64,000 bases of DNA from assembly GCF_004005375.1 (NCBI RefSeq), contig NZ_RZUF01000016.1:1-64000 (forward strand). The letters run 5' to 3'. Origin of the DNA: Rheinheimera sediminis (GTDB lineage: Bacteria > Pseudomonadota > Gammaproteobacteria > Enterobacterales > Alteromonadaceae). Position 1 is the first letter of the stretch; the number at the start of each line of letters is the position of its first letter. Below the pieces are notes generated by a model. The model was not told the DNA's origin, made no database searches, and saw only the letters and a list, made by a program, of their open reading frames with translations. The translations under genes and the position numbers were made by a program. Of this stretch, positions 1 to 64,000 are shown piece after piece.

Positions 1-81
1 GTGGATCAGTTTTGCATTGTTGGTAACAGCTTTTCGAGCTTGAGCTTCAGAGCTTTGCGCCTGCTGTGAAAATAGTTTCAT
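1..81 (-). CDS. 5' end of an unrecognised element gene (truncated by window edge)
   Basis: Only the first 27 codons are visible, beginning MKLFSQQAQSSEAQA and running off the left edge. The ATG shares its A with the TAA stop of the upstream AlpA-like gene (TAATG), so the two are probably translationally coupled. The visible residues are polar and rich in Gln, Ala and Ser and show no recognisable domain. In P4-like satellites the gene after alpA is often a replication or regulatory gene, but nothing here identifies it. Confidence 0.5.
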   Translation of the reverse strand, partial: MKLFSQQAQSSEAQARKAVTNNAKLIH

Positions 82-284
82 TAGTGCGCCCCCTCACCAG
101 CTAAAAAAGCCTGTACAGCTTCGGCAGGCCATAGCAAACGCCCTGAAGGTAACTTGATCGGTCTGATTCCGTAGAAAGAACCTGTTTTACAAAGGCGAGT
201 TCTGATAGTGCTTGGTTTGCCGTGCAAGACTTCGGCGAACTGTTCTGTGGTCAAATTTTGCGGTGTGAATGTAATGGTGTTCAT
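81..284 (-). CDS. AlpA-like helix-turn-helix regulator
   Basis: A 67-residue protein with the layout of the AlpA/excisionase HTH family: an N-terminal helix-turn-helix (LTTEQFAEVL, then STIRTRL), a wing ending in PIKLPSGRLLWP, and a short C-terminal helix (AVQAFLAG). Members act as small DNA-binding activators of element integrase genes or as recombination directionality factors. It lies in the same minus-strand series as the integrase, after the 262-residue gene. A GAGG Shine-Dalgarno precedes the ATG and lies against a perfect 9-bp inverted repeat, suggesting autoregulation. Which of the two roles it plays cannot be told from sequence. Confidence 0.75.
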   Translation of the reverse strand: MNTITFTPQNLTTEQFAEVLHGKPSTIRTRLCKTGSFYGIRPIKLPSGRLLWPAEAVQAFLAGEGAH

Positions 285-313
285 GCTAATACCTCGTGTT
301 GTTTGGTATTAGC
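285..313. promoter_or_regulatory. Perfect 9-bp inverted repeat over the alpA-like ribosome-binding site
   Basis: GCTAATACC and GGTATTAGC are separated by 11 bases and abut the ATG of the AlpA-like gene. The start-proximal arm directly follows the GAGG of the Shine-Dalgarno. As DNA it could be an operator for the AlpA-like protein; as RNA the hairpin would hide the ribosome-binding site. The sequence does not decide between the two. Confidence 0.5.
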
Positions 314-353
314 ACCTTAAAAATGAAGTGGTGTTAGCCACGGCTAGGTGGTT

Positions 354-1142
354 TTATTTTTCATTCAATCGTCTAACGAAACGCCCATAAGTTATTTGTT
401 CATCTTTATGTTTCGCGCCGTCTTTGTTTGGAATAATCACGAAACTTACAGACCAAGTCTTGCAATTCTGCGGGTTAGGCGCAACCTCTTGAACATTGTC
501 AAAATACTGTTCTTCATTACCGAGCATTGCTATAAATTCAGGCCAAAGTTCTTTTGGCTTAGAGCCTGCGTTTTTCATAGCTTTGAGATTTTCAAATATC
601 TCCGATAACCCTCTCTTACGTTCCACCTTTGCTATCTTACGTTGATTTTGTCCATAAGCGTGGGAGACCTTCAAACACCTAGAAATATCACCCAGCTCGT
701 AGGCAGCAGAAAGTTGTACCTCAACTTTGGTTTCTTTGTTAAGTAAAATATCAGCCTGAACTAAGTACAGTGAACATAAATCTAAATGGCTACCAAGCTC
801 AAACTTATTATTTTCTCGGATCTGCTTGCCTGAATAACTTATACCCGACAGGGGGTCTCTTAATTTAATTCCCTTTCTACGGAATAAACTAATTATTCCG
901 TTTAAGGTCAGTTTTACTTTCTCAGCTAATGGCAATGGATCGCTTTGCACAGGTACTGAGGCATAGATGAGTTGAACATTATCAGTAAATCTTTGCCCCC
1001 TTTTATCAAAAAGATAAACACCACCATCCTCGGAGGTTAAGACAATACGGTCTTTGCTCGATTCAGAAACGGCCTTTTTAAAATGTTCCAACTGACCACT
1101 TTCCTTAAGTCGTTTCCTTGCTATTTTTGAGTTATTTGCCAT
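354..1142 (-). CDS. Unrecognised 262-aa element protein coupled to integrase
   Basis: I recognise no family. The product is soluble-looking, with no signal peptide or membrane segment, a basic N-terminus (KIARKRLKE), and a Lys/Arg-rich central stretch around residues 160-175 (QRKIAKVERKRG). Its ATG overlaps the integrase stop in TAATG, so the two proteins are likely made from one message. The gene ends about 70 bases before the AlpA-like gene. Its position next to an integrase suggests a role in element maintenance or a cargo function such as defence, but the sequence supports no specific function. Confidence 0.7.
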   Translation of the reverse strand: MANNSKIARKRLKESGQLEHFKKAVSESSKDRIVLTSEDGGVYLFDKRGQRFTDNVQLIYASVPVQSDPLPLAEKVKLTLNGIISLFRRKGIKLRDPLSGISYSGKQIRENNKFELGSHLDLCSLYLVQADILLNKETKVEVQLSAAYELGDISRCLKVSHAYGQNQRKIAKVERKRGLSEIFENLKAMKNAGSKPKELWPEFIAMLGNEEQYFDNVQEVAPNPQNCKTWSVSFVIIPNKDGAKHKDEQITYGRFVRRLNEK

Positions 1143-2500
1143 TACGCCCCCTTAACCACAGCTAAGCGAGTCTCAGCATTAACGGGCACACTAAGCCCGG
1201 CTTGTTCTAAAAACCATGTTTCTATTCGCTCATGCCATAGCCTTAATAAATCAAGTGGCCTTTGCTTGTAATGCTTTTCTGCGGTAGCGCTGGGTTTGTG
1301 GCCCATAATCTGAGCTACTACGCCTGTAGGTACTTCAACCCATTCCGACAAGGTAGCAAAGCTGCGGCGTAAGCCATGCAAGGTTAAACCTTCAATACCT
1401 GCGGCCATAATCGCCGGATCGTAGCTTTTGCGGGGGTCTGTTAGTTTGCCGTCTTTACCTGAAGGGCTGGAAAATACCCATTGATTGCGGCGGGGTAACT
1501 GATTCAGCAGGCTTGCTACATAAGGCGTTAACGGGATAACCCGTACCCCTGCAACGCTGCCTTTACTGGTGGCTTTATCGCGTATAGCCATGCTTTGCCA
1601 TTTAAAATCAACATCTGACCATTGCAGGCCCGTTAATTCATTGCGCCGGGCTCCGGTTAGCAGCAGGGTTTGTACATAAGCTGAAATTATAGGGTTAGTG
1701 ATCTTTCTAAGTTCGGCAAACAAAGCAGGTAATTGTTCACGCTGCAACACATCATCACGGGCTTTTAGTTTGGTTACTGTCTTTTTCACAGCTTTGCTTT
1801 TCAGCGCTACAACATCAATCAGCCCGGCATATTCTGGCTGTTCGTTGCACCAGCTTAAACAGGCAAACAACAAGCGGTAAGTTTGAGCGGCTACACCGGG
1901 ACGGGTTTTGTTTTCCTTGTCCAGCCAACGCTTAATCAGATCGGCGGTTAAGTCACCAAGCTTTACATTTACCAAAGGGAATAAGCAGCCCTGTTTTGTC
2001 AGCAGCCCCTTTCCTCTGGCCCAAGGTAAACCCGCTTGCTGAACAGATTTTAAGTGGTCTTTATAGTGCTTTTCGCCCCAATCGGCTTTGTTTGCTTCCA
2101 CATATTCAGCCCATACAGCGCCAAGTGTAACGGAACCCCGTTTAATCTCTTTTTCTTCAGCCAGTTCAGCAGCGGCCTTTTGCCGTTTTACTTTGGCCGG
2201 GCTTATATTCTGACTGGCTAATACATCAAGCTTTTTGGCTTCGGCTCTGGCTTGCTCAATATCAAAGGCTTCTTCAGCACCTATAACAGCCCTTTGTGTG
2301 CGGCCATTAACCCACACTTGATAGATATAAGTTTTCTTGCCTGAAGCAAAAGCCCTTAACCCTAAACCCGGTTGTTTTGTGTCCCATAAGAAGGCTTCTT
2401 TTTTACCCTCTGGACACTTAAAGGCGGCAACTCTGCCAGCGTTAAAACTGACTTTGTTGCTGGTGCTGCTTTGTTTGGTGGTAGAATCTGCGGTAGCCAT
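1142..2500 (-). CDS. P4-type tyrosine integrase
   Basis: A 452-residue site-specific recombinase that would integrate and excise the element at a tRNA gene. The N-terminal arm-binding domain (about residues 18-95, DUF4102-like: LWDTKQPGLGLRAFASGKK) is followed by a core-binding region (about 125-225) and the catalytic domain. Catalytic residues are visible: Arg285 in TGARRNEL, His375-x-x-Arg378 in LHGLRRSF, His401 in IMGHK, and nucleophile Tyr411 in KHYKQRP. A strong AGGGGG Shine-Dalgarno lies 5 bases before the ATG. The length and complete catalytic set indicate an active enzyme. It lies about 225 bp from the tRNA remnant that is its likely att site. Confidence 0.95.
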   Translation of the reverse strand: MATADSTTKQSSTSNKVSFNAGRVAAFKCPEGKKEAFLWDTKQPGLGLRAFASGKKTYIYQVWVNGRTQRAVIGAEEAFDIEQARAEAKKLDVLASQNISPAKVKRQKAAAELAEEKEIKRGSVTLGAVWAEYVEANKADWGEKHYKDHLKSVQQAGLPWARGKGLLTKQGCLFPLVNVKLGDLTADLIKRWLDKENKTRPGVAAQTYRLLFACLSWCNEQPEYAGLIDVVALKSKAVKKTVTKLKARDDVLQREQLPALFAELRKITNPIISAYVQTLLLTGARRNELTGLQWSDVDFKWQSMAIRDKATSKGSVAGVRVIPLTPYVASLLNQLPRRNQWVFSSPSGKDGKLTDPRKSYDPAIMAAGIEGLTLHGLRRSFATLSEWVEVPTGVVAQIMGHKPSATAEKHYKQRPLDLLRLWHERIETWFLEQAGLSVPVNAETRLAVVKGA

Positions 2501-2576
2501 TTGAACCCCCTATGGTTCTTGTGGTTTGCCCTGCTCGTGTTGACGCACCAGCGGGGCTTTTTGTTTTTTAGTGCTG

Positions 2577-2606
2577 CGGATCGTTCTACGGATCGGCCAC
2601 GGATCG
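2577..2606. repeat. Three CGGATCG repeats spaced about one helical turn
   Basis: CGGATCG occurs at 2577, 2589 and 2600, with start-to-start spacings of 12 and 11 bp, placing all copies on one DNA face. They sit about 80-105 bp upstream of the integrase start. Each copy contains GATC, a possible Dam methylation site. Arm-type integrase sites or a regulator operator are the likeliest explanations; this is inference. Confidence 0.45.
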
Positions 2607-2656
2607 GAATTGTATCAATATACACCTATTCCGAACAACACGCCAGCAAGGGGGCT

Positions 2657-2674
2657 AACAGCTAAATAGCTGTT
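2657..2674. other. 8-bp palindrome followed by a T-run
   Basis: AACAGCTA and TAGCTGTT are separated by two bases and followed by TTT on the plus strand. It could be a weak terminator guarding the element end or a protein-binding site near attP. GC content is low for an intrinsic terminator, and there is no plus-strand gene upstream for it to terminate. Confidence 0.3.
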
Positions 2675-2724
2675 TTTATGAGGTTTTTAAGCGTAGTTCA
2701 ATACGGATAAATACGTTATTCCTT

Positions 2725-2772
2725 CGACTCATAATCGGCAGGTCCCTGGTTCAAGTCCAGGTGGGGCCACCA
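2725..2772 (+). pseudogene. 3' remnant of tRNA-Ile2(CAU), probable att site
   Basis: The sequence from the anticodon arm to the CCA end is preserved: anticodon loop CTCATAA, a T-arm with CCTGG/CCAGG around TTCAAGT, and acceptor 3' strand TGGGGCC followed by ACCA. It closely resembles the 3' half of the CAU-anticodon isoleucine tRNA (lysidine-modified type). No matching GGCCCCA 5' acceptor strand is present upstream, and the anticodon stem loses pairing just 5' of CGACTC. It is therefore a 3' duplicate left by integration, not a functional tRNA. Confidence 0.8.
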
Positions 2773-3184
2773 TTTATCAAGCACTTACGTTACTTCTTCT
2801 GATCCACTTTAAGTCTGTGCTACCTCTGTGCTACCAACATCCTAATAAGTCTAGCCGGATGTTATAATTTGCTCTTGCGATACAGCTTAAACATAATTCA
2901 ACTTATAACGACTTGAACCAGCCGATACTTCTGAAATAGAGTTTTTCTACAACACTGAATATTGATGGAACATCAGTTGGTAAGTCGGGAAATACAGCTA
3001 ATATCATCAGCCCACATCTCCATTTTCAAGTCAAAGAGTCAAAAGTAAGTGATTGCAATTAACCCTATGGCAAAAAACAGGAAGCAGTCTGGCAGTGGGT
3101 GAAACTATAACTTACAGATCCTGTACAGCTTTTGGGTGGATTAGGATGTCCCAAGCTTTAGATCATTAAATTAAGGATAAATTT
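2773..3184. other. Gene-free stretch right of the att site
   Basis: I see no gene in these 412 bases. They contain an 11-bp tandem repeat (2814-2835), an inverted repeat AACATCC/GGATGTT at 2836-2863 with a 14-base loop, and, at the right end, an AAGGA Shine-Dalgarno for the gene at 3185. The inverted repeat could be the old terminator of the tRNA gene, though its T-tract is poor. Confidence 0.5.
2814..2835. repeat. 11-bp tandem duplication
   Basis: TCTGTGCTACC occurs twice with no gap, 42 bp to the right of the tRNA remnant. Such short tandem repeats near an attachment site can be integrase arm sites or replication slippage. There are only two copies, so chance cannot be excluded. Confidence 0.5.
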
Positions 3185-4252
3185 ATGAAATACATTATTT
3201 TGACTCTGGCATTATTTTCTTTTTTCTCTACTGCCAAGCCGATTACAGCAGTTGGTGATACTGAAGTGCTGTGTGCAAAAAACTACGGAAAAGAAGGCTT
3301 CTATCTAGTCACAAAAACGGCAGGTGTTTCTCGCATCACATTCCATTCATTGACTAGGGGTGAAGTAATCAAAGATTTGCCATTCGAGGTTAAGCATTGT
3401 GTTTTAGATTCTGCAGAGCCTTTAGCTTTGCTGACAGATGAAAGTCAAGATATTCATTTCTTCAAAAAGTTGGATTCTGCTTTTTTATTTGAGAGGGCAT
3501 TCTCTGCGCAAGTTGCTTCTCACTCTAATACAGTGAGTTTCTACCGGAAGGTAGAGGGTGATGAAGATAATTTATTAGTATTTGTAATTGATATGAATAC
3601 TGGGACTGTGCTATCCAAAAATCAAGTCCAAAAGGCGTTGCTACGACATGCTGCCTTGAATTTTTCTGAGAGCGGAAAAGAGATTATTATATCGTACATG
3701 GACGGTGCAGGTGGACTTCTTTCTTACGATACTGAGTCATTCAATGTTCAAAACACATTTGAAGATGGACGCCGCATGGCGAACCAAGTCATAGTTTCAG
3801 GCAATAGTTTTATTATAAATTTTGACGGAAAAATCAATGCTTATCAGGCTCAAACGAATGTGTGGAGTTACAGCAACGCTGATTTAGAAATTAGCGTTAT
3901 GGAGAAATCTCCTGACGGAAACACACTTTTGCTGACCAACAATGTCAGGGCTGAGTTTGCAATTCTGAATTCAGAGGGCAAAGAAGTTGTAAATGGCGCT
4001 TATGAGCAGTTAACAAAGGTGAAATTTTTCGCTGAACTTTCTCAATCTTATCATGTAGAAGCTGTATTGAATGACGGATTCGCCCTAAGAGATTCAGATC
4101 GCAAAACCATACGATTCTACAATGTGGAGCAAGAGCTAGTTAAGGCAGTCAAGGTTTTAGAAGACGATGTTGTTTATTATCCAGCGACTACCACTGATCC
4201 ACTTTATCTCTTAACCACTCTGGAAGGTAAAAAAGTTATAACACGCCTGTGA
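3185..4252 (+). CDS. Secreted protein of unknown function, beta-propeller-like
   Basis: A 355-residue product with a clear signal peptide (MKYIILTLALFSFFSTAKP), so it should be periplasmic or secreted. The mature part is beta-rich with repeating units of the kind seen in propellers (for example YDTESFNVQNTFEDG and SPDGNTLLLTN), but I cannot assign a family. AAGGA lies 8 bases before the ATG. The gene is isolated, next to the element border, and reads AT-richer than the zinc genes that follow, so it may be acquired DNA. The 5' flank is long and without coding capacity. Confidence 0.75.
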   Translation: MKYIILTLALFSFFSTAKPITAVGDTEVLCAKNYGKEGFYLVTKTAGVSRITFHSLTRGEVIKDLPFEVKHCVLDSAEPLALLTDESQDIHFFKKLDSAFLFERAFSAQVASHSNTVSFYRKVEGDEDNLLVFVIDMNTGTVLSKNQVQKALLRHAALNFSESGKEIIISYMDGAGGLLSYDTESFNVQNTFEDGRRMANQVIVSGNSFIINFDGKINAYQAQTNVWSYSNADLEISVMEKSPDGNTLLLTNNVRAEFAILNSEGKEVVNGAYEQLTKVKFFAELSQSYHVEAVLNDGFALRDSDRKTIRFYNVEQELVKAVKVLEDDVVYYPATTTDPLYLLTTLEGKKVITRL

Positions 4253-4345
4253 AGTAAGATTTCCTAATCCGGTCTTAACTAGTGGTGCATCTGTTGTGAC
4301 TAGAGCATAAGAAGCTGAGGCTTTGATGCTCTGATGTTACGGCGT

Positions 4346-4372
4346 AAAAAAGGCAGCGTTAACGGCTGCCTT
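4346..4372 (-). terminator. Intrinsic terminator of the zinc receptor operon
   Basis: An 8-bp stem AAGGCAGC/GCTGCCTT with a 7-base loop is followed by a run of T on the minus strand. It lies 28 bp beyond the stop of the propeller lipoprotein. It may also act weakly for the plus-strand gene that ends at 4252. Confidence 0.8.
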
Positions 4373-4400
4373 ATTCAATAGTTAGTGGCAAAAGAAGCAA

Positions 4401-5720
4401 TTAATGATCGTCATGCCCTGCAGGAATTCCTACCCACACCATTTTATGTGGCGTAAAACCCAGCTCTTGTTTCTCAATCACTTTAGCCTCTTCCAGGTCA
4501 ATAGTACTGACGGTTTTGCTCAGTGGATCAGCCACATACACCTTGTCGTCCGCTGCAGAGATAGCCAGCTGTAACTGACTGCCTGTTGGCATAGTGGTTA
4601 AATCAGCAGTGGTGATCTGGACTTTGTTTGCCAATGCAAAAGCAGCACCAGTTGCAGCTGCTGCATTGTAATTCAGGATACTCAGAGCACCAGTGGAGTC
4701 CAGCAGCACAAACTTTTCGCCATGATCAGCAAAACCATAGCCTATGATGTTGGCACCAGTAGCGCCCTGCCAATCCACTTTATTCAGGCTGCCTGCAACA
4801 GGATTGACTGAAAACACAGTAGCACCGGCAAAGCCGATAAAATGCGGAGCATCTTCAACACCTTCCAAGGTACCGATACGCATAGTACCAGTGAAGTCAG
4901 CGGTATGAGCCACTTTGCTGGCGGTAAAAGTTTCACCGTCCTGCTTTAACAGCATCACGCCATCAGTGCAGCCAAAGCTGACATAATCTTTGTTTTGTGC
5001 GCTGCCATGTAAGCCAGGGCAACGCAGGGCAAATTCCTGTTCCAAATGGAAATGATCACCATGCACATGATAAACACCCACCTGATCGGGCAAAGTACTG
5101 GCTGTTGCTGCATCACGAATAGTTGAAACTAACATCTCACCCCGGGCCTGAGCGGCGCCGTGCATATGAGTGCTGTAAGTTAAAACCGGATAGTCATTGC
5201 TGCCCGTATTGATTTGATCATCATTCAGCACTGCGACTTTTGCCACACTGGAAGTGGCCACATTGCCGTCAAAAAAGATGGCAATTTGTTCATCCGTAGT
5301 GGTGACATGAGTAGGACGGCTTTCGCTGAGCTGCAGGCTCATTAAGCGGGGTTCTTCTTCATAAGGATGCAAGTGATCGCCATGATCTTCCTGATACAAA
5401 CCGCCATCGATAAACTCTACTTTATCGCTTTCACGCTGCACTACCATAGCAAAACGCTGGCTGGCTGAAGCGTATAAAGCTGAGGCATTGCTTAATGAGC
5501 TAAATTGGCCCAGTAGGTCGCCGTCTTCAAGGTTGTAAACCCTAAGCATGGTGCTGTCTTTATCTGAAATAACCAGACGACCAGCACCGGTTTCGTGGTC
5601 GTGATCATCTTCCACAGGAATAGGATCCTTTTCTACTATGTTGGTCGTGCTGTCACCACAGGCGGCCAGTAATGAAGCACTGATCAGTAACGCCAGCACA
5701 TTTACTTTTGATTTCAACAT
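4401..5720 (-). CDS. Zinc-linked beta-propeller lipoprotein (AztD-like)
   Basis: A 439-residue lipoprotein: the signal peptide ends in the lipobox LLAACG, followed by a His/Asp-rich segment (EDDHDHETG), a beta-propeller-type body and a C-terminal GHDDH. The family resembles AztD-type periplasmic zinc chaperones; I base this on the propeller plus metal-binding tails and the context, not on an alignment. The start is placed at MLKSKVNV, where GGAG lies 6 bases upstream, instead of at an in-frame start 25 codons earlier. It is the second gene after the His-rich TonB receptor, so it probably receives or buffers zinc at the outer membrane. Expected to be Zur-repressed. Confidence 0.75.
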   Translation of the reverse strand: MLKSKVNVLALLISASLLAACGDSTTNIVEKDPIPVEDDHDHETGAGRLVISDKDSTMLRVYNLEDGDLLGQFSSLSNASALYASASQRFAMVVQRESDKVEFIDGGLYQEDHGDHLHPYEEEPRLMSLQLSESRPTHVTTTDEQIAIFFDGNVATSSVAKVAVLNDDQINTGSNDYPVLTYSTHMHGAAQARGEMLVSTIRDAATASTLPDQVGVYHVHGDHFHLEQEFALRCPGLHGSAQNKDYVSFGCTDGVMLLKQDGETFTASKVAHTADFTGTMRIGTLEGVEDAPHFIGFAGATVFSVNPVAGSLNKVDWQGATGANIIGYGFADHGEKFVLLDSTGALSILNYNAAAATGAAFALANKVQITTADLTTMPTGSQLQLAISAADDKVYVADPLSKTVSTIDLEEAKVIEKQELGFTPHKMVWVGIPAGHDDH

Positions 5721-5781
5721 AAAAACTCCATAAAAATAAAAAGATCGCGGCTCACCAGGAAACGTTAAACCGCGATAAAAC

Positions 5782-8196
5782 TTAAAATTGACCACGAATA
5801 CCTAAACCCAAAGAACGGCCTGGCAAGGGGGTTTTGTCTTTCAAAAAAGAAGTGTGAACACGGGCTTCTTCGTCCGTCAGGTTTTCCCCTTTGACGTAAA
5901 GCACTATGTCTTGCAAGGCACCACTGAGGTGATAACTGACTGATGCATCCAGCAGGTTGTAGCCTGCAGTTGCACTTTCCAGCTCTGAAATTCTGTCTTG
6001 TTTGAAATAACGGGTCAGGCGCAGATCAGCGGAGATTTGATCGCCTTCATAGGCTAGTTCACTGGATAAACGCAGTGGTGGAGTGCGGGGTAAATCTCCC
6101 CCTCTGTCCAGTCGGGCACGAATGTAATCGGCCTGCACAGTGAAGCGATAAGGCTGGGCAATTTGCCACACCAGTTGTGATTCAAAACCATGCAAAATCA
6201 CGTCTTCAGCGACAAAAAGGTAAACCGGCAACTCACCACTGTGATCATGGCCTTCTTCTTCGGCATGATCATGGTTATGGCCGTCTTCAGCGAATAAACC
6301 TGTGTTTTGCTGGTAGTAGTAGTTATCTACTTTGTTGTAGAAGGCATTGAGTACCAAACCAAGATCGCCGCTGATTTTACGGAAGGTCAGGTCCAGGTTG
6401 TTCGCGACTTCCATTTCTATTGGCTGGCGATTCAGCACTATGGCTTGTTCTGCGTGCGGGTCGTCATTGAGGCTGAACAACGCACCTATTTCATAAGAGG
6501 CCGTGCCAATATGAGGGCCAAATGACAATAACTCAGCAGCTGAAGGGGCGCGCTCTGAACGGGAGACTGACACACCTAAGTTGTAACCTTCGGTAAAATC
6601 CCAGAAAGCACCAGCAGACAAACTGTAGGGCTTAAACTTATGCTCTACATCAAACACACGGATAAATTCTGCACCATGGTCGTGGTCAGGGCCGTGATCA
6701 TGCGCATCCTCGTCGTGCGAATGCGCCGCCAATGGTGGCAACAATACATCAGCTGCATTGATAGCCACCTGCTCAGTACGGGCTCCCAGTTGCACTAACA
6801 CTGGGCCAAAGTGCCGTTCTTCCATCAGGGCCACTGCAAGCATTTCAGTACTGGATGGTGGAGTAAAAGCTTCAGCTCCTATAGCTTCAAAATCACTGTG
6901 TTTGTATTGCAGGCTGACCCCACCACGCCAATCGGAGATCACCGGATGCAGTAATTCAAAACGGGCTTCTTCGCTCTGGTTTTTAAAAGTGGTGCCTACT
7001 AAGCCTTCTTCAACTTCCACATGCTGATAGTCTGTGTAAGCAATGCGGCTGTTCAACTTTTGTAGCCATGGCAAATCCAGATCCAACTCACTTAAAAACT
7101 GTACTCTGTCTTGTTTTAAATCGGCATACACAGACTCTTCGGCCTGCTCTTCGTCTTCGTGTGCATGACCGCCATGGCTATGGCCCGGAATACCGTACTC
7201 ACGTTTTAACTGACCAAAAGAGACACCCACAAAACCATTTTCCAGCAGGTAACTACTGCCTAAGCTAAAACCTTTGGCTGTTGCTGCTGTGTTGGCGACT
7301 TTGCCTGAAGCGCCTTCTTCGTGATCGTGATCTTCGTCGTCGTGATGCACTTCTGCTTCACCCGGAATACGGTAATCATCGTTATCACGCCAAAATACGT
7401 CGGCATATAAACCGGTTTGACCAACAAAGGTCTGAGCTGAACCTGAAGCCAGCTTTTCGTTATTCACCGACTCGCGCTGCAGCATCCACTCGCCTTTGGT
7501 GACTTGCTCAGTGGGAATTCTGTCATCCACCACGTTGACCACACCACCAATAGCGCCGCTGCCGTAAAACAAAGTGGCTGGGCCACGTAATACTTCAATC
7601 TGACTGGCAGTGCTGGCTTCAGCCGACACACTATGATCAGGCCCAACCCGTGAGGCATCACCAGCATCCAGACCATTTTGGGTGATCAAAACCCGTGGGC
7701 CATCTAAACCACGAATAATTGGGCTACTGGCCACAGAGCCATAAAAGTTACTGTGCACCCCTACTTCGTTTTTCAGCGTATCGCCTAAAGTCGACTGTTG
7801 ATTCATTTTCAGCCGATCACCAGCCAGTACACTGACAGGCAAAGCGGATTCTGTGCTGGATGCATGAAATGGACTGGCTTTGACATCAATAATTTCAAGC
7901 GCAGTAGGGGTTAACGCAAATTGCATGTCCTGTGCTGGTAACTCCAACTGAAAATTCCGGTGCGCAAAACTGTTTGCTTCAATATGCAATTCAGTGTGAT
8001 TACCTTGCAACGCCTGAAATTCAAAGCGGCCAGCAGCGTCGGTTTTCACCTTTTTATTCTGCCCAACTACTGTGACCCAAGCTTCAGCTACAGGCTGCCC
8101 TTGCTCATCCACTACAGTACCCTGCACTGACTGAGCCCATACCTGACCACTCAGACTAGCGGCGATCAGACTGGCCAATAAAGTTTTTCTACCCAT
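5782..8196 (-). CDS. TonB-dependent zinc receptor (ZnuD-like)
   Basis: An 804-residue outer-membrane receptor: signal peptide (KTLLASLIAASLSGQVWA), a carboxypeptidase-regulatory-like domain (about residues 25-100), a plug domain (SPIIRGLDGPRVLITQNG) and a beta-barrel ending in aromatic Phe (LGLGIRGQF). At least four extracellular-loop candidates are packed with His and acidic residues (such as HHDDEDHDHEE and HDHGPDHDHG), the hallmark of ZnuD-type zinc receptors. The ATG at 8196 is preferred over a TTG 12 bases upstream because GGGGAAG is spaced correctly for it. Transport would draw on TonB-ExbBD energy. The Zur box lies 42-64 bp upstream. Confidence 0.9.
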   Translation of the reverse strand: MGRKTLLASLIAASLSGQVWAQSVQGTVVDEQGQPVAEAWVTVVGQNKKVKTDAAGRFEFQALQGNHTELHIEANSFAHRNFQLELPAQDMQFALTPTALEIIDVKASPFHASSTESALPVSVLAGDRLKMNQQSTLGDTLKNEVGVHSNFYGSVASSPIIRGLDGPRVLITQNGLDAGDASRVGPDHSVSAEASTASQIEVLRGPATLFYGSGAIGGVVNVVDDRIPTEQVTKGEWMLQRESVNNEKLASGSAQTFVGQTGLYADVFWRDNDDYRIPGEAEVHHDDEDHDHEEGASGKVANTAATAKGFSLGSSYLLENGFVGVSFGQLKREYGIPGHSHGGHAHEDEEQAEESVYADLKQDRVQFLSELDLDLPWLQKLNSRIAYTDYQHVEVEEGLVGTTFKNQSEEARFELLHPVISDWRGGVSLQYKHSDFEAIGAEAFTPPSSTEMLAVALMEERHFGPVLVQLGARTEQVAINAADVLLPPLAAHSHDEDAHDHGPDHDHGAEFIRVFDVEHKFKPYSLSAGAFWDFTEGYNLGVSVSRSERAPSAAELLSFGPHIGTASYEIGALFSLNDDPHAEQAIVLNRQPIEMEVANNLDLTFRKISGDLGLVLNAFYNKVDNYYYQQNTGLFAEDGHNHDHAEEEGHDHSGELPVYLFVAEDVILHGFESQLVWQIAQPYRFTVQADYIRARLDRGGDLPRTPPLRLSSELAYEGDQISADLRLTRYFKQDRISELESATAGYNLLDASVSYHLSGALQDIVLYVKGENLTDEEARVHTSFLKDKTPLPGRSLGLGIRGQF

Positions 8197-8237
8197 GCAC
8201 TTCCCCAAAAAACAAAATCAGTTTCAGTTGCTTTCAC

Positions 8238-8260
8238 AAATTGTGATAATATAACATATC
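8238..8260. promoter_or_regulatory. Zur box between the two zinc operons
   Basis: The site matches the enterobacterial Zur consensus at 19 of 23 positions. Its core GTGATAATATAACAT differs at one base from the consensus GTTATAATATAACAT. It lies 42-64 bp from the receptor ATG and 54-76 bp from the merC-like ATG, so one dimer pair could repress both divergent promoters when zinc is plentiful. A zur gene lies within the right-hand operon. Confidence 0.85.
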
Positions 8261-8313
8261 ACGAAATCACCGTAAGTTGGCAAGTCCCTGTTACATCAAA
8301 TAAGGCAAACATC

Positions 8314-8691
8314 ATGAAAGATCTGTTAGGAGTGTGTTTATCGGGACTTTGTATCCTGCATTGTTTGTTTACACCTGTGTTGTTAGCGCTGGGTGGTGTA
8401 GGTCTGATTGGCGCCTGGTTTGAATCCGAGTGGGTGCATTATTTATTGCTGGCACCCATCAGTCTGATATTGGCCTGGAGCCTGCCACTGTCTTGGGTGA
8501 AGCATCGCAATATGAAGCCGTTACTGATTGGCGGTCTGGGTTTTAGCTTGTTGCTGCTCTCTCTTTTTGTGCCTGAATCTGCAGAGCCTGTGCTGGCGGT
8601 TTTAGGTGGATTTATTTTGATTGCAGCGCATCTGTTGAACAGACGCCTGCTGAATACCCATATCCCTCAGCCATTAGCGAATTCACTATGA
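8314..8691 (+). CDS. MerC-domain membrane protein
   Basis: A 125-residue membrane protein with about four hydrophobic helices and an N-terminal Cys motif (LSGLCILHC), as in the MerC family of inner-membrane metal proteins. Here it is the first gene of the Zur-box operon, not part of a mercury cassette: no merA, merT or merR is nearby. A role in zinc passage across the inner membrane is therefore more likely; this is inferred from context. AAGG lies 9 bases before the ATG, and the stop overlaps the next gene (ATGA). Confidence 0.75.
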
Positions 8692-9896
8692 TTAACTCCG
8701 CAGATAAAAGATTACCCGTTACTGTGCTCTCCGGTTTTTTAGGCGCAGGCAAAACAACTTTGCTGAATCAAATCCTTAACAACAGAGCCGGTCGTAGAGT
8801 CGCGGTCATCGTCAATGATATGAGCGAGCTGAATATTGACGCCGCCACAGTGAAAAACGAAGTCAGTCTGAACCGTGCCGAAGAAAAACTGGTGGAAATG
8901 AGCAATGGCTGCATTTGCTGCACCTTACGCGAAGACTTATTGCTGGAAGTGGGTCGCTTAGCCCGTGAAGGCCGTTTTGATTATTTAGTCATTGAATCAA
9001 CAGGCATTTCAGAGCCCCTGCCTATAGCTGAAACCTTTACTTTTGCCGATGAAGAAGGCCAGAGTTTATCCGATATAGCCCGGCTCGATACCATGGTGAC
9101 AGTGGTGGATGCAGTGAACTTTTTAAAAGATTATCGCGAAGCCAGTTCCTTGCAGGAGAAAGGCGAAAGTCTGGGTGAAGAAGACGAGCGCAGTGTGGCG
9201 GATCTTCTGATCGAACAAGTCGAGTTTTGTGATCTATTAGTGATCAGCAAAGCAGATTTAGTCAGTGAGCACGATTTGCAGGAACTCAAAGCCATACTAC
9301 GCAAATTGAATAGTACGGCCCAAATTCATCAGGCCAGTCAGGGAAAAATTGATATCGATAAAGTGCTGGGAACAGGCTTATTTGATTTTGAAAAAGCCCA
9401 GCAAGCACCTGGCTGGTTAAAAGAGTTACGGGGTGAACATCAGAGCGAATCGGAAGAATATGGCATCAGCAGTTTTGCTTTTCAGGCCCGCATTCCTTTT
9501 CATCCACAGCGCTTTTATGACTTCCTGCATCAGGATTGGCCTCAGGCTAAACTTTTGAGATCCAAAGGTTATTTCTGGCTGGCCAGTGAACCCGACTATG
9601 CCTGGCAATGGCATCAGGCTGGCGGCATTGCCCGTTATGGGATGGCAGGTTTATTCTGGCATGCAGTACCACAAGATGAATGGCCGGATGACGCTGAAGC
9701 AGTGCACAGTATTCAAAGCAGCTTTGTCGGGCCTTTTGGCGATTGCCGGCAAGAACTGGTGTTTATTGGCCAGAAGTTGGATCAGGCACAGATGCTGAAA
9801 CAATTAGAACAATGCTTGCTGACAGAACAAGAACTGGCTTTATCCATCAACGAATGGAAAACGTTCGCCAGTCCTTTTAAGGCGGAATTTGCCTGA
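8688..9896 (+). CDS. CobW-family zinc GTPase (first copy)
   Basis: A 402-residue G3E GTPase of the COG0523/ZNG type, which delivers zinc to client proteins during zinc starvation. Visible motifs are Walker A ([11 protein letters not shown], residues 16-26), the metal site C75-x-C77-C78 (CICC), the switch II region ESTGISEP (103-110) and the specificity motif SKAD. The C-terminal CobW_C domain follows (about residues 260-395). It overlaps merC by ATGA and the next gene by TGATG, so the three are co-translated. It differs in length and C-terminus from the second copy at 11494. Confidence 0.92.
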
Positions 9897-10480
9897 TGCT
9901 GGCGGCCTTTCAACTTCTACCTCAGATGAAACAGCTGCAAAGCAGTTGCAGCGACATACTGACTGAGCTATTTCAGCCTGATGTAAATCTGGTGATTTGG
10001 CAGCGCGAACTCAGTCAGCGGATCCGGACTTATGCTGCAGAGCTAAGCACATTTGCTGATCTGCAACTGGTCGCTGAACCTGAAGAGCTAACAAGATTGC
10101 TGCAGAAGCGCTTGCCGGACGCTGAAGGGAAAGCCGAGTTTATTGCCGATCTGGAACTAATGAGTCAGATGTTGACTTGCCTGATGGATTGCTCTGCAGT
10201 AGGAGTTCGGCTAAAACGACTGGAAAAGGCCATGTGCCCCCGCTTTCATACCGACCATGTAGCAGCACGTTTACTGGTCACTTATTCAGGCCCTGCCACA
10301 GAGTGGCATGCCGGAACCACAGCACAAAGCCAACAGCCTTACCAGCAGATCGGCACCGGTCAGGTTGCGCTACTAAAAGGATCTGGCTGGACTGGTAATA
10401 AAGACGGAGCCATCTGGCATCGTTCCCCTCATACCGATCAACCCCGTTTGCTACTGAGCCTGGATCCAGTAGGCGAATAA
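9896..10480 (+). CDS. DUF1826 family protein
   Basis: A 194-residue cytoplasmic protein of the DUF1826 family, recognised by its C-terminal core RFHTDHVAARLLVTYSGP followed by GTEWH-like and LLKGSGW segments and a closing LLLSLDP. The HxD and the downstream His resemble a metal-binding cupin or dioxygenase face, but no activity is established. The family often sits beside COG0523 GTPases. Here it overlaps cobW by one base (TGATG) under Zur-box control, so it is a candidate GTPase client or a zinc-sparing enzyme (inference). Confidence 0.75.
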   Translation: MLAAFQLLPQMKQLQSSCSDILTELFQPDVNLVIWQRELSQRIRTYAAELSTFADLQLVAEPEELTRLLQKRLPDAEGKAEFIADLELMSQMLTCLMDCSAVGVRLKRLEKAMCPRFHTDHVAARLLVTYSGPATEWHAGTTAQSQQPYQQIGTGQVALLKGSGWTGNKDGAIWHRSPHTDQPRLLLSLDPVGE

Positions 10481-10498
10481 TCTATCCGGAGAATTTCT

Positions 10499-11065
10499 AT
10501 GCGCTTATCTTATATTTTTGCCTGCTATTGTTCTGTGCTTAGTGCCTTAAGTCTGGCAGAACAGCCCGATACCAGAGCCCATCAGCATGGGGTCGCCAGG
10601 CTTGAGTTATTTCAACTGGCTACAGATTTACAGCTAAGCTTTTATGCCACAGGTTCAGATATTCTGGGTTTTGAGCATAAGCCAAAAACACAGGCTGAAC
10701 TTGATGCCGTTAAAAAAGCCAAAACTCTGCTGGCTCAGCCTGACAAGCTGTTTCACATTACAGGGGCAGACTGTCAGCTGAAGCACCATCAATCAAATTT
10801 GGCCGAACTGCAGCAGCCTGCAAAGGCTGAACACAAACACTCACATGAGCATGACCATGACCATGACCACAAGCATGCAGGTCATTCCGATATAGAAGCC
10901 AGTTATCAGTTCAGTTGTTCATCGGTTACAAAGCCCGTCACGCTAAAGGTGAATTTATTTAGCCTGTTCCCGGACTTGCAGCAGATCCATAGCAGTTGGA
11001 TCACAGAAAATGGTCAGTCCGCTGCCACTTTGACGCAAGCTAACCACCAACTATCGCTGAACTGA
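10499..11065 (+). CDS. ZrgA-like periplasmic zinc-binding protein (DUF2796)
   Basis: A 188-residue secreted protein with a signal peptide (residues 1-20), the family opening HQHGVARLELF, and a His/Asp cluster of the HDHDHDHKHAGH kind around residues 115-130 that should bind several zinc ions. It belongs to the DUF2796/ZrgA family, known from Zur-regulated zinc import in Vibrio. CGGAG lies before the ATG. It sits between the DUF1826 gene and zur, so it probably gathers zinc in the periplasm after import by the TonB receptor. Confidence 0.85.
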   Translation: MRLSYIFACYCSVLSALSLAEQPDTRAHQHGVARLELFQLATDLQLSFYATGSDILGFEHKPKTQAELDAVKKAKTLLAQPDKLFHITGADCQLKHHQSNLAELQQPAKAEHKHSHEHDHDHDHKHAGHSDIEASYQFSCSSVTKPVTLKVNLFSLFPDLQQIHSSWITENGQSAATLTQANHQLSLN

Positions 11066-11068
11066 TCT

Positions 11069-11497
11069 ATGCAGACAGCCACAGCAGAGCAAGTACCAAC
11101 AGAGCTGAAGCTCAGCGGCAACCGCAAAGCCGTGTATATGTTGATGCAACAGCAACAACGTGCTTTGTCTGCTTATGAAATTATCGATCTGTTGCGCCCA
11201 CAAATAGGCCGGATCATTCACCCTATGCTGGTGTACCGCTGTCTGGATTTTTTACTGGCGAAGCAATTAGTGGTGAAGCTGGTGTCGGTCAATAAATTTG
11301 TCGCTTTGCCAAGAGACCTGACTGAACCTGGCCAGTGCCTGATCTGTGAAATTTGTCAGACCGTGACGTTTTCAGCCAGTTCAAATCCACTGCAACAACA
11401 AAAACGCAAAATAGCAGCAACAGGTTTTAAGTTAAATCAGCAGCCTGTTGAATTTCATGGCATATGTGCATCTTGCCAAAAGGACCATATAGAATGA
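11069..11497 (+). CDS. Zinc uptake regulator Zur (Fur family)
   Basis: A 142-residue Fur-family repressor: an N-terminal winged helix (about residues 15-80, including SAYEIIDLL and MLVYRCLDFL) and a C-terminal dimerisation domain with structural-zinc cysteines C90, C93 and C96 (CLICEIC) and C133-x-x-C136 (CASC). Its sequence and context point to Zur instead of Fur. It lies three bases after zrgA and overlaps the second cobW by ATGA. Being inside the operon that starts at the Zur box, it should repress its own synthesis. The Shine-Dalgarno is weak, which would keep its level low. Confidence 0.88.
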   Translation: MQTATAEQVPTELKLSGNRKAVYMLMQQQQRALSAYEIIDLLRPQIGRIIHPMLVYRCLDFLLAKQLVVKLVSVNKFVALPRDLTEPGQCLICEICQTVTFSASSNPLQQQKRKIAATGFKLNQQPVEFHGICASCQKDHIE

Positions 11498-12549
11498 CCA
11501 TAAGCTCACAGCGTATTCCGCTTTATCTGCTGACTGGCTTTTTAGGCAGCGGCAAAACCACCTTACTGAACCAGTGGATAAAAGATCCAGCCTTCAACAG
11601 GGCCCTGGTGATTATCAATGAATTTGGCGAAACCAGCCTGGATCATTTGTTGGTCACTCGAAGCACAGAAGAACAAATTGTTGAACTGTCCAATGGCTGT
11701 ATTTGCTGCACGACACGGGGCGATCTGGTGAAAACCCTGACTGACATCAGTTGGCGCTTTAGCCGCAACGGCAGCAAAAGTTTTGACCGGGTTATTATTG
11801 AAACTACAGGTCTGGCAGACCCAAGTCCTATACTCAGTACGCTGATTTCCAATGAGAAAGTTTTTCAGCAATACAGATTGCAGGGCACTGTGACTACAGT
11901 AGATGCAGTGAATGCGCTGCATACTTTAAGTCAGTACCGGGAGGCTAAACGCCAGGTTGCTGTGGCCGACTTGATCCTGCTAACCAAACAGGATCTAGCT
12001 GATGAGAACACTCTGACCCAGGTGCAGCAGCATATTCGCCAGCTCAACCCAACAGCCCCTCTGCAGCGATCTGATCAGGGCGTCACAGCTCTCACTGCTT
12101 TACTGGAGTTGGATCATGTAGAACCCGTGCAGTCTGTCACACCACTGCATAACTGGTTGAATTTTGGTTCTGCGCAATTTAAACCTTTGAACTCAAGCCA
12201 AATGACAACCTCGGCAAGTTCAACTGGCAATGAAATCAGCCCACATCAGGATACAATCAACACTTACTGCTATCAGATAACCAGCCCTGTAACTTTGTTT
12301 GCTATCCAACTCTGGCTGGATGCATTATTGCCAGAGATGGGTCATCAATTACTGCGTGTAAAAGCAATTTTAAACGTGGAAGGATTTCCAGGCCCAATAG
12401 TGATCCATGGGGTGCAGCAGCTATTGCACCCAACAGCTGTACTGACACATTGGCCCAATGACGACAGGCAAAGTAAACTGGTGTTTATTACCGACCAGTT
12501 ATCCAGAGAACAACTGGAAAAATGCCTGCGGCCTTTGTTCGGTTTATGA
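11494..12549 (+). CDS. CobW-family zinc GTPase (second copy)
   Basis: A 351-residue G3E GTPase with Walker A GFLGSGKTTLL (residues 14-24), C69-x-C71-C72, switch II ETTGLADP, and the TKQD specificity motif. The start is ATG 11494, overlapping zur as ATGA with AAGGA upstream, not an ATG 30 bases earlier. The C-terminal CobW_C domain contains a stretch (about 225-240) rich in Ser/Thr with isolated His. Two COG0523 proteins in one Zur operon suggest two different client proteins. The 3' end overlaps the convergent cyclase gene by 6 bases. Confidence 0.9.
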   Translation: MTISSQRIPLYLLTGFLGSGKTTLLNQWIKDPAFNRALVIINEFGETSLDHLLVTRSTEEQIVELSNGCICCTTRGDLVKTLTDISWRFSRNGSKSFDRVIIETTGLADPSPILSTLISNEKVFQQYRLQGTVTTVDAVNALHTLSQYREAKRQVAVADLILLTKQDLADENTLTQVQQHIRQLNPTAPLQRSDQGVTALTALLELDHVEPVQSVTPLHNWLNFGSAQFKPLNSSQMTTSASSTGNEISPHQDTINTYCYQITSPVTLFAIQLWLDALLPEMGHQLLRVKAILNVEGFPGPIVIHGVQQLLHPTAVLTHWPNDDRQSKLVFITDQLSREQLEKCLRPLFGL

Positions 12550-14157
12550 GCTTATGGAAAGCACGGGGTTCTCTGTGCTTGTCGCTTTTTGCTGATACAT
12601 CCGCTGGTCAGCAACTTTGCTAAGAAGCAGATCGGTTTCACCGTCTTCTGGGTAACAAGCTAAACCAATACTGCAACTGATCCTAATGTCCAGACCATGA
12701 ATATCAAAGGGCTGGGCAATGGCCTGTTGAATTTTATCCGCCACCATGGAGGCACTATAGCCTTGCTCAAGCTGCGGCAACAGAATGATAAACTCATCCC
12801 CACCAATGCGGGCGACAGTATCAGAGGTACGGATTGTATTCTTTAAACGTTCCGCAACCTGCTGTAATAACAAGTCACCTACGGCATGACCATGGGTGTC
12901 ATTTACAGGTTTAAATTTATTTAAATCCAATAACATCAAAGCCAAGGATTTTTGATTTCGCATTACATATTGCAGCGCCTTTTGCAGCCTGTCTGTAAAT
13001 AAAGTTCTGTTCGGCAGGCCTGTTAAGGTATCGTGCTGCGCCATGTAACGCATGCGTTCTTCAATTTTACGCCTTTCTGTTAAATCACGACTCACACCCA
13101 AAATTCCGACAAAAACGCCGTCAGCATACATGCCCGAAATTTTAACTTCACTCCACACTCTGCGGCCATCTTTACAGACCTGCTCAACTTCTCCGACATA
13201 GTCTGGGTAAGGTTGTCCTGCTTGCAAAGCCCTGGCGGCCTTTTTCATCTGCAGTTTTACCTGAGCATAGGACTCCCGGGTAACGAGTTGCCGCATTTGT
13301 TGCCGCATCAATGCTGAGACAGAAAAACCTGTCAGCTTTTCTGCTGAAGGGCTGATATAGGTGAAATGACCACTTGGATCCATAGTCCAGATCACATCAG
13401 TAGCATGATCTGCCAACAAACGATGCCGCTCTTCACTACGTTTTAATTCTTCTATCGCATGACTGCGTTCTATCACAATCTCAGCTAAAGCTGCACTCTC
13501 ACTAATCAGTTGGATATCCTGCTCAGATGGAGCTGTCACCTCTTTGTGATAAATAGCAAAAGTACCCAGCACTTTACCTTGGCGATTTTTTATCGGCTCA
13601 GACCAGCAAGAGCGAATACCTGCAACATCGACTAAAGCCTGATAAGGTAGCCAATAAGGATGTACCCGCACATCCTCGACTATCACCCTCTGTCCCGAAT
13701 AAGCAGCTGTACCGCAAGAGCCAACGCCGTACCCGGCTGCTATGCCATCTATCGCCGCATTGTATGCGTCCGGTAAATGAGGGGCTGAAGCGACATGAAG
13801 AATATTTTGGTCATCTAGCAACAACACAGTGCAACTCGCTGAAGGGTCCATTTGTTCTGCTCCTTCCACCAGAGCGTCCAATACCTGTTCCAGTGGTGCC
13901 TGTTCAACAATCATAGCGAGGACCCTGCTACGATTTTGTTGCATCAAGGCTGAGCGCTGGCCTGCTATCACAATAGCTTTGAGCTTACGGTTAATACGAT
14001 AAACAAAAAAAAGAAAAACAACAGCAGCGGGAACAATGAAAAAGATAGCAGCACCCAGAATAGTACTGCCTGTATCAGTTTTCTGCCAGATGGCTCCCTC
14101 TGCGAGTGCTGGTGCTGTAGTTAGCAATCCTTGTACTAGCATCTGCCATAACTTCAC
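12544..14157 (-). CDS. Membrane diguanylate cyclase with GAF and PAS domains
   Basis: A 537-residue c-di-GMP synthase: an N-terminal signal-like segment, a transmembrane helix (about 35-55), GAF (about 80-215, with GSCGTAAYSG), PAS (about 250-365, HATDVIWTMDPSG) and GGDEF (about 370-530). The active-site loop GGDEF and the metal Asp in LLDLNKF are intact, and RTSD five residues before GGDEF is a product-inhibition I-site. So it should be active and feedback-limited. The start is GTG, supported by AGGGGA 6 bases upstream, one base after the deaminase stop, so the two are coupled. Confidence 0.9.
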   Translation of the reverse strand: MKLWQMLVQGLLTTAPALAEGAIWQKTDTGSTILGAAIFFIVPAAVVFLFFVYRINRKLKAIVIAGQRSALMQQNRSRVLAMIVEQAPLEQVLDALVEGAEQMDPSASCTVLLLDDQNILHVASAPHLPDAYNAAIDGIAAGYGVGSCGTAAYSGQRVIVEDVRVHPYWLPYQALVDVAGIRSCWSEPIKNRQGKVLGTFAIYHKEVTAPSEQDIQLISESAALAEIVIERSHAIEELKRSEERHRLLADHATDVIWTMDPSGHFTYISPSAEKLTGFSVSALMRQQMRQLVTRESYAQVKLQMKKAARALQAGQPYPDYVGEVEQVCKDGRRVWSEVKISGMYADGVFVGILGVSRDLTERRKIEERMRYMAQHDTLTGLPNRTLFTDRLQKALQYVMRNQKSLALMLLDLNKFKPVNDTHGHAVGDLLLQQVAERLKNTIRTSDTVARIGGDEFIILLPQLEQGYSASMVADKIQQAIAQPFDIHGLDIRISCSIGLACYPEDGETDLLLSKVADQRMYQQKATSTENPVLSISS

Positions 14158-14158
14158 G

Positions 14159-14599
14159 TTATTCCCCTATATCTTCGTACCATAATGCCGGGTTCGCCGA
14201 GATAAAGTCCTGCATCAGCTGCACACACTGGGAATTATCCTGCACCACAAGCTCTACGCCACGACTTTTCACATAGTCCTCAGGGCCCTGGAAAGTTCGA
14301 TTTTCACCCACTACAACTTTAGGAATGCCATACAGCAACACTGTGCCACTGCACATATCACAAGGGGATAAAGTAGAATACAGCACGGCCTGCTGATAGT
14401 CCTTTGCTGTTAAACGACCTGCGTTTTCAAGGCAATCCATTTCAGCATGTAAGACACAACTGCCTTTTTGCACTCGTTGATTATGTCCTCTGCCGACAAT
14501 TTCGCCATTGATCACTAATACTGAGCCAATTGGAATGCCTCCTTCGGCTAGACTTTTTTTGGCTTGTTCTATAGCGGCTAACATAAAAGGGTCTGTCAT
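14159..14599 (-). CDS. Cytidine/cytosine-type deaminase
   Basis: A 146-residue zinc deaminase with the catalytic signature H51-A-E53 and P79-C80-x-x-C83 (SPCDMC). Overall it resembles the yeast cytosine deaminase/guanine deaminase branch of nucleoside deaminases more than tRNA adenosine deaminase TadA. Substrate specificity cannot be fixed by eye. GAGTGA precedes the ATG, and one base separates it from the cyclase gene downstream. There is no obvious functional link between the two. Confidence 0.85.
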   Translation of the reverse strand: MTDPFMLAAIEQAKKSLAEGGIPIGSVLVINGEIVGRGHNQRVQKGSCVLHAEMDCLENAGRLTAKDYQQAVLYSTLSPCDMCSGTVLLYGIPKVVVGENRTFQGPEDYVKSRGVELVVQDNSQCVQLMQDFISANPALWYEDIGE

Positions 14600-14715
14600 T
14601 CACTCTATCCTGTAGATCGGCGATCATCTGAAAGCAGCCACAGACTCATTTAAGCTTGTGGCTATGTATCAACAGTTTAGTGATAAAAATACAAAAAGAA
14701 GACCAGATGAATAAA

Positions 14716-14931
14716 TTAAATTGCAGCAGGACCAGATTTGGCCGGAAGGTACTGAATACAATCCAGCGGGCAGACTTCAATACAGGCAGGTTTGTCGTAA
14801 AAACCTATACACTCCGTACATAAGTCTGCATTCACCTGGTAGTGGTGCTCACCACGGAAAATAGCAGTATTGGGGCATTCAGGCACGCACATATCGCAAT
14901 TAATACACAAAGCCTCTATCCACACTGACAT
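14716..14931 (-). CDS. YfhL-type 2[4Fe-4S] ferredoxin
   Basis: A 71-residue ferredoxin with two cysteine sets: CINCDMCVPEC near residues 9-19, and a second cluster with an extended CTECIGFYDKPACIEVC pattern typical of YfhL-like (Alvin-type) ferredoxins with unusually low potential. The ATG lies inside the end of trhP (16-base overlap), with GGAG 7 bases upstream, so the ferredoxin is co-translated with the tRNA hydroxylation enzyme. That suggests it serves TrhP as an electron donor or cluster partner (inference). Confidence 0.88.
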   Translation of the reverse strand: MSVWIEALCINCDMCVPECPNTAIFRGEHHYQVNADLCTECIGFYDKPACIEVCPLDCIQYLPAKSGPAAI

Positions 14932-16244
14932 GATACGGCTCCGCTACTTGACTGAACTTGCACATCTTGTTGTTTTAACAAAAAACCGTAAGCCGGATTG
15001 ACGCCATCAGGCAACTGAAACCAGACTTGATAGCCTGAACCAGGCGCAACCAGCAGTTCTTGGCCGTGTTGATCATAAAAGACTGCGTCTACCACCTGAA
15101 TGCCTTCTGGTGTCATCAACACCAGTTGATCTTCTGTTGTAAAACGATTCTTTACCTGCAGCGAGGCATGTCCCTGTGCATTGAACTCTCCACTAAATTC
15201 CCCCACCAGTAACTGCTCACCTTCACTGTGGCTGGTCTGGTAATTTTGCAATTCAGCACTCAGATGGCGACGTAAAAAACCTTCGGTAAAGCCGCGATTG
15301 GCCATGCCATTCAGTTGCTGTAGCAAGGTGGCGTCAAACCCTTTACCAGCCATTGCATCATCTATGGCTTTGCGATACACCTGTGCAGTACGAGCCACAT
15401 AATAAGGTGATTTAGTACGGCCCTCTATTTTCAGTGAATGCACCCCCATAGCTGTGAATGCAGCTACATGTTGTACAGCGCGCAAATCTTTGGAATTAAA
15501 GATGTAACTACCATGTTCGTCTTCATCCAGCAACATCAGCTCACCCGGTCTGCCTTGCTCTTCTACCAACACAGGAGCTGGCAAGGCTGAAGCGACAGGC
15601 CTGTATTGCCCCACCTCATCGGCTTCAGCCTGATGACTTTGATAAGACCAGCGACAAGCATTAGTACAAGCACCCTGGTTAGGATCTCGTTTGTTGATAT
15701 AACCTGATAATAAACAGCGACCTGAATAAGCCATACACAAAGCACCATGCACAAACACCTCCAGCTCCATCTCTGGTACTTTTTCACGGATTTGTGCTAT
15801 CTCCTCCAACGCCAGCTCTCGGGATAAAATCACCCTTTCTATGCCTTGTTGCTGCCAGAACAACACGGCAGCCCAATTGACTGTGTTGGCCTGCACCGAC
15901 AAATGCAAAGGGATCTGTGGGAAATGCTGACGCAGTAAAAATACAACACCAGGGTCAGAGACAATAAGGGCGTCAGGTTTTAACGCTACAGCCGGAGCCA
16001 TATCTTCAACAAAACGCTCTAACTTACTGTTATGGGGCGCAATATTGACTACCAGATAAAACTTTTTACCCAGCTGATGCGCTTCGTCAATACCAATGGC
16101 CAAAGTGGCTAAATCAAATTCATTATTGCGCACCCGCAAACTAAAACGCGGCTGGCCGGCATACACAGCATCAGCGCCATAAGCAAAAGCCATGCGCATG
16201 GCTTTTAAACTACCGGCTGGGGATAAGAGCTCAGGAACATTCAT
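14916..16244 (-). CDS. tRNA uridine-34 hydroxylation protein TrhP (YegQ, U32 family)
   Basis: A 442-residue U32-family protein. It was formerly called a peptidase and is now known to form 5-hydroxyuridine at tRNA wobble position 34 in a prephenate-dependent reaction. The N-terminus PELLSPAGSLKAMRMAFAYG and the Cys region GRCLLSGY...QGACTNACRW, which can hold an Fe-S cluster, are diagnostic. The C-terminal part (about 340-435) is the U32 C-domain. It overlaps the ferredoxin by 16 bases. Length agrees with YegQ. Confidence 0.9.
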   Translation of the reverse strand: MNVPELLSPAGSLKAMRMAFAYGADAVYAGQPRFSLRVRNNEFDLATLAIGIDEAHQLGKKFYLVVNIAPHNSKLERFVEDMAPAVALKPDALIVSDPGVVFLLRQHFPQIPLHLSVQANTVNWAAVLFWQQQGIERVILSRELALEEIAQIREKVPEMELEVFVHGALCMAYSGRCLLSGYINKRDPNQGACTNACRWSYQSHQAEADEVGQYRPVASALPAPVLVEEQGRPGELMLLDEDEHGSYIFNSKDLRAVQHVAAFTAMGVHSLKIEGRTKSPYYVARTAQVYRKAIDDAMAGKGFDATLLQQLNGMANRGFTEGFLRRHLSAELQNYQTSHSEGEQLLVGEFSGEFNAQGHASLQVKNRFTTEDQLVLMTPEGIQVVDAVFYDQHGQELLVAPGSGYQVWFQLPDGVNPAYGFLLKQQDVQVQSSSGAVSCQCG

Positions 16245-16263
16245 CGCTGCAATCTAAAGTCCG

Positions 16264-16289
16264 AAAAGAAAAGGCGCATCTTAGCGCCT
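16264..16289 (-). terminator. Probable hemN terminator
   Basis: A 6-bp stem AGGCGC/GCGCCT around ATCTTA is followed by TTTTCTTTTC on the minus strand. It lies between hemN and trhP, which are both on the minus strand, and should separate them into two transcription units. Confidence 0.65.
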
Positions 16290-16314
16290 GCTCAGTTCAG
16301 GATCTTGCGTTGGA

Positions 16315-17691
16315 TCAAACCACTTTGGAATAACTCAAATGATCGTTTTTAGCCAGATAACGATCAAAACAGGCGCAGACAATGCGCACCAGTAAACGGC
16401 CCAGAGCTGTAACTTGAATATGCTCATCAGAATAGCTAACCAAAGCATCGGCACGCAAAGGCTCTAGTTTAGGCAGCACATCAGCAAAGTAATCCCAAAA
16501 GTCTGTTAAACCAAAACGTAGACAAAAGTCAGGGATGTCCAATTCAAAGTGACAAATCAACTGGCTGATTAAAGCGGCTCTGATTTTATCGTCCCGAGTT
16601 AGACTCAATCCTTTATCTACCGGCCATTGGCCTAAGGCCAATTGCTGCTGATATTGCTGTAGATCCTTTTGATTTTGCCAAATCACACCATTGACTTGAC
16701 TGATGGACGACACACCTAACCCCACCAAAGCATCTTGTCCTGCTGTGGTATAGCCCTGAAAATTACGCTGCAATTTGCCTTGTTGCTGTGCTATCGCCAG
16801 CTTGTCTGTGGCTTTGGCGAAATGATCCATGCCAATACACTGATAGCCAGCCTGACTAAAACGCTCTATTGCCAGTTGCAATAAGGCCAATTTATCTTCT
16901 GCTTGAGGCAAGCTTCGCGTCGGAATTTTTCGCTGCGCGGCAAAACGAGTCGGCATATGGGCATAACTGAACAACGACACTCGATCCGGATCCAGTTCCA
17001 GTACTTTATCCAGAGTTTCGGCAAAACTTGTGGCTTGCTGATAAGGCAAACCATAGACCAAATCCAGGTTGATTGAACTAAAACCCAAAGCTCTGGCATG
17101 CAATACCAAAACCCGCACCAGCTCCTCGCTTTGCACCCTGTTAATAGCAACTTGCACCTGTTCATCAAAGTCTTGCACACCAAAGCTTAGCCGGCTGAAT
17201 CCAAGTTCACGCAGATGCGCCAGTTTATCCAAAGAACAACTGCGAGGATCAATTTCTACCGATAGCTCAGCATCGGCTTTAAACACAAAATGCTGCCGTA
17301 ACAGCTGCATTAGCAACGATAGCTGCTCTTCGGTTAAAAAAGTTGGGGTACCACCGCCTAAATGCAGCTGAGAGATAGTTTTATCTGCCAATAAATGCTG
17401 ATACAGCCCCATCTCCTGCTCCAGCGCCAACAGGTACAAATCGGCTTTTGTACTGTGGCGAGTCACTATTTTATTGCAGCCGCAGTAATAACAGAGCTGC
17501 TGGCAAAATGGGATATGCAGATACAAACACAACTCAGCAGCAGAACCCGCCAAAGCGGCTTGCACCGCTGAGGCAGGAAAGTCCGGTAATAAAGATAAAG
17601 CCGTAGGGTAAGAGGTATAACGTGGTCCATTCACCGAGTACTTCTGTACCAATTCGGAAGACCATAAAAGCTGAGATGCTAAGTCCATCAT
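16315..17691 (-). CDS. Oxygen-independent coproporphyrinogen III dehydrogenase HemN
   Basis: A 458-residue radical SAM enzyme that converts coproporphyrinogen III to protoporphyrinogen IX in haem synthesis without oxygen. The cluster motif is C63-x3-C67-x2-C70-x-C72 (CQQLCYYCGC), preceded by the family signature YTSYPTA. Length matches E. coli HemN. ATG 17691, with CAGGGG 6 bases upstream, is preferred over an upstream TTG. An incomplete FNR-like site (TTGATCTGAAATAA, 17748-17761) lies about 60 bp upstream; anaerobic control would be usual for hemN, but the match is weak. Confidence 0.93.
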   Translation of the reverse strand: MMDLASQLLWSSELVQKYSVNGPRYTSYPTALSLLPDFPASAVQAALAGSAAELCLYLHIPFCQQLCYYCGCNKIVTRHSTKADLYLLALEQEMGLYQHLLADKTISQLHLGGGTPTFLTEEQLSLLMQLLRQHFVFKADAELSVEIDPRSCSLDKLAHLRELGFSRLSFGVQDFDEQVQVAINRVQSEELVRVLVLHARALGFSSINLDLVYGLPYQQATSFAETLDKVLELDPDRVSLFSYAHMPTRFAAQRKIPTRSLPQAEDKLALLQLAIERFSQAGYQCIGMDHFAKATDKLAIAQQQGKLQRNFQGYTTAGQDALVGLGVSSISQVNGVIWQNQKDLQQYQQQLALGQWPVDKGLSLTRDDKIRAALISQLICHFELDIPDFCLRFGLTDFWDYFADVLPKLEPLRADALVSYSDEHIQVTALGRLLVRIVCACFDRYLAKNDHLSYSKVV

Positions 17692-17853
17692 TATTTGCCC
17701 CTGCAACAAAATTAAGCAAAGTGTAAAAGACTGCAGCTGACTGTCTCTTGATCTGAAATAACAAAGCTGGTTTTTCCTGCGCTTAAATTTATTTTTCTCG
17801 GTAAAAACCTGTAAAACGGCGACAAATTGAGCTGGCTAAATCTGACAAAACAT

Positions 17854-17877
17854 TTTAGAATGAACGTTCACTCTAAA
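17854..17877. promoter_or_regulatory. Operator palindrome of the RND efflux operon
   Basis: A 24-bp palindrome centred on TGAACGTTCA has a single mismatched pair between its halves. It resembles TetR/AcrR-family operators (TtgR, NemR type). It overlaps a TAGAAT -10-like hexamer and touches the AAAGGAG Shine-Dalgarno of the adaptor gene, so bound repressor would block transcription initiation directly. The likely ligand protein is the TetR regulator at 23659. Confidence 0.8.
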
Positions 17878-17890
17878 GGAGATTCTAAAT

Positions 17891-19054
17891 ATGCAACCTT
17901 CCCGCATTGTCTTTTTTGCCCTTTCAGCCCTGGCTGGCTCTGTGACTTTGGCCGGTTGTGGTCAAGCACAACAAGCTCAAGCGCCTGCTGTACAGGCCAT
18001 ACCTGTTGGTGTCGTTACTTTGAAAAGTCAGGCCATAACCCTGACTAAACAATTGCCAGGTCGTGTTGCCGCGTCACAAATTGCGGAAATTCGCCCTCAG
18101 GTCGACGGCATAGTGCTGCAACGTTTATTTACCGAAGGCAGTGAAGTGAAAGCCGGTCAGGCCTTGTATCAAATAGACCCAGCGACTTTTGAAGCTCAGC
18201 TTTCCAGCGCTAAAGCAGCAGTAGCGCGAGCTCAGGCCAGCATTGCCAGCAGCAAAGCCAAAGCCAGTCGTTATACCGAACTGTTAAAAATTAAGGCGGT
18301 TAGTCAGCAAGAATTTGATGAAGCAGACGCGGCCTATAAACAAGCTCAGGCGGATGTATTAACAGCTCAGGCGCAGCTGAAAACAGCGCAGATTAATCTG
18401 AACTACAGCAAAGTTTTGTCCCCTATCAGCGGCCAAATCAGTAAATCAGCTGTCACTGCCGGCGCTTTAGTCAGTGCCAATCAAAGTTCAGCTTTGGCGA
18501 CAGTAACTCAATTAGATCCAATTTATGTCGACCTGACTCAATCCAGCAACGAGATGCTGCAGCTGAAAAAAGCGCTGGCCTCAGGTGCTTTAGGTTCAGA
18601 CGAGGCTACCCAGACTGTGGTTGAATTAACTATGGAAGACGACACTGTCTATCCACATAAAGGCACTTTGCAATTTTCTGAAGTGACAGTAGATCCAGGC
18701 ACAGGTTCTGTCACCTTAAGAGCGCAATTTCCTAACCCTGAAAAATTACTGCTGCCAGGTATGTATGTGCGTGCCGAAGTGGTTGAAGGGGTAAAAGCCA
18801 ACGCTATTCTGGCCCCTCAACGTGGTGTCAGTCGCAATAACAAAGGTGAAGCGACGGCCATGGTAGTTGGCAAAGAAGGCATAGTGGAAGCACGTATTTT
18901 ACAAGCCGACCGCACCATAGGTTCAGACTGGCTGGTCAGCAGTGGCTTAAATGACGGTGATCAGCTGATTATTGAAGGCCTACAGAAAATAGGTCCTGGT
19001 GCGCCGGTACAGGCAGTACCTGCCGAAGCCGCTGCTCAAGCCAAATCCCAGTAA
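17891..19054 (+). CDS. RND efflux periplasmic adaptor (AcrA/MexA-like)
   Basis: A 387-residue lipoprotein adaptor joining the inner-membrane pump to the outer-membrane channel. The signal peptide ends in a lipobox (TLAGCG). A barrel-sandwich domain (about 60-100 and 175-210) flanks an alpha-helical hairpin rich in Ala and Gln (about 100-170, KAKASRYTELLK), followed by beta-barrel and membrane-proximal domains with PGMYVRAEV. It is the first gene of an operon with pump, channel and TetR regulator. AAAGGAG lies 8 bases before the ATG and abuts the operator palindrome. Confidence 0.93.
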   Translation: MQPSRIVFFALSALAGSVTLAGCGQAQQAQAPAVQAIPVGVVTLKSQAITLTKQLPGRVAASQIAEIRPQVDGIVLQRLFTEGSEVKAGQALYQIDPATFEAQLSSAKAAVARAQASIASSKAKASRYTELLKIKAVSQQEFDEADAAYKQAQADVLTAQAQLKTAQINLNYSKVLSPISGQISKSAVTAGALVSANQSSALATVTQLDPIYVDLTQSSNEMLQLKKALASGALGSDEATQTVVELTMEDDTVYPHKGTLQFSEVTVDPGTGSVTLRAQFPNPEKLLLPGMYVRAEVVEGVKANAILAPQRGVSRNNKGEATAMVVGKEGIVEARILQADRTIGSDWLVSSGLNDGDQLIIEGLQKIGPGAPVQAVPAEAAAQAKSQ

Positions 19055-19072
19055 AGCCAACGGAGAATTCTG

Positions 19073-22000
19073 ATGTCACGATTTTTTATCGACAGGCCGA
19101 TTTTTGCCTGGGTGTTGGCGATAGTAGTGATGCTGGCAGGTATTTTAGCCATCAACGCTTTGCCAATAGCTCAATATCCATCGATAGCACCACCTGCTAT
19201 AAGTATCACAGCCAACTATCCTGGTGCATCTGCCCGTACTCTGGAAGATACGGTTACCCAGGTTATAGAACAGAAAATGAAAGGATTAGATGGTCTGATG
19301 TATATGTCATCGACTTCTGAATCCAGCGGTTCAATGACCATCACCTTAAACTTCACCGCTGATACAGATCCTGATATTGCTCAGGTTCAGGTGCAAAATA
19401 AACTGGCTTTGGCCACACCACTGCTACCTGAAGAAGTGCAGCGACAAGGCGTCGCCGTGGCCAAATCAGCGGTTAACTTTTTGTTAGTGGCAGGTTTTGT
19501 CTCCGAAGACGGCAGCATGACGAACATCGACATAGGTGACTATATTTCATCCAACGTACAGGATGTGATCTCCCGTGTAAACGGCGTGGGCGAAGTGCAG
19601 TTGTTTGGTTCTCAATATGCCATGCGGATCTGGTTAGACCCAGCCAAACTACAAAACTACAAACTGACCACTGCCGATATCAGCGCTGCCATCAGTGCGC
19701 AAAATGCTCAGGTGTCTGCCGGTCAGTTAGGCGGCATGCCTGCCATCGAAGGTCAGCAATTAAATGCAACAGTCACAGCACAAAGCCGGCTGCAAACCGC
19801 AGAGCAATTCCGTGACATTCTGGTAAAAACTAACGGTGACGGTTCTGTGGTGCGTTTAGGCGATGTGGCTAACGTTGAATTGGGCGGCGAAAGTTACGGT
19901 GTAGTAGCACGTTTTAATGGCAAGCCAGCTTCAGGTATAGGTATCAAACTGGCCAGTGGTGCCAATGCGCTGGAAACAGCAGCTGGCGTGAAACAAGCTC
20001 TGGCCGATCTGGAACCCTTTTTCCCGGAAGGCTTAAAAGCTGTGGTGCCCTACGACACTACACCTTTTGTCTCCTTGTCGATTGAAAAAGTAGTACATAC
20101 CTTAATTGAAGCCGTGGTACTGGTGTTTGTGGTGATGTATCTGTTCCTGCAGAATTTCCGCGCTACCTTAATTCCTACTATCGCAGTGCCAGTGGTTTTA
20201 CTGGGAACCTTTGCCATTTTAGCGGCCTTTGGTTACTCCATTAATACCCTGACTATGTTTGCTATGGTGCTGGCGATAGGTCTGCTGGTCGATGACGCCA
20301 TTGTCGTGGTCGAAAACGTCGAACGGGTGATGACCGAAGAAGGCTTGTCTGCACTGGAGGCCACCCGCAAATCGATGGATGAAATCAAAGGCGCACTGGT
20401 GGGTATAGCTATGGTGTTGTCTGCTGTCTTCGTGCCTATGGCGTTTTTTGGTGGCTCTACGGGTGTGATTTACCGTCAGTTCTCTATCACTTTGGTCTCT
20501 GCTATGGGCTTGTCGGTACTGGTTGCTTTAATTCTAACGCCAGCCTTGTGTGCGACTTTATTAAAACCAAGCCATGTGCACGACAACGGCTCTGTATTAG
20601 GTAAGTTTTTCTCTGGTTTTAACCGTGGTTTTGATAACACCAACAAAGGCACACAAAACTTTGTCAGCCGTATGATCCAGCAAAGTAAACGCTACCTGCT
20701 TTGCTATGCGCTGATTTTTGGCGGCATGGTGTACATTTTCAGCCAGTTACCTTCAGCCTTTTTACCGGATGAAGATCAGGGCATTATGTTTAACCAGGTG
20801 GTGTTACCAGCAGGTTCTACCACTGAACAAACCCTGAAAGTAGTAGAGAAAATGGAAAACCATTTCCTTAACGAGCAAAGCGAAGCGGTGAAGTCGATAT
20901 TTACCGTTACAGGCTTTAGTTTCGCCGGGTCAGGTCAGAACGCGGCCTTAGGTTTTGTCAATTTAAAACATTGGGATGAACGCCAACGCCCTGACTTATC
21001 CGTAGGCGCTGTCGCAGGCAAAGCCATGGGTTATTTCTCGACTATTAAAGAAGCTTTTGTTTTTGCTTTCCCGCCACCAGCGGTGATAGAACTTGGTACT
21101 GCCAATGGCTTTAACGTCTTTCTGCAAGACAGAGCTGGTTTAGGTCATGACCAGTTATTGGCTGCTCGTAACCAGTTGTTGGGTATGGCTGGCCAAAGCC
21201 CGGTATTAGCTGGCGTACGTCCTAATGGTCAGGAAGATATGCCAGAGCTGAAACTGGACATCGACTTAGCAAAAGCTGAAGCTTTAGGTGTCAGTCAGGC
21301 CGATATCAACAGCACGCTGTCAACAGCCTGGGGTAGTAGCTACGTCAACGATTTTATTGACCGTGGCCGGGTGAAAAAAGTTTATCTGCAAGGTACAGCA
21401 GACAGCCGCATGGTGCCAGAAGATTTAACCAAATGGTATGTGCGTAACAATTCAGGTGAGATGGTCCCATTCTCCGCTTTTGCCAGCTCGCACTGGACTT
21501 ATGGTTCGCCTCGGTTAGAGCGTTATAACGGTTTTGCCGCCATGGAAATTCAAGGGGCTGCAGCTCCTGGTTACAGCACAGGTCAGGCTATGGATGAAAT
21601 GGAAAAGCTGATTAAACAGCTGCCACCAGGCATCTCCTATGAATGGACTGGTATTTCCTACGAGGAACGTTTAAGTGGTGGTCAGGCGCCTCTGCTGTAT
21701 GCCTTATCCTTGTTGGTGGTATTCCTCTGTCTGGCGGCATTGTACGAAAGCTGGTCTGTACCTGCAGCAGTCATGATGATAGTACCACTGGGTGTATTTG
21801 GTGCCGCGTTGGCTGCGCTACTCAGTAGCTTGTCTAACGATATTTATCTGCAGGTGGGTTTGTTAACCACCATAGGTTTGGCCTCGAAAAATGCCATTCT
21901 GATTGTGGAATTTGCCATACACCGGATGGAGCAGGGCTTAGGCTTAGTCGAAGCAGCTATTGAAGCAGTACGTTTACGTTTGCGCCCTATTATTATGACT

Positions 22001-22204
22001 TCTATGGCTTTTATTTGTGGTGTATTGCCTTTGGCCATAGCCTCAAGTGCGGGTTCTGGCGCGCAGAACGCTCTGGGTATTTCAGTGATAGGCGGTACCT
22101 TAGCTTCATCTATTCTGGTGGTGGTATTTGTTCCGATGTTTTTTGTGTTGGTTCGCCGTGTATTCCCTGGCAAACACCAAACAGCTCAGGAGAAAGCCGA
22201 ATGA
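19073..22204 (+). CDS. RND multidrug efflux pump (AcrB/MexB-like, HAE1)
   Basis: A 1043-residue inner-membrane proton antiporter with the HAE1 layout: 12 membrane helices with two large periplasmic loops after helices 1 and 7. Visible signatures are the N-terminal [20 protein letters not shown] and the proton-relay Asp pair in [16 protein letters not shown]. It exports drugs, detergents or dyes. GGAG precedes the ATG, 18 bases after the adaptor gene, and its stop overlaps the channel gene by ATGA. Length is usual. Confidence 0.95.
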
Positions 22205-23616
22205 AATTAAAAACTTTAAGTTTAAGCACTCTGGCCCTGCTGGTATTAACTGCCTGCCAGCTGGCACCAGAGCAGCAAGCTGTTGAATTACCTGTGCCTG
22301 ATGCTTATGCATTAGCTGCACAAGGCTCAGGCACTGCTGCAGCAGAACTGCATTGGCAACAGTTTTTCAACAACCCTAAGCTACAGCAACTGATAGAGCT
22401 CAGCCTTTCAAACAACAAAGATCTGCAAATCGCTGCACTGAACGTGCAGCGGGTGCGGGCTTTGTATCAGATTGAAGACTCAGCTTTGTATCCGTCGCTG
22501 GATTTAAAGGCTTCAGGCACACGCCAGCGTTTACCTGCCGATCTAACAGGCACAGGCAATGCGCAAATCAGTCAGCAATACAGCGCAACTGTCGGCATCA
22601 CAAGCTACGAGCTGGATTTCTGGGGCAAGGTACGTAATCAGTCAGAACAAGCTTTGCAACAGCTCTATTCCACAGAGCAGGCCCAGTTGAGTAGCCAGAT
22701 CAGCCTGGTATCTGAGCTAGCCAATGCCTGGTTAACTTATGCGGCTGATCAGCAATTACTTGAGCTGGCCACTCATACGCTGCATAGCCAGCAAAAAACT
22801 CTGGAACTGACTGAACAAAGCTATAACTTAGGGGCGGCTTCCGCTTTAACCTTGCAGCAAGTGAAAAGTACGGTTGCAACAGCCCAAGTAGATATGGCGC
22901 GTTATCAGCGCTTGTTGGCCAGAGATAAAAATGCGTTGGATGTGCTAACAGGCGCTACAGTATCTGAGGATCTGCTGCCGGATCAGCCACTAAGCAAACT
23001 ACTGCAGTTACCTGAATTACCGGCAGGTTTACCTTCAGATTTACTGCAACAACGGCCAGACCTAAAAGCCGCTGAACATGACTTGTTGGCCGCTAACGCC
23101 AATATTGGCATAGCCAAAGCCGCATTTTTCCCCAGCATCAGCTTAACAGCCAATGCAGGCTCAGCATCAAGCGATTTGGATAATCTGTTTAAAGGTGGCT
23201 CGGGCAGCTGGAGTTTTATGCCTTCAGTCAACCTGCCGATCTTTAATATGGGCCGTACCCAAGCCAATCTGGAGGTCGCTGAAGCTCAGCAGCAAGTGGC
23301 ACTGGCAACTTACCAGCAAAAAATCCAGCAGGCCTTTCGTGAAGTGTCTGACAGCTTAGCGGATCGCCAAGGTTATGCCGCTCAGCTGCAGGCGCAACAG
23401 GATTTGGCCAACAGTAACCAGCAAAGCTTTGTCTTGTCCGAAGCTCGCTTTAAACAAGGGGCTGACAGCTATCTGCAGGTACTGGACGCGCAGCGATCCT
23501 GGTACAGCGCACAACAACAATTAATCAGTGGCCAGCAAGCTTTGCTTGCCAGCCAGATTAGTTTGTATAAAGTGCTCGGCGGTGGTTGGCAGAGCAATGT
23601 CAGTGCAGTGGAATAA
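22201..23616 (+). CDS. Outer-membrane efflux channel (OprM/NodT family)
   Basis: A 471-residue outer-membrane factor lipoprotein: the signal peptide ends in LTACQ, followed by the repeated coiled-coil helices of the TolC/OprM fold. Family signatures are [12 protein letters not shown]-like text ([12 protein letters not shown]), [11 protein letters not shown] and [12 protein letters not shown]. It completes the tripartite pump. It starts at the ATG overlapping the pump stop (ATGA), so the pump and channel are coupled. The C-terminus ends VLGGGW, usual for the family. Confidence 0.92.
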
Positions 23617-23626
23617 TAAGCAATAG

Positions 23627-23644
23627 CCGGGCTTTGAAGCCCGG
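23627..23644 (+). other. GC-rich hairpin between channel gene and tetR
   Basis: CCGGGCTT and AAGCCCGG with a 2-base spacer form a strong hairpin in the 42-bp gap before the TetR gene. No T-tract follows, so it is not a classical terminator. It could protect the upstream message or lower expression of the regulator. Confidence 0.45.
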
Positions 23645-23658
23645 TGTTGGAGTACCCT

Positions 23659-24276
23659 ATGACAGAAAAACAAAAACGACATTCAGATCCAGCCTTAGCT
23701 GAGGCGCGCAGAAACCAGGTCCTGACCGCGGCAGCAGACTGCTTCCGTCGTAAAGGCTACCATGGTGCTGGCATGGCAGAGATTTCGAAAACTGCTGGTA
23801 TGAGCGCTGGTCATATTTACAATTATTTCAACAGTAAAGAAGCCATTATCGAAGCTATTATTCAGCGCGATATGGAAGAAATGTTTTCTGTATTTCAGCA
23901 ATTTGAAGACGATCCAGGCGAACTGCTGACTAATATGCTGGACGGTGCAGACCATGGTGTTGAACGTCATATAGACAAAGAGAAAAATGCATTAGAGCTG
24001 GAAATGTTAGCCGAAGCAGCCCGCAATCAAAAAGTAGCCTTTTTGATGCAACAATCCGATACCCATGCCAGAGCAAGATTCCGAAGATTATTAACCGGCG
24101 AACGCAGCTTAGTAAAAGATGCAACAGACAAGGAACTGGATGCACGTATCAATGTGATTTTTGCCATGATCACAGGTTTGGCGATGCGCCGGACTTTGTA
24201 CCCTGAACTGCAAAAAGATACGATATTGCTGGCTTTACGACCTGCACTACGGACTTTATTGTCGCCCTTTAATTAG
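23659..24276 (+). CDS. TetR-family repressor of the efflux operon
   Basis: A 205-residue regulator with an N-terminal HTH (about residues 18-65: AAADCFRRKGYHGAGMAEIS, then SAGHIYNYFNSKEAI), as in AcrR/TetR proteins, and a helical ligand domain. The ATG has GGAG 6 bases upstream. It is the fourth gene of the efflux operon, 42 bp after the channel gene, so it should be made with the pump it represses. The cognate site is probably the palindrome at 17854. No separate operator is visible next to this gene. Confidence 0.88.
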   Translation: MTEKQKRHSDPALAEARRNQVLTAAADCFRRKGYHGAGMAEISKTAGMSAGHIYNYFNSKEAIIEAIIQRDMEEMFSVFQQFEDDPGELLTNMLDGADHGVERHIDKEKNALELEMLAEAARNQKVAFLMQQSDTHARARFRRLLTGERSLVKDATDKELDARINVIFAMITGLAMRRTLYPELQKDTILLALRPALRTLLSPFN

Positions 24277-24282
24277 AGAACG

Positions 24283-24311
24283 AATAAGGCAGTATTTACT
24301 GCCTTATTTTT
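24283..24311 (+). terminator. Terminator of the efflux operon
   Basis: A 12-bp stem AATAAGGCAGTA/TACTGCCTTATT with a minimal loop is followed by T residues on the plus strand, 7 bp after the tetR stop. The stop codon of the convergent gene at 24304 lies inside the stem. Confidence 0.85.
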
Positions 24312-24756
24312 CTTTGCCCTGAAACTGATTCATAGTCGCCATCGCATTGGCCCAAAACAGAATAGAGCTTTTATCATTGCGCTGCACTGCGCTACTTAAA
24401 GCCTCTTTGGCTTTTGCAGTAAAATCTATAGCCTGATTATCCGTAGTGGCTTGCTCATCTGAGCTCTCGGTTTTACCTGAATACAACAATACCCTAAATG
24501 CCTGCTCCTGCTCAGCCGGAATTTTACCGCTGTCCAATCCTTTCGTCAGCCAATCCGATAATTGCTTACGAGTCATATTGTCAAAAACCAAAGTTTTAGC
24601 TTGTGCAGTTTCCTCTGCGCTGCCCTCTGCTGGTTTTTCCACTGTTCCGGTGGCGGAGTGCGTTTCTTTTTTTGCCACTGCTGTATACAAAGCCGAATAC
24701 TGATTTGAGCGTAATTGACTCAGGGTTTCAAAAAGATTGCTGTTATCCAGTTTCAT
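24304..24756 (-). CDS. Unrecognised small cytoplasmic protein
   Basis: A 150-residue protein with no signal peptide, membrane segment or family I can name. It is hydrophilic; the middle (about residues 30-52) is rich in Ala, Glu and Thr and probably disordered, and the C-terminus (FWANAMATMNQFQGKEK) is helical. AAAGGA precedes the ATG. It is convergent with tetR and its stop lies within that operon's terminator. Codon use is like its neighbours, so it looks like a real gene of narrow distribution. Confidence 0.65.
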   Translation of the reverse strand: MKLDNSNLFETLSQLRSNQYSALYTAVAKKETHSATGTVEKPAEGSAEETAQAKTLVFDNMTRKQLSDWLTKGLDSGKIPAEQEQAFRVLLYSGKTESSDEQATTDNQAIDFTAKAKEALSSAVQRNDKSSILFWANAMATMNQFQGKEK

Positions 24757-24928
24757 AAACTCTGTCCTTTATTTCTTGCCCACTTTGACTCAAAGCGTAC
24801 CAAAGCAAGATACAGGCCAGCGCTTAAAGTCATTGCTTTGACAGCACTGCAATGGCAGTTGAAGGACAGCTACCAAGTTCATTTGAACGCAGCTACAATG
24901 CGGAAAATTTCTTAATCATGAGGGAAAA

Positions 24929-25759
24929 ATGAAACCATATAACATGCAACAAAAAGTGCTGCAGTTAGTCGAGACCACTTGGTTTAACCACAGTATTTTA
25001 GTGCTGATTTTAATCAATGCTGTTTTGTTAGGCTTAGAAACGTCAGCTTCACTGATGCAGGAGTTTGGCTCAGTCATACTGCTGGCGGATAAAATTTTGC
25101 TCGCAGTTTTTGTTCTCGAGCTGCTGCTGAGGATCTTTGCCTATCGCCTCAATTTTTTTAAAGACTCCTGGAGTTTATTTGATTTTGCCGTAGTGGCCAT
25201 AGCTCTTATGCCGGCGACTGGTCAGTTCTCAGTGCTGCGGGCTTTAAGGGTGCTGCGGGTGCTACGTTTATTGTCTATCGTGCCTTCAATGCGCCGTGTG
25301 GTTTCGGCTCTGCTTGGCTCTTTACCGGGTTTAGGCTCCATTGCTATGGTATTGCTGCTGATTTATTACGTCTTTGCCGTTATCGCCACTAAGTTATTTA
25401 GTGCCGCTTTCCCTGAGTGGTTTGGCTCTCTTGGCGCTTCGTTCTACACGCTGTTTCAGGTGATGACACTAGAAAGCTGGTCTATGGGTATTTCCCGTCC
25501 TGTGATGGAACAGTTCCCTTATGCCTGGGCCTTTTTTGTGCCTTTTATCTTAATAGCCACTTTTACCATGCTAAACCTATTTATCGCCATTATCGTCAAC
25601 ACTATGCAAACTTTTACCGATCAGGAACATGCCGCAGAACGAGCCGAGGATAAAAAAGCTGAACAGGCAGAACAACAGTTGATGCATCAACAATTGGCAG
25701 ATATCAAGCAGGAGTTGCAGGCTTTAAGAGCTGAACTGAAACAACACAAGCAGCCATAA
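24929..25759 (+). CDS. Bacterial voltage-gated sodium channel (BacNav/NaChBac type)
   Basis: A 276-residue single-domain channel subunit that would form a homotetramer. S1-S4 are visible, with S4 carrying Arg104, 107, 110 and 113 at every third position (RALRVLRVLR). The pore loop holds the filter TLESWSM (180-186), the Na-selective BacNav signature. S6 follows (ATFTMLNLFIAIIVNTM), then an acidic neck and a C-terminal coiled coil (about 235-275) for tetramer assembly. GAGGG precedes the ATG. In other bacteria the family supports motility or pH homeostasis. The gene stands alone. Confidence 0.93.
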   Translation: MKPYNMQQKVLQLVETTWFNHSILVLILINAVLLGLETSASLMQEFGSVILLADKILLAVFVLELLLRIFAYRLNFFKDSWSLFDFAVVAIALMPATGQFSVLRALRVLRVLRLLSIVPSMRRVVSALLGSLPGLGSIAMVLLLIYYVFAVIATKLFSAAFPEWFGSLGASFYTLFQVMTLESWSMGISRPVMEQFPYAWAFFVPFILIATFTMLNLFIAIIVNTMQTFTDQEHAAERAEDKKAEQAEQQLMHQQLADIKQELQALRAELKQHKQP

Positions 25760-25939
25760 GTGATCTGGCCCCTGATTTTACCGGGCGGCCCAGCTACAAC
25801 ATCAGCCTTTTTGAGTTCCAGCTCTGACTCTTGTCATACTTGCCTATTCATTTTCAGCAGTGAAAGAGCCAAGCTTAAAACCTGAATCTGGAGGCCAGGA
25901 CACGCCAAAGACAAGGAAACTATGCTTTGGCTTTGTGGT

Positions 25940-27016
25940 TCATTCTGACAGCATACAAGGACTGCTGGTGAGTTGCGGATGACAACGCCATAAGCTCAAA
26001 TCCGGAAAATGTACGGCTTTTAAATCCGGAGTTTGTTGCGGAGCCTGCGGATAAAAATCTGTTGATATAATCTGAGCTGCACTTTTCAGTGCGGCTTCCC
26101 GTCTTGAAATCGAATAGTCTGTTGGATGAAACTCGTCACTGCGGGTCCTTACTATAAAGCCTTGCTTCACCAGTTTTTCTATAGCCTCAAACTGCTGCTC
26201 TGGTTGATTCTGCAAAACCATAGCAGCTTCAGCACTGGCAGGCGGATAGTTACCAAACATCACTCGTCCGGCCAAAGATGGATGCTGTTGACGATAGATC
26301 TCTAACTGCGCTGGCTGACCATCAAACAAGAACATAAAACGGCCGCGGGATGATTCAACACTGGGCCAGCCTTGAGTCAGCACAGTGTGCTGTAAAGTCA
26401 GACCAGGTTTTCGGACGAAATCAGGAGTCAGCAGATTCTGCTCAGGGATTATGGCACGGATTTCCTGATCCAACTGAGCATAATCTTCAGCAGTCAGAAT
26501 GCGGGGTTTAATACCCCCAGTCACACCACTTTCTTTAACATTAAGCAAAATCACCACCGGCAGATGATTTTTATGTTGATTTGACCATTCCACTAATTGG
26601 CGCAGACAGTCCTGAAACAAAGGGCAATGTGAAGCAAAATCCATATCCGGAATATGAAATGCTTTAAAGCCGGGTTGTTGTAATTTAGCCCTGTAATCCG
26701 CTGATAACAACGACTTGCCCAACCATTGCTCTGCGGCTGGCTGCAGGTACATTCCACCTGTGGGATCAGCCAATACGTCCAGCTCCAGATGACGTAGCCC
26801 CAGTTCTAACTGTTGGGGCAAGGTTAAATGCTGATACTGCAAAGATGATGTATCCTGACCTTGTTGTTGCAAGTAGTGACTCACCCCCTCTGGCAGGGCC
26901 TGCTTATAGCTGTTATGCGAACCAATCCACTGTAATTGGTTTAATTTCAACGATTCCGCCGCTTGTACCATAGTGCAAAAGCAGAGCGCTGCAACGCAGC
27001 AAAATCTAAGTAACAT
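25940..27016 (-). CDS. Secreted PI-PLC-like phosphodiesterase
   Basis: A 358-residue secreted enzyme of the phosphatidylinositol-specific phospholipase C superfamily (Ca-dependent PI-PLC-like). The signal peptide (MLLRFCCVAALCFCTMVQA) is followed by the first catalytic His region QWIGSHNSYKQ and a metal/base region LRHLELDVLADPTGG, with a second His in FKAFHIPDMDF. It would cleave phospholipid headgroups or glycerophosphodiesters outside the cytoplasm. The actual substrate is unknown. It lies near, but not directly behind, the PhoB-type promoter at 27960. Confidence 0.85.
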   Translation of the reverse strand: MLLRFCCVAALCFCTMVQAAESLKLNQLQWIGSHNSYKQALPEGVSHYLQQQGQDTSSLQYQHLTLPQQLELGLRHLELDVLADPTGGMYLQPAAEQWLGKSLLSADYRAKLQQPGFKAFHIPDMDFASHCPLFQDCLRQLVEWSNQHKNHLPVVILLNVKESGVTGGIKPRILTAEDYAQLDQEIRAIIPEQNLLTPDFVRKPGLTLQHTVLTQGWPSVESSRGRFMFLFDGQPAQLEIYRQQHPSLAGRVMFGNYPPASAEAAMVLQNQPEQQFEAIEKLVKQGFIVRTRSDEFHPTDYSISRREAALKSAAQIISTDFYPQAPQQTPDLKAVHFPDLSLWRCHPQLTSSPCMLSE

Positions 27017-27083
27017 CGTTTCAGCCTTCTAAATAAAACAACACTATAGAGCGGAATAATGAACAAAAAACGACAACAAAGCG

Positions 27084-27869
27084 CTAATTTATCAGCAGCG
27101 CTTCCTGCTCTAAAAAGCAACCTTTTAGCTGTAATGCTTCCAACAAGCCATAAAAGTGGTGTTTTTCAGCCAATTCCAGCGCTTTAGTTAACTGATGTGG
27201 ATGCTTGGGTTTGTTATTAAATAACTCCTGCCAGGGACTAAAGTCTGCAGGGGTGACAAAGCTTAGCTTTTCACCCAGGCGTTGTTTTAATAAATCAAAC
27301 AACTCCAAAGCTGCAGCGTCAAAATCAAAAGCACAATAAATCTGTTGGTACTGCTGATAAAAAGGTGTCAGCAAGGCTGAACTGGCTTTACTACCGGACG
27401 CAAAGCCAATGTCGCTGTTAAGCAAAGAAAAATCCAGCGCCAGCATTTGTCCGCAGACAGGTAACATTTCTGGATAACGGAAAAAACATTCTTCGTTTTC
27501 AATCAACAATAAACAGGGTTTGGCTTGATAACTCTGGAATTTATTTGTGCCATCCAGCACCACGACTTCTGGCTGCCGGTTCTGACAGCGTTCGTGGTAC
27601 ACCAATTGATAACCGAAAGATGTATTCACCTGATGCGAGTTTCCAGTCTGGGCGGCCTCTTTACGGGACGCTGGTTGCCACACTTGCTGTTCAAGCTGGC
27701 GAAATAGCACCTCAGAAACAATACTGACCTGCCAACGACCTGAGCCTAACTGACGCACTTTAAACATCTCTGACTTTTTCTGATAAAACAACGGCGGCAA
27801 CAACTCCAGCATGCGACCATAATGCATAGCTTTGCCCTGACGAATTTGTTGCAGATATTTTTTTAACAT
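27084..27869 (-). CDS. Orphan JetD-like TOPRIM protein (DUF7281-like)
   Basis: A 261-residue protein whose C-terminal half looks like the TOPRIM domain of JetD and topoisomerase VI A: the acidic IENEECFF (about residues 135-142) and YCAFDFDAAALELFDLLK, with the metal-binding DxD. An intervening GFASGSKASSAL matches the family's glycine stretch. TOPRIM nucleases of this type cleave plasmid DNA in Wadjet systems, but no jetA, jetB or jetC lies here. ATG 27869, with GGAG 6 bases upstream, is preferred over an upstream TTG. The substrate and role are unknown. Confidence 0.6.
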   Translation of the reverse strand: MLKKYLQQIRQGKAMHYGRMLELLPPLFYQKKSEMFKVRQLGSGRWQVSIVSEVLFRQLEQQVWQPASRKEAAQTGNSHQVNTSFGYQLVYHERCQNRQPEVVVLDGTNKFQSYQAKPCLLLIENEECFFRYPEMLPVCGQMLALDFSLLNSDIGFASGSKASSALLTPFYQQYQQIYCAFDFDAAALELFDLLKQRLGEKLSFVTPADFSPWQELFNNKPKHPHQLTKALELAEKHHFYGLLEALQLKGCFLEQEALLIN

Positions 27870-27959
27870 TCCTGGCTCCAGATTGGGCTCTGTCTTGCTT
27901 CTGATAGCAGTGAACCGCAAAGCAAGCAGCTTGGCAAGTGTAGTGAAAGCTTTATCAAC

Positions 27960-27993
27960 CTGTCATAAAAATGCCACTGAACGGCCCGATAAT
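27960..27993 (+). promoter_or_regulatory. PhoB-activated promoter (Pho box plus -10)
   Basis: CTGTCATAAAAATGCCAC (27960-27977) matches the 18-bp Pho box consensus at 16 positions. Exactly 10 bp later is GATAAT (27988-27993), the same Pho box to -10 spacing as in the phoA promoter of E. coli. There is no -35 element, as expected for a PhoB-dependent promoter. Transcription would run rightwards from about 28000. Confidence 0.75.
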
Positions 27994-27999
27994 AAGCAG

Positions 28000-28097
28000 C
28001 AGTTAAATGCGAACCCTGTGTACATGTTGCTTTAACTCTCTGGATTGTCCTGGATTTTTGATGAGGGAAACCTTCGTGGTTCTCCCTCTTTTTTTTT
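28000..28097 (+). ncRNA. Candidate phosphate-starvation small RNA or attenuated leader
   Basis: The interval between a PhoB-type promoter and a strong intrinsic terminator is about 98 nt and has no convincing reading frame. A 41-codon frame from ATG 28007 has no Shine-Dalgarno and runs through the terminator. The 9-base U-tail is typical of Hfq-bound sRNAs. Alternatively the RNA is the leader of the DUF3429 gene at 28168 and the hairpin is an attenuator. The 5' end is estimated from the -10, and no known sRNA family is recognised. Confidence 0.5.
28063..28097 (+). terminator. Strong intrinsic terminator without an upstream coding gene
   Basis: The stem pairs GAGGGA with TCCCTC and AACC with GGTT around a TTCGT loop, with one bulged C, followed by nine T. 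The nearest upstream gene is on the opposite strand, so the terminator must end a non-coding RNA or attenuate the gene at 28168. Confidence 0.85.
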
Positions 28098-28167
28098 GTC
28101 TGTTTTCATCCATTTGTTGCGCTGCTTCGTAAATTTCCTATCTTCATCTTCCTCAGGAAAAACTGCC

Positions 28168-28578
28168 ATGCGCCAGATCCAACTTTTAGGTTACGCCGGC
28201 CTGCTGCCCTTTATTGGTCTAACCTTATTGCAATTAATGCCTCACACTTTGGCGCTGCAAGTTCCTTTTACCGCTTTCCAAAGCTATAGCCAAATTATTC
28301 TGGCTTTTATGGCTGGTGTACTCTGGCCTGCACTCTATCAGCAGCCAGGACGTTTTTTTCCACTCTGGGTGGTGAGCTTTGCATTGACAGGCTGGTTTAG
28401 CAGCTTGCTTGCAGCGCCAGAGCAAGTTCTAGTTCTGGCTGCTGCTTTTGCCACATTAAGAGTGTTTGAAATCTGGCATCACAATCAATTAGCCTACTCT
28501 CCAGCCTACGGTAGATTAAGAACCCATCTGACCACTGTGGTTGTGACCTGTCATCTCTTATACTGGTGGTCACTCTGA
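28168..28578 (+). CDS. DUF3429 membrane protein
   Basis: A 136-residue inner-membrane protein with about four to five hydrophobic helices (LLGYAGLLPFIGLTLL, AFMAGVLWPAL, and others), recognised as DUF3429. No function is known for the family. ATG 28168, with AGGAAAA upstream, is the best start; the frame is open further upstream only through the terminator. Expression may depend on read-through of the hairpin at 28063. Its 3' end overlaps the convergent rhodanese gene by 28 bases. Confidence 0.75.
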   Translation: MRQIQLLGYAGLLPFIGLTLLQLMPHTLALQVPFTAFQSYSQIILAFMAGVLWPALYQQPGRFFPLWVVSFALTGWFSSLLAAPEQVLVLAAAFATLRVFEIWHHNQLAYSPAYGRLRTHLTTVVVTCHLLYWWSL

Positions 28579-28967
28579 CACCATAGCGAAAAACCTTCGT
28601 CCAGCCAGCCTGTGACGCCGCCTAGCATTTTTTTCACCGGCCTGTTCAGCTGCGCTAATTTTAACGCTGCTTTATCGGCGCCATTGCAATGAGGATCAGC
28701 GCAATAGACCACAAATAAAGTGTCCGCCGGATAAAGCGCGAGACTTTCGCTATCAATCCTGCTGTGCTGAATAAGCACAGCCTGCGGCAAATGGCCTTGC
28801 TGATAAGCAGCTTGCTCCCGCATATTCAGCAGCACAAAATCCTGCCTTTGGTTGCTCATGCCATGATGCAGGTCCCAGCAGTCGGTTTCAAACAGCGCTA
28901 AAGAACTAAAGTGAGTGATAGCCTGCCCTACTCCTGCTACTGCAGGTCTGGACACCATAGATGACAT
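28551..28967 (-). CDS. Rhodanese-domain protein
   Basis: A 138-residue single rhodanese domain. DFVLLNMREQAAYQQGHLPQA is the N-terminal signature, and the active-site loop starts at Cys in YCADPHCNGADKAA, with a second Cys four residues on. Closing motif is LGGVTGWLDEGF. It would transfer sulfane sulfur or act in sulfur sensing. The start is uncertain: ATG 28967 or GTG 28976 are possible, neither with a strong Shine-Dalgarno. It is divergent from the GlxA-type regulator. Confidence 0.8.
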   Translation of the reverse strand: MSSMVSRPAVAGVGQAITHFSSLALFETDCWDLHHGMSNQRQDFVLLNMREQAAYQQGHLPQAVLIQHSRIDSESLALYPADTLFVVYCADPHCNGADKAALKLAQLNRPVKKMLGGVTGWLDEGFSLWCQSDHQYKR

Positions 28968-29108
28968 GAGTAACACTTTTCTGCGTCTGACAGTATCAAG
29001 TTCACCGCTACTCTATTGTGCTAAAGCAGTTGACTGCCATTGGCTTAAAAGACACATTAGAATAGTATTAAGCCAAAACTGAGCTTCAAGCCTGAGGGGA
29101 GTTGCTGC

Positions 29109-30059
29109 GTGCATAAAGTCGCTATTTTATTAGGACAGTCCGTCGCTAGTTTTGAATTGGGTTGTGCTTCAGAGTTGTTCGCATTAAGCAGGCCCGAATA
29201 CCCAGATTGGTACCAGACCGACATTATCAGCTTCCACCCCGGGCCGTTCACAGCGACTGGAGGCCTGCAATTACTGGTGCCACAGGTACAGGATTTAGCC
29301 TGCTACGATACTATTCTGATCCCCAACTGGTCTGTCGCTAACCCCGCACCTGACCAACAGCTACGGCAGCAACTGCTGGCGGCTTATCACAGAGGCGCCC
29401 GATTGATATCCTTCTGCTCAGGAGCATTTTTGCTGGCTGAGCTTGGTATTCTGCGAGATAAAGCAGCCACCACACACTGGCGTTACGCCGACGAATTTCA
29501 GCGCCGCTATGCGGATATCCGCTATCAGCAAAACGTGCTCTATTGTTTTGATGGCCAGATTGGTTGCTCGGCCGGCAGCGCAGCAGCTCTGGATTTAGGT
29601 CTGGCCATTATACGCCGGGACTTCGGGTTTGAAATTGCCAATCAGGTGGCCAAAAGAGCTGTGATTTCAGCGCACCGTCAGGGCGGTCAAGCCCAATTTA
29701 TCACTCAACCTCTGCAGAAAAAAACCAATTTACTTAGCTCTACGATGGACTGGGCGTTATTACATCTGGATCAGCCTCTGGCCATTGAACAGCTAGCAGA
29801 TAAGGCGGGTCTGTCCAGGCGCAGCTTTGATCGGCATTTTAAAGCCAGCACAGGCCTCAGCCCGTTGCAGTGGTTAGTGCAACAGCGATTACAACTGGTG
29901 CAACATTACCTGGAACAAGGTCTGCATTCGCTCGAGCAGATTAGTGTTCTAACAGGCTTTGGTTCATCGTTAAATTTACGTCAACAGTTCAAAAAGCAAC
30001 TGGGGATCAGCCCGGGTCAGTATCAGCGGCAATTCAGTTCCAATAGCATTACCTTTTAA
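29109..30059 (+). CDS. GlxA-type AraC-family regulator with DJ-1/PfpI domain
   Basis: A 316-residue regulator: an N-terminal class-I glutamine amidotransferase-like (DJ-1/PfpI) sensing domain (about 3-180), with the nucleophile-elbow Cys in SFCSGAFLLAELG, and two C-terminal AraC helix-turn-helices (about 215-310: IEQLADKAGLSRRSFDRHF and LEQISVLTGFGSSLNLRQQF). The GTG start has GAGGGGAG 7-8 bases upstream. Relatives control carnitine, choline or arginine catabolism; the ligand here is unknown. It is divergent from the rhodanese gene, its most likely target. Confidence 0.88.
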   Translation: MHKVAILLGQSVASFELGCASELFALSRPEYPDWYQTDIISFHPGPFTATGGLQLLVPQVQDLACYDTILIPNWSVANPAPDQQLRQQLLAAYHRGARLISFCSGAFLLAELGILRDKAATTHWRYADEFQRRYADIRYQQNVLYCFDGQIGCSAGSAAALDLGLAIIRRDFGFEIANQVAKRAVISAHRQGGQAQFITQPLQKKTNLLSSTMDWALLHLDQPLAIEQLADKAGLSRRSFDRHFKASTGLSPLQWLVQQRLQLVQHYLEQGLHSLEQISVLTGFGSSLNLRQQFKKQLGISPGQYQRQFSSNSITF

Positions 30060-30289
30060 ACTTTATACAATCAAGCCAGATTTTGTTGAGCTCAATGACG
30101 ATGACAATGCCAGCCATAACAAGCATACACAGATGCTTTTGGTTTCGATTTTTAGCTCCTGTGGCTGAGTCCTCTAAAAAAACACTTTGGCCGCATGGTC
30201 TGGCACCCTGACGTCATAATACGTCTGTCCACATACAGATTGAATCACAAGCAGCAGACCGACTAAGGGTTGGCGCTGTCACTCAGACT

Positions 30290-32578
30290 CTAGAAACTAT
30301 GCCCTACAGAGAAATAGTAACGATAAGCCCTGCCATTATTTTCATCTTCAGCACGGCCATAACCCAGATAGACAGGGCCAAAGGGACTATCCCAACCAGC
30401 AAACACACTGCTGGCCCAAATCCAGTCAGTTTCATTGGCTAAACGTTCGAGCTGGATCATATTGCCATGCACCAGACCTTTTTCCAGTGAAGCTCCCAGA
30501 TAAAAAGGTGAATTAATGATGCTGAATCTGTTTTCACTCATTTTGAACAAATAAACCAGGCTACCGAACTTTACTTCACTGCCAAACAAATAATTTTTTG
30601 GATAACCAGAGAGGTTTAATAAACCTCCTAATGAAAACTGCTCCAACGCTAAATTAGGATCTCCAGGGGTGTAATCCTCGAGACGCCAGCGGGCCCGCAC
30701 GATGTGACGTTCAAAAAAGCTACGGGCGGCGAGAACTTCAAACGCATGACGACGACTGCGGTACGTTTGCCCCATAGCTGTATCATTTAACCATTGCCAA
30801 TTCGCATTGACACGGAAACCACGGGTAGGAAAAGCAGGGTTATCTAACCTGTCCCAGACAAAATCCAGCATAGGCCCTTCACGCTGATAGCCTAGTCTGC
30901 TAAAGCCTAACTCCTCCACACCTGATACCGGAATACGATAGTAACCACTCTTTTCAATCCACCCCGAGCTGAGTCTGGCGTGATCCGACAAGTTCCAACC
31001 TGCTTTGGCTATACCTGTGGTTTCTCTGTTCGACAGGTCGCCCAAAGATAAGCCTTCTGTATCTTCCAAAGACAGAATAGTAGCGTCCCGCATAAGCTGA
31101 GCGCTGATAAAAGTAGCAGGCGTAAAGATGGGCCAATACAATTCAGAACTAAGCAATTTATCTGTCCCCAGTGCCAGCTCATTGTGCCACTCAGCGCCAA
31201 GGTCAGAAATATTGGTGTAAGTATAGGAAGCCGCCAATTGGTAATATCTTTTATTGCGAAAGTCATCTTCCATAGTAAAACGGAAATTCAGGTAGCCTGG
31301 ACCCCAGCTTTTTTCTACGGCCCGAACTTTCAGGCTGGTATCTTCGCCTTGCTTATGTTGTTCTAATTGTAAAGATACCCGCTCCAGCGTATCGACTCCA
31401 TAGACCTGGCGCAGGCCTTCTTTGAGCTTTTTACTGTTGTATCTTTGCCCTTCTTTTAAAGCCAATCTCTGTAATACCACCTGGTCGGATAATAAGCTTT
31501 GGTTATCCAATTCAATCCTGTCTACCTGAATACTGGTCGCTTGTTTTGCTCTGTGCGCTGCCAGCCAGGCCGGGTAATACTCAGGATAAGAAAAACTGCT
31601 CAATATGTCAGCTTGCTGCTCAGCGCTGAAACGGCCAGCCTCAATGGAAGCAGGTAACTGATCAAAATCCAAAGTGCCAATTTTTGCTACGTCCGGATTT
31701 AACAGCACATCCTCTGGCCCTAGCAGAGCAACTTGTTGATCAACCACCTGACGCACTAAAAAATTGGTTAACTGATCAGTCACAGCAAAAGCGGAATCAA
31801 GCTGTTCTTTGTTTAGCAATGGAGCATCAATAGCAACTGCAATGACTCTGTCTGCACCTAAGTCTTTTGCAATACTAACAGGTAAATTGTTGGCGACACC
31901 GCCATCAACCAGCAAGCGGCCATTCAGCTCCATTGGCCTTACTACACCGGGAATAGACATAGACGCCTGCACCGCCTGCAATAGACTGCCTTGGCTCATC
32001 ACTACAGTTTCTCTATTGGTTAAGTCTGCAGCTACAGCACGAAATGGAATAGGCAACTGGTCAAAATGACTATGATTTAACTGAGCACCGTAAGCTTCCA
32101 AAATCAGCTCTGCCATGGCCTGGCCTAACAAGACTCCTTTAGGGATTTTAATGCCTGAGCTATCTAGCCCCAACCCCAGTCTGATGGGGTAGTGGTCTTG
32201 CTGCTGTTTACGCCGCACTGGCATTTCATCGCGATGAACTTTATCGCGAAAGCCTGTACTCCACTGCAGATGATCGAGAATAGACTGGATCTCATCGGGG
32301 CTATGACCTGTGGCGTAAAGGCCACCAATAAAGGCACCAATACTGGTACCTACAATTAAATCCACAGGTATGCCTTGCTGCTCTAATTGTCGGATCACAC
32401 CAAGATGCGCCCCACCTCTGGCGCCACCGCCCCCCAGCACTAAGGCAATACAAGGCCGGTTTTTTATTCTGGCACAAGGCTCTTGCTGCACAATTTCTGT
32501 TTCAATGTGCGTCTCAAGTGCAAAACCAAACTCACTGAACAAAAGTATTGCCCCCCAAAGCACCCACTTAAGCCCCAT
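30290..32578 (-). CDS. Patatin-type autotransporter (type Vd, PlpD-like)
   Basis: A 762-residue protein: signal peptide (residues 1-20), patatin phospholipase domain (about 43-240) with oxyanion GGGGARG, catalytic Ser79 in GTSIG and Asp in DGGVANN, a POTRA domain (about 340-410), and a C-terminal BamA/TpsB-like 16-strand barrel ending in Phe (YYFSVGHSF). This is the PlpD type of self-secreted lipase. ATG 32578, with AGGAG 7 bases upstream, is preferred over a start 33 bases earlier. The enzyme should reach the surface and act on phospholipids. Confidence 0.92.
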   Translation of the reverse strand: MGLKWVLWGAILLFSEFGFALETHIETEIVQQEPCARIKNRPCIALVLGGGGARGGAHLGVIRQLEQQGIPVDLIVGTSIGAFIGGLYATGHSPDEIQSILDHLQWSTGFRDKVHRDEMPVRRKQQQDHYPIRLGLGLDSSGIKIPKGVLLGQAMAELILEAYGAQLNHSHFDQLPIPFRAVAADLTNRETVVMSQGSLLQAVQASMSIPGVVRPMELNGRLLVDGGVANNLPVSIAKDLGADRVIAVAIDAPLLNKEQLDSAFAVTDQLTNFLVRQVVDQQVALLGPEDVLLNPDVAKIGTLDFDQLPASIEAGRFSAEQQADILSSFSYPEYYPAWLAAHRAKQATSIQVDRIELDNQSLLSDQVVLQRLALKEGQRYNSKKLKEGLRQVYGVDTLERVSLQLEQHKQGEDTSLKVRAVEKSWGPGYLNFRFTMEDDFRNKRYYQLAASYTYTNISDLGAEWHNELALGTDKLLSSELYWPIFTPATFISAQLMRDATILSLEDTEGLSLGDLSNRETTGIAKAGWNLSDHARLSSGWIEKSGYYRIPVSGVEELGFSRLGYQREGPMLDFVWDRLDNPAFPTRGFRVNANWQWLNDTAMGQTYRSRRHAFEVLAARSFFERHIVRARWRLEDYTPGDPNLALEQFSLGGLLNLSGYPKNYLFGSEVKFGSLVYLFKMSENRFSIINSPFYLGASLEKGLVHGNMIQLERLANETDWIWASSVFAGWDSPFGPVYLGYGRAEDENNGRAYRYYFSVGHSF

Positions 32579-32829
32579 GTACAGCTCCTGTGTTTTTATA
32601 GTCGATATCAAAGATAGTCATAATATACAAAGTTGAATAATCAGGTTTTTTCTTGGTTTTGACGCTTTGGAGTTGAGTCCTTTCTGAGTTGTTGCTAAGG
32701 TTTCATCACATTTAATAGGGCCTTTAATTTTCAGGAGCAGTTTGAAGATACCGACATTCTGGTTCTGCTACTTCCCTTAACGTTATCTACTATGACAGCA
32801 TTCATTATATGCTGCCACAACGAGGTCAA

Positions 32830-35160
32830 ATGTTCGATTCATTACGTAGTCGCCTGGTCGTTTCGCTGGTTAGCCTGCTCACTATTCTGGCCCTAGCCAG
32901 TGGCTTAGCCACGTTAAATGCGATGAAAAAAGATAGCGAGCAACAAGCCCAACAAGTTTTAAAAGTGGCAGCTAACGTATTTCTGCAAGCCTTGGAGAAC
33001 AGAGCCGACCAGCTCACCAATTCAGTCAGCATCCTGGCCAGTGACTTTGGCTTTCGTCGCGCTGTAGCAACGGCAGAGCAAGAAACTGTTTTGTCCGTAT
33101 TGGAAAATCATGGCAGTAGAGTCAATGCCGACCTGGTTTTGCTTTTATCTCCTGAGGGTGACTTACTAACAAGCACCAGCACAGACCTGGACAGCACTGA
33201 TCTGAAACACGTGTTTTTGCAAAACAAAGTCAATCAGTCCAGCACAGTAAACGACATTCTTGTACTTGCAGGTAATTCTTATCAACTGGTTCTGGTCGCG
33301 GTCAAAGCCCCTCAAACCATAGCATGGGTCGGTATGGGCTTTAGCTTAAACAGGGAGCTGGCAGAGCAGATTAAAGGAATCACGGGTTTAGATATCAGCT
33401 TTACAACCAACAGTGACAGAGGTAACCAAACCTTACACTCAACCTTGCACCCTTCGATCCAACAAAGCCTGCTGCCCTTATTGCCGAATCTGGCAGATAC
33501 AAAACAGCTGCCCTTTAGCAGCAACGAGGATCAGTTTTTATCTCTGGCATTAACTCTGGACCAGCAGCAATTGCTATGGGCTGTGCTGCATTATCCCAGT
33601 GCTCGCTGGCTAGAAAGTTACCAGCAGACCCGCCATCAATTACTGTTTATTTTTGGTGTCAGCTTAACACTTGCACTGTTACTGGCTTTTTTTATTGCTC
33701 GTAGTATCAGTCAACCTTTACGTTTGTTATCTGACTTTGCCAGTCAGATAGGTCAGGGTCTGAACACTACTGAGTTACCACTCGCTAAAGGTGAAATCGG
33801 AGTATTAGGCAATACCTTACAAAAAATGCAGCTGGATATCCGCAGTCGGGAAGCAGAACTTTTGTTTCAGGCTGAACATGACTCACTGACGGGATTGAAA
33901 AACCGTGGCGCTGCCGAACGTAAAATGGCAGAGCTACTAAGCACTGAGCATGTGGCTTTATTACTGCTGAACATCAAAAATTTCCGTCATATTAACGACG
34001 CTTTGGGGTTTGCTAACGGTGACTCTTTATTGCAACAGATGGCACAACGTTTACACCAACTTAGCCCTAAACCACTGTTAGCTGCCCGTTTAGGCGGGGA
34101 CGAGTTTTTGTTACTCTACAGCCAGTATTTGTCTGCCATGCAACTAGAACAATTACAGCAACAATTACATTCAGGTTATCTGTTAGCAGATTCGCCTTTG
34201 AGCTTAAAAACCTCCATTGGGGCCTACAACATCGAACCAGGTAGCGTACATGCCAACGATGCGATTCGACGCTTGGATATTGCGCTGAGCCACGCGAAAC
34301 AACAACCTGGGCTGCTTGCCTTTTATCAGCAAGGCCAGGATGAAAGCCACCAGCGTGAGCTGACCATACTACGTGATTTACCCGGAGCCTTGCAGCAAAA
34401 TCAGTTGTTTGTGATGTATCAACCCAAAGTCGATTTGCGTGAGAAAAAGTGTAGTTCCGCTGAAGCTTTAATCCGTTGGATCCACCCTGAGCTGGGTTTT
34501 GTGCCGCCGGATGAGTTTATAAAGTTAGCTGAACACTCGGGTAACATCGCCTTAGTCACAGAATGGATACTCACTACTGTGGTCTCTCAGTTAGCGCTTT
34601 GGTACCAGCAAGGCAGGGCTATCACTGTAGCGGTCAATCTGTCGGCCCACGACTTAACCAATCCGCAACTACCAACACATATTGCAACGCTACTAAAGCG
34701 TTATCAATTGCCGGCATCGGTTTTAGCACTGGAGGTCACTGAGGGGGCTGTGATGCAAGACCCAAAACAAGTGATTCAGATACTCACTGAACTCCGCGCC
34801 ATGGGCATAGAGCTGGCTATTGACGATTTTGGTACAGGCCAATCATCTTTAGCGTACTTAAAACAACTACCAGTGCACGAAGTGAAAATTGACAGAGCCT
34901 TTATCAAAGATATTGAGCACAATCAGGATGATGCTTTAATTGTCAGTGCGACCACTCAACTGGCTCATAGTTTAGGTTTAAAAGTGACAGCTGAAGGCTT
35001 AGAAAACTACGCAGGGCTAGCACTTCTACAGCGCTATCACTGTGATAAGGTGCAGGGCTATTTCTTCTCAAAACCTTTAACAGCTGAACATTTTAGCGAA
35101 TGGCTTCAACAGTTTTCCAAGCAGAGCCCGCAATGGTTCGAACAAGAGATAAGCCAATGA
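32830..35160 (+). CDS. GGDEF-EAL protein, probable c-di-GMP phosphodiesterase
   Basis: A 776-residue membrane protein: TM1 near residues 12-30, a periplasmic sensor domain (about 31-275), TM2 (about 276-298), HAMP-like, GGDEF and EAL. EAL residues are complete: EALIRW, Asn in VNLSA, Glu in LEVTEG, DDFGTG, Lys in VKIDRAF, and Gln in VQGYFF. The GGDEF loop is intact, but the metal-binding Asp positions read LNIKNF, so cyclase activity is probably lost. GAGGT lies before ATG 32830. Its stop overlaps the next gene by ATGA, starting a four-gene coupled operon. Confidence 0.9.
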   Translation: MFDSLRSRLVVSLVSLLTILALASGLATLNAMKKDSEQQAQQVLKVAANVFLQALENRADQLTNSVSILASDFGFRRAVATAEQETVLSVLENHGSRVNADLVLLLSPEGDLLTSTSTDLDSTDLKHVFLQNKVNQSSTVNDILVLAGNSYQLVLVAVKAPQTIAWVGMGFSLNRELAEQIKGITGLDISFTTNSDRGNQTLHSTLHPSIQQSLLPLLPNLADTKQLPFSSNEDQFLSLALTLDQQQLLWAVLHYPSARWLESYQQTRHQLLFIFGVSLTLALLLAFFIARSISQPLRLLSDFASQIGQGLNTTELPLAKGEIGVLGNTLQKMQLDIRSREAELLFQAEHDSLTGLKNRGAAERKMAELLSTEHVALLLLNIKNFRHINDALGFANGDSLLQQMAQRLHQLSPKPLLAARLGGDEFLLLYSQYLSAMQLEQLQQQLHSGYLLADSPLSLKTSIGAYNIEPGSVHANDAIRRLDIALSHAKQQPGLLAFYQQGQDESHQRELTILRDLPGALQQNQLFVMYQPKVDLREKKCSSAEALIRWIHPELGFVPPDEFIKLAEHSGNIALVTEWILTTVVSQLALWYQQGRAITVAVNLSAHDLTNPQLPTHIATLLKRYQLPASVLALEVTEGAVMQDPKQVIQILTELRAMGIELAIDDFGTGQSSLAYLKQLPVHEVKIDRAFIKDIEHNQDDALIVSATTQLAHSLGLKVTAEGLENYAGLALLQRYHCDKVQGYFFSKPLTAEHFSEWLQQFSKQSPQWFEQEISQ

Positions 35161-35987
35161 AAATAATGATAAGTGCGCTGTGCTTAGTATTAGCCTGCGG
35201 CAATCTGATGGCTGAGAGCTCTAAAGTGATAGCCACAGGAGGCGCGACCAGCATCGAAGGCAATTCAGGTGGCGGCATAGTGCCATGGGCAACTATCAAC
35301 GGTTACAGCAGCAGTGATGAATGGTCTGTCAATACTTTTGCCGCCCGGGTGGGAGTGAAGAGTTTTACATTGAACAGCTATGGTCTGGGTGCCAGCTTCA
35401 ATAACCAGTGGGAACTGTCATTTGCCCGGCAAGACTTTAGTCTTGATACCATAGGCGGTGCACTGCGCCAGGACATTTTGGGTCTAAAATATAAAATTGC
35501 TGGTGAGCTATTGTATACAACAATACCACAAATCAGTCTTGGAGTGCAGTTGAAGAAAAACCGTGACTTTGCGTTACCATCTGCAGTAGGGGCTGGCGAT
35601 GATTCAGGTTATGAGTTCTATGTAGCTGCAACTAAAGTATTTTTTGATGCCATTGCAGGACGTAATCTATTACTCAATGCCACTGTTCGTTCTACTGATG
35701 CACATCAAACTGGTTTATTAGGTTTTGGTGGTCAAGGCAGTGAGCATCAATGGATGCTAGAAACTTCAGCCGTGTTGTTACTGAATTACAATCTGGCTAT
35801 TGGCACCGAATTTAAACAAAAACCCAATCAACTGAGTTTTGCTGATGAGCAACACTGGCGTGATTTGTTTGCCGCCTGGTTTATCAATAAAAATGCATCT
35901 GTGGTTTTGGGTTATGTCGACTTAGGTGATATAGCGGGTCTTACAGAACAAACCGGCTTTTATCTATCCGTGGAGGGCACATGGTGA
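35157..35987 (+). CDS. DUF3034 outer-membrane-like protein
   Basis: A 276-residue exported protein with a signal peptide (residues 1-20) and DUF3034-type body (ATGGATSIEGNSGGGIVPWA). The alternating-hydrophobic strands and terminal Trp (YLSVEGTW) suggest an outer-membrane beta-barrel; I infer this, as the family is uncharacterised. The start overlaps the phosphodiesterase stop (ATGA) and its own stop lies inside the globin gene, so expression is tightly coupled to both. Confidence 0.8.
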   Translation: MKIMISALCLVLACGNLMAESSKVIATGGATSIEGNSGGGIVPWATINGYSSSDEWSVNTFAARVGVKSFTLNSYGLGASFNNQWELSFARQDFSLDTIGGALRQDILGLKYKIAGELLYTTIPQISLGVQLKKNRDFALPSAVGAGDDSGYEFYVAATKVFFDAIAGRNLLLNATVRSTDAHQTGLLGFGGQGSEHQWMLETSAVLLLNYNLAIGTEFKQKPNQLSFADEQHWRDLFAAWFINKNASVVLGYVDLGDIAGLTEQTGFYLSVEGTW

Positions 35988-36397
35988 AGTACCTGTTGCT
36001 AATAGCAACCTTGGCGTTAACAGCCTGCCAACAAAAGCCAGAGAGCAGCTTGTATCAACGTTTAGGTGCAGAAACCGGCGTTGAAAATATTGTTGATAGC
36101 CTTTTGTCTGGTATTGAACAGGACCCAAGCATAGTGCATCATTTTTCGGACACAGACATCCCAAGATTTCGTCGTTTGTTGATAGAACAGTTTTGCGAAC
36201 TCTCTGGAGGACCTTGTAAATACAGCGGTGTCTCTATGCAGGAAAGCCATACCGGCTTTCAGATCACTCAAGCTCATTTTGATGCGCTGGTGAATCATTT
36301 AATTGCCGCTATGCAGCAACAAAAAGTAGCTATAGAGGCTCAGAATGAATTCTTAGCCCTGTTAGCCCCCATGTATAAAGACGTAGTGTATCGCTGA
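35981..36397 (+). CDS. Lipidated group I truncated haemoglobin
   Basis: A 138-residue lipoprotein: signal peptide with lipobox LTAC16, then a 2-on-2 globin (LYQRLGAETGVENIVDSLL, GGPCKYSGVSM). The proximal haem ligand is His90 in ESHTGF. The usual distal B10 Tyr/Phe region reads SLL, so ligand chemistry may differ from NO-detoxifying HbN. Truncated haemoglobins are normally cytoplasmic; a periplasmic anchor is unusual. Overlaps at both ends (7 bases with the DUF3034 gene, TGATG with the dehydrogenase) place it in the c-di-GMP operon. Confidence 0.82.
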   Translation: MVKYLLLIATLALTACQQKPESSLYQRLGAETGVENIVDSLLSGIEQDPSIVHHFSDTDIPRFRRLLIEQFCELSGGPCKYSGVSMQESHTGFQITQAHFDALVNHLIAAMQQQKVAIEAQNEFLALLAPMYKDVVYR

Positions 36398-37350
36398 TGA
36401 AAACCAAAGTCGTATTTCTTGATGCTGCCACTATGGCTGACACCGACCTGACACCATTGCAGTTGCCCGATGTGGCTTTAACTCTCTATGCTCAAACCAG
36501 CACTGAGCAGTTATTGACACATGCTAAAGACGCTCAGGTGCTGATTAGCAATAAAGTGCCTTTAGATGCTGATGCTATTGCGGCTTTGCCAAAGCTACGC
36601 TGTATTCTTGTTGCTGCTACCGGGGTTAATATAGTCGATCTAGTCGCAGCCAAAACAGCAGGTATAGTGGTCTGTAACGCTCAGGGTTATGCCGGTACTG
36701 CAGTTCCTCAGCATGTCTTCGCGTTAGTGCTGCAACTGACCAACCATATTCATTCTTATCACCAGGCTGTGCAGCAAGCACACTGGAGTCAGAGCGCACA
36801 GTTTTGCCTGCACTTGCACCCGATAGAAGAACTGGCTGATAAAACCATGACATTGGTTGGTTATGGTGATTTAGGGCAGGCAACTGGCCGTATTGCTGAA
36901 GCTTTTGGCATGAAGTTGCTGATAGCTGAACGTCCTGATGCGACAGAACTACGGCCTGGCAGAACAGCATTTGAAAGTGCTGTACGGCAGGCCGATCTGT
37001 TGTCTTTGCATTGTCCACTCACTGCCGCAACGGAGAGACTTATCAACGCTAAAACCTTGAGTTGGATGAAAGCCACGGCCTTGTTAATCAACACAGCCCG
37101 TGGTGGACTGATAGACGAAAAGGCACTGGCTGAGGCTTTAACAACAGGTCGTCTGGCTGGTGCAGCTTTAGATGTGTTAAGCACAGAGCCACCACCAGCC
37201 GAGCATCCGTTACTGAGCCCGTCTATTCCTAATCTCTTAGTGACGCCCCATGTGGCCTGGGCCAGTCGTCAGGCTATGCAACGATTGGTTGGACAGCTAG
37301 CAGAAAATCTGCAGGCATTTATGCGCCAGCAACCTATTCGTCAGGTCTAA
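36397..37350 (+). CDS. D-2-hydroxyacid dehydrogenase (glycerate dehydrogenase-like)
   Basis: A 317-residue NAD(P)-dependent enzyme: the Rossmann core VGYGDLGQATGRIAEAFG (about residues 151-168), catalytic Arg in NTARGGLIDE, Glu in LDVLSTEPP, and His in VTPHVAWAS. Best fit is hydroxypyruvate/glyoxylate reductase (HprA branch). It starts in a TGATG overlap with the globin gene and is convergent with a glycerate-kinase-like gene, whose substrate would be its product, D-glycerate. That pairing supports the assignment. Confidence 0.87.
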   Translation: MKTKVVFLDAATMADTDLTPLQLPDVALTLYAQTSTEQLLTHAKDAQVLISNKVPLDADAIAALPKLRCILVAATGVNIVDLVAAKTAGIVVCNAQGYAGTAVPQHVFALVLQLTNHIHSYHQAVQQAHWSQSAQFCLHLHPIEELADKTMTLVGYGDLGQATGRIAEAFGMKLLIAERPDATELRPGRTAFESAVRQADLLSLHCPLTAATERLINAKTLSWMKATALLINTARGGLIDEKALAEALTTGRLAGAALDVLSTEPPPAEHPLLSPSIPNLLVTPHVAWASRQAMQRLVGQLAENLQAFMRQQPIRQV

Positions 37351-38182
37351 GGCGGATGAAATTATGCTGCTCATCCAGCTCCAGAATAAAATCTGCACTC
37401 AGAGGCAGTTGGCGCCATGCTTCCTGGGTTAAACGCTGAAAATACAGCATAAAGAACTCCAATTCTAAAGCACTTTTGCCTAAACCTTGCTGCTGCAATG
37501 GCTGCTCCTGCCAAGCCCGCCAGCGACAAACCGCTTGCCAATCCGGCGCATTTAGCCAAATTAGCTGGTCCAACTCTTGCCAGATAAGCTGATAATCGCC
37601 ACTGAGTTGTTGATTAACCCGATGCCGCCATACAGCATCAGGATCCTGTTGTTGTTCCAAGGCGTTGATGCTGTGCAGGAGTTCAGCATCTGGCTGAGGT
37701 TTCAACCCAACACACCAACCTTCCAAAATCAGTAGAGTGGCTTGGGTAACTGAAGTTGCTGTAGCCACTTTATCCTGGCCTTTGTCATAACGACGCCAGT
37801 GCTGAGGTTCTGCAGCTTTAAAGCCCTGCAGCTGCGATAACAAAAGCTCGGTATCATGAGTACCGGGCACTCCACGTTCGGCAAAAAGTGGATGCCAGAG
37901 CCCCGCCCTTTTTAGCCTTTGGGCTGGTTCGAGATAATAATCATCCAAAGACACCACTTCAGCCTGAACACCAAATCCTGACCATAACTGTTGCAAAGCG
38001 ACTGCCAGACTGCTTTTTCCACTGCCCTGAGCACCACTGATACCTATAATGAAAGGCGTTGACGGTTGCAGCTGACTTAATCTGCTGAGCTGTTTATTTG
38101 TTAAAGTCTGGCTATTCATTTGAGTTTTCAGACTAAAAAACAGCCACTGTTTCAGCCATAAATTATTAATATTTTCAGTCAC
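37334..38182 (-). CDS. P-loop kinase, probable D-glycerate 3-kinase (YggC-like)
   Basis: A 282-residue P-loop kinase with Walker A GISGAQGSGKSS, the SLDDYYL motif, HPLFAERGVPGTHD and the Walker-B-like LLILEGWCVGL, as in the YggC/plant glycerate 3-kinase family. GTG 38182 is chosen because GAGG lies 7 bases upstream; start sites further upstream lack one, and ATG 38119 is also possible. It faces the glycerate-dehydrogenase-like gene with a 17-base overlap of 3' ends; together they could convert hydroxypyruvate to 3-phosphoglycerate. Confidence 0.78.
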   Translation of the reverse strand: MTENINNLWLKQWLFFSLKTQMNSQTLTNKQLSRLSQLQPSTPFIIGISGAQGSGKSSLAVALQQLWSGFGVQAEVVSLDDYYLEPAQRLKRAGLWHPLFAERGVPGTHDTELLLSQLQGFKAAEPQHWRRYDKGQDKVATATSVTQATLLILEGWCVGLKPQPDAELLHSINALEQQQDPDAVWRHRVNQQLSGDYQLIWQELDQLIWLNAPDWQAVCRWRAWQEQPLQQQGLGKSALELEFFMLYFQRLTQEAWRQLPLSADFILELDEQHNFIRLRPDE

Positions 38183-38262
38183 TAAGCACCTCATCGCTTT
38201 CATCTGGCTGTCTGATTTTCTTTCAGTTACACTGCAGTGTCTATTTTTGGGAGTTTTTCCGC

Positions 38263-40242
38263 ATGCGTATCGCTTTCTGCTTTTTTCTGCTACTGCTCTC
38301 AACGGGTATGGAGGCGTCAGAGCTGACTGAATTACTGGAACAAGTAAAAGCTAACCCTCAAGCTCAATTGGCTGTACAGCAAAAACAACCAGCCAGTACT
38401 GCAAGCGATTTTTTCTTAGTAGCTTACAGTCACTATGCGCTGAGGAATAAAGAGGCGGCGCTTGAATTCAGCAATAAAGCTCTCACATTAGAACCAGACG
38501 CCGAGCTCGCAGCTCGTATTTTACTTATGCAAGCTCTAACCTATGGTGTTTTTTATCGCGACACAGAGCAGGCTCTTGAAAAATTAAAGTTAGCAGAGGC
38601 TATTTTGCCAACAGGCAACAACCCTGTGCTGCTTGCATTGCGAATGGACATTCTGGAGAGTTTTTCTCAAGCCTACAATCAACAAGGTAAGACTGAGCTT
38701 GCAATGAAAGCAGCCACTGAAAGTCTCGCTTTAGCCACCCAAACGGCGGATAAACAGCGTCAGTTGGATGCAATTATTATGTTGGGCCGTTTGCATTTGC
38801 AAAACAATCATTTAACTAAAGCCTATCAACATTTCAAATCCGCACTGCCCCTTGCCAGCGAATTAGCCGACCAACAGGCCATTGCATCTATTCATATGCG
38901 CTTGGGCATGGCCTATCAAAAGCTTGGGCAACATGAAAGGGCACTGCAGCATTTTGAAGAAAGCGCGAGACTTTATCAGCAATTAGATAGTCTAAGCAGT
39001 CAGATAAACGCCCTCATCAATATTGGCGACAGCCAGTTGGTTCTCAATCAAACAGATAAAGCACAAACTACTTATAATAAGGCTCTGAAACTAGCCTTGG
39101 ACAATCAGGATCTCCATATGCTGATTTCTGTTTATGTCAGCTTGTCAGAGTTGGAGCTAGAACGAAACAACCTTGACCAGTCAGAACAATTACTACTCAA
39201 AGCCCATCAATTAGCCAGTCAGGTCTCAGCACAATCCATCAAATCCGAAACTGCGTTGTTTCTTGTCAACGTGTTTATCAAAAAACAAAACTTCAGTGCA
39301 GCTAAACAATTGTTAAATGAGGCGGTGCCACAACCGGATGAGTTACCGGGCTACCTGAAATACAAACATCTTGCCTTAAGCGCTGAACTGGCAGCCTTAG
39401 AGCAAAAGTGGCAACAAGCTTATTTATTGGAAAAATCAGCCAATCAACTGGAGATAGCTCAGCTAAACGACGATAGTAAAATCCAACTCGACAGTTTGCA
39501 AAGCAGTCTTGAATTACAGATGCAGCAAGAGAAACAACAACAGATGAGCAAAGAACAACAAAGCCAGTTACAACAATGGTTATTCATAAGTTTAGCTCTG
39601 CTAGCCATAACTCTGCTCGCTTTGCTTTTTTTCCTCAGTAAGCAGAAAAAAAATCGCTCCAACAAGCTGATACAGCAACCGCAATGGCGCAGCTTTACCG
39701 AGTTGTTATTGCATCATCACGGACTTAAAACTCAAGGTAAGCTGTTGGTGATCAGTCCAGGCCAAACGACAGTCATGCTGAAAAAAGGAGTGCAACAAGT
39801 CAACTCCGATCTGATTCAGTTCAGATCCCTGCTGGATCAGGCGTTATTTTGGGTAGAACAAGATCAGGAGTTCTGGCTGTACTGTGAATCAGAGCAACAG
39901 AGTCGTGACTTACAACATCAATTGTTACGAAGCTTACCTTCTGATTATCAGGCTGATTGCGCAGCATTCCCGCTGCATGCGCTCCTGTCTGAACCTATGT
40001 CTGAGAAGGACTTAGATGCACTTCGAGAACTGTACTGGTACAGCTTGTACTTAGCACAACAACAAGGGCTGCAAGGAGCTTTGCAAATTCACTACTACTG
40101 CCATCAAAACCGCCCTTGCTCCTGGCAGACAGATAACCTGCGCCAGGATCTATTTAACGCCATGAGTCTGGGCTTATTAGAAGTTCATGCTAATGACATA
40201 TCCTTGAGTGACAAACTGCAACAACAATTGGCTCAGATCTAA
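38263..40242 (+). CDS. TPR protein with single membrane anchor, unknown function
   Basis: A 659-residue exported protein: signal peptide (RIAFCFFLLLLSTGMEAS), about eight tetratricopeptide repeats (about residues 45-400, such as AYQKLGQHERALQHFEESARLY), a Gln-rich coiled coil, a TM helix (WLFISLALLAITLLALLFFL, about 440-460) and a 200-residue cytoplasmic domain I do not recognise. The layout resembles TPR sensor proteins that carry a signalling output domain. GGGAG precedes the ATG. The 3' end overlaps the convergent pseudouridine synthase by 4 bases. Confidence 0.75.
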   Translation: MRIAFCFFLLLLSTGMEASELTELLEQVKANPQAQLAVQQKQPASTASDFFLVAYSHYALRNKEAALEFSNKALTLEPDAELAARILLMQALTYGVFYRDTEQALEKLKLAEAILPTGNNPVLLALRMDILESFSQAYNQQGKTELAMKAATESLALATQTADKQRQLDAIIMLGRLHLQNNHLTKAYQHFKSALPLASELADQQAIASIHMRLGMAYQKLGQHERALQHFEESARLYQQLDSLSSQINALINIGDSQLVLNQTDKAQTTYNKALKLALDNQDLHMLISVYVSLSELELERNNLDQSEQLLLKAHQLASQVSAQSIKSETALFLVNVFIKKQNFSAAKQLLNEAVPQPDELPGYLKYKHLALSAELAALEQKWQQAYLLEKSANQLEIAQLNDDSKIQLDSLQSSLELQMQQEKQQQMSKEQQSQLQQWLFISLALLAITLLALLFFLSKQKKNRSNKLIQQPQWRSFTELLLHHHGLKTQGKLLVISPGQTTVMLKKGVQQVNSDLIQFRSLLDQALFWVEQDQEFWLYCESEQQSRDLQHQLLRSLPSDYQADCAAFPLHALLSEPMSEKDLDALRELYWYSLYLAQQQGLQGALQIHYYCHQNRPCSWQTDNLRQDLFNAMSLGLLEVHANDISLSDKLQQQLAQI

Positions 40243-41072
40243 ATCTGTATCAAGTTTGTAGGCAATTCAAACGACATAGCGGTCTTGCGAAACGGGCAAG
40301 TAAACTTCAGTTTCACTGCCTGCAACATCAAACCTTGTGCATTTTTGTTACCTGAGCCATAAGCAGGATCGCCCATTACGGGATGGCCAGCCAAGGCAAA
40401 ATGGCGGCGGATCTGGTGTTTACGACCTGTGATCAGCTTTACTCTGATAATGCTGCTGTGATGCTGTTCCGAATAAGACTCGAGCTCAAATTCGGTGGTA
40501 CAGGCTTTGTCATCCAACACTGAATTGAGTTTACCTTCTGCCAGCAGTTGTTCTGATAACTGGCCTTTGACTTCAATCCGGTATTCTTTTTCAATTTTAT
40601 GCTGTTGCATCATCAAACTAAAAGCGGCCGCGGCTTGTTTCGTATGAGCAATCAAAACCAGACCACTGGCTTCACGGTCCAACCTGTGTACTAAAAAGAC
40701 CTGACGCTTACCCTGCCAGTGCAGCTCAGCAAAACGTAACAATGCCAGATGGTCTCCCCATTCGTTGCCTTGCGATAACATCCCCGCTGGCTTAAACCAA
40801 ACACTGTAGCCGCGAGCTTCATGGATAAGAAGCGCTGGATCACAACTGCGCTGTAACAATTGTTCGTCGTAATTCAGCTCCAAACTATCTCCTGGCAGCA
40901 GATCAGCCTGTGTACGGCGTAGCCTTTTATTTTGCTTACCGCGGCGCCATAACACCGCACCTTTATTCATTGCATCTTTCAGCCGGCCTTTACTGAGTTG
41001 CGGAGCAGCAGCAACTAAAGCCTCAATAGCTTGTGTAGGTGTGGTGATCTGGAGTTTTTTCGATAGTTTCAA
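40239..41072 (-). CDS. RluA-family pseudouridine synthase
   Basis: A 277-residue RNA pseudouridine synthase: an N-terminal S4-like region (SKGRLKDAMNKGAVLWRRG), the catalytic-Asp motif HRLDREASGL (about residues 128-137), and the RluA-family closing ITGRKHQIRRHFALAGHP. The target base cannot be told from sequence. The start appears to be TTG at 41072; the first internal ATG would cut the S4 region. A second RluA-family enzyme lies at 46446. Confidence 0.87.
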   Translation of the reverse strand: MKLSKKLQITTPTQAIEALVAAAPQLSKGRLKDAMNKGAVLWRRGKQNKRLRRTQADLLPGDSLELNYDEQLLQRSCDPALLIHEARGYSVWFKPAGMLSQGNEWGDHLALLRFAELHWQGKRQVFLVHRLDREASGLVLIAHTKQAAAAFSLMMQQHKIEKEYRIEVKGQLSEQLLAEGKLNSVLDDKACTTEFELESYSEQHHSSIIRVKLITGRKHQIRRHFALAGHPVMGDPAYGSGNKNAQGLMLQAVKLKFTCPFRKTAMSFELPTNLIQI

Positions 41073-41156
41073 AATAGTTCTTCACTTAAAAACAAGTTCA
41101 GCCAGTATTCATGGCCATTGGCCTGTAATGATACCAAAGCTTAGGAGGCTCTGTGT

Positions 41157-41813
41157 ATGCGTAATTTTTTTCTGGCTGGTTTATTTACTCTGGTTCCATT
41201 CTTAACTCTGGCGGCGCCTACCGAAGTGGCATCCACTAAAGAGTCTTTTAAGCTGCAGTCCGAACTGGCGGCAACACCAAAACCTAAGGCAACATTACGT
41301 AGCGGCGGCGCCCTCATACAAAGTGTGGAAAATAATGTCTGGTTTGACAGTATAGATATTTCCTTTGATACCGATTTAAACAAAAACGGCTTTTATCATA
41401 GCCTCTACCTGCGTTTTGACGCAGATACTAATTACAAATCTATTCCTGTCTATGCTCACTTTGCATTAAAACGTACCGGAGCGCCTGAAGTTATCATCCA
41501 TACCAGCTCGATTTTCACCTTATATGGTACAAGTGCTGATGATTGGTTTGCGATAGAAAGCGACCTGTTACACAGCCTGCCTCCGGCTTATTATGATCTG
41601 GTGATCCGACTTTATGACGCGGACTACAATGATCTGTTGGCTGAGATTTCAGGCTTCGACGAACCAGCTTTAGCCAGACTTCCGCTGGAAGATTATTCTT
41701 ATGACAAACCACAAGTGGTGGTAGTGAAAGAGGAGAGCGGCAGTCTGGGCTGGTTAAGTTTATTCGGACTTATCGGGATAGCCCTCAGCAGGCGCAAACT
41801 TAAACCCTATTAG
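41157..41813 (+). CDS. Choice-of-anchor H exported protein with GlyGly-CTERM tail
   Basis: A 218-residue exported protein: signal peptide (residues 1-20), a beta-rich domain, and a C-terminal sorting tail with a short Ser-Gly motif (ESGSLGW), a hydrophobic stretch (LSLFGLIGIAL) and a basic end (SRRKLK). This is the GlyGly-CTERM pattern processed by rhombosortase and exported by type II secretion. The body matches the choice-of-anchor H type. Function is unknown. GGAGG lies before the ATG. Confidence 0.75.
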   Translation: MRNFFLAGLFTLVPFLTLAAPTEVASTKESFKLQSELAATPKPKATLRSGGALIQSVENNVWFDSIDISFDTDLNKNGFYHSLYLRFDADTNYKSIPVYAHFALKRTGAPEVIIHTSSIFTLYGTSADDWFAIESDLLHSLPPAYYDLVIRLYDADYNDLLAEISGFDEPALARLPLEDYSYDKPQVVVVKEESGSLGWLSLFGLIGIALSRRKLKPY

Positions 41814-41821
41814 TGAAATGC

Positions 41822-41843
41822 AGCCCCGCACCAAAGCGGGGCT
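41822..41843. terminator. GC-rich hairpin between convergent genes
   Basis: AGCCCCGC/GCGGGGCT around ACCAAA lies between the choice-of-anchor gene and phoH. The T-tract is poor on both strands (TTGTTCC on plus), so termination may be partial. It is placed to serve both convergent genes. Confidence 0.6.
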
Positions 41844-41854
41844 TGTTCCAGATC

Positions 41855-43246
41855 TTATAAGTTTGCCTCGGCAAAAGAGGCAAGCCGGCTGCGTACTACC
41901 CCATTAAGATTCACTGTAGTGCTACCCTCAAAGTTTTTAAAACGTTCAACAATATAAGTTAAGCCTGAAGTCACTGCCGTGAGGTAGTTACTGTCTATTT
42001 GCGACAGGTTCCCTGAACAGATGAGCTTAGTACCTTCACCACAGCGGGTAATGATGGTTTTTAACTGGGCCGCACTTAAATTCTGACATTCATCCAAAAG
42101 TACTATCGCATTTTGAATACTGCGACCTCGCATAAAGTTCACCGACTTAAACTGAATATTCGCTTTGTCCATAATATATTGAACGCTGGCATGCGGATGC
42201 TCATCAGTTTTATGCAAGACTTCCAGTGAATCGGTGATAGCAGCCAGCCAGGGCGCCATTTTCTCTTCTTCGGTCCCGGGCAGGAAACCTATAGACTCAG
42301 CAATCTCTGGCGTGTTTCGGGTGACTATAACTTTGTCATAGACGCCCTTTTCAATGACCAACTCCAGCGCTGCGGCTAAAGCAATCAGAGTTTTACCACA
42401 ACCTGCAGGCCCCGTCAGGATCACTAAATCCATATCAGGGTCGAGCAGAGCATTAAGTGCCATTGCCTGATAAATGTTTTTCGGGTGAATACCCCAAGCA
42501 TGTTTGTGCATCAGACGCTCAAAACCTAAATCGAGAATTTTGATTTCTTGCTCATTGATTTCCAGCACCCGCCCAGCAAAAGTTTCAGCTTCGTCAATCA
42601 GATATTCATTCAGATAGGCATTAGGCAATACAGAGCGAGGCACAAAATGATAGGTATCACGACCTTCGTTATGGGTGCGACAATCTTTCACTACAGACCA
42701 AAAATCACCGGAAAACTTGTAATAACCTTTGTATAAAAACCGCACGTCGTCAATCAATTGGTCAGTACGATAATCTTCAACTAATTTCAGCCCTGCCCCT
42801 TTCGCTTTCAGGCGCATATTGATGTCTTTAGTCACCAGTATGACTTTGGTTGGTGCTTTTTCCCTCTGTAAAAATAAGGCGGTATTGATAATTAAATGAT
42901 CGTTTTCACCACCGGGCAGACCCGGAATTTGGTCACTGATATGATGGTCGTTGATAATAAATAAATGGCCGGCACTTTTTTCTTCGGCGTGACTTGGTAA
43001 AGCGACACCTTGTAGCATTTGCTCCGGCGACGCGTCTTTGAGCACATCTTCCAAGGCACGAATTGCGATACGGGCTTCACGGCTGACGTCTTTGTGTTTA
43101 TCTTTGATGTGGTCTAATTCTTCGAGCACTGTCATCGGTATGACAACGTCGTGTTCCTGAAAGTTTAAGAAGGCGAAAGGTTCATGCAGTAGAATGTTGG
43201 TGTCCAGAACGTATATTTTTTTATCTTTAGCTCTTCTTCGCGCCAT
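41855..43246 (-). CDS. PhoH-family PIN-ATPase
   Basis: A 463-residue protein with an N-terminal PIN nuclease domain (YVLDTNILLHEPFAF with acidic residues; about 8-150) and a C-terminal PhoH ATPase (about 240-455) with Walker A LTGPAGCGKTLIAL and Walker B IVLLDECQNL. PhoH2-type proteins combine RNA cleavage and unwinding. ATG 43246, with AAGGAG 7 bases upstream, is preferred over a start 30 bases earlier. It is divergent from rapA with a 272-bp spacer in which I see no further gene. Confidence 0.9.
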   Translation of the reverse strand: MARRRAKDKKIYVLDTNILLHEPFAFLNFQEHDVVIPMTVLEELDHIKDKHKDVSREARIAIRALEDVLKDASPEQMLQGVALPSHAEEKSAGHLFIINDHHISDQIPGLPGGENDHLIINTALFLQREKAPTKVILVTKDINMRLKAKGAGLKLVEDYRTDQLIDDVRFLYKGYYKFSGDFWSVVKDCRTHNEGRDTYHFVPRSVLPNAYLNEYLIDEAETFAGRVLEINEQEIKILDLGFERLMHKHAWGIHPKNIYQAMALNALLDPDMDLVILTGPAGCGKTLIALAAALELVIEKGVYDKVIVTRNTPEIAESIGFLPGTEEEKMAPWLAAITDSLEVLHKTDEHPHASVQYIMDKANIQFKSVNFMRGRSIQNAIVLLDECQNLSAAQLKTIITRCGEGTKLICSGNLSQIDSNYLTAVTSGLTYIVERFKNFEGSTTVNLNGVVRSRLASFAEANL

Positions 43247-43518
43247 AAGCAGCTCCTTAGCGACAATAAAAACCATGAAAGTTCATGGCAAAACAATCCG
43301 TCCACTGTATCTGAGTTGTAGGGTGTCTTTTTGGTTCAATCGAAGCAGAACCCTCAGTGCTTTTATTCATTTGATCTAAGCTTAGAGCAAAAATGCACTG
43401 TCTGTATGACCGATAGATGACGATTTTTAATCTATGGAAAAAAATACGTCATCTCAGCTGATGCGGTCTCAGGCTTTTCGCTGTACCATGACGCGCCATT
43501 TTCTGCAGTGAGGACAAG

Positions 43519-46434
43519 ATGATAAAATTTGCTTTGGGTCAACGTTGGATCAGCGACAGTGAGTCGGATTTAGGTTTAGGTACAGTGATCGGGCAGGAAG
43601 GCAGGATGCTGACGTTGCTGTTCCCGGCCAGTGGTGAAAACCGTCTGTACTCGATTCAGGAAGCGCCGCTGACCCGTGTCCAGTTTAACCCGGGCGATAC
43701 CGTCAAAAGTGCCGAAGGCTTCTCTGTGTTGATCAGTGAGGTGGAAAGCAAAAACGACTGTTTTATCTATCATGGCACTCGCACTGATACAGCTGAAACT
43801 GTTGCTTTGCGTGAGTTGTTCCTTGACCACTTTATCAGTTTCAGCCAGCCTCAGGACCGCATGTTCGCTGGTCAGGTCGATCGTTTTGAGACCTTTCCTC
43901 TACGTTACCAAAGCTGGCAGCACTTACATCAACAGCAACAAAGTCCATTGCAAGGCTTGGTGGGAGGCCGTATGAGCCTTATCCCACATCAGCTTTATAT
44001 CGCAGAAGAAATAGCGAAACGTCACGCCCCACGGGTGTTATTGGCCGACGAAGTGGGTTTAGGTAAAACTATTGAAGCCGGCTTAATCATTCACCAGCAG
44101 GTACTGGCAGGTTTGGCCAAACGAGTGCTGGTTATTGTGCCTGAATCGCTGCAACATCAGTGGCTGGTCGAAATGCTACGTCGTTTTAACCTGAAGTTTT
44201 CAATTTTTGATGAGGAACGCTGCGTTGAATCCTCATTGGATGGTGGTAATCCGTTCGAAACCGAACAGCTGGTACTCACCAGTCTGGAATTTCTGGTGAA
44301 AAAACGTAGCCATCATCAAAAAGCTGTCGACGCAGACTGGGATTTATTGGTGGTAGACGAAGCTCACCATTTGCAATGGAGTGAGGAAGCGAGCAGTACT
44401 GAATACCAGCGTATTGAAGAACTGGCAGAAGGCACAGCGGGTTTAATTCTGCTGACAGCAACACCGGATCAGTTAGGGCACCAGAGCCATTTTGCCCGCT
44501 TACGTTTGTTAGATCCGAATCGTTTTCATGACTATCAGGCTTTTATTGCCGAAGAACAAAGCTACAAACAAATCGCAGATTTAGCAGCTGCGGTGATGGA
44601 ACAAAGACCATTGAGTGACGCTTCAGCCGATGCTTTGACTCAGTTGTTAGCAGAAAGTGATATCAAAGCCGCCTTAGCCAGATTACAAAACTCTGCCTGT
44701 GCAACAGATGAAGTGGAGCAGGCGAAGCAAGAACTGCTGAATCAACTACTGGATCGTCACGGTACTGGCCGGATTTTATTCCGCAATAGTCGCAGCGCCA
44801 TTGCAGGTTTCCCGCAACGTCAGCCACAAGCCGTCGCGTTGCCCTTGCCTGAGCAATATAAAAATGCGTTAAAAGTACAACAGGCTTTTAATAAACAACA
44901 AAGCCTTGAACAAAAGGCCAAAGCCAGCTTGTTCCCTGAGCGGGTATTTCAGGAGTTTGAAGGCAAAGCCAGCAGTTGGTGGCAGTTTGATCCAAGGGTT
45001 GATCACCTGATCACTCTGCTAAAACAGCACAAACGCAGTAAATTTTTACTGATTTGCGCCCATGCTGACACAGCCATTGCGCTGGAAGAGGCGGTAAGGG
45101 TTCGTGAAGGTATCCGGGCTTCCGTCTTCCATGAGGGCATGACTATTGTAGAGCGGGATATGGCAGCTGCCTATTTTGCTCAGGAAGATAACAGTGCTCA
45201 AATGCTGATCTGCTCTGAAATAGGGAGTGAAGGCCGTAACTTCCAATTTGCTCATCATCTGGTGCTATTTGATTTACCACTGAATCCTGATTTACTGGAG
45301 CAACGCATTGGCCGCTTAGACCGTATTGGTCAGACCCAGAATATTCAAATTCATATCCCTTATTTTGCCGATCATCCACAGCAAGTATTACTTGAATGGT
45401 ATCAACAGGGCCTGCAGGCTCTCAGCCAGACCTGTCAAACGGGCCGATCGGTGTTTGAACAAGTGTCTACAGAGCTATTTGAGCTTCTTTGTGCCAACCT
45501 TATGGATCAAGATGCAGTTCAGGCACTTATCAGCAAAAGTGCTGAGTTGAACCAGCAGTTAAAACAAAAACTGGAGCAAGGTCGGGATAAGTTACTGGAA
45601 ATGAATAGTTCTGGTCGCGGAAAAGCGAGCGAGCTGACCAGCGCCATAGCAGCCTTAGATGACGAAACAAGACTGCCTATGTTCATGCTACGCGCCTGGG
45701 ATGTGTTGGGTGTCAATCAGGATGACAGAGGCGAAAACAGCATGGTCTTGACCATGTCAGAACATCTGCACAGCCACTACCCCATGTTAGATGATGATGG
45801 TATCAGCGTTACTTTTGACCGAGCCACAGCTTTAGCTCAGGAAGATATTCAGTTCTTAAGCTGGGATCATCCTATGGTTCAGGGCACGCTGGATATCCTC
45901 ACCAATGAGCAAATGGGTAATAGTTCTGTTGCTTTACTACCCAACAAAGCATTGCCTGCAGGCACGTATTTTGTTGAGTTTATCTTTATCGTTGAAGCCA
46001 GCGCACCAAAAGAGTTACAGCTTGGCCGTTATTTGCCCGTCACTCCGATTCGTTTGCTTTTAGAAAAAAATGGGAAGAATCTGGCTGCAAATGTTGGCTT
46101 TGAGCAGTTTAATAAACAATTGAAACCTGTAGGCAGACAACCTGCGGCCAAGATGGTGAAAGCCTTACAAAGTTTTATTCATCCGTTGATAGGAAAGGCA
46201 CAGGAACTGGCCTCTTTGCGTTTAACTGAAGTACAGCAGCAAGCTCAGCAATTGATGCAACAGAAACTTAACGCACAAATTGAGCGTTTACAGGCTTTGA
46301 GAAAGTTAAACCCCTCTGTCAGGCCAGAAGAAATTGCACATTTACAGCAACAACAACAAGACTTAACAGATTACATCAGTAAAGCAAGGTTAAAATTTGA
46401 TGCACTGAGGGTCGTGGTTGTCAGCCATGACTAA
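43519..46434 (+). CDS. RNA polymerase-associated ATPase RapA
   Basis: A 971-residue SWI2/SNF2 ATPase that recycles RNA polymerase after transcription. An N-terminal Tudor-like region (FALGQRWISDSESDLGLGTV) precedes the helicase motifs: I (DEVGLGKTIEAG, near residue 175), II (DEAHH), III (LLTATP), and VI (QRIGRLDRIGQTQ near residue 600). The C-terminal region is RapA-specific. Length equals E. coli RapA within a few residues. AGGA precedes the ATG. It is followed after 11 bases by rluA, an arrangement also found in E. coli. Confidence 0.95.
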   Translation: MIKFALGQRWISDSESDLGLGTVIGQEGRMLTLLFPASGENRLYSIQEAPLTRVQFNPGDTVKSAEGFSVLISEVESKNDCFIYHGTRTDTAETVALRELFLDHFISFSQPQDRMFAGQVDRFETFPLRYQSWQHLHQQQQSPLQGLVGGRMSLIPHQLYIAEEIAKRHAPRVLLADEVGLGKTIEAGLIIHQQVLAGLAKRVLVIVPESLQHQWLVEMLRRFNLKFSIFDEERCVESSLDGGNPFETEQLVLTSLEFLVKKRSHHQKAVDADWDLLVVDEAHHLQWSEEASSTEYQRIEELAEGTAGLILLTATPDQLGHQSHFARLRLLDPNRFHDYQAFIAEEQSYKQIADLAAAVMEQRPLSDASADALTQLLAESDIKAALARLQNSACATDEVEQAKQELLNQLLDRHGTGRILFRNSRSAIAGFPQRQPQAVALPLPEQYKNALKVQQAFNKQQSLEQKAKASLFPERVFQEFEGKASSWWQFDPRVDHLITLLKQHKRSKFLLICAHADTAIALEEAVRVREGIRASVFHEGMTIVERDMAAAYFAQEDNSAQMLICSEIGSEGRNFQFAHHLVLFDLPLNPDLLEQRIGRLDRIGQTQNIQIHIPYFADHPQQVLLEWYQQGLQALSQTCQTGRSVFEQVSTELFELLCANLMDQDAVQALISKSAELNQQLKQKLEQGRDKLLEMNSSGRGKASELTSAIAALDDETRLPMFMLRAWDVLGVNQDDRGENSMVLTMSEHLHSHYPMLDDDGISVTFDRATALAQEDIQFLSWDHPMVQGTLDILTNEQMGNSSVALLPNKALPAGTYFVEFIFIVEASAPKELQLGRYLPVTPIRLLLEKNGKNLAANVGFEQFNKQLKPVGRQPAAKMVKALQSFIHPLIGKAQELASLRLTEVQQQAQQLMQQKLNAQIERLQALRKLNPSVRPEEIAHLQQQQQDLTDYISKARLKFDALRVVVVSHD

Positions 46435-46445
46435 AAGTGAATATA

Positions 46446-47099
46446 ATGTTACTTGAATACAAGCCGCCGACAGAACCTTATCTGGATATCATCTATCAGG
46501 ACGAAGATATTCTGATTTTGAATAAACCCAGCGGTTTACTCACTGTGCCAGGTAAAGCAGCAGAACACAAAGACAGTCTGGAATACCGAGTAAGGCTGGT
46601 GTGGCCGCTCGCTCGCATAGTACATAGGTTGGATATGGCTACTTCGGGTTTGGTCATCATGGCTATGCATGCACAAAGCCAACGTGATTTAAATAAGCAG
46701 TTTGAATTACGCCAGACCAAAAAGCGTTACTTAGCCAACCTAGAGGGACAGGTATCAGTCGACAGCGGCGTGGTTGATCTACCTTTAGTATGCGACTGGC
46801 CGAACCGCCCCAAACAAATGGTCCATTTTGGATCCGGAAAGCCGTCTTTAACGTTTTTTAAGGTGCTGGAGCGAACTTCACACCAAACGAAAGTAGAGCT
46901 TATTCCCATTACCGGACGCTCGCATCAGCTAAGGGTGCATATGTTATGGCTGGGGCATCCAATACTTGGGGATAAGTTTTATGGCACTGAACAAGGACAA
47001 CGTTCAGTCACCCGGCTTCAATTGCATGCCAGATCCCTGGAGTTGAGACACCCAACATCAGGAACTGAACTGAAATTTGAAGCCGATTGCCCTTTTTAG
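46446..47099 (+). CDS. Pseudouridine synthase RluA (23S rRNA 746 / tRNA 32)
   Basis: A 217-residue enzyme isomerising U746 of 23S rRNA and U32 of several tRNAs. Motifs are NKPSGLLTVPG, HRLDMATSGLV (catalytic Asp) and ITGRSHQLRVHM. ATG 46446 is chosen since the N-terminus YKPPTEPYL then aligns with E. coli RluA; a GTG 9 bases upstream is possible. It follows rapA by 11 bases as in E. coli. Confidence 0.92.
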   Translation: MLLEYKPPTEPYLDIIYQDEDILILNKPSGLLTVPGKAAEHKDSLEYRVRLVWPLARIVHRLDMATSGLVIMAMHAQSQRDLNKQFELRQTKKRYLANLEGQVSVDSGVVDLPLVCDWPNRPKQMVHFGSGKPSLTFFKVLERTSHQTKVELIPITGRSHQLRVHMLWLGHPILGDKFYGTEQGQRSVTRLQLHARSLELRHPTSGTELKFEADCPF

Positions 47100-47285
47100 G
47101 TTCAGGGTAAAAAGGCGATTTAAAACACTGTTAACCTAAGGTTCAGTTTTTTAAGGTAAACTAGGTACTGATCTGAGTAAATTGATGGATATCGTACAAA
47201 AACTTGTAACAAAGAGCGGCTGAATTTGCTTAAAATTTTTTATGTAAATAGAACGGCCGCCGAAATTGACTCTTAGGAGATATGG

Positions 47286-48350
47286 ATGAAACTAAGTACT
47301 AGCGCAATTGCCATTATGGCAGCTTTATTGTCCTCAACTGTTTTAGCTGATAGTGCAAAGCCTGTTGTTACTGATCGTGCTTTTGGTTCAGTTTTTGCTG
47401 AATACTACCTGCCAGACACTGACAAAACTGAACGTCTTGAATGGAATTACCTGGATAAAGGCATAGGTTATGGCTTTGAGCTGGGTTACAACATTGATGA
47501 GACTTGGGCTGTGCGTTTTGAATACGCAAGGGATCGTCTGGAACAACTAACTTCTGACAACAAATTTGACGCAGACCGTTTTGGTATGGACGCGTTATAC
47601 AATGTTGCAAATACTGGTATGTACCTTGTAGCTGGTCTGAAGCATTTCGAAGTAGAAAGCAGCCGTGATACTCAAGCTGTCAACATAGGTGCAGGTTACC
47701 GTCACTATGTCGGCGAGCGCGTGTCTTTATTCGCTGAAATGAATCGTTTCCAGGGTCTGACCAACAACAGCTATGCTGATGCCAATATCAAGCTTGGTAT
47801 GTCAATGCTGTTTGGTGATGCACCAGCAGTTGCAGAACCAACCCCAGCTCCAGCGCCAGTAGCGCCTGTTGTAGTTGTTGCAGATAGCGACAAAGACGGT
47901 GTTCCTGATTCAACTGACCTGTGCCCAGGCACTCCATCTACTGACAAAGTAGATGCGACTGGTTGTTCGATCTTCACTGAAAAAGAAGTAAACTTCACGT
48001 TAAAAGCGCAGTTTGCCAATGATTCAGCTGAAATCAAACCAGAATATAACTCAGAAATCGCAGATTTAGCGGCTTTCTTAAAGCGCTTCCCTGGTACTGA
48101 TGTTGAAATCGGTGGTCACGCTTCTAACGTTGGCGGTGCTGCATACAATCTGAAATTATCAGAGCGCCGTGCTGATGCGGTAGCAAAAGTACTGTTAAAC
48201 GAGCATGGCATCAGTGCTAATCGTGTAACTGTCAAAGGCTACGGTGTTTCACGTCCAAAAGTTGCAGGTAATACTCCAGCAGCTCATGCAGCTAACCGCC
48301 GCATCGAAGCTGTAGTAACTGCAACTGTGAAAGAAAAAGTAGAGCGTTAA
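47286..48350 (+). CDS. OmpA-family outer-membrane protein
   Basis: A 354-residue protein: signal peptide (residues 1-21), N-terminal eight-strand barrel (about 30-180), a Pro/Ala/Val linker, a thrombospondin-3-like Ca site (DSDKDGVPDSTDLCPGTP), and the OmpA C-terminal peptidoglycan-binding domain (about 235-350, with HASNVGGAAYNLKLSERRA). It ties the outer membrane to the cell wall. TAGGAG lies 8 bases before the ATG, and a strong terminator follows at once, so it is a monocistronic, probably abundant protein. Confidence 0.92.
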   Translation: MKLSTSAIAIMAALLSSTVLADSAKPVVTDRAFGSVFAEYYLPDTDKTERLEWNYLDKGIGYGFELGYNIDETWAVRFEYARDRLEQLTSDNKFDADRFGMDALYNVANTGMYLVAGLKHFEVESSRDTQAVNIGAGYRHYVGERVSLFAEMNRFQGLTNNSYADANIKLGMSMLFGDAPAVAEPTPAPAPVAPVVVVADSDKDGVPDSTDLCPGTPSTDKVDATGCSIFTEKEVNFTLKAQFANDSAEIKPEYNSEIADLAAFLKRFPGTDVEIGGHASNVGGAAYNLKLSERRADAVAKVLLNEHGISANRVTVKGYGVSRPKVAGNTPAAHAANRRIEAVVTATVKEKVER

Positions 48351-48361
48351 TTTTTACGCTT

Positions 48362-48390
48362 AAAAAAACCGCCGCAAGGCGGTTTTTTTT
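48362..48390 (+). terminator. ompA terminator
   Basis: ACCGCC/GGCGGT around a GCAA tetraloop, flanked by A-rich and T8 tracts, lies 12 bp after the OmpA stop. It is a textbook intrinsic terminator. Confidence 0.93.
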
Positions 48391-48494
48391 CAGTTACATT
48401 CTGGCATTCTGCTTTTTAAGCTACTCTGTTCTATAAAGTTTTGTGCAGTGGCGCCGATATCTTGTCTAAGTCCTATCTTATAAAGCCATCTCTT

Positions 48495-49262
48495 ATGCCA
48501 TTTAAAGTTTCAGCTTTGGTAGTATTACTCAGTCTTCATGCTCAAATTGCTGAAGCTGTATCTACAGAGGAGTGGCACAAATCAGATTTAAGCTGGCAAT
48601 TACCCGCTGATGAAGTGTCAGAGCTACAGGTTGGAGATAAGAGCTTTCTGGTATTAAAAAGGGCCGCGTTTACGCCAAAGGTAAAAGGCACCATATTGTT
48701 TATTCCTGATTGGTCTCAACATGCCGCCAGCCCTAAAAATTTGAATTTACTACGAAAAGAGTTCAACGACTACGGTTGGGACACACTGGCTATCGCGGTT
48801 CCTGATGCACCAGCAGAGGACAATATAGAAGATCTGCAAAACTACAAAGATCAGCTACAACAACGTATCGAGGTCGCGATGGATAGCGCCATAATAGAAA
48901 ACACGACGGTCATTGTTATAGCGCAAGGAAGCAGCGCAGCGCTCGTCAGTCAACTTTATGCAGACAAAAAGTTAAAAGAACCCCAATCACTCATTTTGCT
49001 CGAGGCCTATTTGCCACAGGCAGAACAACAGCATGGCTTGCCTTTAGCCATAGCAAAACAGCAGGTCCCCACACTAGATTTGATGCAACAACAAGGTAAC
49101 CAACAAGTCGCTGCTCAATGGAAAAAGCGGAAACAACTAGCAATACAACAGCAAAAATTATTGTATCGACAGCGGGAAATCAGTGGACTTGTTGCTCAGG
49201 CAGAAACCCAACAACGGGTATTTAAAGAAATTTATGGCTGGTTGAGTTATCAAGGCTATTAA
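48495..49262 (+). CDS. DUF3530 family exported alpha/beta-hydrolase-like protein
   Basis: A 255-residue exported protein with a signal peptide (SALVVLLSLHAQIAEA) and an alpha/beta-hydrolase-like core: ILFIPDWSQHA and a nucleophile-elbow-like AQGSSAALV. The family is DUF3530, without known activity. The start is uncertain: ATG 48495 gives a normal signal peptide, but its Shine-Dalgarno is poor. A Gln/Lys-rich helical tail (about 195-240) is notable. Confidence 0.72.
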   Translation: MPFKVSALVVLLSLHAQIAEAVSTEEWHKSDLSWQLPADEVSELQVGDKSFLVLKRAAFTPKVKGTILFIPDWSQHAASPKNLNLLRKEFNDYGWDTLAIAVPDAPAEDNIEDLQNYKDQLQQRIEVAMDSAIIENTTVIVIAQGSSAALVSQLYADKKLKEPQSLILLEAYLPQAEQQHGLPLAIAKQQVPTLDLMQQQGNQQVAAQWKKRKQLAIQQQKLLYRQREISGLVAQAETQQRVFKEIYGWLSYQGY

Positions 49263-49347
49263 ATTGAGTTGAACTGAGGTGAAACTCAGTTCTGCGTTGC
49301 TAAAAACCAATTTATTCTCTGCCCTCGTTCAATGGAGACTCCCGACT

Positions 49348-49692
49348 ATGCCACCTGTAGTCCAGACTGTATTGTTACTCACTGCCAGTAATACTTTTAT
49401 GACTTTTGCCTGGTATGGTCATCTTAAACACTTTAAAAGCTCTGCTCTGTCTATAGCAATCGCCGTATCCTGGGGCATAGCTTTGCTTGAGTACATGCCC
49501 ATGGTACCAGCCAATAGAATAGGTCATCAGGTACTAAGCCTGGCACAGCTGAAGATCTTGCAGGAAGTCATCACTTTAAGTGTCTTTATTCCATTTGCTG
49601 TCTTCTATATGAGGGAGCCATTTAAATGGAATTACTTCTACGCCGGCTTATGTTTGCTTGGAGCTGTTTATTTTATGTTTTTCCGCGACTAG
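49348..49692 (+). CDS. DUF486 / DMT-family small membrane protein
   Basis: A 114-residue membrane protein with four helices starting MPPVVQTVLLLTASNTFMTFAWYGHL, the hallmark of DUF486, a small relative of drug/metabolite transporters. No substrate is known. ATG 49348, with GGAG 10 bases upstream, matches the family start; an upstream GTG would add 23 non-family residues. The last 4 bases overlap convergent djlA. Confidence 0.85.
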   Translation: MPPVVQTVLLLTASNTFMTFAWYGHLKHFKSSALSIAIAVSWGIALLEYMPMVPANRIGHQVLSLAQLKILQEVITLSVFIPFAVFYMREPFKWNYFYAGLCLLGAVYFMFFRD

Positions 49693-50489
49693 GCTCTGTG
49701 CTTACGTATTAACTCATAAGCAGCCTGAATATCCTGAGTTTTTTGCTTTGCAACATCCATCAGCTCGGGCGGTAAGCCCTGTGACATTAATTTATCCGGA
49801 TGATGCTGCGCCATCAGCTTTTTGTAGGCTTTTTTCAATTGAGTTTCAGAGCAGGCTGAACTGAGCCCTAATACGTTATAGGCATCCGTCAGACGATGCC
49901 CTGTCTCAGCAGTTCCACTGTGGTTACTTTTAGCAAAACGAGCTTCTGCTTCATACCTATTGAGCATATGTTCAAACTGAGTCTGATTAATACCTAATGC
50001 AGATGCTACCTGAGCTAGTATTTTCTGCTCTGCCTTGCTTAGATCTAAGTCGACATAAGCTGTGCTAATTTGAATTTCAAGAAACATCAGCAACAGATCG
50101 GATCTTGCCCTGAATACTGACTTAAACTCAGCCAACTGCTCAACTAGCGGAAAATCAGCCTGTTTACCATCGCGAAAAGCGGCTTGAGCTTCTTGTTTTT
50201 GTGTTGCAGTTAAACCCAGTTGCTCCATAAAAACAGTAGCTTGCTGAATATGGGATTGGGTGACAACTCCATTTGACTTTGCAACATGCCCCATCACTGC
50301 AAAAGTGTTATACCGAAAAATACCCTGAGCCTCTGCAGAGTCCCTTGAAAAAGCGCTGAACCCACCCTGTCTGGCAAATATTCCTCCGTAAGATTTGTCA
50401 AACCAGTGACCTATTAATAAACCTATAAAAAAACCAGGAATTTTCAGCAACGCCATACCAAAAAGCGCCCCCAGAATTTTACCCCACAT
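49689..50489 (-). CDS. Co-chaperone DjlA
   Basis: A 266-residue membrane-anchored J-protein: an N-terminal Gly-rich TM (ILGALFGMALLKIPGFFIGLLIG), a TerB-like helical domain (about 50-185), and a C-terminal J domain (about 200-266) with the DnaK-stimulating HPD in MAQHHPDK. It recruits DnaK to the inner membrane. It overlaps the end of murU by 11 bases, a conserved arrangement with the lptD locus. Confidence 0.93.
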   Translation of the reverse strand: MWGKILGALFGMALLKIPGFFIGLLIGHWFDKSYGGIFARQGGFSAFSRDSAEAQGIFRYNTFAVMGHVAKSNGVVTQSHIQQATVFMEQLGLTATQKQEAQAAFRDGKQADFPLVEQLAEFKSVFRARSDLLLMFLEIQISTAYVDLDLSKAEQKILAQVASALGINQTQFEHMLNRYEAEARFAKSNHSGTAETGHRLTDAYNVLGLSSACSETQLKKAYKKLMAQHHPDKLMSQGLPPELMDVAKQKTQDIQAAYELIRKHRA

Positions 50490-51162
50490 GTGTTGACTCC
50501 AATTGCGCTGATAATTCAGTCAGCCGCTGTACAGTCCCAATGTCATGCCACTGCCCCTGATACAGCTCTGCCGTCACTTGATGTTGTGCCATAGCATCAC
50601 GCAGATAAGGTGCTAATTTTTGTTTGCCTTCAGCCACCACACTGAAGAACTCAGGGCGATAAACAGCTATGCCACTGAACGTAAAACACTGTGTCGCTTC
50701 GGCCAGTGCCAAACCCTCTGCGCTGATACCAAAGTCACCTTTAGGATGCTGCAAAGGATTCGGTACTAACACCAGATGAGCAAGAATGCCGGGGGCTAGT
50801 TTATTCATCAGGCGCTGATAGGGGTAATCACTGAACACATCGCCATTGACTACAATAAAAGGCTCATCCCCTAACAGAACCAAGGCCTTTTTTATTCCAC
50901 CTGCAGTTTCTAAACCTTCAGTACCTTCGTCGGAGTAACTGATGCTGATACCAAACTGTTCGCCTGTTCCCAAGTGTTGCGGCAGTAAATGTCCCAGCCA
51001 AGCATGGTTAATCACTATATGCCGCACAGCAGATTTACTCAGGGCTTCGAGGTGATAGTGGATCAATGGTTTACCGGCCACGGCAAGTAAAGGCTTAGGT
51101 AACAGATCGGTTAAAGGTCGCATCCGTTCACCACGACCTGCAGCCAGTATCATTGCTTTCAT
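50479..51162 (-). CDS. MurNAc-1-phosphate uridylyltransferase MurU
   Basis: A 227-residue nucleotidyltransferase with the signature AMILAAGRGERMRPLTDLLPKP in its first 25 residues and VVNGDVFSD. With AmgK it makes UDP-MurNAc from recovered MurNAc, bypassing MurA and so lowering fosfomycin sensitivity. It follows amgK by one base and overlaps djlA. Enterobacteria lack this pathway, consistent with a non-enteric host. Confidence 0.9.
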   Translation of the reverse strand: MKAMILAAGRGERMRPLTDLLPKPLLAVAGKPLIHYHLEALSKSAVRHIVINHAWLGHLLPQHLGTGEQFGISISYSDEGTEGLETAGGIKKALVLLGDEPFIVVNGDVFSDYPYQRLMNKLAPGILAHLVLVPNPLQHPKGDFGISAEGLALAEATQCFTFSGIAVYRPEFFSVVAEGKQKLAPYLRDAMAQHQVTAELYQGQWHDIGTVQRLTELSAQLESTHVG

Positions 51163-51163
51163 C

Positions 51164-52165
51164 TCAGGCTTGAGCCTCCAGTACAGGTTTGATCTTATTT
51201 TTCAGCCATAGATCCAGCTCCTGCAACTCAGGGTAATGCTGGGTCACCTCCAGCACATACTCGAACACGCGAGGTAAATCAGCCATATACCCTGATTTGC
51301 CATCTCGATGGTATAAGCGGCAAAAAATACCACACACTTTAATATGCCGCTGCAACCCCATCCAATCAAACCAAAGCTGAAACTGTTCAGCACTGATCTC
51401 TTCAGACAACTCAGCTTGCCGTTGCAAATCACAATAAAACTCATGGCCCCATGCCAACACCAGTTCTGTTGACCACTTGATATAACAATCCTTCAACAAA
51501 GACACGGCATCATAAGTCACAGGGCCAGTCACCAGATCCTGAAAATCAATGACCGCCAAACTACCATCTTGTTGTAGCATCAAATTACGAGCATGATAAT
51601 CCCGATGCATGCCAGCCTGAGGCTGCTGCAGAGCTGTATTGGCAAGCAACTGAAAATGTCGCTGCAACATGGCTTGTTCTTGTTCGCTGAGCGTCAGCTG
51701 GAGATGCTTGTGCACAAACCAATCAGTAAAAATTTGCATTTCCCGCATCAAAAATGCCTGATCAAATACAGGTAAAGGCCCGTCAGTTGTAGCTGTTATA
51801 GTGCGGATCTGAGCTAATTGCGCCAGCGCCTGACGATACAAAGCAGGTGCTGTTTCCTGAGTTAATTCAGTTAATAACAAGGTGTCACCCAAATCACTCA
51901 AGATCAATAAACCCTGTTGAATGTCCTGTGCAATAATCTGAGGAACGCGCAATCCTGCTTGTACACAAGCTTGTTGAGTGGCCACAAAACGGCCGCAATC
52001 CTCGGCAGGCGTCGGGGCATCCATCAAAATATAGCTGTTTTGTGCTACAGAAAAACGAAAGTAACGTCTGAAGCTGGCATCTCCGGTAATAGGCTCGAGG
52101 CAAATAGCTTCACCAGGAAAACAGGCTGTCAAAAAACATTGAATGAACTGCATTCGATCTGCCAC
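51164..52165 (-). CDS. MurNAc/GlcNAc anomeric kinase AmgK
   Basis: A 333-residue kinase of the aminoglycoside-phosphotransferase fold: GDASFRRYFR nucleotide loop, the Brenner motif MHRDYHARNLML and metal-binding VIDFQDLVTGP. It phosphorylates MurNAc at C1 for MurU. GTG 52165 has GAGGG at ideal spacing, so I prefer it over the two ATGs upstream that lie within or before that site. It is divergent from lptD with 130 bp between. Confidence 0.9.
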   Translation of the reverse strand: MADRMQFIQCFLTACFPGEAICLEPITGDASFRRYFRFSVAQNSYILMDAPTPAEDCGRFVATQQACVQAGLRVPQIIAQDIQQGLLILSDLGDTLLLTELTQETAPALYRQALAQLAQIRTITATTDGPLPVFDQAFLMREMQIFTDWFVHKHLQLTLSEQEQAMLQRHFQLLANTALQQPQAGMHRDYHARNLMLQQDGSLAVIDFQDLVTGPVTYDAVSLLKDCYIKWSTELVLAWGHEFYCDLQRQAELSEEISAEQFQLWFDWMGLQRHIKVCGIFCRLYHRDGKSGYMADLPRVFEYVLEVTQHYPELQELDLWLKNKIKPVLEAQA

Positions 52166-52295
52166 AAGATCCCTCATCATCAGATTAAAGCCAGCACTAT
52201 AACGGATTAGCAGGATCGGGAAAATTGATTTATTATAGCCAACCTGGTGTTCCAGCCCTTTTCACCTGTTTCACATAGTGTACTAAGTAGGTTGC

Positions 52296-54569
52296 ATGAC
52301 TCATTCTTTGATCTACCGCCTTATTATCATGGCGCTTGGTATTCCTTATCTCGCCCATGCAGAAGAGCTAACACCTCAACCTATCCAGCAATGTTATCGA
52401 GCTGTAGAAATGCCGCCAAAGTTGAGCCAGCTGTCAGCAAAGGACAACAGGCTACAAATATTGTCTGACCGGGTCCGTATGTTGAAGGACCAAACTACTG
52501 TTTTTGATGGCAATATTGAAGTGATTTACCGCAATACGATGTTAAATGCCACAAACGCTGAGGTAAATCAGAAAAATCAAACCTTGCTAGCCAGCGGCGG
52601 TATTCAGTACTACAGCCCGGGTTTAAAAGTCAGCAGCAGTCATTTCACCGCACTGCTCAAAGAAGATAAAGCCATATTGGGTGAAGCCGATTACCAGTTG
52701 GTTAGTCAGTCTGGGCGAGGTTTTGCTCAGGAGATGAGTGCAGACAAACAGCAAATAAACTTAATCCAGGCCAGTTTCACCACCTGCCCAGCGAATGATA
52801 ATAGCTGGGCCTTGCATGCAAACAAAATTAATATCAATGCTGACGACGGCTGGGGTGAAGCCTGGCACTCTGTGATTAAAATCCAGGATGTGCCCGTCTT
52901 TTATTTGCCTTATATGACCTTTCCTGTCAGCGATAAACGCAAAAGTGGGTTATTGTTCCCAAAGATTGGTAGCTCGCAGAAATTAGGGCTGGACTTTGAG
53001 ACCCCTTATTATCTCAATCTGGCTGAAAATTATGATGCAACTATCAGCCCACGCTTTATGAGTAAAAGAGGAGCTCAACTGAACACTGAATTCCGCTATC
53101 TGACTGAGAATCACAATGGTCGACTTCAACTGGAAATTTTACCTGATGATAATGACAAACCTGCTGATTTTGGCAGTCGCTACTTAACTCATTTTAGCCA
53201 TAGCGGAGAGTTATCTGAACGTTGGCGTACCAGTGTGGATTTTACGGATGTAAGCGACGATGCCTACTTGTCTGAAATAGGGTCTGGCTACAATAACCAA
53301 AGCGATACGCAACTGTATCGCCAAGCAAGTCTGAGTTATTTTGGTGATTACCTAAACTCAGAAATCAGACTGCAAGGCTTTGAAATCCTAGGGAACTATC
53401 TGCAGTCCTACGCAGCTTTACCACAAATTAATTTGGACTCTGCAGCACCGACAGATTTAGCCGCAGGATTTGAATTTCACTGGCACAGCCAATACGCTCA
53501 TTTTCGCAATGACAGTGCTCTCATCGATAGTGCAGATCGCTTACACCTTGAACCAAGCATCATTTGGCCTTTAATCACACCAGCCTTAGAGCTTGTCGCA
53601 GAAACCAGTCTGCTGCATACCCGTTATCAGCAAAATTCCAGTCAAGACAATCTGTTGCTGCAAAAAGAAATCAGCAGAACAGTGCCTAAAGTTCAGCTCA
53701 ATGCAAAATTGAATATGGAAAGGGAATTAAGCTGGGACAATTCGGGTTCATTGCAAACGCTTGAACCTCAAATACAGTATCTGTACATTCCCTACCGCGA
53801 TCAGTCCATGATTGGGCTCTACGACACTGCACCTTTACAGGACGATTATTACGGCTTGTTCCGTGAAAACAGATATTCAGGCCTCGACAGAATTGCCGAT
53901 ACCAATCAGGTAACGCTGGGCTGGACAACTCGCCTTTATGATTCAGAAGATTCAGAGCTATTTCGTTTCAGCCTGGGTCAGATTGTGTTTCTTAATGATC
54001 CAAAGCCAATAGATCATTTATTGCCTGACGCCAAGCAACCAGCAGATTCGGTATTAGCCTCTGAGCTTTTATGGAACTGGAGCCAGGGCTGGTACTTAAA
54101 TACCGCACTGCAATATGATTCCAGTAATGAGCGGATGGTCAAAAGCAATGTCACTTTAGATTACATAGCTGATGATAAAAGCTTAATCCAGTTGAACCAC
54201 AGATACAGTCGTGAGGTCTCAGATTACGAAATTGCACAATTAGGATTTTTGGGAACCACACCAATTGACGATCAATGGAAACTGATTGCCAGTTATTATC
54301 GTGACATCAACAAGCATCATATGATAGAAGCTAACCTTGGTTTGCAATATGAATCTTGTTGCTGGGCAATTCGAGTGGTTGCTAAGCGCCAAATCAATAC
54401 CAACCTTGAATTGGCGTTAGACGATTTGTCCCAACCTCCTACCTTTGACAACGGTATAGCCGTACAATTTGTTTTAAAAGGTTTTGGTGAGGGTGCAGGT
54501 TTCTCAGTCAACGACATGTTATCGAACGGAATTTTTGGTTATAGACGCCCATATTTACTAAATAATTAA
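52296..54569 (+). CDS. LPS-assembly protein LptD
   Basis: A 757-residue outer-membrane protein inserting lipopolysaccharide into the outer leaflet with LptE. Signal peptide (MTHSLIYRLIIMALGIPYLAHA), an N-terminal OstA/jellyroll domain (about 55-190: DRVRMLKDQTTVFDGNIEV), and a large barrel (about 215-757) with FPVSDKRKSGLLFPKIG. Disulfide cysteines are present (CYRAVE, TCPAND and CCWAIR). First gene of the conserved lptD-surA-pdxA-rsmA-apaG-apaH operon. Confidence 0.94.
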   Translation: MTHSLIYRLIIMALGIPYLAHAEELTPQPIQQCYRAVEMPPKLSQLSAKDNRLQILSDRVRMLKDQTTVFDGNIEVIYRNTMLNATNAEVNQKNQTLLASGGIQYYSPGLKVSSSHFTALLKEDKAILGEADYQLVSQSGRGFAQEMSADKQQINLIQASFTTCPANDNSWALHANKININADDGWGEAWHSVIKIQDVPVFYLPYMTFPVSDKRKSGLLFPKIGSSQKLGLDFETPYYLNLAENYDATISPRFMSKRGAQLNTEFRYLTENHNGRLQLEILPDDNDKPADFGSRYLTHFSHSGELSERWRTSVDFTDVSDDAYLSEIGSGYNNQSDTQLYRQASLSYFGDYLNSEIRLQGFEILGNYLQSYAALPQINLDSAAPTDLAAGFEFHWHSQYAHFRNDSALIDSADRLHLEPSIIWPLITPALELVAETSLLHTRYQQNSSQDNLLLQKEISRTVPKVQLNAKLNMERELSWDNSGSLQTLEPQIQYLYIPYRDQSMIGLYDTAPLQDDYYGLFRENRYSGLDRIADTNQVTLGWTTRLYDSEDSELFRFSLGQIVFLNDPKPIDHLLPDAKQPADSVLASELLWNWSQGWYLNTALQYDSSNERMVKSNVTLDYIADDKSLIQLNHRYSREVSDYEIAQLGFLGTTPIDDQWKLIASYYRDINKHHMIEANLGLQYESCCWAIRVVAKRQINTNLELALDDLSQPPTFDNGIAVQFVLKGFGEGAGFSVNDMLSNGIFGYRRPYLLNN

Positions 54570-54580
54570 TGTAGGAACCT

Positions 54581-55873
54581 ATGAAGTTACAACTTTTGAT
54601 TGCCAGCTCTGTGGCCGCATTTCTGGTCTTTTCGAGCCAGGCGGCAGAACAAAAGATCGACGGCGTTGCTGCTATAGTCAACAACGGTGTCGTATTGGAT
54701 ACTGAAGTGACCGACATGGTCAACAAAGTGAAACGCAATGCTCAAAGCCAAGGGCAAACTTTACCTTCAGACCGCGCTTTACGCACTCAGGCATTGGAGC
54801 GTTTGATCAGTAATAGTTTGCAAATGCAGATGGCAAGCCGCATGGGATTGCAGATCACTGACCCGCAACTGGATCAAGCACTGGAAAACGTAGCCAGAGG
54901 CGAAAACCTGACGATGGACCAATTCCGGCAACGTATAGTGGCGGAAGAAGGCGACTATCAACAGTTTAGAGAACGTTTCCGAGAAGAAATCACTACGGGT
55001 GAAGTTTTGAGGGCGAATGTACAACGCCGTATCTATATCAGCCCTCAGGAAATAGACAGCCTGATGAAAGTAATGGAAGAACAAGGCGCTTCGAATGAGC
55101 AATACAATATTGGTCACATTCTGATCTCTATTCCAAGTCAGGGTAGCTCAGAAGAAATAGCTGAAGCCAAAGATCGTGCCGACAAAGTGATGAAGTTATT
55201 GCGGGAAGGTAGCGATTTTAAAAAGTTGGCTATTGCCTCCTCGTCTGATGGCACTGCTCTTGACGGAGGTGACATGGGCTGGATGAACATTAATGAAATG
55301 CCTACCCTTTTTTCTGATGCGATTCGCGGCAAAAAGAAAACAGATATGATAGGTCCTTTGCGCTCAGGTGCTGGTTTTCATATTCTGACTATTTTTGATA
55401 TTCGCGGTGCCAATGTGGCGGAGATGAATGAAGTAAAATCTCGCCATGTGTTGATCAAACCATCGATCATCATGAGCGAAGAAAAAGCCCGTGATACCTT
55501 AAAGCAGTTTGCAGCTGACTTTAAAGCCGGCAAAGCAGATTTCGCCGAATTTGCCAGCGCAAACTCTGAAGACCCGGGTTCAAAGCTAAAAGGTGGTGAT
55601 TTGGGTTGGGCGGATCCGGCTATGTATGTACCTGCCTTTCGCGATACATTAAACAGCCTGCAATTGCAGGAGCTAAGTGAACCTTTCCGCACTGAACATG
55701 GCTGGCATATAGTGCAGTTATTAGACAAACGCGTAGTTGATATGACGGCAGAAAAAAAGCAGGACCAAGTCTATCGTATGTTGTTTAATCGCCGCTTCAA
55801 CGAAGAACAAGCTAACTTTCTGCGTGAACTTCGTGATCAGGCTTTTATCGAAGTACTGGCGGATACTGAATGA
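54581..55873 (+). CDS. Periplasmic chaperone/PPIase SurA
   Basis: A 430-residue periplasmic chaperone for outer-membrane proteins: signal peptide (to SSQAA), an N-terminal chaperone domain (about 25-165), two parvulin domains (about 170-275 with [11 protein letters not shown], and 285-385 with [10 protein letters not shown]), and a C-terminal helix. It begins 12 bases after lptD, one of its main clients, and overlaps pdxA by ATGA. Confidence 0.94.
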
Positions 55874-56868
55874 CCTTAAAGATCGCAATCACCCCAGGTG
55901 AGCCTGCAGGTATAGGTCCTGATCTGGTGGTGATGTTGGCACAACAAAGCTGGCCAGTGCAGCTGGTTGTATGTGCTAACGCGGAAATGTTAAAACAAAG
56001 GGCGGCAATGCTGAAGCTGCCGCTTCAGCTTCTGCCTTATGACCCTGCTCAGCCTGCACAACCTCAACAAGCAGGCACTCTTAGCTGTGTTGATTTTTCT
56101 ACTGAAGCAGCTGTAGTAGCAGGTCAATTGAATGAAGCCAACGGTCGTTATGTGGTGGAGACTCTGCACTATGTAGGTGAACAGTGTATGTCTGCTGAAT
56201 TTGATGCGATAGTTACAGGCCCTGTCCACAAAGGCAATATTAATAAAGCCGGTATTCCTTTCAGTGGCCACACCGAATATTTTGCGCATCTTTCCAACAC
56301 GCCTTATGTAGTCATGATGTTGGCGACTGAAGGTTTACGGGTTGCACTGGCAACAACTCATATACCACTGGCTTATGTGGCCAAAGCTATTACCAAAGAG
56401 CGCTTGCACAAAGTGATCTCGGTATTGCATCACGACTTACAAACTAAGTTTGCCATCGCCTCCCCCGTTATTTATGTCTGCGGTTTAAATCCGCATGCCG
56501 GAGAAGACGGGCATCTTGGACGCGAAGAAATAGATATCATCAGTCCGGCTTTGGAAGAACTACGTTTACAAGGCATGAACCTGATAGGTCCTTTGCCCGC
56601 TGATACCTTGTTTCAGGCTAAATACCTGGATCACGCCGACGCAGTCTTGGCGATGTACCATGACCAAGGCTTACCTGTGCTGAAACATAAAGGTTTTGGT
56701 CGTTCGGTGAATATCAGCCTTGGTTTACCTTTAATCAGAACATCAGTCGACCATGGTACTGCGCTGGATTTAGCCGGCACAGGAAAAGCCGACCCCGGAA
56801 GTTTATTCCATGCCCTGGAACAAGCCATTTATTTAGCGCAAAGAGCCAAGTTATCACATGACAGATAA
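55870..56868 (+). CDS. 4-hydroxythreonine-4-phosphate dehydrogenase PdxA
   Basis: A 332-residue NAD-dependent enzyme of pyridoxal 5'-phosphate synthesis. Signatures are [13 protein letters not shown] at the N-terminus, [22 protein letters not shown], metal-site His residues in [11 protein letters not shown] and [11 protein letters not shown]. It overlaps surA (ATGA) and rsmA (11 bases), so it is co-translated with both. Confidence 0.95.
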
Positions 56869-57673
56869 AGTACACCTGGGACACACAGCACGAAAACGTT
56901 TTGGTCAGAACTTCTTACACGACCCTGTCGTCATTGAACGTATTGTAAAAGCCATTAATCCAAAACCAACAGATGTATTGGTTGAAATAGGTCCAGGCTT
57001 GGGCGCTATTACTGAGCCTGTCGTAGAAAAGGCCGGTCACCTGACAGTCATAGAACTGGATAGAGACCTTGCCCAACGTTTACAGGAACATCCTGTGATG
57101 GCTGGGAAACTGATTATCCATCAGGCTGATGCAATGAAATTTGATTTTCGTCAGTTAGTGCAACCCGGTAAAAAATTGAAAGTATTCGGTAACTTGCCTT
57201 ACAACATCTCTACGCCTCTGTTATTCCACCTTTTTGACTATGCAGACGATATTGAAAATATGCATTTTATGCTGCAAAAAGAAGTGGTAGAGCGCATGAC
57301 TGCAGGACATGGTTCCAAAACTTATGGACGCCTATCGGTGATGACGCAGTTCTTTTGTCATGCAATGCCGGTAGTTGAAGTAGGCCCAGGTGCATTCAAG
57401 CCAGCACCTAAAGTTCATTCAGCTGTGGTACGCCTTATCCCTAAACCAATTTCAGAACGCCAGGATGTACCTGTCGCTGTATTAAACAGAGTTTGTCTGG
57501 AAGCATTTAACCAGCGCCGTAAGACGCTACGAAACTGCTTCAGCAACTTCGCAACCGCTGAACAAATCATAGAAATGGGGATAGACCCAAGCTTACGCCC
57601 TGAACAACTGAGTGTTGAGCAATTTATTGGTATCGCACGTTGGCTGCATCAGCAAGAGCAACATCAATTATGA
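56858..57673 (+). CDS. 16S rRNA dimethyladenosine transferase RsmA (KsgA)
   Basis: A 271-residue methyltransferase that dimethylates A1518 and A1519 of 16S rRNA. The opening [11 protein letters not shown], the SAM motif [11 protein letters not shown] and the catalytic NLPYNIS are complete. It overlaps pdxA by 11 bases and apaG by ATGA, as usual in gammaproteobacteria. Loss would give kasugamycin resistance. Confidence 0.95.
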
Positions 57674-58047
57674 CCCTGAGTTTTGAAATACCTGTCTCAG
57701 TTGAGACTTTTTATGTGGCAGCTCAATCGGATGCTGCTTCAAGCAGGTATGTTTTTGCTTATACCATTACTATCAAAAACAATAGCTCTGAGACTGTACA
57801 GCTACTCAAACGCTATTGGCTTATCACAGACGCAAATGGTAAAGAAACTGAAGTACATGGTGACGGCGTAGTGGGCGAGCAACCACAACTCGCGCCAGGT
57901 TCAAGTTACAGCTATACCAGTGGCGCTGTTTTAGAAACCCCAGTTGGTACCATGCAAGGTCACTATGAAATGACAAGCCAAAGCCAAGTAAGCTTTAAGA
58001 CCGCTATTCCGTTATTTCGTTTAGCTTTGCCTAATATTCTGAACTAA
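57670..58047 (+). CDS. ApaG (Co2+/Mg2+ efflux-associated) protein
   Basis: A 125-residue immunoglobulin-like beta protein with family signatures [31 protein letters not shown] and MQGHYEM. Its exact role is unsettled; mutants in enterics affect Co resistance. It starts at the ATGA overlap with rsmA and precedes apaH by 4 bases. Confidence 0.93.
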
Positions 58048-58051
58048 CCTT

Positions 58052-58849
58052 ATGGCAAGTTATGTTATAGGGGATGTGCAAGGCTGCTTCAAGCAGCTTC
58101 AATCTCTGTTAGCTAAAATCAACTTTGATCCAAAAGCGGATGAATTATGGTTTTGCGGTGACTTAGTGGCACGGGGTCCAGACTCATTAGCGACCTTGCG
58201 TTTTATACATGCTTTGGGCACAAAAGCAAAAATAGTACTAGGGAATCATGATTTACATTTTTTAGCCTGTGTCTATGGGTTTGCCAAAGTCGACCCTAAA
58301 GATCAACTTGATGAGTTGCTAAAAGCCCCTGATCTATCTGAGCTTGTGAATTGGCTTCAACAACAACCTCTAATGCATTTTGACGCAGAACGAAATGTGC
58401 TACTTGTGCATGCAGGTTTAGCTCCGGATTGGGATTTATCTGTAGCACTGACCACAACAGCAGAGGTCAGCCAACTGTTAAAAGACTCGCCGGAAAAGCT
58501 GTTTGCCGTGATGTATGGTAACACCCCTAGTCTTTGGTCTGATGCGAAAACTGATGAAGATCGCTGGCGTTTCGCCATCAACAGTTGTACCAGAATGAGG
58601 TTTTGTCTTTCAAATGGAGCACTTGAACTCAAAGAAAAGCGCCACCCGGAAAAAGTAACTACTCTGCGTCCATGGTATGAGTTCTGGGAACGAAAATCGC
58701 ACCCTATGATCTTTTTTGGGCATTGGGCAGCTTTGATGGGGCATAGCCCAGTTGATGGCATTTATGCTTTGGACACTGGGTGTGTTTGGGGAAATTATTT
58801 AACAGCCTATTGTATTGAAACAACACAGCGTTATAGTGTTTGTGACTAA
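58052..58849 (+). CDS. Diadenosine tetraphosphatase ApaH
   Basis: A 265-residue metallophosphatase cleaving Ap4A and Np4-type RNA caps. Motifs are YVIGDVQGCFKQLQ (GDxxG), FCGDLVARGPDS (GDxVxRG), GNHDLHFL and the closing FFGHWAALMG. It is the last gene of the lptD operon; no clear terminator follows. Confidence 0.95.
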   Translation: MASYVIGDVQGCFKQLQSLLAKINFDPKADELWFCGDLVARGPDSLATLRFIHALGTKAKIVLGNHDLHFLACVYGFAKVDPKDQLDELLKAPDLSELVNWLQQQPLMHFDAERNVLLVHAGLAPDWDLSVALTTTAEVSQLLKDSPEKLFAVMYGNTPSLWSDAKTDEDRWRFAINSCTRMRFCLSNGALELKEKRHPEKVTTLRPWYEFWERKSHPMIFFGHWAALMGHSPVDGIYALDTGCVWGNYLTAYCIETTQRYSVCD

Positions 58850-58956
58850 AAATAAAGCTATAATGCTTCGCTATTTAAAACGTTGTACATTGAATTTTTA
58901 TTGTGTGGTGACAGGGCCAATAATGCCCTTTTAGCCTGGATACTGGGAGTAAGGTT

Positions 58957-60969
58957 ATGAAGTTAACGGTAGCACTTCGGATTATTGGTGGTTTTGGTGT
59001 CATTTCACTCCTGCTACTGGTGATCGGTATTACCTCGTACATGAGCTTGAATAGTATCAATGCCTCAACCACGCAAGTAAACGAAATATCTATACCAGCA
59101 CTTGAAAACAGTGCAGTGTTACAAAGTGAATTTGTGACAATGAGCAAAATCAGTTTGCAGGCTTTTTATGCAACTGAAGTGAAACAAATAAAAGAGCTGG
59201 AAACACAGATTGCTAAAGAATATGTGTTATATGAAAACGCAGCAAAAGCACTAGAAGGCGTAGTCACCTCCGAGGATACGCTAGCTAAGTCGTTTAAAGA
59301 GGTCTCTGCCGCTTTTGCAGCATTAAGTCCCATCAGTAAAAAACTATTTGTTGAATTAAGCAAAAGCTTGACTCTCCGTGATCAAATCACAAGTCAATTA
59401 TCCGACGTAGAACTTAACGCAGACGATTCAGCTTCGTTATTGCTCGATTTTAGTGATGTCAGAGATGTAAATCGCCGTTTTCCTGAAGCAAGTAAAGCAG
59501 CAACTGAATTGGAAACTGGTTTGAATACGCTCGTAAGCGTGGTCGTTGATTTAACCCGCACCACCTCAGTTACTACAGCAGACACAATTGCCAACGAAGT
59601 AAAATCACGATTGGAAGGTGTGACTCAGCAGATGAATACCATTAAGACTGAAGCTGGTGCTGGTGTAGATATGGTTGCCGATTTAGATGAGAAAATCACC
59701 GCTATCAATGATTTATTGGCTGGTGATGAAGGCATACTGACGTTAAAAGCACAAATGTTGGCAGCCTCTGCTGAAGCTCAAAAATTACTGGCTCAGACTG
59801 AGACACACAACAAAACAGCGCTGGACAGTTTGAACCAACTGTTATCAGGTGCCAGAACTGTAGCGGGTGAAATTCAGGCTGAAGCTCAATCTGATGTATC
59901 AAGCGCTATTACAACTATCTTCCTTGTGGTGCTGATCTCTATTGGTTTGGCCGTAGGTATAGCTATGGTGACAGTACGCAGCATCACAGTTCCATTGTCT
60001 AAAGTGAACGAAATTTTAGGTGTGGTTGCTTCAGGTGACTTAACTAAACGCCTGGATGATAAAGCTCAGGATGAATTTGGTGATCTGGCGCGTAACTGCA
60101 ACCAGGTTATTACTAACTTACGACAGCTGATCCAAGGCATTATCTCACGCTCCACTCAGCTTGCTGCAGCATCTGAGCAGACTTCAGCAATTACCATAGA
60201 GACCACTACTGCCATTCGTGAACAAAAATCACAAGTGACTCAGGCCGCTACAGCAACAACTGAAATGAGCAGCACCTCACAAGGTGTAATGCAAAGCTCA
60301 AATGATGCTTTGGCCGAAATTAAGAACGCAGACAGTGAAGCTGAACGGGTTAAGGTTATTTCTGAAAATAACAAGCAGACCATACTGCAGTTGTCTAAAG
60401 AAGTGGATCAGGCTTCCACTGTGATCAATAAACTGCATAAAGACAGCGCTTCAATCGGCAGCATCCTTGATGTGATCCGTGGCATAGCAGAACAAACCAA
60501 CTTGCTGGCATTAAACGCTGCTATCGAAGCAGCTCGCGCTGGCGAACAAGGTCGTGGTTTTGCTGTAGTAGCAGATGAAGTTCGCTCTCTGGCGAGCAAA
60601 ACTCAAGCATCGACTCAGGAAATACAGGCGATGATTCAGGTGCTGCAAACCGGAGCTCACGCAGCTGTCGAAGCGATGAACAAAGGTAAGAAGCAGGCTG
60701 AAAATTGTGTGACTCAAACTGAAGTTGCAGCTCAGGCCCTTGAGTCTATTACTAATGCGGTTCATCTTGCACATGACATGAGTGAGCAAATCTCTCATGC
60801 TGCCAAAGAACAAAATCAGGTTTCAAACGAAATAAGCCATCTGTTGGAATCTATTGTGACTATTGCTGAACAAACAGCTTCAGGTGCTGAACAAACCTCT
60901 CAATCCAGTCATGAAGTGGCTCGATTAGCAGAAGAATTACGCCAGTCTGTAGATCAGTTCAAAGTTTGA
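58957..60969 (+). CDS. Methyl-accepting chemotaxis protein
   Basis: A 670-residue chemoreceptor: TM1 ([19 protein letters not shown]), a helical periplasmic sensor (about 35-320), TM2 ([19 protein letters not shown]), HAMP, and a signalling domain with the conserved tip [20 protein letters not shown] and [15 protein letters not shown]. No C-terminal CheR pentapeptide is seen. Ligand unknown. TGGGAG precedes the ATG; a long terminator follows. Confidence 0.93.
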
Positions 60970-60982
60970 ACTGATCTCTAGC

Positions 60983-61022
60983 TTAAATAAAAAATCCGCC
61001 TTTAGGCGGATTTTTTATTTAA
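60983..61022. terminator. Bidirectional terminator between receptor and DUF3718 gene
   Basis: An 18-bp perfect stem with TTTA loop: core AATCCGCC/GGCGGATT extended by A- and T-rich flanks, so each strand ends in a U-tract. It serves the chemoreceptor on plus and the gene at 61037 on minus. Confidence 0.93.
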
Positions 61023-61036
61023 ATTGTGTGAATAGT

Positions 61037-61417
61037 TTAATCGCCACTACCAGCTCGTTCTTTCAACACAGCCAATAAAGGTGATGCAGCAAAACCATTG
61101 CCTTCAGCCCAGGCAGCATCTCCTGCAGCTGCAACATGAGCTGAGGGTAGCTGTTTAACAATGAACTCGCCAACATCGGCAGCATTATGCTTAATCGCAA
61201 ACCGAACCAGACTATCACCGTTACAGGTCACACCATCATAAATATTACGTAAACGCAGGCGGTAGTCACTTAACACTTTGCGTAATCTATTCTTATCGTC
61301 AGCCTTGACATAATCGCACATCGAAGCCGCTAACTGGTCGTCAGCATGCACCACCGGAGCCACTAATACTGCACCGGCCACCACTACACCACAGAACACT
61401 GCTGGCAACAATTTCAT
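61037..61417 (-). CDS. DUF3718 exported protein
   Basis: A 126-residue exported protein with a signal peptide ending VVHADD and the family pattern LAASMCDYVKADDKNRLRKVL; two Cys (in SMCDY and VTCNG) may form a disulfide. Family DUF3718 has no known function. AGGAG lies before the ATG. It stands alone between the receptor terminator and folA. Confidence 0.78.
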   Translation of the reverse strand: MKLLPAVFCGVVVAGAVLVAPVVHADDQLAASMCDYVKADDKNRLRKVLSDYRLRLRNIYDGVTCNGDSLVRFAIKHNAADVGEFIVKQLPSAHVAAAGDAAWAEGNGFAASPLLAVLKERAGSGD

Positions 61418-61494
61418 ACATCACTCCTGAATCAGTCAAAAAACAGACAAATTCATAGTAGCAATATGTAGCAAGAGGCGCAATGAAGACCTGT

Positions 61495-61983
61495 TTATTC
61501 TCTGTTCAGTGTACGGAAATGATAGGAATGGGGATTTTGAGGGTCGGGTGGATGTGACTCTGAAGCAACTTCAAGCCAGTTCGCAGCTTTACTATAATCA
61601 GGGAAAAAAGCATCGCCTTCAACGCTAAGATCAATATCGGTAATATACAGAGTGTCAGCTAAAGGCAGTACCTGACGATAAATCTCAGCTCCACCTATAA
61701 CCATCACCTCATCTTCGTGCTTCACCAAAGCAAATGCCTGCTCAATGCTTTGCACCCAGTCTGCATCAGTACTGAGCGCTCCGCTCTGCCTGCTGATCAC
61801 AATATTACGGCGACCTGGCAAGGCTTTACCTATAGATTGATACGTTTTACGGCCCATAATCACCGGCTTACCTAAAGTCACTTTTTTAAAATGCTTCAGA
61901 TCAGCCGGTAAATGCCAAGGCATCTGGTTGTTTTTGCCGATGACTCTGTTATTGGCCATAGCCGCTATCATTGCAATCCGCAT
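61495..61983 (-). CDS. Dihydrofolate reductase FolA
   Basis: A 162-residue enzyme reducing dihydrofolate with NADPH; the trimethoprim target. Motifs are MIAAMANNRVIGKNNQMPWHLPADL (split here: GKNNQMPWHLPADLKHF), MGRKTYQSIG and VIGGAEIY. ATG 61983 has GAGGTGA just upstream, overlapping the obgE stop, which implies coupling. The frame is open further upstream inside obgE, but the family start fits here. Confidence 0.94.
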   Translation of the reverse strand: MRIAMIAAMANNRVIGKNNQMPWHLPADLKHFKKVTLGKPVIMGRKTYQSIGKALPGRRNIVISRQSGALSTDADWVQSIEQAFALVKHEDEVMVIGGAEIYRQVLPLADTLYITDIDLSVEGDAFFPDYSKAANWLEVASESHPPDPQNPHSYHFRTLNRE

Positions 61984-61990
61984 TCTCACC

Positions 61991-63160
<1,170 letters not shown>

Positions 63161-63293
63161 CTAAAAAAACTATGGCTCATTATACTATCAATTCTGCCCG
63201 CACATGAATGCACATAGCTGGGCTCTGATGAATTGAAAGCAACAAAACTGATATTCAGTACATTGAATAATCAGACTTTGATCGATTCTTAAT

Positions 63294-63322
63294 AAAAAAG
63301 CCCCGCACTAGGCGGGGCTTTT
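63294..63322 (-). terminator. rplU-rpmA terminator
   Basis: GCCCCGC/GCGGGGC stem with a 5-base loop and TTTTTT on the minus strand, 16 bp after the rpmA stop. It separates the ribosomal genes from obgE. Confidence 0.92.
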
Positions 63323-63337
63323 CGAATCTATGCGTCG

Positions 63338-63595
63338 TTATTCGCTAACGATGCTTACGAACTTGCGATTGTTTTCGCCTTTCGTTTCGAATTGCACTTT
63401 ACCGTCAGTTAAGGCGAATAATGTGTGGTCTTTACCTATACCAACATTACTACCAGCGTGGAACTTAGTACCACGTTGACGAACGATGATGTTACCAGCT
63501 AACACTGACTCACCACCAAAACGTTTCACACCTAAGCGTTTCGCTTCTGAATCGCGACCGTTACGAGTGCTACCTACACCTTTTTTACTTGCCAT
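63338..63595 (-). CDS. Ribosomal protein L27
   Basis: An 85-residue L27 (RpmA), with the N-terminus [20 protein letters not shown] reaching the peptidyl-transferase centre and body RRGTKFHAG-type text ([19 protein letters not shown]). No Firmicute-style cleaved N-extension. It follows rplU after 18 bases. Confidence 0.97.
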
Positions 63596-63613
63596 GAGTA
63601 GTTACTCCTTCGA

Positions 63614-63922
63614 TTACGCGCTGATGCCGGTAATTTTCACTTCTGTAAACCACTGGCGGTGACCAGCTTGTTTACGGTAGTGCTTACGACGACGGAATTT
63701 GACGATTTTAACTTTATCGCCACGGCCATGGTTGACCACTTCCGCTGTTACTTTACTGCCTTCAACTAAAGGAGTACCGATCTTGATGTCTTCGCCGTTA
63801 GCGATCATCAGAGCTGAAAATTCAATAGTTGCGCCGGTTTCTAAGTCTAGTTTTTCTAGACGAAGGGTTTGCCCTTCCGTTACACGGTGCTGTTTACCAC
63901 CACTTTGGAAAACCGCGTACAT
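63614..63922 (-). CDS. Ribosomal protein L21
   Basis: A 102-residue L21 (RplU): [18 protein letters not shown] at the N-terminus and [20 protein letters not shown] near the C-terminus. ATG 63922, with GGAG upstream, is the family start; an in-frame start 54 bases earlier is spurious. First gene of rplU-rpmA. Confidence 0.97.
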
Positions 63923-63965
63923 AGTTAACTCCGTACAAATCACGCCGACTTTTAAGGGCGTGTTA

Positions 63966-63996
63966 ATTATAATCACAGGGCGCGAATTGTACGCAA
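63966..63996 (-). promoter_or_regulatory. Probable rplU promoter
   Basis: A perfect TATAAT (63966-63971 on the minus strand) lies 44 bp before the L21 ATG, with TTGCGT 19 bp further upstream. Spacing is 2 bp longer than ideal, so the -35 assignment is tentative; the -10 is good. Confidence 0.5.
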
Positions 63997-64000
63997 TTTC

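What the first reader, a model, noticed from the sequence alone, without database searches (positions are those of the whole stretch)
27960..28097. PhoB-driven small RNA (or attenuated leader) not explained by any gene
A 16/18 Pho box followed at exactly 10 bp by GATAAT, matching phoA geometry, is followed about 70 bp later by an intrinsic terminator with nine T. The gene to the left is on the opposite strand and the next plus-strand start is 70 bp beyond the terminator. The unit therefore predicts a phosphate-starvation-induced RNA of about 98 nt ending in an Hfq-type U-tail, or a Pho-controlled attenuator for the DUF3429 gene. I recognise no known sRNA in it.
Basis: partly seen in the sequence, partly recalled or inferred. 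Interest (0 to 1): 0.8.

Follow-up and report, generated by a model that had tools for sequence, protein, structure and literature searches.

The report
Phosphate-starvation small RNA of Rheinheimera
Beside an unremarkable gene, a group of environmental bacteria (Rheinheimera) carries a short, strongly conserved RNA gene that sequence evidence says is switched on when phosphate runs out; it most likely tunes other genes by base pairing, but neither its expression nor its targets have been shown.

Summary
At 27960-28097 a Pho box (16 of 18), exactly 10 bp before GATAAT, is followed by a ~98-nt unit ending in a terminator with nine T. Pho box, -10, RNA and terminator occur together in 12 of 22 genomes of the genus (own included): 12 of 12 in the window's clade, 0 of 10 outside it. 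Pairwise divergence is 0.023 in the 36-column core, against 0.437 at four-fold sites of the neighbouring gene. In 3 of 12 genomes DUF3429 is absent from the locus while the RNA stays intact, which counts against the attenuator alternative. Two genomes carry an ERIC-type repeat inside the 5' hairpin loop. The reading frame is not conserved. The genome has PhoB and Hfq, and phoB and pstS show the same 10-bp geometry. No Rfam family matches at gathering score. Best explanation: a PhoB-activated, Hfq-type, base-pairing sRNA family found so far only in this Rheinheimera clade. Targets were not found: the screen did not beat controls, an rpoS candidate was not conserved, and gltB/lipoprotein candidates also occur in genomes lacking the RNA. 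Transcription itself is untested.

The parts
27930..27959 (.). Conserved upstream block (CTTGGCAAGTGTMGYGAAAGCTTTATCAAC): possible second, weak PhoB site in 11-bp register with the Pho box, or promoter or regulator site of the divergent gene
   Evidence: Divergence 0.00-0.09 in 7 genomes, against 0.26-0.48 further upstream; 0.050 over all pairs of 12. Assignment is inference.
27960..27977 (+). Pho box (PhoB-binding site)
   Evidence: 16/18 to consensus; one of 7 genome sites with 1 mismatch in 17, none has 0; present in 12 of 12 clade genomes
27988..27993 (+). -10 element GATAAT, exactly 10 bp after the Pho box
   Evidence: identical GATAAT in 11 of 12 genomes, CATACT in G008
28000..28097 (+). 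Predicted sRNA of about 98 nt (start +/-1-2 nt inferred from the -10)
   Evidence: Covariance model R1 matches 12 of 22 genus genomes, the 12 it was built from; no conserved reading frame
28001..28037 (+). 5' hairpin AGTTAAATGC...GCTTTAACT; its apical loop carries inserts (ERIC-type in G014 and G015, a shorter insert of unknown origin in G008)
28038..28062 (+). Nearly invariant, mostly unpaired core CTCTGGATTGTCCTGGATTTTTGAT: proposed seed plus U-rich Hfq site
   Evidence: Divergence 0.023 over all pairs of 12 genomes for the 36-column core, which also takes in the 3' arm of the 5' hairpin; function inferred
28063..28097 (+). Rho-independent terminator: 10-pair stem with one bulged C, then nine T
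28168..28578 (+). DUF3429 protein (PF11911), downstream neighbour; not part of the unit
   Evidence: Pfam E 4.8e-18; absent at the locus in 3 of 12 genomes
27087..27869 (-). Divergent left neighbour, 261 aa, no Pfam family (E up to 0.001) and no NCBIfam family (E up to 1)
   Evidence: match in 22 of 22 genus genomes

Best explanation
A free-standing small-RNA gene of the Pho regulon. When phosphate is scarce, phosphorylated PhoB binds the Pho box at 27960-27977 (perhaps also the conserved block just upstream) and, in place of a -35 element, recruits sigma-70 RNA polymerase to GATAAT. A ~98-nt RNA starts at about 28000 and ends in the U-tail of the terminator. It has a 5' hairpin whose loop is only a spacer, a nearly invariant single-stranded core (CUCUGGAUUGUCCUGGAUUUUUGAU) and a terminator hairpin with U-tail. 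Hfq is expected to hold the U-rich stretch and the tail, and the core to pair with mRNAs, probably near ribosome-binding sites, to change their translation. Shown by sequence: architecture, joint conservation, independence of DUF3429, lack of a conserved ORF, presence of PhoB and Hfq genes. Inferred: PhoB-dependent transcription, Hfq binding, base pairing. Unknown: targets.
For: Pho box plus 10-bp-spaced -10: 0 of 100 shuffles; same geometry at phoB and pstS of the same genome, 7 of 23 sites against ~0.4 expected. The whole unit is found in 12 of 22 genus genomes by covariance model and in the same 12 of 60 genomes by BLAST, own genome included in both. Divergence over 66 pairs: core 0.023, terminator 0.075, Pho box 0.077, -10 0.056, start to 5' stem 0.113, against 0.356 in the 10-bp spacer, 0.422 in the hairpin loop and 0.437 at four-fold sites of the left gene. 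Outer edges of the conserved block coincide with the promoter region and the terminator. Unit intact where DUF3429 is missing. Hairpin loop tolerates an ERIC-type repeat. Hfq gene present. ORFs not conserved.
Against: No transcript data. No base pair shows compensatory change: 0 of 25, because the arms hardly vary. Whole-RNA fold energy is only modestly better than shuffles (z -1.96). In G008 the minimum-energy fold does not keep the 5' stem, and its -10 is weaker (CATACT). Target screen: best conserved duplexes are no stronger than for the reversed and 18 shuffled cores. The strong rpoS-leader duplex in G015 is not conserved in G021. Complementary sites before gltB and a lipoprotein gene are also found in genomes without the RNA. 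Absent from 10 of 22 genus genomes.
Confidence: 0.77

Rival explanations
1. Pho-controlled leader: the terminator is an attenuator (or riboswitch-like switch) that regulates read-through into DUF3429.
For: DUF3429 starts 70 bp downstream on the same strand and is the next gene in 9 of 12 genomes, counting a partial hit at a contig end in G007.
Against: In G003, G012 and G015 the convergent rhodanese gene follows and no DUF3429 match lies in the ~3-kb locus, yet the unit is intact (elsewhere in those genomes was not searched). The stretch between terminator and DUF3429 is not conserved (divergence up to 0.54). No conserved leader peptide. The consensus fold shows no competing antiterminator (alternative folds were not examined systematically).
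Confidence: 0.07
2. The RNA is an mRNA for a small protein (for example MRTL..CCFNSLDCPGFL), or a dual-function RNA.
For: A GTG- or ATG-initiated frame of this kind is seen in 7 of 12 genomes: six with a stop after 18 codons, and G000 open to the end of the RNA.
Against: In the other 5 of 12 the frame is lost or changed: that start codon is absent in G003 and G014, an early stop in G007, a short or different frame in G015 and G008. I see no Shine-Dalgarno sequence before it, and conservation looks as strict at would-be third codon positions (my reading).
Confidence: 0.05
3. A protein-titrating RNA (for example a CsrA sponge through its GGA motifs) rather than a base-pairing sRNA.
For: Two CUGGAUU repeats and a GGGA lie in the core and terminator (sequence).
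Against: Few GGA motifs, none in a hairpin loop in the consensus fold; no dedicated test was run. CsrA site rules are recalled.
Confidence: 0.08
4. Not a transcribed unit: a fortuitous promoter and terminator, with conservation due to the promoter of the divergent left gene.
For: The upstream block 27930-27959 lies between the two genes and could serve the left gene; a weak -35/-10 match was seen on the minus strand, at the rate of shuffles.
Against: It would not explain conservation of 28005-28094 on the far side of the -10 (divergence 0.00-0.15) nor the preserved terminator and T-run in 12 of 12.
Confidence: 0.03

Closest known systems
E. coli Pho regulon promoters of the phoA/pstS type
   Same: Two 7-bp half-sites 11 bp apart, -10 at 10 bp, no -35 (recalled); same geometry at phoB and pstS of the window's genome.
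   Different: Drives a terminated non-coding unit rather than a protein gene.
STnc1860 of Salmonella Typhimurium (PMC5001712, passages seen)
   Same: An sRNA whose level depends on PhoB/R; the only sRNA changed in the phoB/R mutant in that study.
   Different: STnc1860 lies downstream of phoU and is co-transcribed from the pstS start; the present RNA has its own Pho-box promoter in an intergenic region. Sequences were not compared.
srvg23535 of Vibrio alginolyticus (PMC6186989, passages seen)
   Same: A 107-nt intrinsic-terminator sRNA of a gammaproteobacterium with a predicted PhoB site (among crp and narL sites) at its promoter.
   Different: The predicted site is an 8-base software match (ATGTAACA), not a two-half-site Pho box; PhoB control was not shown in the passages seen. 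Full sequences were not compared.
EsrL of pathogenic E. coli (known here only from passages of PMC10294691)
   Same: Reported phosphate-related, PhoB-linked sRNA gene.
   Different: That paper did not detect PhoB binding upstream of esrL by ChIP-seq. Sequence not compared.
PhoS of Bacillus (known here only from passages of the review PMC12101431)
   Same: An sRNA induced by phosphate limitation.
   Different: A Gram-positive sRNA under the Bacillus PhoR system; the original paper is not held and sequences were not compared.
Phosphate-responsive sRNAs of Sinorhizobium meliloti (PMC8829014, PMC2573895; passages seen)
   Same: Many sRNAs respond to phosphate stress, some bind Hfq, some have predicted PhoB sites.
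   Different: Alphaproteobacterial. In PMC2573895 the four phosphate-induced ones had no evident PhoB site.
The PhoB-induced, Hfq-dependent activator of rpoS in E. coli (Ruiz and Silhavy 2003, as cited in PMC8829014; not read)
   Same: Same proposed logic: PhoB -> sRNA -> Hfq -> mRNA.
   Different: The rpoS pairing tested here is strong in G015 but not conserved in G021, so identity of role is not supported.
Rfam sX14 (RF02233)
   Same: Best sub-threshold Rfam match over the RNA.
   Different: 15.3 bits against a gathering score of 80, E 1.1: chance level.

Membership tests
PhoB regulon promoter | Two direct half-sites 11 bp apart, followed at 10 bp by a -10 | tested here: met
   present in 12 of 12 clade genomes, with a weaker -10 in G008
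PhoB regulon promoter | PhoB encoded in the genome, with the same site geometry at known Pho genes | tested here: met
   PhoB TIGR02154 372.1 bits over a cut-off of 296.2; PstS-family TIGR02136 275.9 over 206.6; geometry
PhoB regulon promoter | PhoB-dependent transcription in low phosphate | not testable with these tools
   No expression data available
Hfq-type intergenic trans-acting sRNA | Own promoter and Rho-independent terminator with a U-tail of 7 or more | tested here: met
   Seven to nine T in 12 of 12
Hfq-type intergenic trans-acting sRNA | No conserved reading frame | tested here: met
   Frame lost or changed in 5 of 12
Hfq-type intergenic trans-acting sRNA | Highly conserved unpaired segment able to act as seed | tested here: met
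   Core divergence 0.023 against 0.437 at four-fold sites; only a weak short hairpin predicted in it
Hfq-type intergenic trans-acting sRNA | Hfq gene in the genome | tested here: met
   PF17209, E 2.2e-29, over the cut-off
Hfq-type intergenic trans-acting sRNA | Physical binding to Hfq | not testable with these tools
   Needs CLIP or co-immunoprecipitation
Hfq-type intergenic trans-acting sRNA | mRNA targets with conserved complementarity | tested here: inconclusive
   706 ortholog pairs screened (about a quarter of two genomes), no excess over control cores; rpoS, gltB and lipoprotein candidates fail conservation or specificity
Cis attenuator of DUF3429 | Constant association with the downstream gene | tested here: not met
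   DUF3429 absent from the locus in 3 of 12 genomes with an intact unit
Any described Rfam family | Match at gathering score | tested here: not met
   0 matches in the window at gathering; at the locus 5 matches at E 1.1 or worse, far below their gathering scores

The most novel reading that the evidence does not exclude
A new sRNA family, confined to one Rheinheimera clade, that is a dedicated PhoB-activated output arm: an autonomous intergenic gene with a canonical Pho-box promoter that links the phosphate response to Hfq-mediated mRNA control. Its 5' hairpin works as a tolerant scaffold into which an ERIC-type element has been accepted without loss of the conserved core.
Probability: 0.6. 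Interest if true: 0.6.

Novelty: new member of a known kind. Interest (0 to 1): 0.52.

Why it matters
In the papers seen here, PhoB-controlled sRNAs of gammaproteobacteria are few: in one Salmonella study the single PhoB/R-dependent one comes from the pst operon transcript, E. coli EsrL's PhoB site is disputed, and for V. alginolyticus srvg23535 the site is only predicted. A free-standing sRNA gene with a clean Pho-box promoter would give a tractable case of how phosphate limitation is relayed to mRNA control, and would make the PhoB-sRNA-Hfq link reported for E. coli (as cited) directly testable in a new genus. The natural insertions in the hairpin loop offer ready-made variants that show which parts matter.

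Tried and rejected
Attenuator of DUF3429: rejected as the general role, because the RNA persists at loci without the gene.

Small protein: rejected; the frame is not conserved.

Known RNA family: none at Rfam gathering score; sub-threshold matches at chance level.

Mobile origin: no match at E 1e-5 in 72,556 plasmid or 50,697 phage records.

Long complementarity: TCCAGGACAATCC with up to 1 mismatch in 6 of the 12 bearing genomes gave 30 matches, 6 of them the sRNA itself, against 12 for the reversed control. Of the 24 others, some recur at the same gene (sucD-like in 4 of 6), but I saw none at a ribosome-binding site: they lay inside reading frames, antisense to one, or with no frame assigned.

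Target screen: core against the starts of 706 ortholog pairs from 1.2 Mb each of G021 and G015 (about a quarter of each genome). 53 pairs below -16 kcal/mol, against 46 to 153 for the reversed core and 18 shuffled cores: no signal. gltB and a lipoprotein gene gave conserved duplexes. For gltB, 12 of 12 sRNA-bearing genomes have the site; of the 10 without the sRNA, 3 of the 4 located by my script have it and 6 were not located. For the lipoprotein, 10 of 12 bearing genomes show it (in 2 my script took a wrong place, probably because of contig ends); of the 10 without the sRNA, 8 show it, 1 was misplaced and 1 had no protein match. So no association with the sRNA.

rpoS: prompted by Ruiz and Silhavy as cited in PMC8829014. 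In G015 the leader pairs at -24.0 kcal/mol (10 of 2000 shuffled cores as good), but in G021 only -14.6 (1017 of 2000); the joint value would rank 160 against 706 pairs: rejected as a conserved target.

Tree of the left gene: the sRNA-bearing clade is supported 100/100 against 4 of the 10 non-bearers (midpoint rooting; the program warned of long branches), but its inside is unresolved, so whether G014 and G015 share one insertion cannot be settled.

Origin of the 55-base insert of G008: its 75-base query found nothing in the window or the two 1.2-Mb stretches; unknown.

Full report
What is there. The window is a contig of a genome (G000) whose nearest named relatives are Rheinheimera. Between a minus-strand gene of 261 aa (27087-27869; no Pfam or NCBIfam family) and a plus-strand DUF3429 gene (28168-28578, PF11911) lie CTGTCATAAAAATGCCAC (27960-27977), ten bases, GATAAT (27988-27993), and a unit that ends in a 10-pair hairpin with one bulged C and nine T (28063-28097). 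The predicted RNA runs from about 28000 to 28097, 98 nt. The simple terminator scan did not list the terminator, probably because of the bulge.

Is it more than chance? The Pho box alone is weak evidence: at up to two mismatches the genome has 23 sites, against 25 for the reversed pattern. The combination is not chance: box plus 10 bp plus -10 occurs once in the window and in none of 100 shuffles. Of the 23 genome sites, 7 have a -10-like hexamer exactly 10 bp on, where the background rate of 1.6% gives about 0.4. These 7 include phoB (TIGR02154), pstS (TIGR02136) and this site, so the promoter belongs to the Pho-regulon class in this genome. A ppk-like gene also has a box but its hexamer fails my rule (gene names other than PhoB and PstS are my reading of the translations).

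Conservation. BLAST of 181 bases finds the unit in 12 of 60 genomes, own included, all in the genus. A covariance model built from these 12 finds the same 12 of 22 genus genomes, 8 of 295 genomes drawn from the family (all eight in this genus) and 1 of 394 drawn from the order (the window's own genome); the two large searches used stricter filters that lose weak matches. An exact 22-base pattern of the core finds 9 contigs in the collection of 84,980 species genomes (own or very near genomes may be left out there): Rheinheimera faecalis, tangshanensis, mesophila, soli, strains A13L, 1928-s and W122, and two unnamed gammaproteobacterial assemblies. The 12 bearers are exactly the genomes whose left-neighbour protein is 87-100% identical to the window's; the 10 non-bearers have 49-55%. 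The 12 form one group in a tree with 4 of the 10 non-bearers (support 100/100, midpoint rooting, long-branch warning). The sequence before the left gene in the 10 others was printed and I see no such unit.

The constraint is strong. Over all 66 pairs of the 12 genomes, divergence is 0.023 in the 36-column core, 0.075 in the terminator, 0.077 in the Pho box, 0.056 in the -10, 0.050 in a block just upstream and 0.113 from the start through the 5' arm, against 0.356 in the 10-bp spacer, 0.422 in the hairpin loop and 0.437 at four-fold degenerate sites of the left gene. In 7 of the 12 genomes (those with DUF3429 and no insert) the conserved block starts at about 27930 and ends with the T-run; within it the 15-base windows over the spacer and start are looser (0.20-0.30). 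Spacer and loop drift, as expected of a promoter spacer and of a mere loop. No pair of the predicted helices shows compensatory change, 0 of 25, so the structure rests on conservation and energy, and the whole-RNA energy is only modestly better than shuffles (z -1.96).

Independence from the neighbour. In G003, G012 and G015 no DUF3429 match lies at the locus and the convergent rhodanese gene follows the terminator; the RNA is intact. Whether those genomes hold DUF3429 elsewhere was not searched. This speaks against an attenuator as the general role. The frame MRTL..CCFNSLDCPGFL is present in 7 of 12 and lost or changed in the other 5.

A natural insertion. In G014 and G015 the 5' hairpin loop holds ~125 extra bases, and in G008 about 55. 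The G015 insert matches dispersed repeats in 22 of 22 genus genomes, 1 to 48 counted matches per genome; not all candidates were scored, so counts may be low. It also matches E. coli DNA: 5371 of 5426 genomes have a place covering at least 80% of it, all best places at 60-80% identity, the top ones 73% over 135 bases. One such E. coli place lies between genes and holds the ERIC2 primer sequence 22/22 and ERIC1R 20/22; the Rheinheimera insert itself matches these primers only 15/22 and 13/22. So the insert is an ERIC-type element, a diverged relative of the E. coli one. In the G015 fold the outer stem, core and terminator remain and the insert forms a long extension of the hairpin; in G008 the minimum-energy fold does not keep the 5' stem, a point against that stem being essential there. 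The G008 insert is not shown to be ERIC.

How it most likely works. PhoB-P activates transcription in low phosphate; the RNA ends at an intrinsic terminator whose U-tail, with the U-rich stretch before the hairpin, is the usual Hfq site (general knowledge); the core pairs with mRNAs. The Hfq gene is present. Architecture, conservation and independence are shown; PhoB dependence, Hfq binding and base pairing are inferred.

Targets. None established. A screen of 706 ortholog pairs gives no excess over control cores. gltB and a lipoprotein gene have conserved complementary ribosome-binding regions, but these occur also in genomes without the RNA. The rpoS leader, suggested by the E. coli precedent cited in PMC8829014 (passages seen), pairs strongly in G015 but not in G021.

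Against what is known. No Rfam family matches at gathering score, and the sub-threshold list is at chance level. Salmonella's only PhoB/R-dependent sRNA in PMC5001712, STnc1860, comes from the pst operon transcript (passages). EsrL in E. coli is PhoB-linked but disputed (passages of PMC10294691). Vibrio alginolyticus srvg23535 has a predicted PhoB site (passages of PMC6186989). S. meliloti and Bacillus have phosphate-responsive sRNAs (passages). A search for Rheinheimera with small RNA found 5 papers; by title and abstract start, none is about an sRNA of this genus. A broader search with Rheinheimera among five terms found 4,515 papers holding any two terms; none of the 8 listed contains the genus name. 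These searches cover only open-licence papers. I therefore class it as a new member of a known kind: a new sRNA family under probable PhoB control.

Noticed in passing
L014:1592-1726 (G015), and 22 of 22 genus genomes: ERIC-type repeats are abundant in this genus: 29-48 counted matches in each of the 12 sRNA-bearing genomes, 39 in G004 and G013, 1-10 in the other 8 (counts may be low). The G015 copy is 73% identical over 135 bases to its best E. coli matches.
   Followed up: partly
27930-27959: A block upstream of the Pho box (with AAAGCTTT) is almost invariant in the clade; it may be a second PhoB site, another regulator's site or the divergent gene's promoter.
   Followed up: partly
L261-L272, L278-L281 and L283-L303, upstream of gltB and of a VolA-like lipoprotein gene (names are my reading): The motif CAGGACA is conserved just before the ribosome-binding site of both genes in most genomes where the start was located, with and without the sRNA; it may be a site for some other RNA or RNA-binding protein.
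   Followed up: partly
G000:C13:123635-147494: A stretch of ~24 kb with several Pho-box-like sites next to phoB, pstS, a ppk-like gene and a porin-like gene: apparently the Pho locus of this genome.
   Followed up: partly
G015:C1:1047395-1047419, rpoS leader: In G015 the rpoS leader has a strong predicted duplex with the sRNA core (-24.0 kcal/mol, 10 of 2000 shuffles as good); not conserved in G021, the only other genome checked.
   Followed up: yes
L307 and start of L306, G021:C1 at least 987301-988580: G021 has a TonB-receptor-like gene after rpoS; the 600 bases of L307 have no match in the G015 stretch, where the next conserved gene follows rpoS directly (the receptor call is my reading of the translation).
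   Followed up: no
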